Assembly (NCBI GenBank): GCA_020724845.1
Contig: DYGE01000006.1
Location: 1-51,570, forward strand
From: Candidatus Paceibacter sp.
Lineage (GTDB): Bacteria; Patescibacteriota; Minisyncoccia; UBA6257; 02-FULL-45-10c
DNA length: 51,570 bases
Direction of reading: 5' to 3'
Position numbers and translations under genes: made by a program. Below, piece after piece: positions 1 through 51,570 of this stretch (positions are counted from its first letter, which is position 1; each line of letters opens with the position of its first letter). The notes beneath the pieces are model-generated. The model was not told the origin of the DNA, did no database searches, and saw only the letters and a program-made list of their open reading frames with translations.

Positions 1-741
1 AGGTCGGTCGATCTATTAAAATCAAAAAGCGATTTTATAACTATTGCCGCTCATCAGTTAAGAACGCCGCTGTCAGCCATTAACTGGTCTTTTCAAGAGA
101 TTAAAAAAGAGGCTAGCGATAACCAAAAAGATCTGATAAACAGCGGTTTGGCAGCAGCAAATAATTTGGTGAAGATAGTAGAGGATCTGCTTAACATTTC
201 CAAAATAGAAGAGGGCAGATTTGGATATAATTTCAAAAGAGGAGATTTGGTTTCCTTCTTGCAAGCCGCCCTAAACCAGGCTGCTCCAGTTGCCAAAGAG
301 TATGGGGTAAAGGTTTATATGGAGCCGCCTAAAGAAACTTCTATAATGCTGGAATACGATTCCGAAAAGTTAAGCCTGGTTCTTTCCAATATTCTAGAGA
401 ACGCCATTAAGTACAACGTGGGAAACGGCCAAGTCGTGGTTAGTGTTCAGCGCCGCGCCGACGCCCCGTTTGTCCAAGTAGATATTGCTGACACGGGTAT
501 TGGCATTTCAGAAGAGACTCTTAAAAATATGTTCACTAAGTTTTATCGAGGGGATAACGCCATGACCAAAGAAACCGCCGGATCCGGGTTGGGGCTTTAT
601 ATAGCCAAGAATGTCATCAAGCGTCACGGCGGGCAAATTTGGGCGGATTCAGTAGTAGACAGGGGCACCACTGTTCATTTCACGCTGCCGACCGATTCCC
701 GTCTTATACCGCAAAAAGAAATAAGCAGGGGCGAGATATAA
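1..741 (+). CDS. Sensor histidine kinase, C-terminal part (5' truncated by window edge)
   Basis: Frame 1 is open from base 1; H-box AAHQLRTPLSAINWS, then N box NAIKYN, G1 DTGIGI, G2 GSGLGLYIAK. Confidence 0.93.
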   Translation, partial: RSVDLLKSKSDFITIAAHQLRTPLSAINWSFQEIKKEASDNQKDLINSGLAAANNLVKIVEDLLNISKIEEGRFGYNFKRGDLVSFLQAALNQAAPVAKEYGVKVYMEPPKETSIMLEYDSEKLSLVLSNILENAIKYNVGNGQVVVSVQRRADAPFVQVDIADTGIGISEETLKNMFTKFYRGDNAMTKETAGSGLGLYIAKNVIKRHGGQIWADSVVDRGTTVHFTLPTDSRLIPQKEISRGEI

Positions 742-743
742 AA

Positions 744-1664
744 ATGCCAGAGCTTCCCGAAGTACAAACAATCGTTAGCGATTTAAATAAAAAAATCATT
801 GGCCGACGAATAGTCGGCGTTTGGTTTGATTGGCCGAAAATGCTTAAGGATCCCCTGGATCAGCAAAGAAATAAAATCGCCCACAAACATGTTGCGGAGT
901 TTAAGAAGGCGATAAAAGGAAAGAAAATTATCAAAGTCATCCGGCGGGCCAAAAATATATTAATTTATTTAAGCGATGACTTGATGATGCTCATTCATTT
1001 AAAAATGACTGGCCATCTTCTCGTGGGGAAGTGGAGAGTAAAAAGCGCCAAAAGGAAAGAAGTGGTCGTGCCATTAGAGCCGAAAGAGGCGGTGGAGGAT
1101 CCGTACAACCAATATATTCACTTAATTTTTTATTTAGATGACGGCAAAATGCTTGGCTATTCGGATGTTCGTAAATTCGGTAAGGCAATATTGGGAACCA
1201 GGGAGCAGATAGAGAATTTACCAGAGCTTAAAAAACTAGGGCCGGAACCGTTAGATGCGAGTTTCAAGTTTATAAAGTTTGCAAAGTTAATAAAATCAGA
1301 GGAAAGAAAAATCAAGCAGGTTCTAATGGACCCAGAAGTGATCGCTGGCATAGGGAATATCTACTCTGACGACATTTTGTGGAAGGCCAAGGTTCATCCG
1401 CTTAAACCGGCTAATAAATTAGACAGAAAAGAGTTGAAAGCTCTCTGGAAGTCAATGCGAGAGATTTTAGCGAAAGCGGTCAAGCTTCGCGGCACCTCTA
1501 CCAGTGATTATCGTGACACTGCCGGAAAAAAAGGAGAATATACCGAAGAGCGCCTGGTCTATCAGCGCGAGGATGAGCCGTGCGATCGCTGCGGTACAAA
1601 AATAAAGCGAATTGCTGTCGGCGGCAGATCCGCGCATTTTTGCCCTGCCTGCCAGCGCTTGTAG
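744..1664 (+). CDS. mutM: Formamidopyrimidine-DNA glycosylase (Fpg/MutM)
   Basis: N-terminal MPELPEVQTIV; C-terminal zinc finger CDRCGTKIKRIAVGGRSAHFCPACQ; start taken at 744, not the ORF-track start 639. Confidence 0.95.
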   Translation: MPELPEVQTIVSDLNKKIIGRRIVGVWFDWPKMLKDPLDQQRNKIAHKHVAEFKKAIKGKKIIKVIRRAKNILIYLSDDLMMLIHLKMTGHLLVGKWRVKSAKRKEVVVPLEPKEAVEDPYNQYIHLIFYLDDGKMLGYSDVRKFGKAILGTREQIENLPELKKLGPEPLDASFKFIKFAKLIKSEERKIKQVLMDPEVIAGIGNIYSDDILWKAKVHPLKPANKLDRKELKALWKSMREILAKAVKLRGTSTSDYRDTAGKKGEYTEERLVYQREDEPCDRCGTKIKRIAVGGRSAHFCPACQRL

Positions 1665-1718
1665 CCATCAACAACTTATTCGTTGTTAGTTATTGGCTGT
1701 AAGTTGTAAGTTAAGAGT

Positions 1719-2522
1719 ATGTTGATATTCTTATACGGCCCCGAATCTTATCGGCGCCAACAAAAATTGAGGAGCATTACGGATGGCTATAGAAGCAAGC
1801 ATTCCGGATTTTCTATGGAGCGGTTTTTCTTGGAAAAAAAGGAGGACTTTTTGAGGCTGAGGGATTTCAATAAAAACAGATCCTTATTTGACGCTTTAAG
1901 ATTCGGGATTGTTTCGGGAATTTCTTCTTTAGAAGGAAAAGACAAGAAAGAACTTTCTGCTATTCTGTCCGAAAATCTGGATAACAAAGATGCGGTTATT
2001 TTAATCAGCGAAGAAAAAAAGCCGGCCAAGGAATTCGGTTTCCTGCTCAAAAAACCAGTTCTTTCGCAGGAGTTTAAAGATTTGGATAGCGCTCAGGCAA
2101 GAAGATTTCTGCAGGAAGCGTCAAAGGAAAGAGATCTAAAACTAGACAGAGAAAGCCAGGAATTATTGATTAAAGTTTATGAAGGCAATGTTTGGGGATT
2201 GGTGACGGAACTGGACAAGTTGGCTTTATTAAATAAAAGAGAAGTTAGCTACGAAATGCTTAAGAGCCATTCCGATCTCTCTTTCTTGGCGAATGTTTAT
2301 TCAACAATTCACGAAATGCGCAATTCCAGAAGAATTGAGCGCAGGTTGTCTTTACTGGAACAGTCCATGCTTAGAAATGTTGATTCGGGGATGATTTTTA
2401 ATATATTCTCAACCTTTTTAAAAGACCTGGCTGAAAGGGTGCGGGCCGCTGATTATGATGTTTTGGTTAAATCCGGCAGGCTGGAATATCAAGAAGCGCT
2501 TTTCGCTTTGTTGTTAAATTAG
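1719..2522 (+). CDS. holA: DNA polymerase III delta subunit-like protein
   Basis: MLIFLYGPESYRRQQKL and overall HolA-like layout, clamp-loader delta family; located before rpsT as in many bacteria. Confidence 0.75.
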   Translation: MLIFLYGPESYRRQQKLRSITDGYRSKHSGFSMERFFLEKKEDFLRLRDFNKNRSLFDALRFGIVSGISSLEGKDKKELSAILSENLDNKDAVILISEEKKPAKEFGFLLKKPVLSQEFKDLDSAQARRFLQEASKERDLKLDRESQELLIKVYEGNVWGLVTELDKLALLNKREVSYEMLKSHSDLSFLANVYSTIHEMRNSRRIERRLSLLEQSMLRNVDSGMIFNIFSTFLKDLAERVRAADYDVLVKSGRLEYQEALFALLLN

Positions 2523-2523
2523 G

Positions 2524-2559
2524 AAAATAAATCAGCCCCTTATAGGGCTGATTTATTTT
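2524..2559. terminator. Bidirectional terminator hairpin between convergent holA and rpsT
   Basis: AAATAAATCAGCCC..GGGCTGATTTATTT inverted repeat with A/T tails on both sides. Confidence 0.85.
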
Positions 2560-2813
2560 CCGGAAGCTGCTAATGCGGACAATCTAGACTTTAGGCGAGA
2601 AGCTTTATTTTTTTTGATGATTCCCACCTTGGCCGTCTTGTCCAGGATTTTATATATGCCAGGCAAGGAGCTTTTTGCGTCGTCTAATTTTCCGGCGGAA
2701 ACCAGTTTTTTATAGTTCTTTACTGCTTTTTTCAGGGCTTCTTTCTGCTTTGAATTATGCTCTCTTCGGCGAAGGTTCTGCCGATGTGCTTTTTTAGCTG
2801 ATTTAGTAATCAT
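2553..2813 (-). CDS. rpsT: 30S ribosomal protein S20
   Basis: MITKSAKKAHRQNLRRREHNSKQKEALKKAVKNYKKL typical S20. Confidence 0.93.
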   Translation of the reverse strand: MITKSAKKAHRQNLRRREHNSKQKEALKKAVKNYKKLVSAGKLDDAKSSLPGIYKILDKTAKVGIIKKNKASRLKSRLSALAASGK

Positions 2814-2850
2814 ATATTAGGGTATAGGGTTTAGGGTATAGGGTTTAGGT
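2814..2850. repeat. Degenerate short-word repeat tract (GGGTATAGGGTTTAGGGTATAGGGTTTAGG)
   Basis: Direct reading; two alternating words GGGTATA / GGGTTTA. Confidence 0.85.
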
Positions 2851-2868
2851 GTTTCCGTCAAGGGGGTT

Positions 2869-2945
2869 GACTTGCCATCATTTATATACTACTATCCAGT
2901 AAGTTCCGGAAGCCGATGCAATGGCTTCGGTATGGGAGGTAACAG
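2869..2945 (+). promoter_or_regulatory. Sigma70-type promoter, 5'UTR hairpin and RBS for the 2946 ORF
   Basis: TTGACT-N17-TACTAT, inverted repeat AAGCC..GGCTT, GGGAGGT before ATG. Confidence 0.7.
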
Positions 2946-3209
2946 ATGGCCGAGCAGAAGTCCAAGAAGAAGCACCGGGCGGCGGGTAAGCGCAGCGGGT
3001 GCTATAGCCGCTGGGCGGGCAACGTCGCCTACGGCGGAGGTCCGTCGATGCGCAAGCTTCGCAGGATCATCCGCTCCAGCGGGATGGAGGAGGCCAAGCG
3101 TCATGCCCAGAAGCATGGCCTTGGCGCCTTGCTTAAGGCGCTCCTTGCGGACCCTCCGAAGTGGATCCGGCGCAAGCTGGAGCGGGCCGAACAGAAATCG
3201 AGGTCCTGA
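2946..3209 (+). CDS. Small very basic orphan protein with G/C-ending codon bias
   Basis: Own promoter, RBS and terminator; 14 of 87 codons end in A/T; Lys/Arg-rich. Confidence 0.7.
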   Translation: MAEQKSKKKHRAAGKRSGCYSRWAGNVAYGGGPSMRKLRRIIRSSGMEEAKRHAQKHGLGALLKALLADPPKWIRRKLERAEQKSRS

Positions 3210-3216
3210 TTCCAGC

Positions 3217-3249
3217 TCAGCCCCTAACTTTGTGAAGTTGGGGGCTTTT
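3217..3249. terminator. Rho-independent terminator
   Basis: AGCCCCTAACTT tgtg AAGTTGGGGGCTTTTA. Confidence 0.85.
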
Positions 3250-3250
3250 A

Positions 3251-5044
3251 TTATTGAGTTGTAATTTCCGCTAATTTTGATAAGTCAGACTCGGTGATGG
3301 CTTTTTTAATTGCCATCGGCTCAAGGCCCAATTTCTTATTGAATTCTTTCTGAATCTTTCTGCGACGGTTAGTTTCGGCAATGGTTTTTTTAATAGAATC
3401 AGTGATTCTGTCGGCGTAAAAAATTACCTTTCCATTCACTGATCTCGCGGCCCGTCCGGCCATCTGAATAAGTCCTCGGTAGTTGCGCAAGAATCCTTCG
3501 CGGTCAGCGTCTAAAATAGCTATTAAGCTGACTTCCGGGAGGTCCAATCCCTCTCTCAAAAGGTTTACGCCGACAACTACATCAACCTTCCCTTTTCTCA
3601 AGTCATTCAAAATCTCCGGCCTCTTCAAGGTTTTTATTTCAGAGTGAAGGTAGTGGGCTTTAATCCCGTGATTAAGTAGGAATTCCGTCAGGTCTTCAGC
3701 GGATCGCTTGGTTAAGGTAAGCGCCAAAACCCTCTCGTCTTGATTTATCCGCTTCTTTATCTCTTCCAGTAAATGATTTACTTGGGTGGCAACCGGTCGG
3801 ATAACGATTTCCGGATCCAGAATGCCGGTCGGCCTCACTAGCTGTTCGGCTATATTGGCTCCGGATTTGTCCAATTCATATGGCCCGGGCGTTGCGGAAA
3901 CATAGATTGTTTGTCTGATCTTTTCTTGAAACTCTCTGAATCTAAGAGGCCGGTTATCCAGCGCTGAAGGCAGGCGAAAGCCGTGATGTACCAGGGTGGA
4001 CTTTCTTTGCCGATCTCCTTCGTACATGGCGTTTAATTGCGGCACGGAAATGTGCGACTCGTCTATGAAAAGAAGAAATGGCTTTGGAAAATAATCCAGC
4101 AAGGTCGCTGGCGGCTCCCCGGGTTCTCTAAATGCCAAATGGCGAGAATAGTTCTCTATGCCGTTCACGTAGTTATTTTTCTTCAGCATTTCTATATCAA
4201 AAAGGGTTCTTTTTTCTATTCGGTCGGCTTCCGCGAAGCGGTTAGCCGATTGAAGCTGCTCAACCCGGTCTTCCATTTCATTCTTGATGTTCTGAAGCGC
4301 CAGCTTTAGTTTGTGCTGTGGCGTGACCCAGAATTTTGCGGGATAAATGGATATTTCCTCGATCGGATTACGATCTTCGGCGGCTAAAATCTGAATTAAT
4401 TTTTTTCCTTTGAATTCCAAATTTATTAAGTTGCCGGTAACGATGTGTATGATTACCCGATCTTTCAGAATTTTAAATTGACCTTGCGCCGGGTCTTTAG
4501 TAACCCTTTCGTATTGGAGAAAGTTAAGGTGGCGGGCCAAATCTGTCGAACTGATGTTTTGCCCGACTCTTAATTCCAGCCGAGTTTTTTGGTATTCCGA
4601 GGGGTCGCCTATGCCATAAATGCAAGAAACTGAAGCTACCACTAAAGCGTCTTTGCGGGTTAAAACATTCTGAATCGCGGAGTGGCGCAATTTATCTATT
4701 TCTTTATTTATTCGGGCATCTTTTTGGATATAGATATCCGTGTTCGGCAGGTAGGCCTCCGGCTGATAGTAGTCATAGTAGGAAACGAAATAACTTACGG
4801 CGTTGTACGGAAAGAAGGATTTGAATTCTTGATATAGCTGGGCCGCTAATATTTTGTTGGGAGAAATCACCAGCGTTGGCAGATTAAGTTTTGCGATTAC
4901 CGAGGCCATAGTAAAGGTTTTTCCGGAGCCGGTGACGCCCAAAAGAACCTGGTCTTGCTGGCCGGACTGCGTGCCGTCAATCAGCTTCTCAATAGCTTGC
5001 GGCTGGTCACCTTTTGGTTGAAAATTGGATACTAGTTTAAACAT
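3251..5044 (-). CDS. uvrB: Excinuclease ABC subunit B, lacking the C-terminal UVR domain
   Basis: Walker A LLGVTGSGKTFT, beta-hairpin YYDYYQPEAYLPNTDIYIQKDA, ATPGPYE; ends shortly after GLEPMAIKKAI. Confidence 0.97.
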   Translation of the reverse strand: MFKLVSNFQPKGDQPQAIEKLIDGTQSGQQDQVLLGVTGSGKTFTMASVIAKLNLPTLVISPNKILAAQLYQEFKSFFPYNAVSYFVSYYDYYQPEAYLPNTDIYIQKDARINKEIDKLRHSAIQNVLTRKDALVVASVSCIYGIGDPSEYQKTRLELRVGQNISSTDLARHLNFLQYERVTKDPAQGQFKILKDRVIIHIVTGNLINLEFKGKKLIQILAAEDRNPIEEISIYPAKFWVTPQHKLKLALQNIKNEMEDRVEQLQSANRFAEADRIEKRTLFDIEMLKKNNYVNGIENYSRHLAFREPGEPPATLLDYFPKPFLLFIDESHISVPQLNAMYEGDRQRKSTLVHHGFRLPSALDNRPLRFREFQEKIRQTIYVSATPGPYELDKSGANIAEQLVRPTGILDPEIVIRPVATQVNHLLEEIKKRINQDERVLALTLTKRSAEDLTEFLLNHGIKAHYLHSEIKTLKRPEILNDLRKGKVDVVVGVNLLREGLDLPEVSLIAILDADREGFLRNYRGLIQMAGRAARSVNGKVIFYADRITDSIKKTIAETNRRRKIQKEFNKKLGLEPMAIKKAITESDLSKLAEITTQ

Positions 5045-5133
5045 TAATTCTTGAATTTTGAATCAAGAATTATGAATTATGGACTGAAATTCAATAACCC
5101 TCCTTAATTCATTATTCACGATTCTTAATTCAT
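5045..5133. repeat. Degenerate AATTCTTGAATT-type repeat tract, intergenic
   Basis: attaattcttgaattttgaatcaagaattatgaattatgg...cttaattcattattcacgattcttaattcat. Confidence 0.75.
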
Positions 5134-5156
5134 CTTTTTATTGATATAATAGAAAT

Positions 5157-5735
5157 ATGCTCTATTCCCTATCCGGAAAATTGATTGCTAAGCAGGATAA
5201 TTCCTTCGCGATAGAGGTTGGCGGCGTGGCGTTCCAGCTGCGCTCATCTATCAATATCGTGAAGAGTTTACCACAGATTGGCGAATCAGTCAAAGTCTTT
5301 ACCCATCTGCACGTTCGGGAGGACGCTCTGGAGCTATATGGTTTCCTGGACAGAGAAGAGTTGGAATTCTTCGGCATGCTTATCAGCATTTCCGGCATTG
5401 GTCCGAAGTCTGCCTTGGGGGTTCTGGGAGTTGAGCGCGTGGACAATTTAAAGGCGGCTATCAGCGAGGGGAGATCTGGTCTTCTAACCAAAGTGTCAGG
5501 CATAGGCAAAAAATCAGCCGAACGAATCGTTTTAGAGCTGAAAAATAAACTAAAACAGGAAGGTTCGGACAAGTTAGTGGGAATAATGGAATCGGATCGC
5601 GATATTATAGAGGCCTTGGCTAATCTTGGCTATACCAAGTCGCAGGCTAAAGAGGCGCTGGCTAAAGTTGATTCTAATCTGCAGAAAATGGAGGAAAGAA
5701 TTAAGGCCGCGTTAAATTTCTTAAAAGAAAAATGA
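5157..5735 (+). CDS. ruvA: Holliday junction branch migration protein RuvA
   Basis: MLYSLSGKLIAKQDNSFAIEVGGVAFQL; HhH motifs ISGIGPKSAL and VSGIGKKSAERIVLELK. Confidence 0.95.
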   Translation: MLYSLSGKLIAKQDNSFAIEVGGVAFQLRSSINIVKSLPQIGESVKVFTHLHVREDALELYGFLDREELEFFGMLISISGIGPKSALGVLGVERVDNLKAAISEGRSGLLTKVSGIGKKSAERIVLELKNKLKQEGSDKLVGIMESDRDIIEALANLGYTKSQAKEALAKVDSNLQKMEERIKAALNFLKEK

Positions 5736-6949
5736 AATTATTGAAATCTTTTTATCACTACTTTTTGGCTTGGCTGGGGGATAAAATATATCGCCAGCCA
5801 TCTAGAAAGCTCCATGTGCTAGGAGTCACCGGCACCAAAGGAAAATCCACGGTGATAGAGCTGATTAACGCCATCCTGGAAGCCGCTGGCAAAAAGACCG
5901 CTTTAATGTCTTCGGTTCGTCTGAAAATCGGGGAAATTAACAACCCTAATTTGACTGGAATGACCATGCCGGGGCGTTTTTTTATCCAGCGATTTTTAAG
6001 TTGGGCGGTGGATAAGGGGTGTGAATATGCTCTTATTGAGGTGACTTCCCAAGGAGTCCTCCAACATCGCCACAAATTCATAGATTTTGATTCGGCTATT
6101 ATCAATAATCTGGAGCCGGAACACATTGAGGCGCACGGGTCATTTGAGAATTATAGAAACAGCAAGGTTAAGTTCTTTGCCGACGTAGCAAGTGCCTCTA
6201 AAAAGAATCAGAAGCGGTTTTTCGTCAATTCTGATACTAGGGATTATCAGTATTTTGTTGACGCGGCGAAAAACAAAGGTGAAATATTATTCTATAATAG
6301 AAAGGACTTTAGTAAAGTAAAAATAAAAACCAAACTAATTGGAGATTTTAATATTGAGAACATCGCTGCCGCAATGGCTTTCGCGCGCTCTGTCGGCATT
6401 GATTGGGATACTATCAAGGCAGCCGTTGAATCTTTTGACGGGGTTCCCGGCCGCCTGGAATTCGTTCAGAGGGTGCCTTTTTCGGTCATTATTGATTATG
6501 CGCACACTCCCGATTCTCTAGAGAAGGTATATAAGGCCTTGAGCAGGCAAGTGGCTCGCAGAAATAAGTCTTCAAATTTGATTTGCGTCCTCGGATCGGC
6601 CGGTGGCGGGCGGGATATCTGGAAGCGTCCGGTTATGGGAGAAATAGCATCCAGGTATTGCGATAAGGTTATTCTGACTAATGAAGATCCCTTTGATGAA
6701 GATCCGAGAGAAATAATGGATGAAATCGCGGCCGGGATTCGCAGCGAGGATAAGAAAAAAGTTAAAAAGATAATCAATCGCAAAGAGGCGATTCGGGCTG
6801 CTATTAAGGGCGCGAAAAAAGGAGACACGGTAATCATTACCGGCAAAGGGTCAGAGCCGTATATGAGGGTTGCCGGCGGGAAGAAAGTCCCTTGGAACGA
6901 GCGGGAAATGGTTTTGAGGATTCTGAATAATGAAAAAATCGAAATATAA
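5732..6949 (+). CDS. Mur ligase family protein, MurE-like, lacking the N-terminal substrate domain
   Basis: VLGVTGTKGKST ATP site within ~40 aa of the start; VIIDYAHTPDSLEKVY and TNEDPFDEDP motifs. Confidence 0.85.
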   Translation: MKLLKSFYHYFLAWLGDKIYRQPSRKLHVLGVTGTKGKSTVIELINAILEAAGKKTALMSSVRLKIGEINNPNLTGMTMPGRFFIQRFLSWAVDKGCEYALIEVTSQGVLQHRHKFIDFDSAIINNLEPEHIEAHGSFENYRNSKVKFFADVASASKKNQKRFFVNSDTRDYQYFVDAAKNKGEILFYNRKDFSKVKIKTKLIGDFNIENIAAAMAFARSVGIDWDTIKAAVESFDGVPGRLEFVQRVPFSVIIDYAHTPDSLEKVYKALSRQVARRNKSSNLICVLGSAGGGRDIWKRPVMGEIASRYCDKVILTNEDPFDEDPREIMDEIAAGIRSEDKKKVKKIINRKEAIRAAIKGAKKGDTVIITGKGSEPYMRVAGGKKVPWNEREMVLRILNNEKIEI

Positions 6950-7352
6950 GGTCTTATCCCATACTGCGGATCTGCGGCTGGAAGTATATGGAGAAACCCT
7001 TGAGGAGCTTTTTAAAAATGCTGCGGAAGCTCTCGCTGATATATTATCAACGAAGGATGCGGGGGTTGGGGATGGGGGTTTGGAAAAAGTGAAAGTTGAA
7101 TCCTTAAATAAAAATACTCTTTTAGTGGATTTCTTGAATGAGATTTTGGCGAAGAGCCACATTAATAAAAAAATTTATAAAATTTCAAATATCAAAATCC
7201 AAATTTCAAATGGAAAAAATATTGCAGAAACTGAACTGATTGGTTGTCCGGTTGAAGGATTTGACGAAGATATCAAGGCGGCGACATATCACGAGGTTGA
7301 TATTAAGCAAAAAGACGGAATTTGGCAGACGAAGCTTATTCTTGACATTTAG
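6930..7352 (+). CDS. Archease
   Basis: YKVLSHTADLRLEVYGETLEELFKNAAEAL; C-terminal YHEVDIKQKDGIWQTKLILDI; next to rtcB. Confidence 0.92.
   Translation: MKKSKYKVLSHTADLRLEVYGETLEELFKNAAEALADILSTKDAGVGDGGLEKVKVESLNKNTLLVDFLNEILAKSHINKKIYKISNIKIQISNGKNIAETELIGCPVEGFDEDIKAATYHEVDIKQKDGIWQTKLILDI
7181..7213. repeat. In-frame degenerate AATTTCAAATATCAAAATCC tract in archease
   Basis: aatttcaaatatcaaaatccaaatttcaaatgg encoding ISNIKIQISNG. Confidence 0.7.
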
Positions 7353-7366
7353 TTAAATTATAAATA

Positions 7367-8758
7367 ATGGACAAAAAATTTCTGAAGAAAATTTCTGATT
7401 ATATTTGGGAAATTCCCAAGAGTTATCGCGGTGACATGAAGGTCCCGGCGCGGGTGTTTGCGAGTGAAAAATTATTGGATGTCATATTTGATGATCGTTC
7501 TCTGGATCAATTGGTAAATGTTTCCACTTTACCCGGAATACAGAAATGGGCGCTTGCGATGCCGGACATTCATGAGGGGTATGGGTTTCCGATAGGAGGG
7601 GTGGCCGCTTTTGATGCGGAGGAGGGAATTATTTCTCCCGGCGGGATCGGTTATGACATAAATTGCGGTGTCAGATTAATAAAAACCCCGGTTTCCTATG
7701 GCGAAATAAAAGATAAAATTCCGGATTTGGCGACTCAATTATATAACGAAGTGCCGTCCGGCGTGGGTAAGGGCGGTAAGTTAAAATTATCAAATAAAGA
7801 TTTGGATAATGTACTTCTAAAAGGCGTTGATGCGATGATTGAGATGGGTTACGCGATCGAAGCTGACAAAGAGTATTGCGAGTCGTTTGGTCGTTTGGAA
7901 GATGCCGACCCCGATCTGGTTTCCAAAACTGCCAAAGACCGCGGCCGCGACCAATTAGGCACCGTCGGCTCCGGCAATCATTTTGCGGAAGTCCAAGTAG
8001 TGGATGAAATTCTTAATAAAGAAACCGCCTCAAAGCTGGGACTTTTGGAAAATCAAATTGTCATTATGGTTCATTGCGGTTCTCGCGGCTTGGGCCATCA
8101 GAATGCCACCGATTATATAAAATTAATGATGTCTTCCATGCCAAAATATGGCATTGAAATACCCGATCCGGAACTTGCCTGCGCTCCGGTTAACTCTCCG
8201 GAGGGGCAGAAGTATTGGAAATCAATGCTTGCTTCCGCCAACTTTGCCTGGGCTAATAGGCAATTTATTACTCATCTGATTCGCCGGGCATGGCAAAAGG
8301 TTTTTGGAAATGGCGCTGAAGAGCTTAAGCTGATTTATGACGTTGCCCACAATCTTGCTAAAAAAGAAGAGCATTTCGGCAAGCAAGTGATAGTCCATCG
8401 CAAGGGAGCGACTCGGTCCTTTCCCGGCCAGCCGGTGTTGATACCCGGATCCATGGGTACGGCGTCTTATGTGCTGGTAGGCCAGCCGGGAGCGATGGAA
8501 TTGAGTTTCGGGAGCTCCTGCCATGGCGCGGGAAGGGTAATGTCGCGCAGCAAAGCAAAGAAAGAAGTTTGGGGAGAGGATTTAAAAAAGGAATTGGAAA
8601 ACGAAGGCATATCTATAAGATCCGGTTCTATGTCTGGCTTGGCCGAGGAGGCGCCGATTGCGTATAAAGATGTGGACGAAGTGGTGAATATCGTAGATGG
8701 CGCGGGACTCGCCAAGAAAGTTGCCAGATTAAAACCAGTGGCGGTGATTAAAGGATAG
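7367..8758 (+). CDS. rtcB: RNA-splicing ligase RtcB
   Basis: MPDIHEGYGFPIGGVAAF, GGIGYDINCGVRL, VGSGNHFAEVQ, HCGSRGLGH, SCHGAGR. Confidence 0.97.
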   Translation: MDKKFLKKISDYIWEIPKSYRGDMKVPARVFASEKLLDVIFDDRSLDQLVNVSTLPGIQKWALAMPDIHEGYGFPIGGVAAFDAEEGIISPGGIGYDINCGVRLIKTPVSYGEIKDKIPDLATQLYNEVPSGVGKGGKLKLSNKDLDNVLLKGVDAMIEMGYAIEADKEYCESFGRLEDADPDLVSKTAKDRGRDQLGTVGSGNHFAEVQVVDEILNKETASKLGLLENQIVIMVHCGSRGLGHQNATDYIKLMMSSMPKYGIEIPDPELACAPVNSPEGQKYWKSMLASANFAWANRQFITHLIRRAWQKVFGNGAEELKLIYDVAHNLAKKEEHFGKQVIVHRKGATRSFPGQPVLIPGSMGTASYVLVGQPGAMELSFGSSCHGAGRVMSRSKAKKEVWGEDLKKELENEGISIRSGSMSGLAEEAPIAYKDVDEVVNIVDGAGLAKKVARLKPVAVIKG

Positions 8759-8776
8759 TTTGATATAATAAAAGGG

Positions 8777-10123
8777 ATGAAGCTAACTTTTTACGGTGGA
8801 GTGAAAGAGGTTACCGGCGCTAACTATTTACTGGAAAGCGGCGATACGAAGATTTTAATTGATTGCGGGCTTCACCAAAGCGGAAGTTTTTGTGAGGAGC
8901 ATAACTGGGATCCTTTTAAATATAATCCCAATGGTATTGCCGCGGTTTTTCCGACTCACGCGCATATAGATCATACCGGTAGATTGCCAAAATTGGTAAA
9001 GGAAGGGTTTGTCGGAAAAGTATATTCCACGCCTCCTACCAAAGATTTTGCCAATTTGCTACTTTTAGATTCCGAGCATATTTTGTTGCAGGAGGCAGAA
9101 AAAAAGAATAAGCCGCCGCTTTACGGCGTGAGGGAGATTGAGGAATTAATGGCCAACTGGGAAGCGGTTCCGTATCATCAGGAAATTTCAGTTGGTCCTT
9201 TCAAGGTAACATTTTACAATGCCGGACATATTCTTGGCTCAAGTATTATTTTGGTGGAGGCAGAGGGTAGGCGGATCGCTTTTAGCGGTGATTTGGGTAA
9301 TAGTCCCGCTCCTATCATTGGTCCTTATGAAAAATTAGAAAATTTGGATGTTGATTATTGCGTTGTTGAATCTACCTATGGAAACCGGTTGCACAAGAAA
9401 ATTCCGGAAGGAATAGTGGAAGACGTCATTGAAGAGACGGTAAAAGCCGGCGGCGCGCTGATGATACCCGCGTTTGCGATGGAACGAACTCAAAAACTTC
9501 TTTTTGAAATGAATGAATTGGTGGAAAACGGGCGAGTTCCGCGAGTTCCGATATTTTTAGACAGTCCGCTGGCCATCAAGTTGACCGATGTCTACAAAAA
9601 GCACCGGAATTATTTTGATGAGGCGACAATGCATTTATTAAGCAAAGATAGGGCCTTGTTTGAATTTCCCGGGCTCAAAAAAACTCTTACCACCCAAGAA
9701 TCCAAGGGAATTAACGAGGTTCCTACGCCGAAAGTCATTATTGCCGGTTCCGGTATGTCGCAGGGAGGAAGGATCTTGCATCACGAAAAGAGGTATTTGC
9801 CGGACCCAAAGAGCACTATTTTATTTGTGGGTTATCAGGCAAAAAATTCGCTTGGGAGGAGAATCCAAGAAGGCAACGAAAAAGTGAAAATTCACGGCGA
9901 GGAGATTCCTGTTAAATGCCGCCGGGTGTCTATTGAAGGTTATTCCGCGCACGCGGATCAAAATCAACTTTTGGAATGGCTTAAGCCAATGCGCTTTGGT
10001 CTGAAAAAAGTTTTTGCCATGCAGGGAGAGGAAGAAGCCAGCGATGCTTTAGTCAAAAAAATAATAGACGATTTGGCGGTAAGCGCGGAAATTCCGGAAG
10101 AAAATAAAGCTTACGAACTGTAA
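8777..10123 (+). CDS. MBL-fold/beta-CASP ribonuclease family (CPSF73/YsH1-like)
   Basis: PTHAHIDHTGRLP, FSGDLG, IIAGSGMSQGGRILHH, VSIEGYSAHADQ. Confidence 0.93.
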   Translation: MKLTFYGGVKEVTGANYLLESGDTKILIDCGLHQSGSFCEEHNWDPFKYNPNGIAAVFPTHAHIDHTGRLPKLVKEGFVGKVYSTPPTKDFANLLLLDSEHILLQEAEKKNKPPLYGVREIEELMANWEAVPYHQEISVGPFKVTFYNAGHILGSSIILVEAEGRRIAFSGDLGNSPAPIIGPYEKLENLDVDYCVVESTYGNRLHKKIPEGIVEDVIEETVKAGGALMIPAFAMERTQKLLFEMNELVENGRVPRVPIFLDSPLAIKLTDVYKKHRNYFDEATMHLLSKDRALFEFPGLKKTLTTQESKGINEVPTPKVIIAGSGMSQGGRILHHEKRYLPDPKSTILFVGYQAKNSLGRRIQEGNEKVKIHGEEIPVKCRRVSIEGYSAHADQNQLLEWLKPMRFGLKKVFAMQGEEEASDALVKKIIDDLAVSAEIPEENKAYEL

Positions 10124-10168
10124 CGATAACAATGACAATCGTGGTATAATTAGAAGAACACTAGTAAT

Positions 10169-10765
10169 ATGGCGGTAAAACTTACTCGCAGGCAGCATTT
10201 AAAATACAAGATCTGCGTTTCAGGAGCGGCTGATACCGGCCACTGCGCTATTGACGCGCATGAAAAGGCGGAGCAGATAGGCAGAGAAATAGCTAGGCGC
10301 GATATGGTTTTGGTGACTGGGGCTACAGTCGGAATACCTTACTGGGCGGCTAAGGGTGCCAAGGAAGAGGGCGGTATTGTCATCGGCCTTTCTCCGGCTT
10401 CGTCTGAAGCCGCGCATACCAAAAGCTACAAACTCCCAACCGATTATCACGATCTCATTGTCTATACCGGCTTTGAGTACTCGGGCAGAAACCTTCTCTT
10501 AACCCGGTCGGCGGACGCGGTAATTAGCATTTGCGGCAGAATGGGCACTTTAAATGAGTTCACTATCGCCTTTGAGGACAATAAGCCGATTGGAGTTTTA
10601 GAAGGAACCGGCGGCGCGGCAGATGAAATAAGAGAACTGGTCAAAAAAATGCACCGCGGCCCAGGGAGGATCGTTTATGCTTCTGATCCTAAAGAGTTAC
10701 TAGATCTTTTGATTGAGGAAATTGAGTCCGGTAAAAAGTTATCAAAACAAATTAAAAGCGATTAA
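10169..10765 (+). CDS. LOG/SLOG-family (Rossmann-like) protein
   Basis: SGAA..., LVTGATVGIPYWAAKGAKEEGG, CGRMGTLNEFTIAFEDNKPIGVLEG resembles PGGxGTxxE. Confidence 0.75.
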   Translation: MAVKLTRRQHLKYKICVSGAADTGHCAIDAHEKAEQIGREIARRDMVLVTGATVGIPYWAAKGAKEEGGIVIGLSPASSEAAHTKSYKLPTDYHDLIVYTGFEYSGRNLLLTRSADAVISICGRMGTLNEFTIAFEDNKPIGVLEGTGGAADEIRELVKKMHRGPGRIVYASDPKELLDLLIEEIESGKKLSKQIKSD

Positions 10766-10768
10766 AAA

Positions 10769-11065
10769 ATGATTAAAAAATTATTAAAAGCGCTTGGTTT
10801 TTCTAAAAAAGTTCCAAGAAAAGATAAGCCGGTTGGGGAAGTGACCCATTATTACGGCAATTTAGGCGTGGCCATCGTTAAGTTCAATCAGAATATTCCG
10901 CTTGGAAAAAATGTAACCTTTCAGGGCCATACGACCGACTTCTCCCAAAATCTTGAATCTATGGAGTATGACCGCAAGCCGGTCAACGCCGCCCCTAAAG
11001 GAAAAGAAGTTGGTGTGAAGGTGAAGAAAAGAGTCAGAGAAGGAGATAGGGTATACTCTAATTAA
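10769..11065 (+). CDS. Small protein resembling EF-Tu domain 2 ('translation elongation factor-like')
   Basis: VGEVTHYYGNLGVAIVKFNQNIPLGKNVTFQGHTTDFSQNLESMEYDRKPV. Confidence 0.6.
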   Translation: MIKKLLKALGFSKKVPRKDKPVGEVTHYYGNLGVAIVKFNQNIPLGKNVTFQGHTTDFSQNLESMEYDRKPVNAAPKGKEVGVKVKKRVREGDRVYSN

Positions 11066-11094
11066 AATTATTCTAATTAACCTAAAAAATCCCA

Positions 11095-11565
11095 ATGACT
11101 ATAGATCCAGGGACATTAGAAATATTTGGCCAACTGTTTTTGGCTACTATATTGGGACTTTCGATCGGAATTGAAAGGGAAATAGCCAATAAGTTTGCCG
11201 GTATGAGAACTCACTCTTTGGTGACTATGGGAGCTACTTTGTTTACTATTGCTTCCGCGTCATTTGGCAGCACTCCTTTTGTGGACCCTACAAGGATTGC
11301 GGCTCAAATTGTAACCGGCATCGGCTTTTTGGGCGCCGGGCTTATCTTTTTTCACCGATCGCGAGTTCATGGCCTTACTACCGCCGCCGGCGTTTGGGTG
11401 GCGGCCGCAATCGGCATGGCGGTAGGGTTTAAACTTTACGCGATTTCAATTTTCGCGACCGTACTCACGATTCTGGTTTTTGTGGTGTTATGGCCTATAG
11501 AAGAAAAGTTTATCAAAAGATTTTCTGCTTACAGCGATGGAGACGATTCCACTTTAGATGACTAA
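11095..11565 (+). CDS. MgtC/SapB family membrane protein
   Basis: LGLSIGIEREIANKFAGMRTHSLVTMGATLFTIAS; GIGFLGAGLIF; GLTTAAGVWVAAAIGMAVG. Confidence 0.93.
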   Translation: MTIDPGTLEIFGQLFLATILGLSIGIEREIANKFAGMRTHSLVTMGATLFTIASASFGSTPFVDPTRIAAQIVTGIGFLGAGLIFFHRSRVHGLTTAAGVWVAAAIGMAVGFKLYAISIFATVLTILVFVVLWPIEEKFIKRFSAYSDGDDSTLDD

Positions 11566-12697
11566 CTTTTACAGGGCAGTCCTCTTGCCGGCCAGTATAC
11601 TTTCCGGGATTATTATCGGGGCCGGGGTTTTCTCCCTGCCTTTTGTCTTTGAAAAAAGCGGGCTGGGTCTCGGATTTCTGGTGCTGTTGTTTTCGTCAGC
11701 AATCATGGCCGTTTTGTATCTAATGTACGCGGATGTTGCGGTGAGAACTCCCGGGAATCATAGATTTGTCGGTTACGCCCAAATCTATATGGGAGAAAAC
11801 TCCTTTTGGCTGACGATTTTTATGACAGTCGTGGAGATGCTGTTTTCTCTGACAATTTATCTAATACTGGGAGTCAGTTTTTTTACTTTAATAAACGGCC
11901 TATCGCCAATCAAAAGCTTGTTGCTTTTTTGGGCCGTGGGTTCGGCCATAATTTTTTTAAAGATTAAGAAAGTTGCCACAGTGGAATTCTTGATTAATTT
12001 GGGGATTTTAGCGATTATCGCGCTAATTTTTTTATTTGGCCTTCCCGGAGCCGATCTTTCTAAGCTTAATGACTTCAATTGGCATAATTTAATTTTGCCG
12101 TTCGGGCCAATCCTATTCGCCTTAGCCGGCAGGTCGGCTATTCCGGAGATGAAGGCGTATTTTCAAGAAGAAAAAATCCCAATCTCCTACATGAAAAAAG
12201 CGATCATACTCGGAACTTTTTTTCCGGCAATTTTATATTTTTTGTTTGTCTTAGGAATAATCGGTCTTTCCGGGGTGGTGGCAGAAGACGCGGTTTCTGC
12301 CTTACTCGGCAGAGTGCCGGATTGGTTCTTAGCTGTGGTGGGCGCGCTTGGCCTGCTGTCTTTGTGGGGCTCTTATATCGTTTTGGGATTAAACGTCAAA
12401 GAAATCCTGTTTTTTGATTTGAAGATAAAGGAATTTATATCCGGGCTGCTTGTGGTTTTCCTGCCAATTGTTCTGTATTTTTCCGGATTCACTAACTTTA
12501 TCGGATTAGTCTCTCTGGTGGGCGGGCTGTTTTTGTCTCTAGAGGGAATCTTGATAATTATTATTTGGCTAAGAATGAACAGATCCGTTTCCGCTCCGCC
12601 CATTTTCATAAAACGGGAGAATTTTGTTACAATAGTAGTAATACTTTTGATATTTTCACTTGTATTCGCAAACGAACTAACCAATTTATTTTTTTAG
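11558..12697 (+). CDS. Amino-acid permease family membrane protein
   Basis: ~10 hydrophobic segments; GIIIGAGVFSLPFVFEKSGLGLGF typical of aromatic amino acid/APC-type permeases. Confidence 0.75.
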   Translation: MTNFYRAVLLPASILSGIIIGAGVFSLPFVFEKSGLGLGFLVLLFSSAIMAVLYLMYADVAVRTPGNHRFVGYAQIYMGENSFWLTIFMTVVEMLFSLTIYLILGVSFFTLINGLSPIKSLLLFWAVGSAIIFLKIKKVATVEFLINLGILAIIALIFLFGLPGADLSKLNDFNWHNLILPFGPILFALAGRSAIPEMKAYFQEEKIPISYMKKAIILGTFFPAILYFLFVLGIIGLSGVVAEDAVSALLGRVPDWFLAVVGALGLLSLWGSYIVLGLNVKEILFFDLKIKEFISGLLVVFLPIVLYFSGFTNFIGLVSLVGGLFLSLEGILIIIIWLRMNRSVSAPPIFIKRENFVTIVVILLIFSLVFANELTNLFF

Positions 12698-12700
12698 AGC

Positions 12701-13273
12701 ATGCCTAGTATAAAGACGAGAAAATCAAAAAAAAGAAATGGCGCGCCTAAACAGCCGGGCAGGAAGAACGACGAGCAAAGAAGGCTCGGATTTAAACATC
12801 CGAGATTTAAGAATGATTTGCAGGAATTTCCAAGGGGCGCCAAGGGCTTGATTTTTTGTAGTGATTGCGGCGCGGTTTACAGAAAAAAATCCTGGCGGCA
12901 CAGTCTATTAAACGTTAAGCCTCCTAAAATAAGCTCTCAAGTAGGTTTTAAGCTCTGTCCGGCTTGCAAAATGATTCGAAATAATCAATTCGAGGGAGAG
13001 GTGACGATAGTCAATGTGCCGACGAAACTGAAGGCGGAATTGAATAATTTTATCAAAGGTTATTGTCTGCGCGCCTATCAGCGAGATCCGATGGATCGGC
13101 TGATAAAGATCAAAAATGAGGGAAATTCAGTGATTGTCACCGTAACCGAAAATCAGTTAGCCAACAAACTTGGCAAGAAGATAAAAAACCTTTTCAATAA
13201 CACAAAAGTCAAAACGACTTTTGCCGAAATTCCCAAGGATGTTTCCAGAGTTAGGGTTGAATTTACCAAATAA
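12701..13273 (+). CDS. NMD3/BCAM0308-like zinc-ribbon protein
   Basis: CSDCGAVY ... KLCPACKMIRNNQFEGEVTIVN paired CxxC motifs. Confidence 0.55.
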   Translation: MPSIKTRKSKKRNGAPKQPGRKNDEQRRLGFKHPRFKNDLQEFPRGAKGLIFCSDCGAVYRKKSWRHSLLNVKPPKISSQVGFKLCPACKMIRNNQFEGEVTIVNVPTKLKAELNNFIKGYCLRAYQRDPMDRLIKIKNEGNSVIVTVTENQLANKLGKKIKNLFNNTKVKTTFAEIPKDVSRVRVEFTK

Positions 13274-13275
13274 AA

Positions 13276-13722
13276 ATGAGAGTAATGATTAAATTTCTCT
13301 CCCAGCTTTTTTTTATTAGCTTTCTGCTTAATTTTGTTTGGGAAATTACGCAGATGCCGCTTTACAGTGAAATGGGGATGGGAATCCGTTCCGATTATTT
13401 GGAATTCCTGCGCATTCATTGGGAAGTAACGGCAAAAGACGCGTTGATGGTGGTGACCGTGTTTTTGTTAATAGCGATCGTTTTGAGAAATTGGCATTGG
13501 GCAAATAGCTGGAATAAGGGCTGGATAATGCTCTGGACAGCGCTTCCGCTCTGGCAGGGAATTGTAGAATATTATTCGATATACGTATTTTATCGCTGGG
13601 CGCCGGCGGAAATTATGCCGCTTTTATTCGGGGTGCCGGTATCCCCGCTTTTGCAGATGCTTATTTTGCCAAGCGCGGCTATTCTACTTTCTCGTCACTT
13701 ACTGACAGATGATCAGGATTAG
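13276..13722 (+). CDS. Small multi-pass membrane protein of unknown function
   Basis: Four hydrophobic helices; overlaps the start of murB. Confidence 0.65.
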   Translation: MRVMIKFLSQLFFISFLLNFVWEITQMPLYSEMGMGIRSDYLEFLRIHWEVTAKDALMVVTVFLLIAIVLRNWHWANSWNKGWIMLWTALPLWQGIVEYYSIYVFYRWAPAEIMPLLFGVPVSPLLQMLILPSAAILLSRHLLTDDQD

Positions 13723-14620
13723 AAAAAATGTTCCTCTAAAGCCGATTTCCACTTTTAAAATTGGCGGACGCGGCAGATATTTCTGCGAGATCAAAAACGA
13801 CAGCGAGCTTGCCGAAGCAATCGTGAAAGCGAAAGAATTGGGTTTGCCATATAGAATTATTGCCGGCGGAAGCAATGTAGTTTTCCCAGATAAACTGCTT
13901 AATTGTCTTTTGGTGAAAATAAAAAGCGACAAACTAAAATTTTTAGATGGCGAGATAATTGTCGATGCCGGTGTTTCGCTATCGCGCGTGATAACGGCAG
14001 CCAATAACCGAGGCCTGCGCGGGCTGGAAACTTTGGCGGGTATTCCGGGAACTATCAGCGGCGCGATCGTTGGGAATGCAGGGGCATATGGGCAGTCAAT
14101 CTCAAGCGCTGTTGAGAGGGTGGAAATTTTTTTCGATGATCAGAAGCGCTGGTTGACCAATCGGGAATGCGATTTCTCATATCGCGAGAGCGTCTTCAAA
14201 AATAATCCCTATATAGTCCTACGCGCGGTTTTGAAACTCAAGAAAGGCAGCAGTAAAAATCTAAAGAAAATTTCCCGCGATATCATCAAAAACCGCCTCA
14301 AAAAATATAAGCCGGGATTAAAATGTCCGGGGAGCTTCTTTAAAAACATTTTAGTGAACAAAATTTCCAAAGAATCGCTGGCTCTGGTTGATAAAAACAA
14401 GATTATTGACGGGAAAATACCGGCCGGTTACCTACTAGAGGAAGTTGGCGCAAAAGGAATGCGGCTTGGCGGGATTAAAATTGCGGATTTTCACGCCAAT
14501 TTGTTTTTGAATACGGGCAAGGCAAAAGCCGGCGACGTAAAAAAGTTGGCAAATATTCTAAAAAAACGAGTACAGAAAAAATTTCGAATATCCCTGGAAG
14601 AGGAGGTCCGTTATTTTTGA
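13709..14620 (+). CDS. murB: UDP-N-acetylenolpyruvoylglucosamine reductase
   Basis: TFKIGGRGRYF, RIIAGGSNVVFPD, LAGIPGTISGAIVGNAGAYG, YRESVFK, CPGSFFKN. Confidence 0.95.
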   Translation: MIRIRKNVPLKPISTFKIGGRGRYFCEIKNDSELAEAIVKAKELGLPYRIIAGGSNVVFPDKLLNCLLVKIKSDKLKFLDGEIIVDAGVSLSRVITAANNRGLRGLETLAGIPGTISGAIVGNAGAYGQSISSAVERVEIFFDDQKRWLTNRECDFSYRESVFKNNPYIVLRAVLKLKKGSSKNLKKISRDIIKNRLKKYKPGLKCPGSFFKNILVNKISKESLALVDKNKIIDGKIPAGYLLEEVGAKGMRLGGIKIADFHANLFLNTGKAKAGDVKKLANILKKRVQKKFRISLEEEVRYF

Positions 14621-14685
14621 TTTTACAGGCATTCTGTTTTGGTGTATCATGTAGCCAGCGAAACTTGATAATCAGATGCCAGTAG

Positions 14686-16017
14686 ATGAATCTAGTTAGG
14701 GCTTGTCTGCGGGTGATTGGAAAATGGTGGTGGCTGATAAAGCGTTTGCTGGTATATGTGCCGCTCGCTGGTCTTGTTTTTCTTGCTCACCTTCTGATAA
14801 CCAAATACTTGTTTGTTTTAGTGTATCTATTCAACTTCCCTACTCCTACGGAGCTTACCCCCAAGCTGCCAAATTACAGCATCGCGCAATTCGGCGCTCC
14901 GATAAAAGCCGGATTCGCCAAGCGCGACATTACGCCGCGGCGCGGGCAGTGGGTGGCCGGTTTCATGCCCCCGCATCCTGGTCTTAGTATAAAAGATCGG
15001 CTTTGGGCGAAGTTTTTGGCCTTACAAGACGAAAATGGCAATATTGCAGTTATTGTTTCCAATGATGTTATTGGGAATACTCCCGATGAATTGGATAAGA
15101 TATTCTCCAAGGTTAAATTAGTTGATCGTAAGAATGTTTTTGTAAGCGCTACGCATACCCATTCCGGGCCTGATACTATGGGGCTCTGGATTTGGAAGAA
15201 CAGCCGGTATATGGAAATGCATCGCTCTCAAGTTGCCGAAGGGATTGATGACGCGGTTGCGGCGCTTCAGCCGGCAGCGATCCGTTTCGGGCAGGGGGAA
15301 TTCAAGGGATACGCAAACGGCCGGCATGATAATCCGCCAGACCCGACGGTTTCGGTGATTCAGGTCCTAATTGGCAGTTCTCCGGTCACGCTGGTGAACT
15401 TTGCTTCTCACGCTGATGCGGTTATGGGCCTTCAGTTTTCCGCCGATTTTCCTTACTTTCTGGCCGAGAGATTAAAGCGGCGAGTTGGCGGAGAGACGAT
15501 CTTTATTCCCGGCGCTATCGGCGGCGTTCAGCCGGATTTTGACCGCAAAACCAAATTTTACTTTGTCAGGACGCTTGGAGAAGACCTTGCGGACGCGGTG
15601 GTGAAGATTATGAAAAATCCGCTGACGGTGGATCGAGTGGACATCGGCTCAAAGACGGAAATGGTCAGCGCGCCGTTTGAAAATACCGGCCTGCTTCTGA
15701 AAGCTTATGAGTACGGATTGGTTAATGATCTGCTGAGGGACGGAAGGGTTTGGGCGGAGGTTAGTCGGATCAATATCGGTCCGGCCGAGATTCTAACGGC
15801 GCCCGGAGAACTCTTTCCTAAAATCTGGTGGAGAGTCAGGCCGGAAATGACCGGCAAGCAGAAAATGATTTTCGGACTGACTAACGGGGAGTTCGGCTAT
15901 ATTCTTCTTCCGGAGGATACGGCATCCGGCCATCATAAGTACTGCGTGAGCGTGTCGGTCGGCCCGACTTTTGGGGAAGAGATCTACAAAGCTCTAAAGA
16001 GGTTAGCCTCTGAATAA
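14686..16017 (+). CDS. Neutral/alkaline ceramidase-like protein with N-terminal membrane anchor
   Basis: GFAKRDITPRRGQWVAGF, FVSATHTHSGPDTMG, NFASHADAVMG; N-terminal hydrophobic helix. Confidence 0.82.
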   Translation: MNLVRACLRVIGKWWWLIKRLLVYVPLAGLVFLAHLLITKYLFVLVYLFNFPTPTELTPKLPNYSIAQFGAPIKAGFAKRDITPRRGQWVAGFMPPHPGLSIKDRLWAKFLALQDENGNIAVIVSNDVIGNTPDELDKIFSKVKLVDRKNVFVSATHTHSGPDTMGLWIWKNSRYMEMHRSQVAEGIDDAVAALQPAAIRFGQGEFKGYANGRHDNPPDPTVSVIQVLIGSSPVTLVNFASHADAVMGLQFSADFPYFLAERLKRRVGGETIFIPGAIGGVQPDFDRKTKFYFVRTLGEDLADAVVKIMKNPLTVDRVDIGSKTEMVSAPFENTGLLLKAYEYGLVNDLLRDGRVWAEVSRINIGPAEILTAPGELFPKIWWRVRPEMTGKQKMIFGLTNGEFGYILLPEDTASGHHKYCVSVSVGPTFGEEIYKALKRLASE

Positions 16018-16020
16018 TTT

Positions 16021-16055
16021 ATTCTCCGGGTTTTAAGCCCGGATTTTATTTTTTT
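16021..16055. terminator. Rho-independent terminator
   Basis: TCCGGGTTTTAAGCCCGGATTTTATTTTTTT. Confidence 0.75.
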
Positions 16056-16102
16056 GAAATGCCGCCACTGCCCGATTTCTTGCTATAATAAAGGTAACTT
16101 CT

Positions 16103-16459
16103 ATGAAGTATCTCAACATATCATTAATATATATTTTCAATCACCTCCTGGAGAGGATTTTAGATTTTTTCCGCCATTGGTATCTTGATGGTTTTTTGAA
16201 GGCGACTCACTGGTCTTTGAATATACTCGAGCGTTTTGACAGGGTTTTCGCGCTTAGAATAACCGTTAAAAATTGGCTTCAGCCGCTTTACCAGGATTAT
16301 ACGATCATCGGCTATCTTTGGGGCTTTCTCTTCAGAACTGTCAGAATTTTTTCCGGCCTCATTATTTACGCGATTTTTGTCTTATTATCATCCGCCACTT
16401 TTCTTGTTTGGGCCTCGATCCCGATTTATGTGATCTATCAGATTTTTTCAAATTTATGA
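16103..16459 (+). CDS. Small membrane protein translationally coupled to the Clp ATPase
   Basis: Hydrophobic 118-aa ORF; stop overlaps downstream start (ATGA). Confidence 0.7.
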   Translation: MKYLNISLIYIFNHLLERILDFFRHWYLDGFLKATHWSLNILERFDRVFALRITVKNWLQPLYQDYTIIGYLWGFLFRTVRIFSGLIIYAIFVLLSSATFLVWASIPIYVIYQIFSNL

Positions 16460-18987
16460 ACAATCAGACGAATCTTTATTTTTACGACGCCCGTCTTCAA
16501 ATGACTCATTTGGGCAGGTTGTTTGTCCGCATAGTTTTTTACTCGGCTTACGGCATATTAATAGCCGCTACAGCTGCTTTTTTGATATCGGATATTCCTT
16601 GGGTTTTTTGGTCCGGCATTTTGCTGTTGATTTTGCTGTTAGATCGCGTCAAGCATTTTGGCCAAGCTGAACGGTCATTGAGAAAGAGGAGGGTTTCTGG
16701 GGATATAAATTTAGGCAGATTCATCACTCCGGGCACTTTTAATATATTAGAATACGCCTTCGAAAGGGCCCTGGTTACCGGAGGCAACTTTTATCTCTTT
16801 ATTCTTAAAAAAGTTGCGGAAAGAAAGGACATTAAGGAGGGGCTCTTCCGAATGGACCTGAACCCGGCTGATGTCAGCAATAAGATAGAAGAAGAACTTC
16901 AAGAAAGCTTGGAGAAGAAAGAGTATTCCGGCGCCAAATTGGAACGTAAAAAAAGATTGCTGCGGGAAATTGAAAAGATATTAAAGATAGCATTTGAGCA
17001 GGCGATTGAGGCGGACGGCCGGTTTGTTGAGCCAAAAGATATTTTTGCGGCCTTAAGTTATTGCGAGAGCAGCGCGGTACTAAGGATACTTAAATTTTTT
17101 AATATTGATCCGGGAGATTTAGAAAACGCGCTAATCTTCAGCCGGTACCACAAAAAGTTTGGCTGGCTGCGAAAATTGCCCGCTACTCTCGGGGGGTTCG
17201 TCTATAAGCCATATAAAGTTCGTCACCGAATAATGAATCGCGCTTGGAGCGCCAGGCCAACGCCAACCCTCGATCAATTCAGCGAGGATTTGACTGATTA
17301 CGCGCGTTCGGAAAAAATAGGATTTTTAATCGGTCATGAGCTGGAATATGACCGCTTGGAGGATATTGTGTCTAGGCCTACAAAGCCGAACGTGCTTTTG
17401 ATTGGAGACCCCGGTTCCGGCAAAGAAACCTTGGTTCATCATTTGGCATATAAGATTACCAAAGACGAAGTTCCGGCGGAGCTTTTTGACAAAAGATTAG
17501 TCATGTTAAGGGTCGGAAGTCTGGTGGCTGGAATAAAAGAAGAGGGCGAGCTGCAGGCAAGGATTACAAAAATAATCGAAGAAATAATCCAGGCCGGAAA
17601 TATTATTTTATATATACCCGACGTTCACAATTTAATAAGAAGTTCTGGGCGTATTGGCATTAACGCGGCCGACGTTTTTCTTCCTGCTTTTAATTCCAGT
17701 GCTTTCTCTGTGATAGGCGCGACTCATTTTAAAGAATTTAAACAGACCATTGAGCCGCAAGTTGATTTTGCCAAGGCCTTTGAAGCGGTTCCGGTTCAGG
17801 AAATTTCAATTCCGGAAGCCATTCAACTTTTGGTATATGACAGTATTATTTTGGAGAGGCAATTCAAAGTCAAAATAACGTTTGGCGCGGTTAAGCAGTC
17901 AGTTACCCTGGCTTCCAAATATTTCCGCGACAAGTTGTTGCCGTCCGGCGCTGAAGATCTGCTGAAAGAGGCATTGTCTGACGCAAAAGACAAGGGTGAT
18001 AAGGTATTGAGCGCCGATGACGTGATCGATATTGCCCAAAGAAGGGTAAACATTCCGCTTCGGCAGGCGAGAGACGCGGAAGCTAAGAAATTGTTAAATT
18101 TGGAGAGCTTAATTCACCAGCGCTTGGTAGATCAGGAAGAGGCCGTCAAGGCCGTTTCACGGTCTTTGCGGGAATACCGCAGCGGGCTTTCCAGAAAAGG
18201 CGGTCCGATTGCCAGTTTTCTTTTTGTCGGTCCAACTGGCGTGGGAAAAACGGAGCTCTCAAAGATACTTTCTCAAATCCAGTTCGGATCCAAGGATGCC
18301 ATGATCCGTTTTGACATGTCCGAGTACCAGGACAAGCAGAGCATCTTTAGATTTATCGGCTCTCCGGATGGAAATATGCGCGGGAATCTTACTGAAGCAG
18401 TTCTTCAAAAACCCTATAGCTTGATCTTATTGGATGAGTTTGAAAAGGCGCATCCTGATATCCTAAATTTATTTTTGCAGGTTTTTGATGATGGCCGCCT
18501 TACCGACAATTTTGGCAAGGTGGTTGATTTCCAGAATACTATTATTATAGCCACCAGCAATGCCCACTCTAATTTTATAAAATCAGAAATTGAGTCCGGC
18601 AAATCCATGGCTGAAGTGGCGGAGGATCTTAAGAAAAAGTTGACGGAATATTTCCGCCCGGAATTGATTAACCGCTTCTCCGATATTATCGTTTTCAAAG
18701 GTTTATCAAAAACAGACATTATTGCCATAGCCGGAATTTTACTTGAAGATTTAAGGCAGGGCGTTCAGAAAGATCAGGGCATAGATTTGCGCTTTTCTGA
18801 AGAAGCGATTCGGCAGATCGCGGAATGGGGATTTGATCCGGTATTTGGGGCCAGGCCGCTGCGGGGTGTTATTTCCGAAAGGGTGAGAAGCGTGCTGGCA
18901 GAAAAGATATTAAAGAATGAAATTGATCGCGGCCAGGCAATTTCAATAAGCCTGAAGGATGGCCAGTTGGATTTCAGTTCCAAATAG
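16456..18987 (+). CDS. Membrane-anchored ClpC/ClpB-like AAA+ ATPase
   Basis: Two N-terminal TM helices; D1 GDPGSGKE (degenerate); D2 FVGPTGVGKTEL, LILLDEFEKAHPDILNLFLQVFDDGRLTD; ClpB-D2-small FGARPLRGVI; start taken at 16456, not the ORF-track start 16273. Confidence 0.92.
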   Translation: MNNQTNLYFYDARLQMTHLGRLFVRIVFYSAYGILIAATAAFLISDIPWVFWSGILLLILLLDRVKHFGQAERSLRKRRVSGDINLGRFITPGTFNILEYAFERALVTGGNFYLFILKKVAERKDIKEGLFRMDLNPADVSNKIEEELQESLEKKEYSGAKLERKKRLLREIEKILKIAFEQAIEADGRFVEPKDIFAALSYCESSAVLRILKFFNIDPGDLENALIFSRYHKKFGWLRKLPATLGGFVYKPYKVRHRIMNRAWSARPTPTLDQFSEDLTDYARSEKIGFLIGHELEYDRLEDIVSRPTKPNVLLIGDPGSGKETLVHHLAYKITKDEVPAELFDKRLVMLRVGSLVAGIKEEGELQARITKIIEEIIQAGNIILYIPDVHNLIRSSGRIGINAADVFLPAFNSSAFSVIGATHFKEFKQTIEPQVDFAKAFEAVPVQEISIPEAIQLLVYDSIILERQFKVKITFGAVKQSVTLASKYFRDKLLPSGAEDLLKEALSDAKDKGDKVLSADDVIDIAQRRVNIPLRQARDAEAKKLLNLESLIHQRLVDQEEAVKAVSRSLREYRSGLSRKGGPIASFLFVGPTGVGKTELSKILSQIQFGSKDAMIRFDMSEYQDKQSIFRFIGSPDGNMRGNLTEAVLQKPYSLILLDEFEKAHPDILNLFLQVFDDGRLTDNFGKVVDFQNTIIIATSNAHSNFIKSEIESGKSMAEVAEDLKKKLTEYFRPELINRFSDIIVFKGLSKTDIIAIAGILLEDLRQGVQKDQGIDLRFSEEAIRQIAEWGFDPVFGARPLRGVISERVRSVLAEKILKNEIDRGQAISISLKDGQLDFSSK

Positions 18988-18992
18988 AACTC

Positions 18993-19661
18993 ATGGTTAA
19001 TATTGATTTTTCTAATTTAAGGCTTCCTAACGTCAGCAGGTTTATTAAGTTATTTATGTTGGCTGATCTTCTTTTACTAGCTGGCTGGGGACTTGTAAAT
19101 CCGGTGTTCTCAATTTTTGTGATCCAGCAGATTAGTGGAGCTACTCTTGTTACGGTCGGGGCTTTGTCCGCGATATATTTTATACCGAAAGCGATTTTGC
19201 AGATACCCATATCCCTTTTTTTAGATAGCACGAAGGGGGAAAAAGACGATTTCTATTCTATGATCATCGGATTAATGATTATTTCCATTTCGGTTTTCAG
19301 TCTTATGATTGCCAAGGAGGTGTGGCATGTGTACTTGATAGAGCTGACTAAGGCGGTCGGGTTTGCTTTTTATGTGCCGCCGTGGAACGCCATTTTTTCC
19401 AGGCATTTGGACAAGGATCATGCCGTCTTCGACTGGGCGCTGCACAGCAGTGTCGCCGGGGGGAGTATGGGAATTGCCGGATTTTTAGGCGGAGTTATAG
19501 CTAAGGCCGCCGGATTTAACCTACTTTTTCTCGTTGTCGGCTTAATGTCTCTACTTTCTGCCGGGGTGGTGCTTTTTGCTCCTGATGTAATTTTGCCTAG
19601 GAAAACTAGTTCTGAAGTTAAGCATGTTCCGTTGATTGTCAACGAAAACAAGCGGATTTGA
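18993..19661 (+). CDS. MFS-like transporter, half-length (~6 TM)
   Basis: Hydrophobic 222-aa protein; GxLSAIYFIPKAILQIPISLFLDSTKG. Confidence 0.65.
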   Translation: MVNIDFSNLRLPNVSRFIKLFMLADLLLLAGWGLVNPVFSIFVIQQISGATLVTVGALSAIYFIPKAILQIPISLFLDSTKGEKDDFYSMIIGLMIISISVFSLMIAKEVWHVYLIELTKAVGFAFYVPPWNAIFSRHLDKDHAVFDWALHSSVAGGSMGIAGFLGGVIAKAAGFNLLFLVVGLMSLLSAGVVLFAPDVILPRKTSSEVKHVPLIVNENKRI

Positions 19662-19679
19662 AATTCTTTCCCCAAAAAT

Positions 19680-19711
19680 AACCCCCAGCTGAATAAGCCG
19701 GGGGCTTTAAT
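19680..19711. terminator. Terminator hairpin between convergent genes
   Basis: AACCCCCAGCTgaataaGCCGGGGGCTTTAA. Confidence 0.75.
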
Positions 19712-20349
19712 TACGGTAGGGGCAGGTATTTTCTGATATCAATATCTATCCTCGGCACTCCGATGAACTCCCCCATAATTTGCAGGAAGGCGCTTTGTCG
19801 TTCGTGGTTTTTAATCGGTTTTCCATTATTATCGACTCCGGCTACCCTATCCAATCCGCTTTCCGCGTCCTTTTTGAAGATAATAGTTAAAGAGATACTT
19901 CTGCCTTTCGCATAAGTGTCTTTGTGGTTGACATAGGTAAAGGTGCGATCGGTGCGAACTTTTATGTCTTTTGCGCGGCACCGTATGGCGGAATAGGGTT
20001 TTCTAACCCGAATAGCTTCCTCCATGCTGGCATGCTTGACTTGCGCGCTACCGAGCACCATTTGTGAGGTTTCCAGCCACCCAATGCTTTCACAGGGTTG
20101 CTTTTCTAGTCCGGGATCAAAGCCCAATTCTTTCACTTGATTCTTGGTCAGTCCGTCTGTTACTTTTGAGGCCGCAAGCAGAAACTGGGAAATATCATTC
20201 CCGAAATTTCCTTGCACCTCAACGATTTTCTGGTCTCTTTTGAAAATTGGCGTTCGGCCCCATTGTTTTTCTGTCGGATACCTCGGCGGGGAGGCGCAGG
20301 CTGTTAGCAGTGAAATTGAGGCGAAAAAGAGCAGGGATTTTCTCATCAC
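19711..20349 (-). CDS. Predicted lipoprotein of unknown function
   Basis: Signal peptide with lipobox LLTAC: MMRKSLLFFASISLLTACASPP. Confidence 0.75.
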   Translation of the reverse strand: MMRKSLLFFASISLLTACASPPRYPTEKQWGRTPIFKRDQKIVEVQGNFGNDISQFLLAASKVTDGLTKNQVKELGFDPGLEKQPCESIGWLETSQMVLGSAQVKHASMEEAIRVRKPYSAIRCRAKDIKVRTDRTFTYVNHKDTYAKGRSISLTIIFKKDAESGLDRVAGVDNNGKPIKNHERQSAFLQIMGEFIGVPRIDIDIRKYLPLP

Positions 20350-20467
20350 GCGCTTTTTCGTTAATCAAGGTTCGTTGCGTAGATATTAGCACACATCCGC
20401 GTTGCTTACAATATGCGGTTTTCGGCGCAAAGAAATGATTTTTAATGCGTTGTATAATTAAATAAAC

Positions 20468-22219
20468 ATGGATAATAAAGAAATCGCCAAAATCTTAAAT
20501 GAGATAGGCATTTATCTGGAAATGGACGGGATTTCTTTTAAGCCCAGGGCGTATGAGAAGGCGGCCGAAGCTATTTTTTCTCTGGATGAAGATTTAAAAG
20601 AAATTTATCGCAAAGGAGGATTAAAGGCGCTGGAAGAAATTCCTGGCGTTGGAGTTTCTATTGCGGAAAAAATAGAGGAGCTTCTGAAAACCGGCAAGTC
20701 AAAATATCACCAGCGGCTAAAAAAGAAAATGCCTGTTCAGGTTGCCGAGTTGACCGCCATAGAAGGGGTTGGACCGAAGCATGTTAAGGCCCTCTATAAA
20801 AAATTAAAAATTAAAAATCTGAAAGACCTGGAAAAAGCCGCTAAAGCGGAGAAGATCAGAAAGCTGCCTGGATTTGGGACTAAGAGCGAAGAAAACATCC
20901 TTAAGGGAATAGAATTTCTAAAGAAATCCGGGAATCGCTTTGTGCTTGGGTTTGTTATGCCGCGGATCAGGGAAATAGAATCCCGCCTTAAAAGATTAAA
21001 AGAAGTTAAAAAATTAGTAATCGCGGGATCAGTGCGTCGCAGAAAAGAAACGATAGGCGATGTGGATATTTTAGTTGTTGCTAAAAATTCCAGGAAGTCC
21101 TCCTTCGCTAAAGCTACGGCGGATGAAATTAGAATTTCAGATTATTTTGTGGCAATGCCGGAAGTGGCGCATGTCTACGCGCATGGCGATACCAAATCAG
21201 CTGTAAAGTTACGAAATGGGTTAGACGTTGACGTGCGAGTGGTTCCTGAAGAATCATATGGCGCGGCATTAAATTATTTCACAGGATCGAAAGATCATAA
21301 TATTGAGCTAAGAAAAATTGCCATTGAAAATGGATGGAAGCTTAGCGAATACGGGTTATTTAAGGGCAAAAAACAAGTTGCCGGGAGGACTGAAGAGGGT
21401 TTATATAAAAAACTCGGGTTGCGTTATATAGAGCCGGAATTAAGGGAAATGGCCGGAGAGATTGAAGCGTCGCGGGCTGGTAAATTGCCAGATTTGATTG
21501 GCTACGGTGACTTGAGGGGCGATTTGCAGGTACAGACCAATTGGACCGACGGCGCCGATTCCATAGAAGATATGACTAAGGAGGCAATTGCGCTCGGGCT
21601 TGAATATATTGCCATCACCGACCACACCAAGCGCTTGGCAATGACCGGGGGGCTGGATGGAAAGAAAATCAAAAAGCAGTGGCTGGAAATAGACAGATTA
21701 AATAAAAGATACAAAGGGAAAATTAAAATTTTAAAAGGAACGGAGTGCGACGTATTGAAAGACGGCTCTATGGATTTACCGAACGAAATTTTGGCAAAAT
21801 GTGATGTTGTGGGCGCGTCAGTTCATTCTCTCTTTAATCTGTCAAAAAAAGATCAAACGGAACGCATAAAGCGGGCGATGAACAATCCGCACGTGGATAT
21901 CATTTTTCACCCTACCGGAAGGGTAATTAATAAGCGGGATGCCTACCAGGTTGATATGGACGAGCTAATAAGTCATTCCAGGAAAACTAAAACAGTCATG
22001 GAGATTAACGCATATCCTGACCGTTTAGATTTGAAAGATGAGCATATCAGAAAATGTGTTGAGGCGGGGGTTAAGATGTCTATTGATTCCGACGCTCACA
22101 CGACAAGTCATATGAGGTTCTTAGAGTATGGAATTGCTCAAGCAAGAAGGGGGTGGTCAGAAAAGAAAGATATTATTAATGCATGGCCATTGGAGAAGAT
22201 GTTGAAAATGTTGAAATAA
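20468..22219 (+). CDS. polX: DNA polymerase X family / PHP domain protein (PolX)
   Basis: HhH motifs, GSVRRRKETIGDVDILV nucleotidyltransferase motif, FTGSKDHNIELR, PHP domain DLQVQTNWTDG..ITDHT. Confidence 0.95.
   Translation: MDNKEIAKILNEIGIYLEMDGISFKPRAYEKAAEAIFSLDEDLKEIYRKGGLKALEEIPGVGVSIAEKIEELLKTGKSKYHQRLKKKMPVQVAELTAIEGVGPKHVKALYKKLKIKNLKDLEKAAKAEKIRKLPGFGTKSEENILKGIEFLKKSGNRFVLGFVMPRIREIESRLKRLKEVKKLVIAGSVRRRKETIGDVDILVVAKNSRKSSFAKATADEIRISDYFVAMPEVAHVYAHGDTKSAVKLRNGLDVDVRVVPEESYGAALNYFTGSKDHNIELRKIAIENGWKLSEYGLFKGKKQVAGRTEEGLYKKLGLRYIEPELREMAGEIEASRAGKLPDLIGYGDLRGDLQVQTNWTDGADSIEDMTKEAIALGLEYIAITDHTKRLAMTGGLDGKKIKKQWLEIDRLNKRYKGKIKILKGTECDVLKDGSMDLPNEILAKCDVVGASVHSLFNLSKKDQTERIKRAMNNPHVDIIFHPTGRVINKRDAYQVDMDELISHSRKTKTVMEINAYPDRLDLKDEHIRKCVEAGVKMSIDSDAHTTSHMRFLEYGIAQARRGWSEKKDIINAWPLEKMLKMLK
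21098..21127. repeat. In-frame copy of the S-S-F-A-K-A-T-A-D-E encoding dispersed repeat in polX
   Basis: TCCTCCTTCGCTAAAGCTACGGCGGATGAA lies in a PolX linker. Confidence 0.65.
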
Positions 22220-22245
22220 CAGAGTTATACTAAAAGAGCTGGGTA

Positions 22246-22743
22246 TTGCCCATTACTTTTATGCCCCGAGAAATATCGGCTGGGATAATTATATATAAGC
22301 GAATGAAGGATAGGGATGGCCGGATAGATACTAAATATCTGTTACTTTATCATGGTAGGGGATATTGGAATTTCCCAAAAGGCAAGATAGAGAAGGATGA
22401 GCGCAGCCATCAAACCGCCCTTCGGGAAGTTGCCGAGGAAACCGGAATACCATCCAGATTTTTGCGCTTGGAGAAGAACTTCAAGATGACAGATAAATAT
22501 GTTTTTCAGTTTGAGGGCAAAAAGGTATTTAAAATAGTTATTTTTTTCTTGGCGCAATCTCACAGATCGCAAGTGCGATTGTCTTATGAGCATGAAGGTT
22601 ACGGATGGTTCCTGTATCGCGACGCAATGAGGTTGTTAAAGCATAAAAACAGCAAAGAAATTCTTAAAAAAGCCAATGAACATTTACAGCGGAAGCTTCA
22701 GCAAAAGGGTCCTCAAGGTGGTCCGGAGAATACCCAGGGGTAA
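22246..22743 (+). CDS. NUDIX hydrolase
   Basis: GRGYWNFPKGKIEKDERSHQTALREVAEETGI Nudix box. Confidence 0.93.
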   Translation: MPITFMPREISAGIIIYKRMKDRDGRIDTKYLLLYHGRGYWNFPKGKIEKDERSHQTALREVAEETGIPSRFLRLEKNFKMTDKYVFQFEGKKVFKIVIFFLAQSHRSQVRLSYEHEGYGWFLYRDAMRLLKHKNSKEILKKANEHLQRKLQQKGPQGGPENTQG

Positions 22744-22942
22744 AGTCCTAACATATCAGCAAGTGGCGAGATTGTCTGGAAGCCCTAGGGCTTATAGGGC
22801 CGTCGGAAACATCTTAAACAAAAACCGAGATTTCCAAAATATTCCTTGCCACAGAGTTATCCGCAGTGACGGCAAAATTGGCGGCTATAACAAGGGAACG
22901 GAGAAAAAATCCGCTCTTCTTGAAAAAGAAGGGGCCAAATAA
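22676..22942 (+). CDS. MGMT-family (methylated-DNA cysteine methyltransferase-like) protein
   Basis: IPRGKVLTYQQVARLSGSPRAYRAVGNILNKN..IPCHRVIRSDGKIGGY. Confidence 0.92.
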   Translation: MNIYSGSFSKRVLKVVRRIPRGKVLTYQQVARLSGSPRAYRAVGNILNKNRDFQNIPCHRVIRSDGKIGGYNKGTEKKSALLEKEGAK

Positions 22943-22971
22943 AAAATAGCCCGTGAGGGCTATTTTTACTT
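22943..22971. terminator. Bidirectional terminator
   Basis: AAAAAATAGCCCgtgaGGGCTATTTTT. Confidence 0.85.
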
Positions 22972-23310
22972 GATGGCCGCCAACACCTTTTCAAAAACTT
23001 TTGGTTCATTTCTGGCGAGATCGGCCAATGTCTTCCTGTCTAATTTAACATTAGATTTTTTTAGTTTGTTGACTAATTCGCTGTATTTTAACCCGTTAGC
23101 TCTGGCAGCGGCGTTGACTTGAACATTCCAAAGCGCGCGATAATCCCGTTTCTTTTGCTTTCTTCCCTGAAAGGCGTGGGACCAGGCATGCAGAAGGGCT
23201 TCTTTAGCGGCTCTTTCTTTTGACTTTCTGCCCCAGCGGAATCCCTTGGTATATTTCAGTATCTTTTTTCTTTTTTTATTGGCAATTGTGCCTCTTTTGA
23301 CTCTAGACAT
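22966..23310 (-). CDS. rplT: 50S ribosomal protein L20
   Basis: MSRVKRGTIANKKRKKILKYTKGFRWGRKS; start taken at the internal Met, not the ORF-track start. Confidence 0.95.
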   Translation of the reverse strand: MSRVKRGTIANKKRKKILKYTKGFRWGRKSKERAAKEALLHAWSHAFQGRKQKKRDYRALWNVQVNAAARANGLKYSELVNKLKKSNVKLDRKTLADLARNEPKVFEKVLAAIK

Positions 23311-23476
23311 ATTTTTTGAATACTTTAGCATCCGCCGACTTCAAAGACGTTCGCTTTCTTTTATTGCGAGTCTGTTTGCCGGATCGCTTTGCGCGGAAGT
23401 GGTCTTGTGCCATCTTCCGACGGATTAACTTCCCTTTTCTGGTGACCTTGAATCTTTTTTTGAAACTTTTTTTCAT
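23303..23476 (-). CDS. rpmI: 50S ribosomal protein L35 (57 aa, below the ORF-track cutoff)
   Basis: MKKSFKKRFKVTRKGKLIRRKMAQDHFRAKRSGKQTRNKRKRTSLKSADAKVFKKYV; stop overlaps rplT start; between infC and rplT. Confidence 0.9.
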   Translation of the reverse strand: MKKSFKKRFKVTRKGKLIRRKMAQDHFRAKRSGKQTRNKRKRTSLKSADAKVFKKYV

Positions 23477-23496
23477 GGATATATGGATATTTTTAT

Positions 23497-23994
23497 TTAT
23501 TTTTTTGCTATTTGCACATTGAACCCCCTGCCGCCATACTTTGGCTCCAGGAGAACCTTATGATTTTGATCTATAATCTTCAAAAAGTCCAGTAATTTTT
23601 GTTTTGCCCAATCTTTATTGGCCTTTTCCCTGCCTCGCATAATTAGCTGAATTTCAACTGGGTTTCCATCTTCTAAAAACTCGTTAACTTTTTTCGCCTT
23701 GACCGCCAAATCATGTTCGGCAGCCCTGGCGCTGATTCGCACCTGTTTCAGCTCTTGAGTTTTCTGTTGAGCCTTTTGTTTTTTAAGCTTTTTTTCCTCC
23801 TGATACCGGTATTTATCAAAGCTCATTATCTTTGCCACCGGCGGATTGGCGTTGGGGGAAATTTCTATCAAATCCAGGCCCCGCTCTTTTGCCCTCTGAA
23901 GCGCGGCCTGTAGTGATAAAAGGCCGAGGTTTTCTCCGGCTTCATCAATGACCCTTAATTCTTGGGCGGTTATTTTTTCGTTAATTCTAGCCAA
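23497..23994 (-). CDS. infC: Translation initiation factor IF-3
   Basis: INEKITAQELRVIDEAGENLGLLSLQAALQRAKERGLDLIEISPNANPPVAKIMSFDKYRYQ. Confidence 0.96.
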   Translation of the reverse strand: MARINEKITAQELRVIDEAGENLGLLSLQAALQRAKERGLDLIEISPNANPPVAKIMSFDKYRYQEEKKLKKQKAQQKTQELKQVRISARAAEHDLAVKAKKVNEFLEDGNPVEIQLIMRGREKANKDWAKQKLLDFLKIIDQNHKVLLEPKYGGRGFNVQIAKK

Positions 23995-24015
23995 TGTTTT
24001 AGAATCTTATCAGAT

Positions 24016-24900
24016 TTATAGATTATTTGCAATAAGGTCGTCTATTTCAATTGCCGCAAACTTTTTAGGCAGTTTTTTATGCGAAATGGAGTCGGTTACG
24101 GCTATTTTTTCTATATGTTTGTATTTGTTCAGCTTGTTAATGGCTTGGCTTGGCGCCGCGAGATGGGTGGCGCAAACGTAAATCTTTTTCGCTCCGGCTT
24201 TCTTCAAGTTTTTCGCAGATTCTAGAATGGTGTTTCCTGACTGTATCATGTCATCTACCATGATCACGCTCCTGTTCTTCACTGTTCCGGAAATCTTGAT
24301 GACCTTGGCGATTTCCGGCTTTGGGCGGTATTTTTCAATTTTGATTAAGCTCTTTATTCCAAGTTCTTTCGCGAAATCTTTAGCGCGGCCGATTCCGCCT
24401 CGATCGGGACTGGCCACAGATAAGTTTCCTCGCCGCATTTTTCTAAAAGGCGCGGCAAGCAGCTTCGTGGTTGATAGGTTGGTCAGCGGAATATTGAAGA
24501 AATTTTTTATTCTTTTGCTATGAAGATCGATTGTGATGACTTTTCCAGCGCCGGCAGCTTCTATCAATTTAGCCATTAAGCGGGCATTGATCGGCGTTCC
24601 GGGCTTATATTGATAATCGGACCGGCTGTAGCCGAAATAAGGAATAATCGCGGTTATTTTTTTAGCCCCATTGATTTTGAGGGTATTAATGAGAATCAGA
24701 AGTTCCAGCAAATTCTCCGCTGGCGGAAAGGTTGATCCGATTACCAAGGCGGACTTGCCCTTGACTGATTCTCTTAGGCGCAAAGAAATCTCCTCATCGA
24801 TAAAGCGCGAAATTTCACATTTTCCAAGCCGGATACCTTTCTTGGAGGCTATGGACCTGGCCAGTGTTAGACTAGTGTTTGTGGAAAATAATATTTTCAT
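24016..24900 (-). CDS. prs: Ribose-phosphate pyrophosphokinase
   Basis: PYFGYSRSDYQYKPGTPINARLMAKLIEAAGA; SVIMVDDMIQSGNTI PRPP-loop. Confidence 0.92.
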   Translation of the reverse strand: MKILFSTNTSLTLARSIASKKGIRLGKCEISRFIDEEISLRLRESVKGKSALVIGSTFPPAENLLELLILINTLKINGAKKITAIIPYFGYSRSDYQYKPGTPINARLMAKLIEAAGAGKVITIDLHSKRIKNFFNIPLTNLSTTKLLAAPFRKMRRGNLSVASPDRGGIGRAKDFAKELGIKSLIKIEKYRPKPEIAKVIKISGTVKNRSVIMVDDMIQSGNTILESAKNLKKAGAKKIYVCATHLAAPSQAINKLNKYKHIEKIAVTDSISHKKLPKKFAAIEIDDLIANNL

Positions 24901-25547
24901 TATTTCTTTTCCGGGGATGCTCCTTTCATTAATTCTATCACCTCCTCGTCTGTTGTCTGGGGGAATGATTTATAAAATGCGCCTACTGCTCCGAAAAACG
25001 CGGGCGCGTCTAGGCAGATCACTTTATCGACTCCGGCTTTTATCCTCTCTAAAGAGTCTTTGGCGGAAGTTGGCGCGGCTACTATAATGCCTTCAACCCC
25101 TTTTGATTTTATCGATTGGATCGCCGCTTCCATTGTCGCGCCTGTCGCTATCCCATCGTCAACTAAAATAGCGGTCTTCTTTTCAAGATTTAGCGGCGGG
25201 CGATTCCCGCGATAAAGCTTCAATCTTCGCTCGGCTTCTTTTTTCTCCTTCTCAACTTCTTTTTCAATATATTCTTGGGATATGCGGTAACTGCTAATAG
25301 TTTCTTGATCAAATACGCCTTCGCCGCCTTCGGCTATAGCCCCGATTGCGAATTCTGGGTTTCCCGGCGCGCCAATTTTTCTGGGAACTATAATATCAAG
25401 CGGCAGATTAAGCGCTTTGGCTATTTCGTAAGCCACTACAACGCCTCCGCGCGGCAAGCCGAGAACGATCGCGTTCCGGTTGTTTCGGTATTCAGAAAGT
25501 TCTTCCGCTAATTGCCTGCCGGCGCTTTTTCTATCTTCAAAAACCAT
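24900..25547 (-). CDS. Phosphoribosyltransferase family protein
   Basis: AIVLGLPRGGVVVAYEIAKAL; TAILVDDGIATGATMEAAI. Confidence 0.92.
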   Translation of the reverse strand: MVFEDRKSAGRQLAEELSEYRNNRNAIVLGLPRGGVVVAYEIAKALNLPLDIIVPRKIGAPGNPEFAIGAIAEGGEGVFDQETISSYRISQEYIEKEVEKEKKEAERRLKLYRGNRPPLNLEKKTAILVDDGIATGATMEAAIQSIKSKGVEGIIVAAPTSAKDSLERIKAGVDKVICLDAPAFFGAVGAFYKSFPQTTDEEVIELMKGASPEKK

Positions 25548-25571
25548 TATCTTAAGTATAATAAAAATTCG

Positions 25572-25595
25572 AAAAGCGGCTAAATAGCCGCTTTT
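25572..25595. terminator. Terminator hairpin downstream of ssrA
   Basis: GAAAAGCGGCTAAATAGCCGCTTTTC. Confidence 0.75.
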
Positions 25596-25604
25596 CTTTA
25601 TCGG

Positions 25605-25982
25605 TGGAGATGGTGGAAATTGAATCCACGTCCGAAAATTTTCTTAATTAACTTCTACAAGCGTAGTGAGATTTAATTTTGGAATGTGCGTTTAAAATCT
25701 CACAAAGTGCGCGCATTCCTTTCCGGAATTATCAGGCATTGTTACCGGAGTCACAATGCTATGGCTCGCTAATGTAACACCTGAATCCCTCCAGCGAGCA
25801 TCAAAGGTTCAGATGCCTCGAATTATATTCGAGGAAATCGGTTACGCAGTTGCAAGAGCGAATCTTGGCATGCTCAACCTATTTGATAAGTTTGCACTTA
25901 TATATTTGAATCAGTTTTACGAGTTAACTCAGCTCGGCTTGCGGCTAACTAAGGCGAATCTTCGTCGAAGCCTGTCATCCCC
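25605..25982 (-). ncRNA. ssrA: tmRNA
   Basis: 5' GGGGATGACAGGCTTCGAC..., 3' GGACGTGGATTCAATTTCCACCATCTCC-A; 7-bp acceptor stem GGGGATG/CATCTCC; adjacent to smpB. Confidence 0.95.
25842..25895 (-). other. tmRNA proteolysis-tag reading frame: ANLSNRLSMPRFALATA*
   Basis: GCA AAC TTA TCA AAT AGG TTG AGC ATG CCA AGA TTC GCT CTT GCA ACT GCG TAA within ssrA. Confidence 0.82.
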
Positions 25983-26421
25983 GCTTTAACGCCCCTCTCT
26001 TCTCTCTTTGAAACTCTCTCTTCTTAATTGTATCCCGTTTATCACTCTTTTTCTTGTGTCTGGCCAGGGCAATCGCCACTTTTATGTGGCGGCCTTTATT
26101 ATACAACGAAAGAGGCACAACTGTCAAACCACCTTCTTTGGATTTCCCTAAAAGAAATTTAAGTTCTTGTTGGTTTAAGAGCAGTTTTCTGGTGCGGGCA
26201 GGATCGTAATCCGTAGGAGCATTTTTGGGCTGGTAAGGGGGTATTTGGGCATTTAGCAGGAAGGCGCCATCGGGTTTTATAGCCACAAAAGATCCAACCA
26301 AATTGGCTCGGCCAGCCCTCACCGATTTAACTTCCTGGCCGCTTAAGGTAATTCCTGCTTCATAGGTATCCAATATTTCATAATCAAAGCGAGCCTTTTT
26401 ATTTTCGGCTAAAGTTGACAT
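25975..26421 (-). CDS. smpB: SsrA-binding protein SmpB
   Basis: FDYEILDTYEAGITLSGQEVKSVRAGRANLVGSFV; C-terminal KKREFQREKRGALKRG. Confidence 0.96.
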   Translation of the reverse strand: MSTLAENKKARFDYEILDTYEAGITLSGQEVKSVRAGRANLVGSFVAIKPDGAFLLNAQIPPYQPKNAPTDYDPARTRKLLLNQQELKFLLGKSKEGGLTVVPLSLYNKGRHIKVAIALARHKKKSDKRDTIKKREFQREKRGALKRG

Positions 26422-26458
26422 ATTTTAATTATAAGCCAAAAGCGGATATAATATTAGG

Positions 26459-27148
26459 ATGACAGCTCCCAGGCTTGGCGGAATAAAACTTTCGCCCTCA
26501 ACACTAAACTTGTTTCTTGAGTGCCCGAAGTGTTTTTGGCTGGAAAAAGTCAAAGGAATCCATCGCCCACGAGGAATCTTTCCTTCGCTTCCGGGGGGTA
26601 TGGATAATTTAATTAAAAAGTATTTTGATTCCTATCGCATTCAAGGCACCTTGCCTCCGGAAATAGACGGCAAGGTAGAGGGCGTTTTAATGGCCGACCT
26701 ACATCTATTAAATCAGTGGAGGAGTTGGCGTACTGGGCTTGTTTATAGGCACCCGGAATCTGGGGCGATCTTGAGCGGCGCCTTGGACGATCTTTTAGTG
26801 AATCCCTCTAAGCAGATTTATATGCCATTTGACTATAAGACCCGGGGTTACGCGCTGAAAGAAGATTCCTCCAGTTACTATGAAAATCAGCTCAATTGTT
26901 ACTCTTTAATGCTTGATGCCAACGGCTTGAAGTCGGCTGGTTTCGGATATCTTTGTTATTATATCCCAACGGATGTTAAAGAAGGCGGCCAAGTTAAATT
27001 TAATGTCACCGTTAAAAAAATGAAAGTGAACTCTCAAGCGGCGAAAAAGGTTTTTGAAGACGCCCTTTCCTTAATCGCTGGCCCGATGCCGAAGGCGCAT
27101 AGCGCCTGCATCTATTGCTCTTGGGGAAACGATTTTATAGAAGATTAA
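26459..27148 (+). CDS. PD-(D/E)XK nuclease superfamily protein (RecB/Cas4-like)
   Basis: SPSTLNLFLECPKCFWL; LSGALDDLLV..MPFDYKTRG; C-terminal SACIYCSW. Confidence 0.8.
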   Translation: MTAPRLGGIKLSPSTLNLFLECPKCFWLEKVKGIHRPRGIFPSLPGGMDNLIKKYFDSYRIQGTLPPEIDGKVEGVLMADLHLLNQWRSWRTGLVYRHPESGAILSGALDDLLVNPSKQIYMPFDYKTRGYALKEDSSSYYENQLNCYSLMLDANGLKSAGFGYLCYYIPTDVKEGGQVKFNVTVKKMKVNSQAAKKVFEDALSLIAGPMPKAHSACIYCSWGNDFIED

Positions 27149-27161
27149 AATAATTTAGGCA

Positions 27162-28772
27162 ATGATAGAGAGTATCAAATCCAAATTAAAGAATATTATC
27201 AGAGAAGGGACTGAAATCAATGTCAATCCTTCAGAAAAGGAAGAGTTTGGCCATTATTCCACTAATGTCGCCTTTAAATTAGCTTCTTCAGAGAAAAGGC
27301 CTCCTTTTGAAATTGCTAAAGAATTAGCCGCGGAATTATCAGAAAGCGCGGACTTTGAAAAGGTGGAGGCCGCTCCTCCGGGATTCGTCAATTTTTGGCT
27401 TAAACCAGAAGCGCTTCACGAAGAACTGAAGGAAATCATAAAGAAGAAAAAATCCTTTGGAAGGTCAAATGTCCCTGGCCGGACAGGCAAAGGTCAAGTG
27501 TCAAAGGTTAACCTAGAGTTTGTCTCCGCCAACCCCACCGGCCCGCTGACTATGGCTAACGGCAGGGGGGGATTTTATGGAGATGTTTTGGCTAATATTC
27601 TGGAAAATGTCGGCCATAAGGTTACTCGGGAGTATTATGTTAATGACGCGGGAAACCAGGTATTTTTACTCGGACTTTCCATTTTGAATAAAGTGGCGCC
27701 GGAAAAGGTGGAACAGATTTTGGCGAAGCACCCGCTTGCCGATAAGGCGGTTCTCTATATGGGCGCGTATATTGATGCTTTAGCAGGCGCGCTCGGCGCA
27801 GGACGGTTGCGCGAAGAAGATCCTCTGAAGATTGGGAAGCGCGCGACCCGTCAGTTACTGCGCGACATTAAGGCATCCTTGAAAAAAGCCGGTATAAAGT
27901 TTGACGTATGGTTTTCCGAGGATAAGAACTTGCACAGAAAAGGAGAATTGAAAAAAACTTTAAATTTTTTGAAGAAAAAAGGGGGCGTGGAGGAAAAAGA
28001 CGGCGCTACCTGGCTTGGTGATGGCGTTTTGGTTAAGTCTGACGGCAACCCGACCTATTTTTTAGCTGACCTTGCGTATCACTACGATAAATTCATTAAG
28101 CGCAAGTTTGACGTCGCCATTGATATCTGGGGCGCTGATCATCACGGTTATAAGGGTAGAATGGAAAAAGGGGTTGAGGCGCTGGGAATTAGTCCGGAAA
28201 GGTTAAAAATTCTGATAGCCCAATTAGTCAGGTTAGTCAGCGGCGGCAAGGAGGTTCGTATGTCCAAGCGGAAAGGGGAATTTATTACTATGGATGAGTT
28301 ATTAGAGGAGGTTGGCGTTGACGCAGCCAGGTTCTTTTTCCTGATGCATTCTTTGGATACGCATATGGATTTTGATTTGGACCTAGCGAAAGAGCGGTCA
28401 CAGAAGAATCCGGTGTATTATGCGCAGTACGCGTACGTGAGAGCGATAAATATATTGAAGCGCGCCAACCCACAACCCACAATCTACAACCTACAACTTT
28501 TAACCTCCGATTCAGAAATCAAGCTGATGCTGGAGTTGGTGAAGCTTCCGGATATTCTTGCGCAGACCGCAGAAGATTACCAAGTGCATCGCCTCACAAA
28601 ATATGCGACTGAACTTGCAAAGGCATTTCACAATTTTTACGAAAAGGAACGGGTGGTAGGAATAGGCGACAAAGAACTGGAAAAAGCCCGCCTTGCCCTG
28701 GTATCGGCAGCTAAAATTGTTTTAGAAAATCTCTTTACTATTCTTGGCATAAGTAAGCCAAAGAAGATGTAA
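27162..28772 (+). CDS. argS: Arginine--tRNA ligase
   Basis: EFVSANPTGPLTMANGRGGFYGD, DIWGADHHGYKGRM, MSKRKGEFITMDEL. Confidence 0.97.
   Translation: MIESIKSKLKNIIREGTEINVNPSEKEEFGHYSTNVAFKLASSEKRPPFEIAKELAAELSESADFEKVEAAPPGFVNFWLKPEALHEELKEIIKKKKSFGRSNVPGRTGKGQVSKVNLEFVSANPTGPLTMANGRGGFYGDVLANILENVGHKVTREYYVNDAGNQVFLLGLSILNKVAPEKVEQILAKHPLADKAVLYMGAYIDALAGALGAGRLREEDPLKIGKRATRQLLRDIKASLKKAGIKFDVWFSEDKNLHRKGELKKTLNFLKKKGGVEEKDGATWLGDGVLVKSDGNPTYFLADLAYHYDKFIKRKFDVAIDIWGADHHGYKGRMEKGVEALGISPERLKILIAQLVRLVSGGKEVRMSKRKGEFITMDELLEEVGVDAARFFFLMHSLDTHMDFDLDLAKERSQKNPVYYAQYAYVRAINILKRANPQPTIYNLQLLTSDSEIKLMLELVKLPDILAQTAEDYQVHRLTKYATELAKAFHNFYEKERVVGIGDKELEKARLALVSAAKIVLENLFTILGISKPKKM
28463..28506. 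repeat. In-frame degenerate CAACCCACAATCTACAACCTACAACTT tract in argS
   Basis: Direct reading; encodes NPQPTIYNLQLLTS. Confidence 0.8.
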
Positions 28773-28800
28773 ACGGCTCACTCTAAGTGAGCCGTTTTGA
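28771..28800. terminator. Terminator
   Basis: AAACGGCTCACtctaaGTGAGCCGTTTTGA. Confidence 0.85.
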
Positions 28801-28863
28801 TTGCTTTTATGGGTTAACTTATGTATAATCTCTTTAGCTCAAAATTAGAATCTGGACAGGAAA

Positions 28864-29235
28864 ATGAAGTCGGACAATGACGCCATTCTGCAGGGCAGGG
28901 CGATGAAGATGTTGGTTGAATTTCAAAACTATCTGGCTGGGGCAAGGAGCGCCGCTTTTGAGCAAGCAAGGGACGCGAGATTTCTAAAGGTCGCTTCTGC
29001 TCTGTTAGGGTTTAAGGACGAAAAAGGTGTAAGGGCTTGGCTGGGATCTCCTTGTTCTTGCGGAAATTGTAGGGGATTGAAAGAGGGGGCGTTGCGGTTG
29101 GATCTCCTCAACTCTGAATTCGGATTCCGTCATTTAATGGATGAACTAGACAAACTGCGCGTATCTGCTGACTCCGCGCTCTTTTACAGCTGCGCCAGAG
29201 TTAGAATGGGGGATCTGCCCCCGGATCTTTTGTAA
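28864..29235 (+). CDS. Small orphan protein with CSCGNC motif
   Basis: Monocistronic ORF between two terminators. Confidence 0.65.
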   Translation: MKSDNDAILQGRAMKMLVEFQNYLAGARSAAFEQARDARFLKVASALLGFKDEKGVRAWLGSPCSCGNCRGLKEGALRLDLLNSEFGFRHLMDELDKLRVSADSALFYSCARVRMGDLPPDLL

Positions 29236-29236
29236 G

Positions 29237-29266
29237 GCCGCTTCCAAGGAAGCGGTTTTTTTATTA
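29237..29266. terminator. Terminator
   Basis: GGCCGCTTCCaaGGAAGCGGTTTTTTTATT. Confidence 0.8.
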
Positions 29267-29276
29267 AAATAAATAC

Positions 29277-32200
29277 ATGTTGAGAAACCTCAAAGAAATA
29301 AAGCTGCCCGAGCTGGAAGAAAAAGTGCTTAAATTTTGGAAACTGAATGATATTTTCGGAAAGGTTCAGGCGGCGCGGAAGAAAAAAGGGAAACGATACC
29401 GTTTCTTTGAAGGCCCGCCGACTGCCAATGGCCGGCCGCACATGGGCCATGTAGAGGGTCGGGCTTTTAAAGATGTGCTACCGCGTTTTAAAACTATGCA
29501 GGGCTATTATGTCAGACGAAAGGCCGGCTGGGATACGCACGGCTTGCCGGTGGAGATTGAGGTTGAAAAAGAGCTTGGCCTAAAGAATAAGCAGGAGATA
29601 GAAAAATTCGGCATAGCTGAATTTAATGAAAAAGCCAAATCGTCCGTTTGGAAGTATCAGGATGAATGGGAAAAGTTTACCGATCGCATCGGTTTTTGGC
29701 TGGATTTGAAAGATGCTTACGTGACTTATAAGCCGAAATATATTGAAAGTTTGTGGTGGGTTTTCAAGCAATTTGATAAGAGGAATCTGTTAAAACAGTC
29801 TTTCAAAATTATTCCGTATTGCCCGAGGTGCCAGACGCCCCTATCAAGCCATGAAATGGGAATGCCCGGAGTTTATCAAAAAACGAAAGATCCATCTATA
29901 TACGTAAAATTCGAAATCCGAAATTCGAAATCCGAAACAAAAAAACCTAAAACCTATCTGTTGGTGTGGACCACCACGCCGTGGACTTTGCCTTCTAACG
30001 TGGCGATTGCGGTGAGCCCAAAACTTACTTATACGAAGTACAAGATCGGAAATGAATATTTGTGGTCGTACAATCCTCCCCCAACTGACGAAGAGGCGGA
30101 GGTTGTTGAGAAAGTTTCTGGAAAAAAATTAATCGGATTGTCGTACAAGCAGTTATTTAGCGTTAAAGGCCCTTGGCAGAAAAACAAAAAATTCTTCAAG
30201 GTTTATGGCGCTGATTTCGTGTCCACCGAAGAAGGGACCGGAATGGTGCATATCGCTCCCGCGTTCGGAGAGGATGATATGAATCTCGTTAAGAGTTTTC
30301 AGGATGAGCTGGTAGGACAAATACCGATTACTATTGACGGCAGGGGATTCGTACAAAAAGGCTTGCCGGGCGCAGGTAAATTTGCAAAAAAAGCGGATGA
30401 GGACATTATCCGCGACTTAGAAAGAAGAAGGGCTTTATTTAAAGCCGGTGTCATTGAACACGACTATCCTTTCTGCTGGAGGTGCAGTACTCCGCTGCTT
30501 TATACTTCCAGATTTTCTTGGTTTGTGGAGATGAGCAAGTTGAAGGGCAAGCTTTTGAAAAACAATGAAGAAGTTAATTGGACACCCTCGCATATCAAAG
30601 ATGGCAGATTTGGGGAATGGCTGAAGGAGGTTAAGGATTGGGCGATATCCAGGGATCGCTACTGGGGCACGCCTTTGCCAATCTGGGAATGTAAAAAATG
30701 CGATCACCGCGAAGTGGTTGGCGGCCTTGCTGATCTGGACAAACTAAGGCCTTCGGATAATAACTTCTTTTTATTGCGCCACGGGGAGGCGGAGCATAAT
30801 GTTTCTTCAATGATTGCTTCCGGTCCGGAGCGAGGAAAAAATATTTCCAAACTGACTGCCAAGGGCAAGCAGCAAACAGAAGAAGCCGGAAAGGGCCTAG
30901 TAAGACTATTAGGCAAGAAGGGGCTGGACGTCATTTATACATCGCCTTTTTATCGTACAAAGCAGACTGCGAAAATAGTGTCCAAATTAACTGGCGCCAA
31001 GATGGTCGTAGAAAAGAGATTGGCGGAAATAAATTGCGGCACTTTCAATTGGGCGGCTGAAAATAAATTTCATTCTTTTTTTGCGGATAAGCTGGAGAGA
31101 TTTACTAAGGCCCCGCCTGGCGGAGAAACGCTCAACGAGGTAAAAGAGAGAATGCTCGAGGCGGTGAGAGATATTAATTCCAAACACAAAAACAAAAATA
31201 TTCTATTGGTAAGCCACGGGGATCCATTGTGGGTTTTGGAGGGGGCGATGCGCGGCTTGTCTAATGAAGAAATTCTCGGACTTGATTACATAAAAACTGA
31301 CGGGAAATGCCGAAAGGTTGATTTTCACAATTGGCCATACAATAAAAATGCTGAACTGGATCTGCATCGCCCGTATGTTGACGGGATAAAACTTCGCTGC
31401 AGCCAGTGCGCTGGAGATATGTTTAGAGTCAAAGAGGTGGCGGATGTGTGGTTTGACTCTGGGGCCATGCCTTTCGCGCAAGATCATTATCCCTTTGCGT
31501 GTGAGAGCGCTACAAACTACAAGCTTCAAGCTTCAAGCTTAGAAAGTTGTACCGATTTTCCGGCCGATTATATAAGCGAGGGCGTTGATCAAACCCGCGG
31601 CTGGTTTTATACCCTATTAGCCGTTGCTACCGCTCTCGGGCTGGAAAATCCTTATAAAAATGTAATTACTTTGGGATTGGTTTTGGATAAAAATGGGCAA
31701 AAAATGTCCAAATCTAAAGGCAATGTGGTTAGTCCTTGGGATATGATTAATAAATACGGAGCCGATACTGTGCGTTGGTACTTCTACACCATCAACGCCC
31801 CCGCTGATCCGAAAAAGTTTGACGAGCAGGACTTGGGTAAGATGATGAGAAAATTCCTTATGACTGTTTATAACTCATTTGTTTTTTTTGATACCTATGC
31901 GCGGAAAAACTTACAACTGACAACTAACAGGGCGCAACCGGCTAATATTTTAGATAAATGGATTCTATCCAGATTGAATCAGGTTATTGAAAAAGTTACA
32001 GAAAGCCTGGAGAAATACGATGTCGTATCTGCGGGTAAGAACATCGAAGAATTAGTAGATGATTTGTCCCGATGGTACATTCGAAGGTCCCGCGCTCGCT
32101 TGCAAAAACCAAATCCGTCAGCTGACGGAAAAAAAGATTACGAATCGGCATCCGGGGTTCTGGGTTATTGCCTTTTAGAGCTTAGCAGAATTATGGCGCC

Positions 32201-32834
32201 GTTTACTCCGTTTTTTGCTGAAGCGCTGTATCTGTCATTAACGGACTCCCTGAAATTAGGAAGCGATGAAGCGCTTGAGTCGGTTCATCTTGATAGTTGG
32301 CCGGAAACTGATGAAAAAATGATTGACTATTCGCTTTTAGAAAAAATGGAAGAAGTTCGTAAAATTTCCAGTCTGGCGCTTGCTCTTCGATCAGAAAAAG
32401 GAATAAAGGTCCGCCAGCCCTTGCGAGCCCTAAAAATTAAAAGCAGAAAATTAGACGTTAGTGACGGTGAACTTTTAGAAATTCTCAAGGACGAGGTAAA
32501 TGTTAAGATGGTTGAGTGGGATATGGAGCTGGAGGCTGACATTGATCTGGATACCAAGATTACGCCAGAACTCAAAGAAGAAGGTTTGTTTAGAGACCTG
32601 ATCAGGATGATTCAGGGATTAAGGCATGATGCAAAATTTGTTCCGAAAGACAGAATAGCGCTTATGATTAAGCCGACCAGCGACTTGGTTGAATTCTTGA
32701 AGCTGAACGAAAAGAAGATCAAGGGAGAAGTCGGCGCTGATAGTTTGAAAATCGGCCAATCGGATAAATTTGACGCTGAAATAAACACTAAATTGGACGG
32801 AAAGCCGGTTTGGATTGGAGTTAGGAAATTATAA
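29277..32834 (+). CDS. ileS: Isoleucine--tRNA ligase with an inserted histidine-phosphatase domain
   Basis: GRPHMGHVEGRAFKD (HIGH region), VWTTTPWTLPSNVAIAV editing domain, KMSKSKGNVVSP; internal LLRHGEAEHN...LLVSHGDPLW. Confidence 0.96.
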   Translation: MLRNLKEIKLPELEEKVLKFWKLNDIFGKVQAARKKKGKRYRFFEGPPTANGRPHMGHVEGRAFKDVLPRFKTMQGYYVRRKAGWDTHGLPVEIEVEKELGLKNKQEIEKFGIAEFNEKAKSSVWKYQDEWEKFTDRIGFWLDLKDAYVTYKPKYIESLWWVFKQFDKRNLLKQSFKIIPYCPRCQTPLSSHEMGMPGVYQKTKDPSIYVKFEIRNSKSETKKPKTYLLVWTTTPWTLPSNVAIAVSPKLTYTKYKIGNEYLWSYNPPPTDEEAEVVEKVSGKKLIGLSYKQLFSVKGPWQKNKKFFKVYGADFVSTEEGTGMVHIAPAFGEDDMNLVKSFQDELVGQIPITIDGRGFVQKGLPGAGKFAKKADEDIIRDLERRRALFKAGVIEHDYPFCWRCSTPLLYTSRFSWFVEMSKLKGKLLKNNEEVNWTPSHIKDGRFGEWLKEVKDWAISRDRYWGTPLPIWECKKCDHREVVGGLADLDKLRPSDNNFFLLRHGEAEHNVSSMIASGPERGKNISKLTAKGKQQTEEAGKGLVRLLGKKGLDVIYTSPFYRTKQTAKIVSKLTGAKMVVEKRLAEINCGTFNWAAENKFHSFFADKLERFTKAPPGGETLNEVKERMLEAVRDINSKHKNKNILLVSHGDPLWVLEGAMRGLSNEEILGLDYIKTDGKCRKVDFHNWPYNKNAELDLHRPYVDGIKLRCSQCAGDMFRVKEVADVWFDSGAMPFAQDHYPFACESATNYKLQASSLESCTDFPADYISEGVDQTRGWFYTLLAVATALGLENPYKNVITLGLVLDKNGQKMSKSKGNVVSPWDMINKYGADTVRWYFYTINAPADPKKFDEQDLGKMMRKFLMTVYNSFVFFDTYARKNLQLTTNRAQPANILDKWILSRLNQVIEKVTESLEKYDVVSAGKNIEELVDDLSRWYIRRSRARLQKPNPSADGKKDYESASGVLGYCLLELSRIMAPFTPFFAEALYLSLTDSLKLGSDEALESVHLDSWPETDEKMIDYSLLEKMEEVRKISSLALALRSEKGIKVRQPLRALKIKSRKLDVSDGELLEILKDEVNVKMVEWDMELEADIDLDTKITPELKEEGLFRDLIRMIQGLRHDAKFVPKDRIALMIKPTSDLVEFLKLNEKKIKGEVGADSLKIGQSDKFDAEINTKLDGKPVWIGVRKL
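29906..29957. repeat. In-frame ATTCGAAATCCGAAATTCGAAATCCGAAA tract in ileS
   Basis: Direct reading; encodes KFEIRNSKSETKKPK. Confidence 0.85.
30750..31350 (+). other. Histidine phosphatase (phosphoglycerate mutase-like) domain embedded in IleRS
   Basis: NNFFLLRHGEAEHNVSSM ... YTSPFYRTKQTAKIV ... GETLNEVKERM ... ILLVSHGDPLWVL. Confidence 0.9.
31511..31541. repeat. In-frame (CAAGCTT)n tract in ileS
   Basis: tacaaactacaagcttcaagcttcaagctta encoding NYKLQASSLE. Confidence 0.85.
32114..32129. repeat. In-frame perfect palindrome TCCGTCAGCTGACGGA in ileS
   Basis: Same core as the intergenic palindromes at 40503 and 44121. Confidence 0.8.
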
Positions 32835-32841
32835 ATTCGCC

Positions 32842-33384
32842 ATGGAAAATCCGGAAGAACAATTTAATAAGCGCCCAGAAGACCAGAAGCCTGAATGGTC
32901 GGAATCTCTTAGGGAAAGGTTTGAAGAAATATTAAGAAGGGCGGGGGAGGAGCATCTACTTGGAAAAGAGGGATACAAGTTCATAATTAGCGGCAGAGAT
33001 GCAAAAAGCGAGCCCTTTAAGGTCTTGGCAGAATTTGACACTATCGTTGAGGCTCAAGACTGGTACAAAACTTTCAGCGACTATATAGAGGAGGATGGGG
33101 GCGAGTTGCGCATTGATTATGGCCCTTCGCAAGCTTACGAGGAAGAATTCAATAAATTAATGAAAAAGGAAGGTATGGAAAAACATACCCGCCCGTTAAA
33201 ATATAAGTATATTGTGCAGGTTCCTTATCCAGATCCTAGCCATCCCACCATTTTAGCGGAATTTGACACTAAGGAGGCTCGGAAGAAGTGGTGTGAAAAC
33301 GAGGGAAGGGGCTTTGAAATTGCTGACGTTGGTAAGCTTCAGTTAGTGGACGTTCCCGAGGCAGCCGACGAATCAGATGACTAA
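32842..33384 (+). CDS. Hypothetical protein with two copies of a short LAEFDT..A..W repeat
   Basis: KVLAEFDTIVEAQDWYK and TILAEFDTKEARKKWCE; start taken at 32842. Confidence 0.75.
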   Translation: MENPEEQFNKRPEDQKPEWSESLRERFEEILRRAGEEHLLGKEGYKFIISGRDAKSEPFKVLAEFDTIVEAQDWYKTFSDYIEEDGGELRIDYGPSQAYEEEFNKLMKKEGMEKHTRPLKYKYIVQVPYPDPSHPTILAEFDTKEARKKWCENEGRGFEIADVGKLQLVDVPEAADESDD

Positions 33385-33385
33385 A

Positions 33386-33412
33386 ACACCCCTTAATGCG
33401 GGGTGTTTTAGT
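33386..33412. terminator. Bidirectional terminator
   Basis: AACACCCCttaatgCGGGGTGTTTT. Confidence 0.85.
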
Positions 33413-34382
33413 TTAATAAGCCCAGCCTGTTTTTTACTTCCTTCATTTTCGCGGCAGCGAGTTTTTTAGCTTTTTTGGCGCCTGTATCAAGTACCGATTT
33501 TAATTTCTTATCAGGCATCTTTGATTCCCTGAACGGCTTAAGCGCCTCTATAGTTACTGCGGCGAGATCTCCCTTAAGTTGTCCGTAGCCCTTGCCGGCA
33601 TATTTCTTTTCTAGCTCCTTTGTAGTTTTTCCAGCGAGCGCCTCGTAGATAAGCAAAAGATTGGATACCCCGGTTTTATTTCCTGGGTCGTATTTTACTT
33701 CAGATTCGGAATCGGTAACTGCGCGTTTTATTTTTTTCTCTATGTCTTTCGGAGAATCATCCAGGAACAAACATCCTTCCGGCAATGATTTTGACATTTT
33801 CTTTCCAGGGTCATTTAAGCTCATTACGCGCGGGGTTTTAGTTAAAACGGCTTGCGGCTCTACAAAAGTTTCCCCAAAGCGATTATTAAATCTTCTCGCT
33901 ATGTCTCGGGTAAGCTCTAAGTGTTGAAGCTGGTCTTCGCCGACCGGAACGAATTTCGCGTCATAAAGCAAAATGTCCGCTGCCATTAAAAGAGGGTAAG
34001 TTAAAAGTCCGACCGCCGTACCTAATTTTTGTTCGCGCTTTTCTTTAAATTGAGTCATCCTTTCTGCCTCTCCAAGCGGGGTAAGGGCGTTGAAAATCCA
34101 TGCAAGTTCGGTTGATTCTGGAACATGCGATTGCGTGAAGACCGTTGATTTTTTTGGGTTAATGCCGGAGGCAAGATAGGCGCGCGCAACTCCAAAAACC
34201 TCGCCCATTTTTTGCCTTTCGTCAAAATCAATGGTTAATGAATGATAATCGGCGATGAAAAAGTAGCAGTCATATTTGCCGGAATTTTGCAGTTCTACGA
34301 AATTTTTGAGCGCGCCCAAATAATTGCCGAGATGCAGTCGGCCAGTAGGTTGGATGCCTGATATTAAGATGGGTTTAGACAT
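33408..34382 (-). CDS. trpS: Tryptophan--tRNA ligase
   Basis: SGIQPTGRLHLGNYLGAL; KMSKSLPEGC; PVGEDQLQHLELTRDIARRFN. Confidence 0.97.
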   Translation of the reverse strand: MSKPILISGIQPTGRLHLGNYLGALKNFVELQNSGKYDCYFFIADYHSLTIDFDERQKMGEVFGVARAYLASGINPKKSTVFTQSHVPESTELAWIFNALTPLGEAERMTQFKEKREQKLGTAVGLLTYPLLMAADILLYDAKFVPVGEDQLQHLELTRDIARRFNNRFGETFVEPQAVLTKTPRVMSLNDPGKKMSKSLPEGCLFLDDSPKDIEKKIKRAVTDSESEVKYDPGNKTGVSNLLLIYEALAGKTTKELEKKYAGKGYGQLKGDLAAVTIEALKPFRESKMPDKKLKSVLDTGAKKAKKLAAAKMKEVKNRLGLLN

Positions 34383-34383
34383 G

Positions 34384-34445
34384 AGTGTTTAGCGTTTAAC
34401 GTTTAGTGAATTTTTTAACCCTATACGCTAACCGCTGTACCCTAA
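34384..34445. repeat. Degenerate GTTTAGCGTTTAACGTTTAG / CTATACGCTAACCGCTG tract between trpS and rnj
   Basis: Direct reading. Confidence 0.8.
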
Positions 34446-36193
34446 ATTTCTATAAGTACCGGAAGAACCATTGGTCTTCTCTTAGTCTTATTATACAGAA
34501 GTTGTCCGATTTGGTCTCTAATGAGGGACTTCACGTAGTCTGGATCCGGATGGCTGTGCCGTGGGATGCGGGTCAGTAGGGATCTAAGTTTCATGCGGAT
34601 ATCATCCAGTAGCCTTTTGTTCTCTTTAAGGTAGATGAATCCCCTGGATATAATATCTGGTGTTTTGAGCAGGGTGCCATTCTCTCGGTTTAAGGTTGCG
34701 ATGATAACCACCATGCCCTCTTCAGATAATAGCCTTCTATCACGAAGCACTACTTCCTCTACGTCCCCGACGCCGAGGCCGTCCACCATAACATAGCTAG
34801 TTGGAACCTTTTCCTTGGTTACCACGAGCCCTTCTTCGGAGAGCAAGGCGACTTGTCCATTGTCCAAAATGACCGCATTTTCTTTCGGCATTCCGACTTT
34901 GTGAGCTATCTTAGTCGCTGCTTTTAATTTGAAATAATACGCGTGGATCGGAATCATAAATCTTGGCTTTACTAGTTTCAGCACCAACTCAATATCATCT
35001 GCCAAGCCGTGTCCGCTAGAGTGAATGTCTAATAATTTTGAGTTATAAGTTTCGTCCACCTGACGAGAAATGGCATCTTGCAACAGCTGGACACTTCTTT
35101 CATTTCCAGGCACAACCGAAGAAGAAAATATGACCGTGTCTGTCTTTTTGAAATGAATATGGCGGTGCTGGCCATTTGCCATCCTAGTAAGGGCCGCATT
35201 GGGCTCGCCTTGGCCGCCCGTTGAGAGAATCATCACCTTATTGTCTGGATATTTATGGACTTCTTCTACTGTTATAAATGTTCCCTTTTTTGCCTTGATG
35301 TGGCCGAGCCTTTGAGCTATTTGGATATTATCTTTCATCGATCGGCCGTTGGGCGCCACCTTTCTTCCGTGCTTTTCCGCCAATTTAATGATTTCCGCCA
35401 CTCTTGTAAGTAACGAGGCGAAGGTCGTCAGAATTATTCTTCCTTCAGAACCCATGATCAGTTTTTCCAGCTCGCTGGTCACGATTTCCTCCGAAAGAGA
35501 ATGTCCTTCAAAATCCGCGTTAGTGCTGTCAATAAACGCGGTATGGATATTTTTGTCAGCTAAGCGCGAGAATACATCGGTATTAGTCGCATTTCCTTTC
35601 AGGTCATATTCAACTCGGAAATCGCCGAAATGGGCCATATTGCCGGCTGGTGTTTCCAAGACGAAGCCGGTGGCATCCGGAATGGTGTGGTCCACATAAA
35701 AGAATTCAGCGGCAAAGTTTTCTGAAATTTTAAAACGATCCCCGCCTTTTATTACTTGGAATCTCGGCTTTGGAAGGCTTGGAAACTCTGAAAATCTTTT
35801 TTCAATCAGCGCCTTGGTGATTTCTACGCAGTAAATAAGGGGATTGCCAATTTTTTCGATAAGATATGGCAGGGCGTGTATGTGGTCGTAGTGGCCGTGG
35901 GTTAGAATCAGTCCGCGAATATTTTTCTTCTTTGGCTCTAGGTAGGCGGTATTTGGTATTATGTAGTCAATTCCAGGAGTTTCTTGTTCCGGAAATTGAA
36001 TGCCAACGTCAACTATTACTATTTCATTCTCATACTCAAAGAAAGCGCAGTTACGCCCAATTTCTTCCATTCCTCCTAGCGGGACAAATCGCACGGCGGC
36101 ATCTTTCTTGCTATTTGCCGTTCCATGCGCTAGCCCTCTTTTGGGAGCTAAGCTTGTCCTTTTTTTAAATATTCTTTTTGGTGCTCTAATCAC
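34442..36193 (-). CDS. rnj: Ribonuclease J
   Basis: FVPLGGMEEIGRNCAFFEYENEIVIVDVG; LTHGHYDHIHALPYL; IHSSGHGLADDIELVLKLVKPRFMIPIHAYYF. Confidence 0.95.
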   Translation of the reverse strand: MIRAPKRIFKKRTSLAPKRGLAHGTANSKKDAAVRFVPLGGMEEIGRNCAFFEYENEIVIVDVGIQFPEQETPGIDYIIPNTAYLEPKKKNIRGLILTHGHYDHIHALPYLIEKIGNPLIYCVEITKALIEKRFSEFPSLPKPRFQVIKGGDRFKISENFAAEFFYVDHTIPDATGFVLETPAGNMAHFGDFRVEYDLKGNATNTDVFSRLADKNIHTAFIDSTNADFEGHSLSEEIVTSELEKLIMGSEGRIILTTFASLLTRVAEIIKLAEKHGRKVAPNGRSMKDNIQIAQRLGHIKAKKGTFITVEEVHKYPDNKVMILSTGGQGEPNAALTRMANGQHRHIHFKKTDTVIFSSSVVPGNERSVQLLQDAISRQVDETYNSKLLDIHSSGHGLADDIELVLKLVKPRFMIPIHAYYFKLKAATKIAHKVGMPKENAVILDNGQVALLSEEGLVVTKEKVPTSYVMVDGLGVGDVEEVVLRDRRLLSEEGMVVIIATLNRENGTLLKTPDIISRGFIYLKENKRLLDDIRMKLRSLLTRIPRHSHPDPDYVKSLIRDQIGQLLYNKTKRRPMVLPVLIEI

Positions 36194-36200
36194 TGAATTT

Positions 36201-36280
36201 AGCTGTTAGTTTTGAGTTGTTAGCCGTTAGCGATCCGCCGGCTGGCGGACTAAAAGCTAAGAACCTTAAAATAAAAGCTG
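36201..36280. repeat. Short-word repeat tract plus TCCGCCGGCTGGCGGA palindrome-like element
   Basis: gctgttagttttgagttgttagccgttagcgatccgccggctggcggac. Confidence 0.7.
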
Positions 36281-36452
36281 ATAATTTTAATTTTTTGTTA
36301 ATTTTACTAATTATTTTTTTTGATTTTGGTTTAGTTGGGAGCCTGCCGGTAGGCAGAGATTCTCCGTCGCGGCGGGGTTTATTATATACAATGTGCTGGG
36401 GAGGAGATTCGAACTCCTATAGTCTTGCGACTGTCCCGCTCTCCATAATTTG

Positions 36453-36536
36453 TGCGGCTGAGAGGATTTGAACCTCCACGGGATTGCTCCCACAGGCTCC
36501 TGAAGCCTGCGCGTCTGCCAATTCCGCCACAGCCGC
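36453..36536 (-). tRNA. tRNA-Leu(CAG), complete, nested inside the interrupted tRNA-Leu(GAG)
   Basis: GCGGCTG/CAGCCGC acceptor, CAGGC-TTCAGGA-GCCTG anticodon arm, GAGGTTCAAATCCTC T-arm. Confidence 0.93.
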
Positions 36537-36559
36537 ATTTTGTTAATGTTATCGGGATG

Positions 36560-36575
36560 TGCCTGCCGGCAGGCA
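36560..36575. repeat. Perfect palindrome TGCCTGCCGGCAGGCA inserted in the 5' half of tRNA-Leu(GAG)
   Basis: Direct reading; related element GCCTGCCGGTAGGC near 36343-36356. Confidence 0.8.
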
Positions 36576-36628
36576 GGTCTGCCAGTTTCACCACCCCAGC
36601 ACGCTGTATATAATATCCTGCCCTTCCA

Positions 36629-38290
36629 CTATTTAAATATTCTAGTTGTTTTCAGATACCAGCGATGAACGTTTTTGAAACGATCGGCTGGCGTATTTAT
36701 CACTCTTTCTTCAAATCCACCAAGGTTTTTTGGCCCGACATAGAGATAGGTCGGTGAATAGAGGAAGATAGCCGGCATGTCTTTGCTGATCAAGTTTTGC
36801 AGCTCCGACAATTCTTTTCCCCTAGATTCCGGGTCAAAATTTTTCCTAGTTGACTCCAGCAATGAATCGACCTTTTTGTTATTGTAAAGGGCCAAATTTA
36901 ATCCGGGATAGAATCTTTCAGAAGAATGCCAGAAAGAAAAGATATCCGGGTTGCTTCTTAGTATGTTTCCAAAAATTATCATTTGGTAATTTCTAGTTTT
37001 TATTACTTCGTTTGTTACGTCGGCTGGGTTCAGGAATATCGGCTTAAGTGAAATGCCGGCTTTAGCCCAATCCGCTTTAATGATTTCAATGGTTTCTGTT
37101 AGAAACGATATCTGCGGAACCACTATTGAAAATTCCAGCAGCTTCTCTTGTCCGCTTACTTTTTTCGTCCGAATATTGTTTTCTTCATTTAATTCCCATT
37201 GATCGTCTTCTAATAAGGAGACGGCTTCTTCTATAGAAAATTCAGTCATGGGGCTCGCGCTTATGTCATAGCCGTCCATAACTGGAAGGATCGGCTGATT
37301 GACTATGGATGCTCTTCCTAAGAAAACCTCATCAATAATTCTTTTTTTGTCTGTGGCCAAGCTAAGGGCCCGGATTAAGTCTGGGTCTTCGAGGTTGGGG
37401 GCCGCGCTTTTATTAAAGAAGATGGCATAATATTGCGGCATTCTTATTTCTAATATTTGATGGCTTAATTTCAGGTTGCCAAGATTTTTAGGACTTATTC
37501 CCCCTAAGCCGTCTATGCGCTTTTGATTAAAGGCATCGATAGCTTCCGCGGTGCTTGGGTAGAATTTAACCTCGAATTCCTTTATGAACGGTTTTTCTAA
37601 AGAGAAGTGCTCGTTAGTAGCCAGTTTGTAGCCGGTAATGAACCCATCTTTTCTTTTCTCTGAAGAGATGAATCTATAAGGGCCGCTACCGACTGGTTCC
37701 AGGTTAAATTCGGATAATCTGAAGTTTTCTACGGGGATAGCGCCAAATATATGCCGCGGTATTATTCTAAAGCCTTTTAGGTTATCTAAGAAAAAAGCGT
37801 AAGGCGTTCTTAACGCGAATTCTACCTCTCTTTCGCTGATTCTGTTCACGACTATGCCTTGCCAAGTCAGGAACAGCGGCGATCGGCTGTTAGGATTTTG
37901 TATGGCATCAATAGTGAAAAGAATGTCGTCGCTGGTTATCGGCTTGCCATCGCTCCAGCGAAGATTGGATTTTAAGGTAACATTCCAAGTCTGCCCATCC
38001 GGGCTGACCTTGTAACTCTCCGACAAATCAATTAGGCCGCTGAATAATAATTCTATAAGATCCCTATCAACGTCGTTTGTGCCGGCAATGACGGGATTTA
38101 TGGCTATTGGTTGGCCGATAACGCCTTCTCGATAAATCTGGCTTTCTACCGGGACCTCTATTGTGGCCGTTTGGAATATTAGAATGGCCCAGAGGATCCC
38201 CGATGCCAAGAAAATCAATAAAGACCCCCAGAAGATTTGGCGCTCGGTTTTTGTAAAGCTATTAAAAATTTGGTTTATAAAGTTAACCAT
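36629..38290 (-). CDS. Peptide ABC transporter substrate-binding protein (SBP family 5)
   Basis: N-terminal TM; LIELLFSGLIDLSESYKVSPDGQTWNVTLKSNLRWSDGKPITSDDILFTIDAI. Confidence 0.92.
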   Translation of the reverse strand: MVNFINQIFNSFTKTERQIFWGSLLIFLASGILWAILIFQTATIEVPVESQIYREGVIGQPIAINPVIAGTNDVDRDLIELLFSGLIDLSESYKVSPDGQTWNVTLKSNLRWSDGKPITSDDILFTIDAIQNPNSRSPLFLTWQGIVVNRISEREVEFALRTPYAFFLDNLKGFRIIPRHIFGAIPVENFRLSEFNLEPVGSGPYRFISSEKRKDGFITGYKLATNEHFSLEKPFIKEFEVKFYPSTAEAIDAFNQKRIDGLGGISPKNLGNLKLSHQILEIRMPQYYAIFFNKSAAPNLEDPDLIRALSLATDKKRIIDEVFLGRASIVNQPILPVMDGYDISASPMTEFSIEEAVSLLEDDQWELNEENNIRTKKVSGQEKLLEFSIVVPQISFLTETIEIIKADWAKAGISLKPIFLNPADVTNEVIKTRNYQMIIFGNILRSNPDIFSFWHSSERFYPGLNLALYNNKKVDSLLESTRKNFDPESRGKELSELQNLISKDMPAIFLYSPTYLYVGPKNLGGFEERVINTPADRFKNVHRWYLKTTRIFK

Positions 38291-38361
38291 CTCAAGTTCC
38301 TTTCAGGATTTGAGTCCTAGATCTTCAGCCGGGAGAATAGTCTAGTATCAGACTAGATTTG

Positions 38362-38577
38362 CTATATGACCAGATCAATAAGCGCTAAGACCGCAAAAGC
38401 TGTTGCTAAGACAATGGTGCTCCAATAAATAAATCTTTCCAGCCCTCTTCGGGTCTGATAAAAGCCGCTTTCGCTGCTGTCTCCTCCGAAAACTCCGGAT
38501 AAACCAGAAGACCGCTCCTGAAGCAGGATCAGTATAATTAAGAGTATGGAAACAGTTAGTTGCGCTATAGGGAGCAT
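38362..38577 (-). CDS. secG: Preprotein translocase subunit SecG
   Basis: ILLILLQERSSGLSGVFGGDSSESGFYQTRRGLERFIYWSTI. Confidence 0.9.
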   Translation of the reverse strand: MLPIAQLTVSILLIILILLQERSSGLSGVFGGDSSESGFYQTRRGLERFIYWSTIVLATAFAVLALIDLVI

Positions 38578-38596
38578 GAATTAGGTATTGGCTTTT

Positions 38597-38971
38597 TTAT
38601 AGCCGGGGTTTTTGAAATAAAGATTTGGCAGAGAAATTAAGCAAAATATTCACTAAGGTAATCAACAGAGTTGAATATATAAGCGGTTCAATTCCTGTAA
38701 TTGTAACATTCTCGCTTAAAATGTCAAGAAGATAGAGCATGCTGGCGTTTATTACCAGGGTAAACAGGCCCAAGGTAAGGATGACTGCTGGGGAGAGGAT
38801 AAATTTGACGATTGGCCTCACGTATAGGTTTATAAGCGTGAAAACGCCCGCCGCTATTAATAAATTGACAAAATCAGCAGATACCTCGAATCCATCAATA
38901 AACTGAGCCGCTACAATAAGGGCTATTAGGTTGGTAAAAAAGAAGAATATAAGCCTGCTGATCAATCGCAT
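38597..38971 (-). CDS. Phage holin family (PF04020-type) membrane protein
   Basis: NLIALIVAAQFIDGFEVSADFVNLLIAAGVFTLINLYVRPIVKFILSPAVILTLGLFTLVINA. Confidence 0.85.
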   Translation of the reverse strand: MRLISRLIFFFFTNLIALIVAAQFIDGFEVSADFVNLLIAAGVFTLINLYVRPIVKFILSPAVILTLGLFTLVINASMLYLLDILSENVTITGIEPLIYSTLLITLVNILLNFSAKSLFQKPRL

Positions 38972-38993
38972 ACATTTATTATAACCTTTTTAT

Positions 38994-40322
38994 CTATCCG
39001 GCGGAATTTTCCGCCATCGGAGAAAACTTCCTCTTCCGCACTATTCGGTGATAACGGATAGCGAAATTGTGGGTATTTTGGATGGCCAACTTAATGAGTT
39101 TTTGAAAGTCTTCCGGCAAGGAGGCGATGCTAACCGGCTTTTTATCCAGGCCGAATACCAATTGCTGGGGTTTAGCGAAAGAAATTACTTTAGTACGTAG
39201 CCCGTAATCCGTGGCGCGTATGGTTTTGGCTAGCGCGCGTTTAGCCGCATTAAGCTGCGTTATTCCTCCGTCTATGATGATAAGATCCGGATATGGCCAC
39301 TCCGGATGATTGAGGCGGCGGGAAACAATTTCCTCCATCATGCGCGGATCATCTTCCGTATAAATCCCGCGTATTTTAAATTTGCGCCACATTGGCTTAT
39401 TAGCTTCCCATCTCAACCCGTTTTTAACCCAAGCTGTTAGGGCGCCAACTGCTTCTTTCCCAGAAAGGTGGGAGTTGTCGTAACACTCAACGTTGCTAGC
39501 GGTTAGCGTATAGCGATTAGCGTATAGGGTTTTATTCTCTTCTCTCCTGACCCCTGATCGCTGACCGCCAGACGCTTCAAGGTATGGTTCATGCTCCCAA
39601 ATCTTTTCCAACACCAATAATTCGTAAGGATCCTTCAGTTGGCGAATAAACTTTTTGTCTTTTCCAGTTAGAACATTTCTAATCTTAGTAATATTTTTCC
39701 TGTATTCTTTAATCAACTTGTCGTCAGTTGTCGGTTGTCGGTCATTAGTTAGTGTACAGCAATACCCCAAACAATTTCCAATCTGCGCGTTTAGGCAGGA
39801 GCGCAGATGGGGCTTGCAGGTGCAATAAGGAAAGCGCCGCCGCAATAATCTAAGCATTGCCTTAAGGGACCTGCCGTCTGTAAATGGGCCGATGTAATCT
39901 ATCAGCGAATAGCGAATCTTTTTCGAATTTACGAATTCGTTTATTCGTGATTTATTCGTTATTCGTTGATTTACCGGTTGGTGAGTGAGAAAGATTCTCG
40001 GAAGTCGCTCTTTCGTTACGGCTATGTAAAAATAATTCTTATCGTCCTTAAAAAGAACGTTGTATTTCGGCTTTAAATCTTTAATAAGCCGAGATTCAAC
40101 GATTAGGGCTTCGATATTTGAATGAAGTTTTATAAATTTCAGCCTGTTAGCTTCTTTGTGCAGCGCCTCGCTCTTGTAATCAATGATTTTCAAGTAGCTT
40201 TTGAGCCGATTTTTCAAATTTGAAGCTTTCCCGATGTAAAGCGGGTTTTTGTCTTTGTAGAATAGATAGACTCCCGGACCTTTGGGGGCCGACTTGATTT
40301 TTTTAACCAATGAAGACAACAT
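38994..40322 (-). CDS. uvrC: Excinuclease ABC subunit C, shortened (no UVR motif, no C-terminal (HhH)2)
   Basis: GIY-YIG: APKGPGVYLFYKDKNPLYIGKASNLKNRLKSYL; VECYDNSHLSGKEAVGALTAW; PDLIIIDGGITQLNAAKRAL; start at internal Met 40322. Confidence 0.93.
   Translation of the reverse strand: MLSSLVKKIKSAPKGPGVYLFYKDKNPLYIGKASNLKNRLKSYLKIIDYKSEALHKEANRLKFIKLHSNIEALIVESRLIKDLKPKYNVLFKDDKNYFYIAVTKERLPRIFLTHQPVNQRITNKSRINEFVNSKKIRYSLIDYIGPFTDGRSLKAMLRLLRRRFPYCTCKPHLRSCLNAQIGNCLGYCCTLTNDRQPTTDDKLIKEYRKNITKIRNVLTGKDKKFIRQLKDPYELLVLEKIWEHEPYLEASGGQRSGVRREENKTLYANRYTLTASNVECYDNSHLSGKEAVGALTAWVKNGLRWEANKPMWRKFKIRGIYTEDDPRMMEEIVSRRLNHPEWPYPDLIIIDGGITQLNAAKRALAKTIRATDYGLRTKVISFAKPQQLVFGLDKKPVSIASLPEDFQKLIKLAIQNTHNFAIRYHRIVRKRKFSPMAENSAG
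39492..39570. repeat. In-frame degenerate tract in uvrC (TTAGCGTATAGCGATTAGCGTATAGGG ... CTGACCCCTGATCGCTGACC)
   Basis: Direct reading; encodes ASGGQRSGVRREENKTLYANRYTLTAS. Confidence 0.85.
39716..39756. repeat. In-frame degenerate tract in uvrC (GTCAGTTGTCGGTTGTCGGTCATTAGTTAG)
   Basis: Direct reading; encodes LTNDRQPTTDDK. Confidence 0.85.
39904..39976. repeat. In-frame degenerate ATTCG-word tract in uvrC
   Basis: gcgaatctttttcgaatttacgaattcgtttattcgtgatttattcgttattcgttgattt. Confidence 0.85.
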
Positions 40323-40356
40323 AAAATTAGTAGCCATTACAAAATATAAGAAAATC

Positions 40357-40503
40357 ATGGCCTCGTCAAGAAAAACAGATGAAATCCGGTGTTCTGGATG
40401 CGGCATTACGGTTGCTGAGTTTGCCAAGAGGCAAAGCTGCCAATGTGGGCCTGGTCCCGATAGGACGATCGAAAATTTCTGGAAAGCTGAAATTACTGAC
40501 TAA
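40357..40503 (+). CDS. Possible 48-aa zinc-ribbon-like protein
   Basis: MASSRKTDEIRCSGCGITVAEFAKRQSCQCGPGPDRTIENFWKAEITD; CxxC + CxC; followed by terminator palindrome. Confidence 0.45.
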   Translation: MASSRKTDEIRCSGCGITVAEFAKRQSCQCGPGPDRTIENFWKAEITD

Positions 40504-40532
40504 AATCCGTCCGCCAGCTGGCGGACGGATTT
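40503..40532. terminator. Perfect 30-nt palindrome acting as a convergent terminator
   Basis: AAATCCGTCCGCCAG|CTGGCGGACGGATTT. Confidence 0.8.
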
Positions 40533-40549
40533 CTGTTTGAAGCTCAATT

Positions 40550-42106
40550 CTATTTCTTCAGGATTTTTTTCAAACTGTTGCCGGTCATTTCTTTCGGCTT
40601 CGGAATCCCGAGTATTTCCAGGATAGTCGGCGCTACGTCGGCTTGGGTGCCGACATTTTTTATTTCTTGGGAGCTTACCTGTTCCGCGGTCTTCTTTTTC
40701 GCGAATTCCTTTCCTATTATATAAATTGGAACTGCCGATAAATCGTGAGTAGTGGTTATTTCCCCGGTTTCCGGACTTCTCATGGACTCAATATTCCCGT
40801 GATCAGAGGTGATGATCAGGGTTATGTTTTTATCGGATATAATCTTTAACAGCCTGCCTATCTGTTCATCTATTATTTTTACCGCCTCTTTAGCCGCGTC
40901 AATGTTTCCGGTATGAGCCACCATATCCCCGTTTGAGTAATTTACCAGAATGAAATCAAAGGCCTGGTCTTCAACGGCCTGAATGGTTCTGGTGGTTACC
41001 TCTTTAGCTTGCATGGCCGGTTTTTCGGCATAGTTAACTACATCTTCAGACGGAATCAGGACTCGGAATTCATTTTTAAACGGCTCTTGCCGGAAACCAT
41101 TAAAGAAGTAAGTAATATGAGCGTATTTTTCGGTTTCACCTATTCGTATCTGGAGCTTGTTATTATCGGCTAAGACCTTCCCGATGGGATTCTCAAACTT
41201 TTCTGGAGGAAAGGCGGCGGGGATTTTAAATTTATCGGAATAACTAGTCATGCTCGCAATGTGTAAATTGTTAAATTGCTTAACCGGGAATTTGTTGAAA
41301 TCTGGCGAAACGAAGGCGGAAACCAGCTGCCTCATGCTGTCTTCTCTGAAGTTGAAAAATAAAAGGGAGTCGCCGTCTTTTACTGCTCCGTTAGGATTAA
41401 TGACGTGAGGCTCGATGTAGAGGTCATTTAAATTTTTTTCATAGTGCGACTTAAAAAGGTTTTCCAGATTTTCCTCCTTTGGCCCGTCGCCGGTAATTGC
41501 CTTGTAGGCCTTTTCGGTCCGATCCCAATGCCCTTCTCGCTCTAGGGCGAAATATCTGCCGGAAACGCTGCTAATTTTGACTGCGTTGTCGCTCCCGACC
41601 TCATAAGCCAAGCTTCCGGCCAGCCTTAGTCCTGATTTCGGATCACTGTCCTTGCCGTCGGAAAATAAGTGGAGATTTATTTTGGAAACGCCGTTTGCTT
41701 TTGCCAGTTTTATCAGGGAGCGGAGATGGTATAGCGAGGCGTGGATGTTGCCTTCGGTAAGCAGGCCGGCCAAATTGAGAGAGCTGTTCTGTTTTTTAAC
41801 ATGATCAAAGGCCTCCAAGAATACTGGGTTTTTTGCGAAGCTGCCATCTATTATGGAGGCGGTTATTCTGGGGTAGTGCTGGTAGATTAATCTTCCGGCG
41901 GCCAGGGTTTGGTGCCCTTCGCTGTTCCCCTTGATTCCTGAAGGCAGGCCGATGGTGATGCCGGAAGTTTGCAGAGCGCCGATTGAGTAGTTCTCTTTAA
42001 TAAAGTCAATATTCGGCGTGCCCTGGATGAAAATCGGGTTCGATTCGTTTTTGGGACCTACGCCCCAGCCGTCCAAAATGAGTAAAATTACTTGACGCTT
42101 GGCCAT
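40550..42106 (-). CDS. gpmI: 2,3-bisphosphoglycerate-independent phosphoglycerate mutase
   Basis: VILLILDGWGVGPKNESNPI; GNSEGHQTLAAGRLIYQ; ITSDHGNIE; NYSNGDMVAHTGN. Confidence 0.97.
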   Translation of the reverse strand: MAKRQVILLILDGWGVGPKNESNPIFIQGTPNIDFIKENYSIGALQTSGITIGLPSGIKGNSEGHQTLAAGRLIYQHYPRITASIIDGSFAKNPVFLEAFDHVKKQNSSLNLAGLLTEGNIHASLYHLRSLIKLAKANGVSKINLHLFSDGKDSDPKSGLRLAGSLAYEVGSDNAVKISSVSGRYFALEREGHWDRTEKAYKAITGDGPKEENLENLFKSHYEKNLNDLYIEPHVINPNGAVKDGDSLLFFNFREDSMRQLVSAFVSPDFNKFPVKQFNNLHIASMTSYSDKFKIPAAFPPEKFENPIGKVLADNNKLQIRIGETEKYAHITYFFNGFRQEPFKNEFRVLIPSEDVVNYAEKPAMQAKEVTTRTIQAVEDQAFDFILVNYSNGDMVAHTGNIDAAKEAVKIIDEQIGRLLKIISDKNITLIITSDHGNIESMRSPETGEITTTHDLSAVPIYIIGKEFAKKKTAEQVSSQEIKNVGTQADVAPTILEILGIPKPKEMTGNSLKKILKK

Positions 42107-42229
42107 ACTCTACATTATAATATAGAAAATCGTAAGAACCTACCTGAATAATAGGTTCAAGTAATAATTAAAATAATACGTTCCTAACAAATTCATAGAA
42201 AATGAAATACTTAGAGAACAATTTAACGA

Positions 42230-43750
42230 ATGCTAACAAACCCACTTTTATGGGCGGCTTTACTCATTGGTGCGGCCGTCGGATATCTTGTTCGTCAATT
42301 AATTGCCCAAAAGCAGCTTAGTTCTGCCGAGCAAAGAGTTAAATCTTCTTTAGAAGAAGCAAAGACCCAAGCGAAGGAGGTTATTTTAGACGCGAAGGAA
42401 AAAGCGGCTAAGTTGCTGGAGGAAGTAAAAGGAGAAGAAAAGTCCAGAAAGATACAAATAGACAAGCTGGAAGAGCGCGTCTTGAAGCGCGAGGAAAATC
42501 TGGAAAAGCAGCTGGCGGATTTCAGTTCCCAAAAGCTTAGCCTGGAAGAAGAGGGGAAAAAAGTAGAAGCAGAAAGAGCGGAAATCGGCGAATTAAAAGA
42601 TAGGATTAGGCAGGAATTGGAGAAGGTTGCTTCGTTCACTGTTGAAGACGCGAAAAAACAAATTCTGGAAAAAACCAAGGAGGAGCACAAGGGAGAGCTT
42701 TTAGTCGCTCTGAATAAATTGGAGAATGAACGGCGCGAGGAAATTGAAAAGAAGAGCGTAGAAATAATTACCACCGCCATTCAGCGATACGCGCGATCTC
42801 ACGTGGCGGACGTAACCACTACCGCATTTCAATTGCCTAATGAAGATTTGAAAGGAAAGATTATCGGCAGGGAGGGCAGAAATATTAAGGCGCTTGAGAG
42901 GGCTACTGGGGTAGAAATTATTGTTGATGAAACTCCAGATACTATAATACTCTCGTCTTTTGATCCTTTGCGCCGGGAAATAGCCCGGCTCTCGCTGGAA
43001 AAACTCATCAAAGACGGCAGGATTCAGCCAGCCAAAATAGAAGAAAAAGTAGAGGAATCGCGCCAAGATATGAACAAGAGGATGATGGAAATAGGAGAAA
43101 ACGCTTGTTTGGAAGTTGGCGTAGTGGGGCTGCCGAAAGAGATAGTTCAGCTGGTGGGCCGGCTCTACTTCCGAACTAGCTTTGGCCAGAATGTTCTAAT
43201 TCACTCTATAGAGATGGCCCACATTTCAGCCATGATGGCTGCCGAGCTGGGCGCGAATGTTGAGGTTGCCAAGAAGGGGGCTCTTCTGCACGATATCGGA
43301 AAGGCGATAGATCACGAGGTTCAAGGAACTCACGTTGAATTGGGTAGGAAGATTTTGAAAAAATACGGGGTGGACGAAGAGGTTATCAAGGCCATGCAGT
43401 CCCATCACGAGGAATTTCCTTACTCTACTCCGGAGTCTTATATCGTAACCGCTGCGGACGTTCTTTCCGCGGCCAGGCCGGGAGCTAGGCGCGGGACCGT
43501 GGAAAATTACATTAAGCGCTTGGAAGATCTGGAGAAAATTGCCACTGGCTTTGACGGGGTTAAGAATGCTTATGCTATTTCTGCTGGCAGAGAAGTGCGG
43601 GTATTCGTGGTTCCGGAGAAAGTGGATGATTTCGGCGCCTTGGAGCTCGCTAAAAACATTGCTAATAAGATTCAGACTGACATGAAATATCCTGGCGAAA
43701 TTAAGGTGAATGTAATCCGAGAAATGCGAGCTGTAGAGGTTGCTAGGTAA
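42230..43750 (+). CDS. rny: Ribonuclease Y
   Basis: N-terminal TM, coiled coil, KH GKIIGREGRNIKALERATGVEIIVDETP, HD ALLHDIGKAIDHEVQGTHVELG. Confidence 0.97.
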   Translation: MLTNPLLWAALLIGAAVGYLVRQLIAQKQLSSAEQRVKSSLEEAKTQAKEVILDAKEKAAKLLEEVKGEEKSRKIQIDKLEERVLKREENLEKQLADFSSQKLSLEEEGKKVEAERAEIGELKDRIRQELEKVASFTVEDAKKQILEKTKEEHKGELLVALNKLENERREEIEKKSVEIITTAIQRYARSHVADVTTTAFQLPNEDLKGKIIGREGRNIKALERATGVEIIVDETPDTIILSSFDPLRREIARLSLEKLIKDGRIQPAKIEEKVEESRQDMNKRMMEIGENACLEVGVVGLPKEIVQLVGRLYFRTSFGQNVLIHSIEMAHISAMMAAELGANVEVAKKGALLHDIGKAIDHEVQGTHVELGRKILKKYGVDEEVIKAMQSHHEEFPYSTPESYIVTAADVLSAARPGARRGTVENYIKRLEDLEKIATGFDGVKNAYAISAGREVRVFVVPEKVDDFGALELAKNIANKIQTDMKYPGEIKVNVIREMRAVEVAR

Positions 43751-43760
43751 AAATTACAGG

Positions 43761-43786
43761 AATGCGATTAGGAAATAATCGCATTT
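43761..43786. terminator. Terminator downstream of rny
   Basis: AATGCGATTaggaaaTAATCGCATTTTT. Confidence 0.8.
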
Positions 43787-43845
43787 TTGTTATAATGAAA
43801 ATAATTTTAAAAACCAGGTCGAATAAATTAAATCTTAAAAAACAA

Positions 43846-44121
43846 ATGACCAAAGAAGGATTGGTTGAGGCGGTTATGAAGGATGCCAAGATGGATACTA
43901 AGGCTGCTGCCCAGAGGGCGGTGGAAGCGGTGTTCGATGCAATTACTAAATCCCTCTCCAGGGGCGAAGAGGTAACTGTTACCGGATTTGGAACTTTCCG
44001 AACGGCAAAATCTGCCGCTCGCACCGGAAGGAATCCGAAGACCGGAGAGAGTATTCAGATTCCCGCGTCAGTAAGGCCTAAATTCAAGGCCGGAAAGGCT
44101 TTAAAAGACGCCGTAAAGTAA
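43846..44121 (+). CDS. HU-family DNA-binding protein
   Basis: MTKEGLVEAVMKDAKMDTKAAAQRAVEAVFDAITKSLSRGEEVTVTGFGTFRTAKSAARTGRNPKTGESIQIPASVRPKFKAGKALKDAV; start taken at 43846. Confidence 0.95.
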   Translation: MTKEGLVEAVMKDAKMDTKAAAQRAVEAVFDAITKSLSRGEEVTVTGFGTFRTAKSAARTGRNPKTGESIQIPASVRPKFKAGKALKDAVK

Positions 44122-44160
44122 AATAAAAACTGTCCGTCAGCTGACGGACAGTTTTTATTT
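44121..44160. terminator. Perfect 40-nt palindrome, convergent terminator
   Basis: AAATAAAAACTGTCCGTCAG|CTGACGGACAGTTTTTATTT. Confidence 0.88.
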
Positions 44161-45021
44161 CAGGTTCAATTTCTCTTTTACTAGCATGGCTATTTCTATG
44201 AAGTTGCCATAAGCTGAGCGCGTACTCTCCAGGGATTGCTCTACTAATTCCCTCGGGCTGGCAGGCGACTCTTCTTTTTCTAAGCCGGTTGACGGCGCCT
44301 TCAAAGGATCCAACTCTTCGGCGAGTATTGAAGATAAAGCTTCTTCTGCCCGCCTGTTCAATTCTTGAGCTGTTTCAAGATTTAGCATCGCTCCTTTTAG
44401 GAGTCCATCGGTTTCTTCCCCGTTAATCAGGCCGGCATTTTTTAGTTTCTCCAGGTCAGATTTAATCTTATCCAGCCTTTGCCAAGCCACGCTTAGGATT
44501 TGTTTCTGTCTGAAGATGAGGATGAAGGAAACAACCTTTTCCACTTTTGGGTTATAAACCGCGCTTCTCCAGACTTTGAAATCGTTTGCCAAACTTTTTA
44601 CCTCCTCAAGGGTTACGGCCTCATCCAGCCTCTTTCGCATCTCCGCGTAGGCATTTTCATTCTCGGTAAATATAACTAGCAGATTTTCTCTGATTTTCCC
44701 TTGATCGTCATTGAGGTCGCTCAAACTATTGAGCTTATTTTCAAGTCCTTCGTCTTCTAATAAAGTAAGGTCAAATGCCAGAAAGAGGACTTCTTTGCGG
44801 ACCCTGGTCTCTTCAAGTTCTTTTTCTTTCGGAGACAGATCGGGGTTTTCGGCGATGGCCGATATTTCAGCTACTTTTTCAGCAATGCTTTGAAGCAAGG
44901 AGTTTAGATTTTCTTGTTCCGCGCTTGCCGCGAAAGCGGTGCCGGAAAAAAAGAAAAGGACGCCAGCCAAAGCGGCGGTGACCGTCATTTTATAGTTATT
45001 AGCGTTAGCTCCGTGATTCAT
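44155..45021 (-). CDS. Secreted/envelope coiled-coil protein (DUF5667-like, tentative)
   Basis: Signal peptide GVLFFFSGTAFAASA; helical; cotranscribed with sigma/anti-sigma. Confidence 0.55.
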   Translation of the reverse strand: MNHGANANNYKMTVTAALAGVLFFFSGTAFAASAEQENLNSLLQSIAEKVAEISAIAENPDLSPKEKELEETRVRKEVLFLAFDLTLLEDEGLENKLNSLSDLNDDQGKIRENLLVIFTENENAYAEMRKRLDEAVTLEEVKSLANDFKVWRSAVYNPKVEKVVSFILIFRQKQILSVAWQRLDKIKSDLEKLKNAGLINGEETDGLLKGAMLNLETAQELNRRAEEALSSILAEELDPLKAPSTGLEKEESPASPRELVEQSLESTRSAYGNFIEIAMLVKEKLNLK

Positions 45022-45025
45022 TGCT

Positions 45026-45454
45026 TTAAAGAGTTATTTCATTGAGCAGCTTATTAAGCTCTTCCTCTCGATTTTCTAAATTTTTTAGTTCCCCGGATGT
45101 TTCATTCAGGGCGATCTCAACTTTTTCAGCTGATTCTTCGTAATACTCCGCTTGAGAAAGTTGGATCTGGAAATCCAGGCTGGCCGCTTCTTCAGTCAGG
45201 TTTTCCGGGTCAAGGCTGGAAAGAAGGGCCGGGGAGAGGATCCGTTGGCTAAGCATTGACAGCCCGCCGATGATCAAAAATATGAATATCGCGGCTAGGC
45301 TGAAAGCGGCGCTGAACTGGGCGCTGTTCAGCAGGCGGTTAAAAATTCCGATAGAAATACCGCTTTGAGGAGAATTCAAAATCAGCGCGCGGGAGCGTTC
45401 CTTAAATTCCTTATTTGGCTCTATTGATTTAAGCTTCGTGAGTAAGCGTTCCAT
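45026..45454 (-). CDS. Single-pass membrane protein, likely anti-sigma factor
   Basis: TM FSLAAIFIFLIIGGLSML; overlaps the 3' end of the sigma-factor gene. Confidence 0.6.
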   Translation of the reverse strand: MERLLTKLKSIEPNKEFKERSRALILNSPQSGISIGIFNRLLNSAQFSAAFSLAAIFIFLIIGGLSMLSQRILSPALLSSLDPENLTEEAASLDFQIQLSQAEYYEESAEKVEIALNETSGELKNLENREEELNKLLNEITL

Positions 45455-46001
45455 TGTTGTTTGGGTCGCCGTAATATAGCGACTTTAATTCTTTCAATGC
45501 CCGATGCTGGATCAGCCTTACCGCGCCCTCGCTTTTATCAAGGTTGGCAGCGATTTCTTCCGCGGAAAGATCTTCAATGAATTTCATGATAAGGACGTCC
45601 TGGTAGTCTGGTTTGAGCAAGCCGATCAGCCTTTTTAGCTTTTCTATTTCTAAATCAGTGTTTAGGGATTCCGGGTGGAGCGCGTCTATTTTTACGAATT
45701 CTTCGCTGACGCTCTCAACTTGCAAATTTTTCTTCGAGGTACGGTAGAAATCAATAACGGAGTTCTTGGCGATTTGGTAAAGCCAGCTGGAAAACGGGTG
45801 GCCCCGGTCTTTGTAGTTATGAATATTTTGCCAAGCGCTTAGAAAGACCTCGTGAGTCAGATCTTCTGCTTCGGCTCGGCTGGACACCTTGAGCAGGACG
45901 AACCGGTAGATCTTGGGCAAATAATGGTCATAAAGAAGCCCGAAGGCCTCCTTATTCCCCCTTTTTGCTTGCTTAATATGGTTTTTCTCACCCTCTAACA
46001 T
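45429..46001 (-). CDS. RNA polymerase sigma factor, ECF subfamily
   Basis: FGLLYDHYLPKIYRFVLLKVSSRAEAEDLTHEVFLSAWQNIH; LKPDYQDVLIMKFIEDLSAEEIAANLDKSEGAVRLIQHRALKELK. Confidence 0.95.
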   Translation of the reverse strand: MLEGEKNHIKQAKRGNKEAFGLLYDHYLPKIYRFVLLKVSSRAEAEDLTHEVFLSAWQNIHNYKDRGHPFSSWLYQIAKNSVIDFYRTSKKNLQVESVSEEFVKIDALHPESLNTDLEIEKLKRLIGLLKPDYQDVLIMKFIEDLSAEEIAANLDKSEGAVRLIQHRALKELKSLYYGDPNNNGTLTHEA

Positions 46002-46206
46002 AATAGAACGAATGGGGGCTTGATTTATTTCTCGCCCCTCAGCTTCATTATAGCTTATAAATAAGGCTGCGCGCCTTGCTTAAAAATTAAAATCCGTACC
46101 ATGGAGAGCAGGATATGAACTCCTAAGGTACGGTCATTCATTGCTTATTTTAGCGTAAAAAGGCGGTTTTGTAAATAATACGCATTGTATCTCCTGGTTT
46201 TTTATG

Positions 46207-46281
46207 TGGAGCGGGTAGCGGGAGTCGAACCCGCATCTTCACCTTGGAAGGGTGACATAATAGCCGCTATACGATACCCGC
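46207..46281 (-). tRNA. tRNA-Gly(TCC)
   Basis: GCGGGTATCGTATAGCGGCTATTATGTCACCCTTCCAAGGTGAAGATGCGGGTTCGACTCCCGCTACCCGCTCCA; CCA encoded. Confidence 0.95.
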
Positions 46282-46361
46282 AGTAAAAATATCATAACTG
46301 ATTTTGTCGGCGAAATAAAGCCCCTTTTAAAATCTACCTTCTTATTCTATACTTAATTTCA

Positions 46362-46955
46362 ATGAATTTAAGAAGGAGCGTTAAGGGGATAGTTTCGCTA
46401 ATTGCCGCTGTTTTAGCCCTTTATCTAGCCGGCTATTTTTTAATCGGCCGCAGCTTTGTTCCGGCAGAATTTTCTGAAGCCAGACGGGAAAGCGCGGCGG
46501 TGGCGAGAGAAATTAATCAGATGATTAACGAGTCCTTGGGTAGTCTGGAGGAGATCTCTTTGCAAGATCGCGAGCGGAACTTTAAGCAGGCGCTGGTTTT
46601 GGTGAGGGAAGAATTGGGCAGAGCCCAGCAGGCTCGTTTAAAAGCTATTGAGTTGGTAGTGGGTTTGGGGAAGATGAGCAAGTCGGCCCAGGAGATTGAA
46701 CCGGCGAAAGCAAGAGACTTGGCGGTTGAGGCGATTGGAAGCGAATTAACCTCTTTGAGCCATTTAGTTGTTTATAACGATATTTTGAATGGACTTCTTC
46801 AAACTCTGGAATTGAAGTTTTCCGGCGATCTCGGCGCGGAGGCCGAAGATGTGCAGAATCTTATTAAAAGCTTAAATGCGGAAGCCAAAGAGATAAATGA
46901 TCTCAACACTCTCTTTAATCAGAAAATGCAGGAATTTGATAATTTAGTCGGCTAA
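46362..46955 (+). CDS. Membrane-anchored coiled-coil protein of unknown function
   Basis: N-terminal TM IVSLIAAVLALYLAGYFLIG; helical remainder. Confidence 0.65.
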   Translation: MNLRRSVKGIVSLIAAVLALYLAGYFLIGRSFVPAEFSEARRESAAVAREINQMINESLGSLEEISLQDRERNFKQALVLVREELGRAQQARLKAIELVVGLGKMSKSAQEIEPAKARDLAVEAIGSELTSLSHLVVYNDILNGLLQTLELKFSGDLGAEAEDVQNLIKSLNAEAKEINDLNTLFNQKMQEFDNLVG

Positions 46956-46976
46956 CGCCTGGGTTAAATAAAAAAT

Positions 46977-47003
46977 TAGGCCTCGTCCATTGGACGAGGC
47001 CTT
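46977..47003. terminator. Terminator
   Basis: TAGGCCTCGTCCattGGACGAGGCCTTTTT. Confidence 0.88.
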
Positions 47004-47052
47004 TTTGTGAAGATGCCCTGCTTTGCGAAGTTGCTTGCGGTTTTTCCTGCAA

Positions 47053-47138
47053 TGGGCCAGGAGGGACTCGAACCCCCACGGTCTCTCGACCGAGCACCGG
47101 GCTTAAGCCGGCCGCGTCTGCCATTCCGCCACTGGCCC
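47053..47138 (-). tRNA. tRNA-Leu(TAA)
   Basis: GGGCCAG...CTGGCCC acceptor; GCCGG-CTTAAGC-CCGGT anticodon arm; GGGGGTTCGAGTCCC T-arm. Confidence 0.93.
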
Positions 47139-47152
47139 TTTGTGGGCAGGAG

Positions 47153-47431
47153 TTACCTCCGTCCGTGCTTGCGCCTTGCGCGCCGTTCCTCCCTCCGCAG
47201 AAGGATTTCCAGCGGATCGCGAGCTCCGTACAGCGTGTTGTGTCCTACCCCTCGGAAGCGCGATGCCACTTCCTCTGCGGAGACCAGATCCAAGGGGATA
47301 TAGCCGCCGCTCGGTCGCTGGGCTCTTCCGCCCAGCTCCTCCTCTTCCTGGCTGTCGCCGGGAAGCGAGAGGAACCACGGATCATCTATGATCCGCAAGT
47401 CCCATTCTTCAGTAACTCTGGGTTGACGCAA
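47153..47431 (-). CDS. Small charged orphan protein with TTG start
   Basis: GGAGG RBS 4 nt before TTG; RRREERRARRKHGRR C-terminus; consensus promoter upstream. Confidence 0.6.
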   Translation of the reverse strand: MRQPRVTEEWDLRIIDDPWFLSLPGDSQEEEELGGRAQRPSGGYIPLDLVSAEEVASRFRGVGHNTLYGARDPLEILLRREERRARRKHGRR

Positions 47432-47662
47432 TTTTCCTCCGGACGAGTTTGGTTTCTTTGGAAAGGGGCCAGCCTATGTTATTGGCTGGCTTTTGCGCGG
47501 CTTTGCTTAGCTAGGGCCACGTCATTTGGCACCTGTCCGATCCGGTCGGACGGCCGGGGGATCAGCTTGGACTATCGGGCGAGCTAAGTCCCCAAGATCA
47601 GCATCCTTCTTGATTCTGAAAGAACTTTTAAATTATAGCACATAAAAAAGAATTTGTCAATA
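47432..47662 (-). promoter_or_regulatory. Consensus promoter plus ~190-nt structured leader (or independent ncRNA)
   Basis: Minus strand TTGACA-N17-TATAAT; hairpins GTCCG..CGGAC and GCCAGCC..GGCTGGC before the RBS. Confidence 0.65.
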
Positions 47663-47666
47663 GCTG

Positions 47667-47738
47667 TGCCGCGGGAGTGAATCGAACACTCGACACGACG
47701 CTCTTCAGGCGTCTGCTCTACCACTGAGCTACCGCGGC
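47667..47738 (-). tRNA. tRNA-Phe(GAA)
   Basis: GCCGCGGTAGCTCAGTGGTAGAGCAGACGCCTGAAGAGCGTCGTGTCGAGTGTTCGATTCACTCCCGCGGCA. Confidence 0.95.
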
Positions 47739-47779
47739 ATTCAAGTTATTCTAATACAATCTTTTACACTTTTAAAGTG

Positions 47780-47851
47780 TCTCCCCGCTAGGAATCGAAC
47801 CTAGATCTACTCCTTAGAAGGGAGCTGTTCTATCCGTTGAACTACGGGGAG
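47780..47851 (-). tRNA. tRNA-Arg(TCT)
   Basis: CTCCCCGTAGTTCAACGGATAGAACAGCTCCCTTCTAAGGAGTAGATCTAGGTTCGATTCCTAGCGGGGAGA. Confidence 0.95.
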
Positions 47852-47929
47852 AATTGAATTATTGCCTGAATTTTGTTAGAACATAACTAGTCACCTTGTA
47901 CAATATATCAGGAAAAATGAGGAGTCGCA

Positions 47930-48571
47930 ATGCTCTCGCGGCATTTTTCTCACCATAACGGCGAATGCCGTTGCGAGATAAAGACGTATTGCTTTGCTTT
48001 TCTAATCGGCGTGCTGGTATTCCTGTTTCAGTTGTACGGCTCTCATGTCTCCGGAAGCGTTGCCCTGTTGGCAGATACTTTTCATGTCCTTATAGACGCG
48101 CTTGGGCATCTTTTGGCGGTCGCCACCGCTTACCTAGTTTTGAAATTTCCGCAGCTGGAAAAGAAGTCCAGATCCGTGGCTGGCGGCTTAAGCGCCTTGC
48201 TCTTATTGATCGCCTCGCTTTTTATTGGCTACGAGGCCTTTGGGCGACTCTGGAATCCGGTGGAGATTAACAGTAAACTGCTGGTTATTTACGCCTTGGG
48301 AGGAGCGCTCGGCAACGCGATTGTTCTTTGGCTCGTTCATAGCCGGACCGATCACAGCGTTACTAAAGCCGCTCTCCTGCGTCATATACTAGTGGATCTT
48401 GGCCAGTCCATGGTAGTTGTTATTAGCGGCGCCATCCTGCTCATTCAGCCGTACGTCCTTAGAAATGCGCTTTACCTGATTGATCCCTCGCTGTCTCTTT
48501 TGCTAGCCGCCCTTACTTTATTCCTAGGGATAAAGACCGGCTTGGAATCTTGGAAGCTCTTCAAGAGTTAA
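47930..48571 (+). CDS. Cation diffusion facilitator-like transporter
   Basis: GSVALLADTFHVLIDALGHLLAV; LLRHILVDLGQS (HxxxD); ~6 TM. Confidence 0.85.
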   Translation: MLSRHFSHHNGECRCEIKTYCFAFLIGVLVFLFQLYGSHVSGSVALLADTFHVLIDALGHLLAVATAYLVLKFPQLEKKSRSVAGGLSALLLLIASLFIGYEAFGRLWNPVEINSKLLVIYALGGALGNAIVLWLVHSRTDHSVTKAALLRHILVDLGQSMVVVISGAILLIQPYVLRNALYLIDPSLSLLLAALTLFLGIKTGLESWKLFKS

Positions 48572-48598
48572 CCCCCGCAAAGCGGGGGATTATTTTTG
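48571..48598. terminator. Terminator
   Basis: CCCCCGCaaaGCGGGGGATTATTTTT. Confidence 0.82.
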
Positions 48599-48643
48599 GG
48601 CTTTGATTTTTTAGCTACAATCTGTTTAAAATAAGTGATACCG

Positions 48644-48714
48644 CGGAGCGTAGTATAATGGTAGTATATATGCTTTGGGAGCATAAGGCCCGAGTTCGAT
48701 TCTCGGCGCTCCGA
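48644..48714 (+). tRNA. tRNA-Pro(TGG)
   Basis: CGGAGCGTAGTATAATGGTAGTATATATGCTTTGGGAGCATAAGGCCCGAGTTCGATTCTCGGCGCTCCGA. Confidence 0.95.
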
Positions 48715-48728
48715 CAAAATAAAAAATA
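48698..48728 (+). repeat. 31-bp direct repeat, copy 1 (tRNA-Pro 3' end)
   Basis: GATTCTCGGCGCTCCGACAAAATAAAAAATA. Confidence 0.95.
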
Positions 48729-48903
48729 CCCATAGGGTATTTTTTATTTTTCCGAGAATCAAACTCGGGAAAGGGGTCGGGAAAACGGTAGTTTTCCCGT
48801 TGCGGAGGCAGGTCGCCAAAGGTGATCGTTGGAACCGCTGGGTTCCAAAGAGGTTTGATAGCTATCAAACCGAGAGTTCTAGCGACGCCGAGTTTTACTC
48901 GGC
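48721..48903. other. Hairpin-array element next to tRNA-Pro
   Basis: Consecutive inverted repeats at 48721-48745, 48752-48768, 48778-48799, 48811-48827, 48829-48848, 48852-48871, 48887-48903. Confidence 0.85.
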
Positions 48904-48908
48904 TAGCG

Positions 48909-48939
48909 GATTCTCGGCGCTCCGACAAAATAAAAAATA
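48909..48939 (+). repeat. 31-bp direct repeat, copy 2
   Basis: GATTCTCGGCGCTCCGACAAAATAAAAAATA identical to copy 1. Confidence 0.95.
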
Positions 48940-48962
48940 GCCGGCTTAAGGGCTATTTTTAT
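48934..48962. terminator. Terminator
   Basis: AAAAATAGCCggcttaaGGGCTATTTTT. Confidence 0.75.
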
Positions 48963-48987
48963 ATTCTATCAAGCCGTGCAGGGGGCT

Positions 48988-49066
48988 TGACAGAATTGCA
49001 ACAATATGCTAATATTAGCATGTCATCGAAAGGTGATTTAGCACACCAAAATCTAAGGAGGGTGGC
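48988..49066 (+). promoter_or_regulatory. Consensus promoter and RBS for the 49067 gene
   Basis: TTGACA-N17-TAATAT; AAGGAGGG before ATG. Confidence 0.82.
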
Positions 49067-49351
49067 ATGAACCAGAAGCTGAAGAAGGAGCTCAAGGAGT
49101 ACTTCCCGACGTTCGCGGCGCTGATCAACCGGATCCTCTCGCTCTTCAAGCGGCCCGTGACCAAGGTGGCGCTCCCGAACAAGAGCGGCACCCTGGAGCT
49201 CAACAAGTCCGCCTCGTACGAGAGCGGCAAGCGCGGGACGCAGGTCGGGACGATCGTGAGCTTCGACAGCTCCGGCCGCGCCCGGCTGGATCTCGGCGGG
49301 GGCGTCTTCGTCCGCCGCAAGACTCACCTCCTCACGCCGATCCCGGCGTAA
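49067..49351 (+). CDS. Small basic orphan protein with extreme G/C-ending codon bias
   Basis: Only GAT and ACT among 94 sense codons end in A/T; own promoter, RBS and terminator. Confidence 0.8.
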   Translation: MNQKLKKELKEYFPTFAALINRILSLFKRPVTKVALPNKSGTLELNKSASYESGKRGTQVGTIVSFDSSGRARLDLGGGVFVRRKTHLLTPIPA

Positions 49352-49384
49352 CCCCTCCTAAAATCCTGCATCCTCTGCAGGTGG

Positions 49385-49412
49385 CCCCAACGAGAGTTGG
49401 GGCCTTTTTCTA
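49385..49412. terminator. Terminator
   Basis: GGCCCCAACgagaGTTGGGGCCTTTTT. Confidence 0.9.
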
Positions 49413-49448
49413 TGGACTATTTTAAAAAAAAGTTGTAAATTCTTAATA

Positions 49449-49480
49449 GTCATCTGTCAGTGGTCATTTGTCAGATGTCT
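49449..49480. repeat. Degenerate CATCTGTCAGTGGTCATTTGTCAGATG tract
   Basis: Direct reading. Confidence 0.75.
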
Positions 49481-49488
49481 AAGTGTAT

Positions 49489-49560
49489 GGTGCCTATAGT
49501 TTAATGGTAAAACTCCAGTTTGTGGTACTGGTATCGAGGGTTCGATTCCCTCTAGGCACC
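49489..49560 (+). tRNA. tRNA-His(GTG)
   Basis: GGTGCCTATAGTTTAATGGTAAAACTCCAGTTTGTGGTACTGGTATCGAGGGTTCGATTCCCTCTAGGCACC; G-1:C73 present. Confidence 0.95.
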
Positions 49561-49561
49561 C

Positions 49562-49601
49562 AAATTAAAATAATCCGCAATATTGCGGATTATTTTAATT
49601 T
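49562..49601. terminator. Perfect 40-nt palindrome after tRNA-His
   Basis: AAATTAAAATAATCCGCAAT|ATTGCGGATTATTTTAATTT. Confidence 0.85.
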
Positions 49602-49676
49602 CCGGTTATGGAATCGAGCTTCCTCATTTATTTTCTAGTAGTTTTATAGTTTCCAAAACTATGCTTATATTAAAAT

Positions 49677-50444
49677 ATGAAATTATTCAAATCGTTCCCG
49701 GAAGAAAAGAAGCCGGAGCGGGAGAGTGGCGAAGAAGCAAAAAAATACAACCTTGAGCAATTTGCGGAGATAGAAAAATCTACAATTAGTTTGGTGGGCC
49801 AATTAAAAGAAAGAATCGATAGGGGCGAATACGACACTTTAATTAGCGATGACGCGAGCGGCAGGATGCACGCCTTAGTTTTAAGAAAGATCATCAACGA
49901 AAGAAACAGGAAGCTCCATCCTGAATTGCCGCCTGAAGAAACAGATATCAAAACCAGGTTTGTTGCCGGAGGCAGGCATTCTGGGGAGATTACAAAGAAG
50001 CTGATGGATTTTTTTCAAAAACTAAAACCCGAGGTTAAGAAAAAAGCTCTTTTGGTTACAGAATATATAGAAACCGGCGGAAGCATTGCTTGGTTGGCCC
50101 GCCTTCTTAGCGATGCTGGAATAGAATTTGATATAGCTGCAGATAGCTCTAGGCAATCCTCAAAATCATATAATGATTTCTCCGCTTTGAGAGATAAGAA
50201 GATATTTATTGGCGAAGAAAAAACCCAAAGAATGACTGTGCCTCCTTTTTATGGCAAGAAGGATATTTCTGGCGTGGAAAAGAGCTATTTAGAACCATCG
50301 GCCCATCCGGAGTTAATTGAGAAATTAAGGAAAAGAGGCACGGCGGCAGGGATTATTCAGCGGGAAAAGATTAAACAAGGCAGGGAGGATGTTAATACTT
50401 TGGCTAATAAGGTATTGAAGACCATTTGGGGGCAGGGTCAATAA
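49677..50444 (+). CDS. Phosphoribosyltransferase-like protein (tentative)
   Basis: KKALLVTEYIETGGSIAWLARLL resembles a PRPP loop; DTLISDDASGRMHALVLRKII. Confidence 0.5.
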   Translation: MKLFKSFPEEKKPERESGEEAKKYNLEQFAEIEKSTISLVGQLKERIDRGEYDTLISDDASGRMHALVLRKIINERNRKLHPELPPEETDIKTRFVAGGRHSGEITKKLMDFFQKLKPEVKKKALLVTEYIETGGSIAWLARLLSDAGIEFDIAADSSRQSSKSYNDFSALRDKKIFIGEEKTQRMTVPPFYGKKDISGVEKSYLEPSAHPELIEKLRKRGTAAGIIQREKIKQGREDVNTLANKVLKTIWGQGQ

Positions 50445-50529
50445 GAATGGTTGATATTTTTTGTTCCCAGCCTTGAAGTCTGCGCGCGGAAGAGGTAATA
50501 TTTATTCGATTCGCTGAAAAAGGGGGAGT

Positions 50530-50754
50530 ATGAAACTGAAGGAAGTTCCTTTTGAAAGCCTTCGAGAAGGCGACCGGGTTTTACTGCCCGATGGCCAAGT
50601 ATATCATATCAGCGAATTGTTTTCGGATCGCCATTTTGTAATCTGCCGAGAGGACGGGACCGGGGAAATTTTGCTGCATTACGATAATATCCGTAACCCA
50701 GCGCACCCCTCTGCAAGCATGGGAGAAATAACTTATCTAGGCGCGGCCTCATAA
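50530..50754 (+). CDS. Small orphan protein
   Basis: TTGAAG-N17-TAATAT upstream, GGGGGAG RBS, terminator GCGGCCT..AGGCCGCTTTTT downstream. Confidence 0.65.
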   Translation: MKLKEVPFESLREGDRVLLPDGQVYHISELFSDRHFVICREDGTGEILLHYDNIRNPAHPSASMGEITYLGAAS

Positions 50755-50769
50755 TACCAGGCCGCTTTT
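50742..50769. terminator. Terminator overlapping the 3' end of the 50530 ORF
   Basis: GCGGCCTcataataccAGGCCGCTTTTT. Confidence 0.8.
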
Positions 50770-50795
50770 TCATTTATTGCGATACCATATCGGTA

Positions 50796-50857
50796 TTTGA
50801 CAAATATCAAGTATATGTGTTAGTATATCTTAAAAATCCGCACCACGGAGGTAGGAA
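50796..50857 (+). promoter_or_regulatory. Promoter and RBS for a 57-aa ORF
   Basis: TTGACA-N18-TAGTAT; CGGAGGTAGGAA before ATG. Confidence 0.68.
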
Positions 50858-51031
50858 ATGAAAGAGCACGAAGGCGCTTGGTACTCGCTGCGATGTTTTC
50901 TAGCGACGGTTCTGCTCACCACCGCGCTGTCGATCTACCCGAAGACGTCTTTGCGCAGAATCAAATTGGAGCAGTTTATCAAGGATAACATTGGCAAGAT
51001 CCTCAAGAAGGAATGGGGTTTGGAGAGCTAA
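50858..51031 (+). CDS. 57-aa small protein (below ORF-track cutoff)
   Basis: MKEHEGAWYSLRCFLATVLLTTALSIYPKTSLRRIKLEQFIKDNIGKILKKEWGLES; promoter, RBS and following hairpin. Confidence 0.68.
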   Translation: MKEHEGAWYSLRCFLATVLLTTALSIYPKTSLRRIKLEQFIKDNIGKILKKEWGLES

Positions 51032-51047
51032 GAGACGCCCCAATCGC

Positions 51048-51080
51048 CGCCCACATAAAAAGTGAGGCGGCTTTTTCTTT
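51048..51080. terminator. Terminator
   Basis: GCCGCCCACATAAAAAGTGAGGCGGCTTTTT. Confidence 0.75.
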
Positions 51081-51091
51081 TCAATAAAAAT

Positions 51092-51114
51092 CCGCCGAGT
51101 CTGGCTCGGCGGAA
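51092..51114. terminator. Terminator for the minus-strand gene at 51122
   Basis: TCCGCCGAGtctggCTCGGCGGA. Confidence 0.6.
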
Positions 51115-51121
51115 CGGGTAA

Positions 51122-51570
51122 TCAGGTCAATCGCTTTGTGGTGAGCGCTGTCGAACCATTTACTTTCTCTTGAGGAGCTTTCGGAGCATTGTGTTTGGTG
51201 AGAAATCCAGATTTTTGAAGGTATCGGCATTTATGGCAATCTCTCAAGTCTTTGCCGGCATGCATCATTGTAAGCATCGAGATAGATTCTAGGGCAGCAG
51301 CGGCAAACACCCCTGTGCCTCCGAAGAGGGCCGCTCCAACAAGAACGGGTGGGGAGACTACGGCCATTAGGCAGATAAGAAATACTAGCGTGGCTGGAAA
51401 ATCTCCGAACCTTTCATGTATTTTGTTGGCAGCTCTCACAGAATTTCCCATATACTTATCCCAAAACCTGGCAGATAAACTCACCAACCTATGGAGTATC
51501 CCAATCTTCTTCTTGATCTGGGCATCCAGATATTGATACTCCTCCTCATCAGCTGTAACCAGATCCTTGG
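51122..51570 (-). CDS. Membrane protein of unknown function, 5' truncated by window edge
   Basis: Frame is open to the window end (KDLVTADEEEYQYLDAQIKKKIGILHRLVSLSARFW...); hydrophobic segment; CHKC motif. Confidence 0.6.
   Translation of the reverse strand, partial: KDLVTADEEEYQYLDAQIKKKIGILHRLVSLSARFWDKYMGNSVRAANKIHERFGDFPATLVFLICLMAVVSPPVLVGAALFGGTGVFAAAALESISMLTMMHAGKDLRDCHKCRYLQKSGFLTKHNAPKAPQEKVNGSTALTTKRLT

Follow-up and report, generated by a model that had tools for sequence, protein, structure and literature searches.

About 100 "Russian doll" tRNA genes, in which a complete tRNA gene lies between the two halves of another, were found in candidate-phyla bacteria, and they suggest that tRNA genes in these bacteria have been replaced repeatedly, a complete new copy being inserted in the middle of the old one. 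One of them lies in a 51,570-nt contig stretch of Candidatus Paceibacter sp. (the window), for which a tRNA gene nested inside another tRNA gene had been proposed in a sequence-only reading. All of the coordinates in that reading were correct on re-reading, and the nested arrangement was confirmed as genuine: an outer, split tRNA-Leu at 36600–36394 on the minus strand surrounds an intact tRNA-Leu(CAG) at 36536–36453. The parts of the locus and the genes referred to below are as follows (the two neighboring protein genes were named from translations read by eye).

36578..36600, minus strand: 5′ half of the outer tRNA-Leu (GCTGGGG, U8-G9, D arm to GGCAGA), read directly; pairs 7/7 with 36395–36401
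36562..36577, minus strand: palindromic (REP-like) insert CCTGCCTGCCGGCAGG on the 3′ side of the D arm, read directly
36553..36561, minus strand: CACA (remaining D stem) and probable left insert border TCCCG, a border as in other nested Leu loci
36537..36552, minus strand: left spacer ATAACATTAACAAAAT before the inner tRNA, read directly
36453..36536, minus strand: inner tRNA-Leu(CAG), intact, from ARAGORN, Rfam, and the genome tRNA set
36434..36452, minus strand: right spacer CAAATTATGGAGAG and probable right border CGGGA, read directly
36394..36433, minus strand: 3′ half of the outer tRNA-Leu (variable arm, T arm, CCCCAGC, discriminator A); T stem 5/5, acceptor 7/7
36629..38290, minus strand: upstream gene, presumably for an oppA-like peptide-binding protein; synteny anchor
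34442..36193, minus strand: downstream gene, which we take to be ribonuclease-J-like
7508..8755, plus strand: RtcB ligase (PF01139 match)

The 7-bp acceptor and 5-bp T stems previously claimed for the outer tRNA were borne out, with GCTGGGG (36600–36594) and CCCCAGC (36401–36395) pairing at 7/7 positions and the T stem at 5/5. Similarly, the 107 nt between the outer halves (36550–36444) did contain the complete tRNA-Leu(CAG), which was detected with both ARAGORN and Rfam (56.1 bits). TCCCG (36557–36553) is able to pair with CGGGA (36438–36434), and the minimum-energy fold formed the outer arms together with the inner acceptor stem (z = −4.0). With the outer arms formed in this fold and the layout shared by many genomes, a chance arrangement is excluded. 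The 107-nt insert contains only the tRNA, with no integrase gene and no ORF. The longest perfect inverted-repeat run at the locus is short (5); ATAA of the left spacer can pair with TTAT on the right, a short and weak pairing here, and the right border (G)CGGGA/G is common to nested loci. The D-arm insert had been described as an 18-nt palindrome; it is palindromic, and its length is best read as 16 nt (CCTGCCTGCCGGCAGG), leaving GTG/CAC as the D stem. The palindrome occurs as a single copy within the window, and longer forms of it occupy the same place in the D arm of tRNA 5′ halves preceding GIY-YIG ORFs in three genomes (G012, G003, and the source genome, G000). Hairpins interrupt the D arm of many outer tRNAs. 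Many outer 5′ halves (e.g., L382 in G011, L087, L184, L195, and L317) have a hairpin of the CCCCAGCACC..GGTGCGGGG type in the D loop, usually soon after its GG.

The proposed anticodon stem of the outer tRNA, TCCCG/CGGGA closing the loop AT-GAG-AG, is doubtful. TCCCG/CGGGA was found at the same place in the outer Leu halves of unrelated genomes (L094, L319, L328, L236, and L279), with CCCCG/CGGGG at that border place in L186, and its position is constant even though the acceptor stems differ. Since it recurs at the insert border in unrelated nested Leu loci, TCCCG/CGGGA is probably the border of the insert rather than an anticodon stem, and the Leu locus is best read as one in which the insert has replaced the anticodon arm. 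The Leu outers, that of the 36600–36394 locus included, appear to have no native anticodon arm. tRNAs that read CUN codons normally carry G at position 37; the proposed loop has A37 instead, whereas the Leu CAG, TAG, and GAG tRNAs of the source genome all have G37. The outer tRNA is unlikely to be a Leu(GAG). We abandoned the idea of one mobile sequence behind all Leu outers, given their differing acceptor stems.

The source genome (0.87 Mb, 51 tRNAs) carries the nested Leu locus on contig C8, and the inner gene is its sole tRNA-Leu(CAG). An intact tRNA-Leu(TAG) lies on contig C11 and an intact tRNA-Leu(GAG) at C3:25071–25154; therefore, the outer tRNA is not required as a GAG tRNA. A second nested locus in this genome (L072, C3:72066–72139) consists of a tRNA-Ala(CGC) inside a degraded tRNA-Ala, and here, too, the inner gene is the only Ala(CGC) of the genome. 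Of the two explanations that had been offered for the locus, a pseudogene or an intron-like arrangement, the former is supported because an intact Leu(GAG) exists and the outer halves are degraded in relatives, and the same observations speak against the latter. However, "pseudogene" alone misses the main point, which is that the arrangement is widespread, same-isotype, and layered.

In most of the relatives examined, the oppA-like gene is followed by a single, un-nested Leu(CAG), and the inner tRNA-Leu(CAG) of the source genome is orthologous to this gene. Outer halves or remnants were present at the oppA locus in G000, G020, G033, G017, G225, and G029, with differing decay: the outer of G020 has no restorable anticodon loop, that of G033 has lost its variable arm, G017 has the 3′ half only, and G225 and G029 have a 5′ piece only. 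Judged by the T arm, it is the inner and not the outer tRNA of the source genome that matches the resident Leu(CAG) of the family. Therefore, either the insertion took place long ago or its source was a close relative, unless the outer was instead built around the resident Leu(CAG), an alternative that keeps a small residual probability.

For the survey, we used a pattern of two T arms too close together for tandem tRNAs (GTTCRANTC N34–62 GTTCRANTC) on draft genomes, many from metagenomes, with one genome per species. The pattern was present in 80 of the 245 genomes of the order and in 87 of 384 sampled across the phylum. ARAGORN placed a tRNA at the first T arm, that is, an intact inner gene, in 108 of the 118 order-level matches examined, and a confident outer 5′ half, according to our own scoring scheme, lay upstream in 57 of these 108 loci. 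The outer acceptor stem paired 7/7 in about half of the loci; because the search demands intact T loops, well-kept outer copies are favored. When Bacteroidales were searched as a control, the raw pattern occurred in 50 of 198 larger genomes, mostly as matches in coding sequences as far as these were readable, and for this reason only loci with an ARAGORN tRNA were counted as nested. In a wider scan of contigs, wide gaps admit normal tandem tRNAs, and only re-checked loci were used. The intron mode of ARAGORN found some of the outers with wrong anticodons and missed the 36600–36394 locus. The isotypes of the nested loci include Ala, Thr, Glu, Ser, Leu, Pro, Gly, Arg, Cys, and Val, and their hosts, among the matches listed, include Wolfebacteria, Harrisonbacteria, Portnoybacteria, Nealsonbacteria, Taylorbacteria, Kerfeldbacteria, Amesbacteria, Roizmanbacteria, Levyibacteriota, and a Kazan bacterium. 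A few further matches listed came from metagenome-assembled genomes labelled as other phyla, which could be mis-binned. We found no description of nested tRNA genes of this kind in the literature searched, in which few subscription journals were covered. A different kind of interruption was seen in L138 (G126, contig C19), where ~250 nt, possibly a group I intron, interrupt a tRNA-Thr(GGT) after the anticodon.

The usual order of a nested locus was a 5′ half, a left repeat (often CCCCGCAC, or TCCCGC), a complete tRNA, a right repeat (GTGCGGGG or GCGGGA), and a 3′ half. The isotype nearest to the outer tRNA was that of the inner tRNA in 49 of the 57 loci, a number reached in 0 of 2000 shuffles (permutation mean 6.0). 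Inner and outer were near-identical in only 2 of the 57 pairs, so that the inner gene, though the same kind of tRNA, can seldom be a recent duplicate of the outer one. Perfect complementary runs of ≥7 flanked the inner tRNA in 42 of the 57 loci, compared with 14.7% when partners were swapped. The insertion points varied, lying before the anticodon stem, in the anticodon, or after the loop. Automated rejoining of the outer anticodon arms was too permissive (46 of 57 joinable, with the inner anticodon best in 8 and among the candidates in 19); therefore, we relied on isotype similarity and on joins read by hand, which restored the inner tRNA's own anticodon in several loci, among them Pro(CGG) L075, Arg(TCG) L085, Thr(TGT) L178, and Val(TAC) L182. 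In two congeners with a nested tRNA-Gly(TCC) (L144 and L145 in G147 and G148), the inner and outer copies of each species are nearly identical, and both differ in concert between the species, suggesting gene conversion.

Some loci were two or three layers deep, in concentric order. In L451 and L452, acceptor stem and border repeat link the sole 5′ half to a 3′ half with another 3′ half in front of it, and L139 has three successive Gly 3′ halves that all start at the same point after CGGGA. At one Pro(CGG) locus of one genus, the CGGACTG tRNA is uninterrupted in G015, where an older 3′ half comes after it; in G016, the two halves of this tRNA enclose a CGGAGTG tRNA; the nested locus of G011 has a different outer; and in G001, only the CGGAGTG tRNA is present. 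Such alleles, as well as the concentric layers, are a prediction of successive replacement.

We read these loci as the outcome of serial same-isotype replacement of tRNA genes by insertion, the outer being a dying relic and the inner the working gene, and give this reading a probability of about 0.68. It is built on the observed layout and its recurrence, the isotype agreement, the inverted repeats, the layering, the outer-type allele that one genus has in uninterrupted form, and the inner gene's being the only Leu(CAG) of the source genome. In this reading, an earlier tRNA gene would be broken in its anticodon arm when a whole tRNA of its own isotype, flanked by a short inverted repeat, was inserted there. 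The insertion would be tolerated because a working replacement came along with it, and the broken outer would then gather hairpins and deletions and eventually be lost, until the next replacement. We infer that the outer is unused in translation, a broken copy that is dead and decaying, and that DNA uptake from a relative is the usual source of the insert. Our leading guess for the mechanism is a nuclease-started break repaired with incoming DNA, which is favored because GIY-YIG ORFs occupy a related position: in G012, G003, and G000 (one-sided loci L048, L049, and L069), GIY-YIG ORFs (PF01541) lie between a tRNA 5′ half and the full tRNA. Only these related one-sided loci carry such an ORF, and the 107-nt insert contains no homing-type endonuclease. 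In L069 (634–960; contig C13 of G000, about 4593–4960), the GIY-YIG ORF stands between a tRNA-Thr(GGT) 5′ half, which contains a 20-nt palindrome, and the full tRNA-Thr(GGT) after it. Counterpoints to replacement are the shortness of the repeat at 36600–36394, the likeness of the inner rather than the outer tRNA there to the family's resident Leu(CAG), the varying insertion points, and the fact that no integrating enzyme was found; in addition, the perfect outer acceptor and T stems at 36600–36394 and the many 7/7 outers could reflect selection rather than recency.

One rival reading is an intron-like arrangement: RNase P and RNase Z would free the inner tRNA, and the outer halves would be rejoined or serve as a nicked tRNA, so that one gene yields two tRNAs. 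The intact outer acceptor and T stems at 36600–36394 and at many other loci are in line with this, as are the well-formed tRNAs produced by exact joining in L075 (Pro CGG), L085 (Arg TCG), and L178 (Thr TGT), and the source genome has RtcB. The presence of RtcB in the window, noted in the sequence-only reading, was verified by the PF01139 match, whereas no support was found for the link raised there as speculation: 20 of the 80 genomes with the pattern have RtcB against 36 of the 165 without it (Fisher p = 0.63; 56 of 244 genomes overall), and since no association was seen across the order and 60 of the 80 pattern genomes have no RtcB, it is not required. EndA (PF01974) was absent from the source genome, while a control search found PF01974 in four archaea, and no Rfam intron or ribozyme matched in the window at the gathering threshold or in 12 nested loci at a relaxed threshold. 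An intron of the EndA/bulge-helix-bulge type would leave a usable joined tRNA that the cell needs; here, a Leu(GAG) is present elsewhere in the genome, G37 is missing, and the D arm carries an insert. Given also that Leu outers appear to have no native anticodon arm, that hairpins break the D arm of many outers, and that outer and inner are mostly duplicates of one isotype, we consider the intron-like reading very improbable. Slightly less improbable, though still poorly favored, is a non-decoding scaffold: a tRNA-like outer fold, carrying the inner tRNA where the anticodon loop would be, would be retained as an aid to processing or regulation. Such a role fits the fold (z = −4.0 for the entire structure, outer arms included) and the 7/7 acceptors in about half of the loci, but most relatives have the same inner tRNA at the same locus without any outer, and one-sided, decayed remnants are common.

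Ordinary template switching and recombination might also pile up fragments and hairpins with no dedicated process, selection retaining the intact copy. The varying insertion points would be expected from this, as would the several families of border repeats, one of which also occurs outside tRNAs, and the missing enzyme: the Y1 (HUH) transposase is absent from the source genome and showed no association with the pattern in the order (28/80 versus 43/165, p = 0.18). However, the concentric order, the same-isotype rule, the two-sided inverted repeats, and the reused cut point are hard to obtain by accident, and we regard this explanation as unlikely, if the strongest of the rivals. All of the genomes are drafts, many of them metagenomic, and assembly artefacts could in principle generate nested genes; with the same layout in many independent assemblies, congeners nested at the same place (G016 and G011), and like nested loci in G147 and G148, this has next to no probability.

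Serial replacement resembles several known systems in part. Mobile ORF elements of fungal mitochondria (Allomyces atp6; Glomus atp6, atp9, cox2, and nad3), whose endonucleases include GIY-YIG enzymes and whose copies differ far more in DNA than in protein (PMC3630166), likewise bring a replacement for the part they break and leave the old part as a displaced relic. In contrast, those elements carry an endonuclease ORF and replace one end of a protein gene, whereas the bacterial insert is a whole gene without an ORF and has relics on both sides. Genomic islands inserted in tRNA genes by tyrosine integrases (Islander, PMC4383910) also split their target and leave a working tRNA beside a displaced fragment, and at the 36600–36394 locus we found a working inner tRNA with two displaced outer halves. 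Islands, however, are large integrase-bearing elements that leave the tRNA restored at one end; the nested insert is ~107 nt, has no integrase, and holds the working tRNA in its middle. The short, non-coding hairpins of REP/REPIN palindromes, which are associated with RAYT (Y1) transposases (PMC8266576, PMC3116915), resemble the border repeats and the D-arm inserts, and one border-repeat family occurs in several copies, including free hairpins in relatives. Unlike in REP systems, the Y1 transposase is absent from the source genome and unassociated with the pattern. We are not aware of any REP with a tRNA gene in it. Archaeal intron-containing, split, and permuted tRNA genes (reviewed in PMC4033280 and PMC4390854) are also interrupted near the anticodon, but they are spliced by a tRNA endonuclease at bulge-helix-bulge motifs, whereas EndA is absent from the source genome and the outer halves look dispensable. 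Synthetic home-and-rescue gene drives (PMC7968924) similarly break a needed gene while supplying a working copy, but are engineered. If repeated same-isotype replacement is true, the nested loci would be a natural bacterial counterpart of insertion with rescue. tRNA genes are usually regarded as stable genes passed on vertically; a sizeable fraction of the genomes in the candidate phyla would then hold a readable history of core-gene turnover, a record missed by standard tRNA annotation.

The border repeats belong to several families, and one of these also forms free hairpins outside tRNAs in relatives. On both sides of four such hairpins, picked by hand (L350, L371, L373, and L357), the start of a protein gene is repeated, which we take from the translations to be tsaD (L350 and L371), transketolase (L373), and typA, twice (L357). 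Relic and working copies of these genes differ by 18 synonymous and 3 non-synonymous codons, and because of this bias, they seem to have diverged as functional genes before coming together. The protein-gene starts at hairpins offer a lead to the mechanism. Tentatively, and at odds clearly below even, a more general natural process of insertion and rescue may operate in candidate-phyla bacteria, in which hairpin-bordered cassettes enter conserved genes, supply a working replacement from another lineage for the gene they break, and leave layered relics as core genes are displaced one after another; its targets would be tRNAs and, perhaps, 5S rRNA along with the 5′ ends of the tsaD, typA, and transketolase genes. 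In L357 (G056, contig C1), two successive dead typA-like 5′ ends, each terminated by a hairpin, precede the working gene. In L353 (G048, contig C1), what we identified by eye as a 5S rRNA gene lies between the arms of a CCCCG..CACC/GGTGCGGGG repeat, as tRNAs do. In L455 (G153, contig C42), the beginning of a valS-like gene is enclosed by the two arms of this repeat, and the reading frame runs through the right arm.
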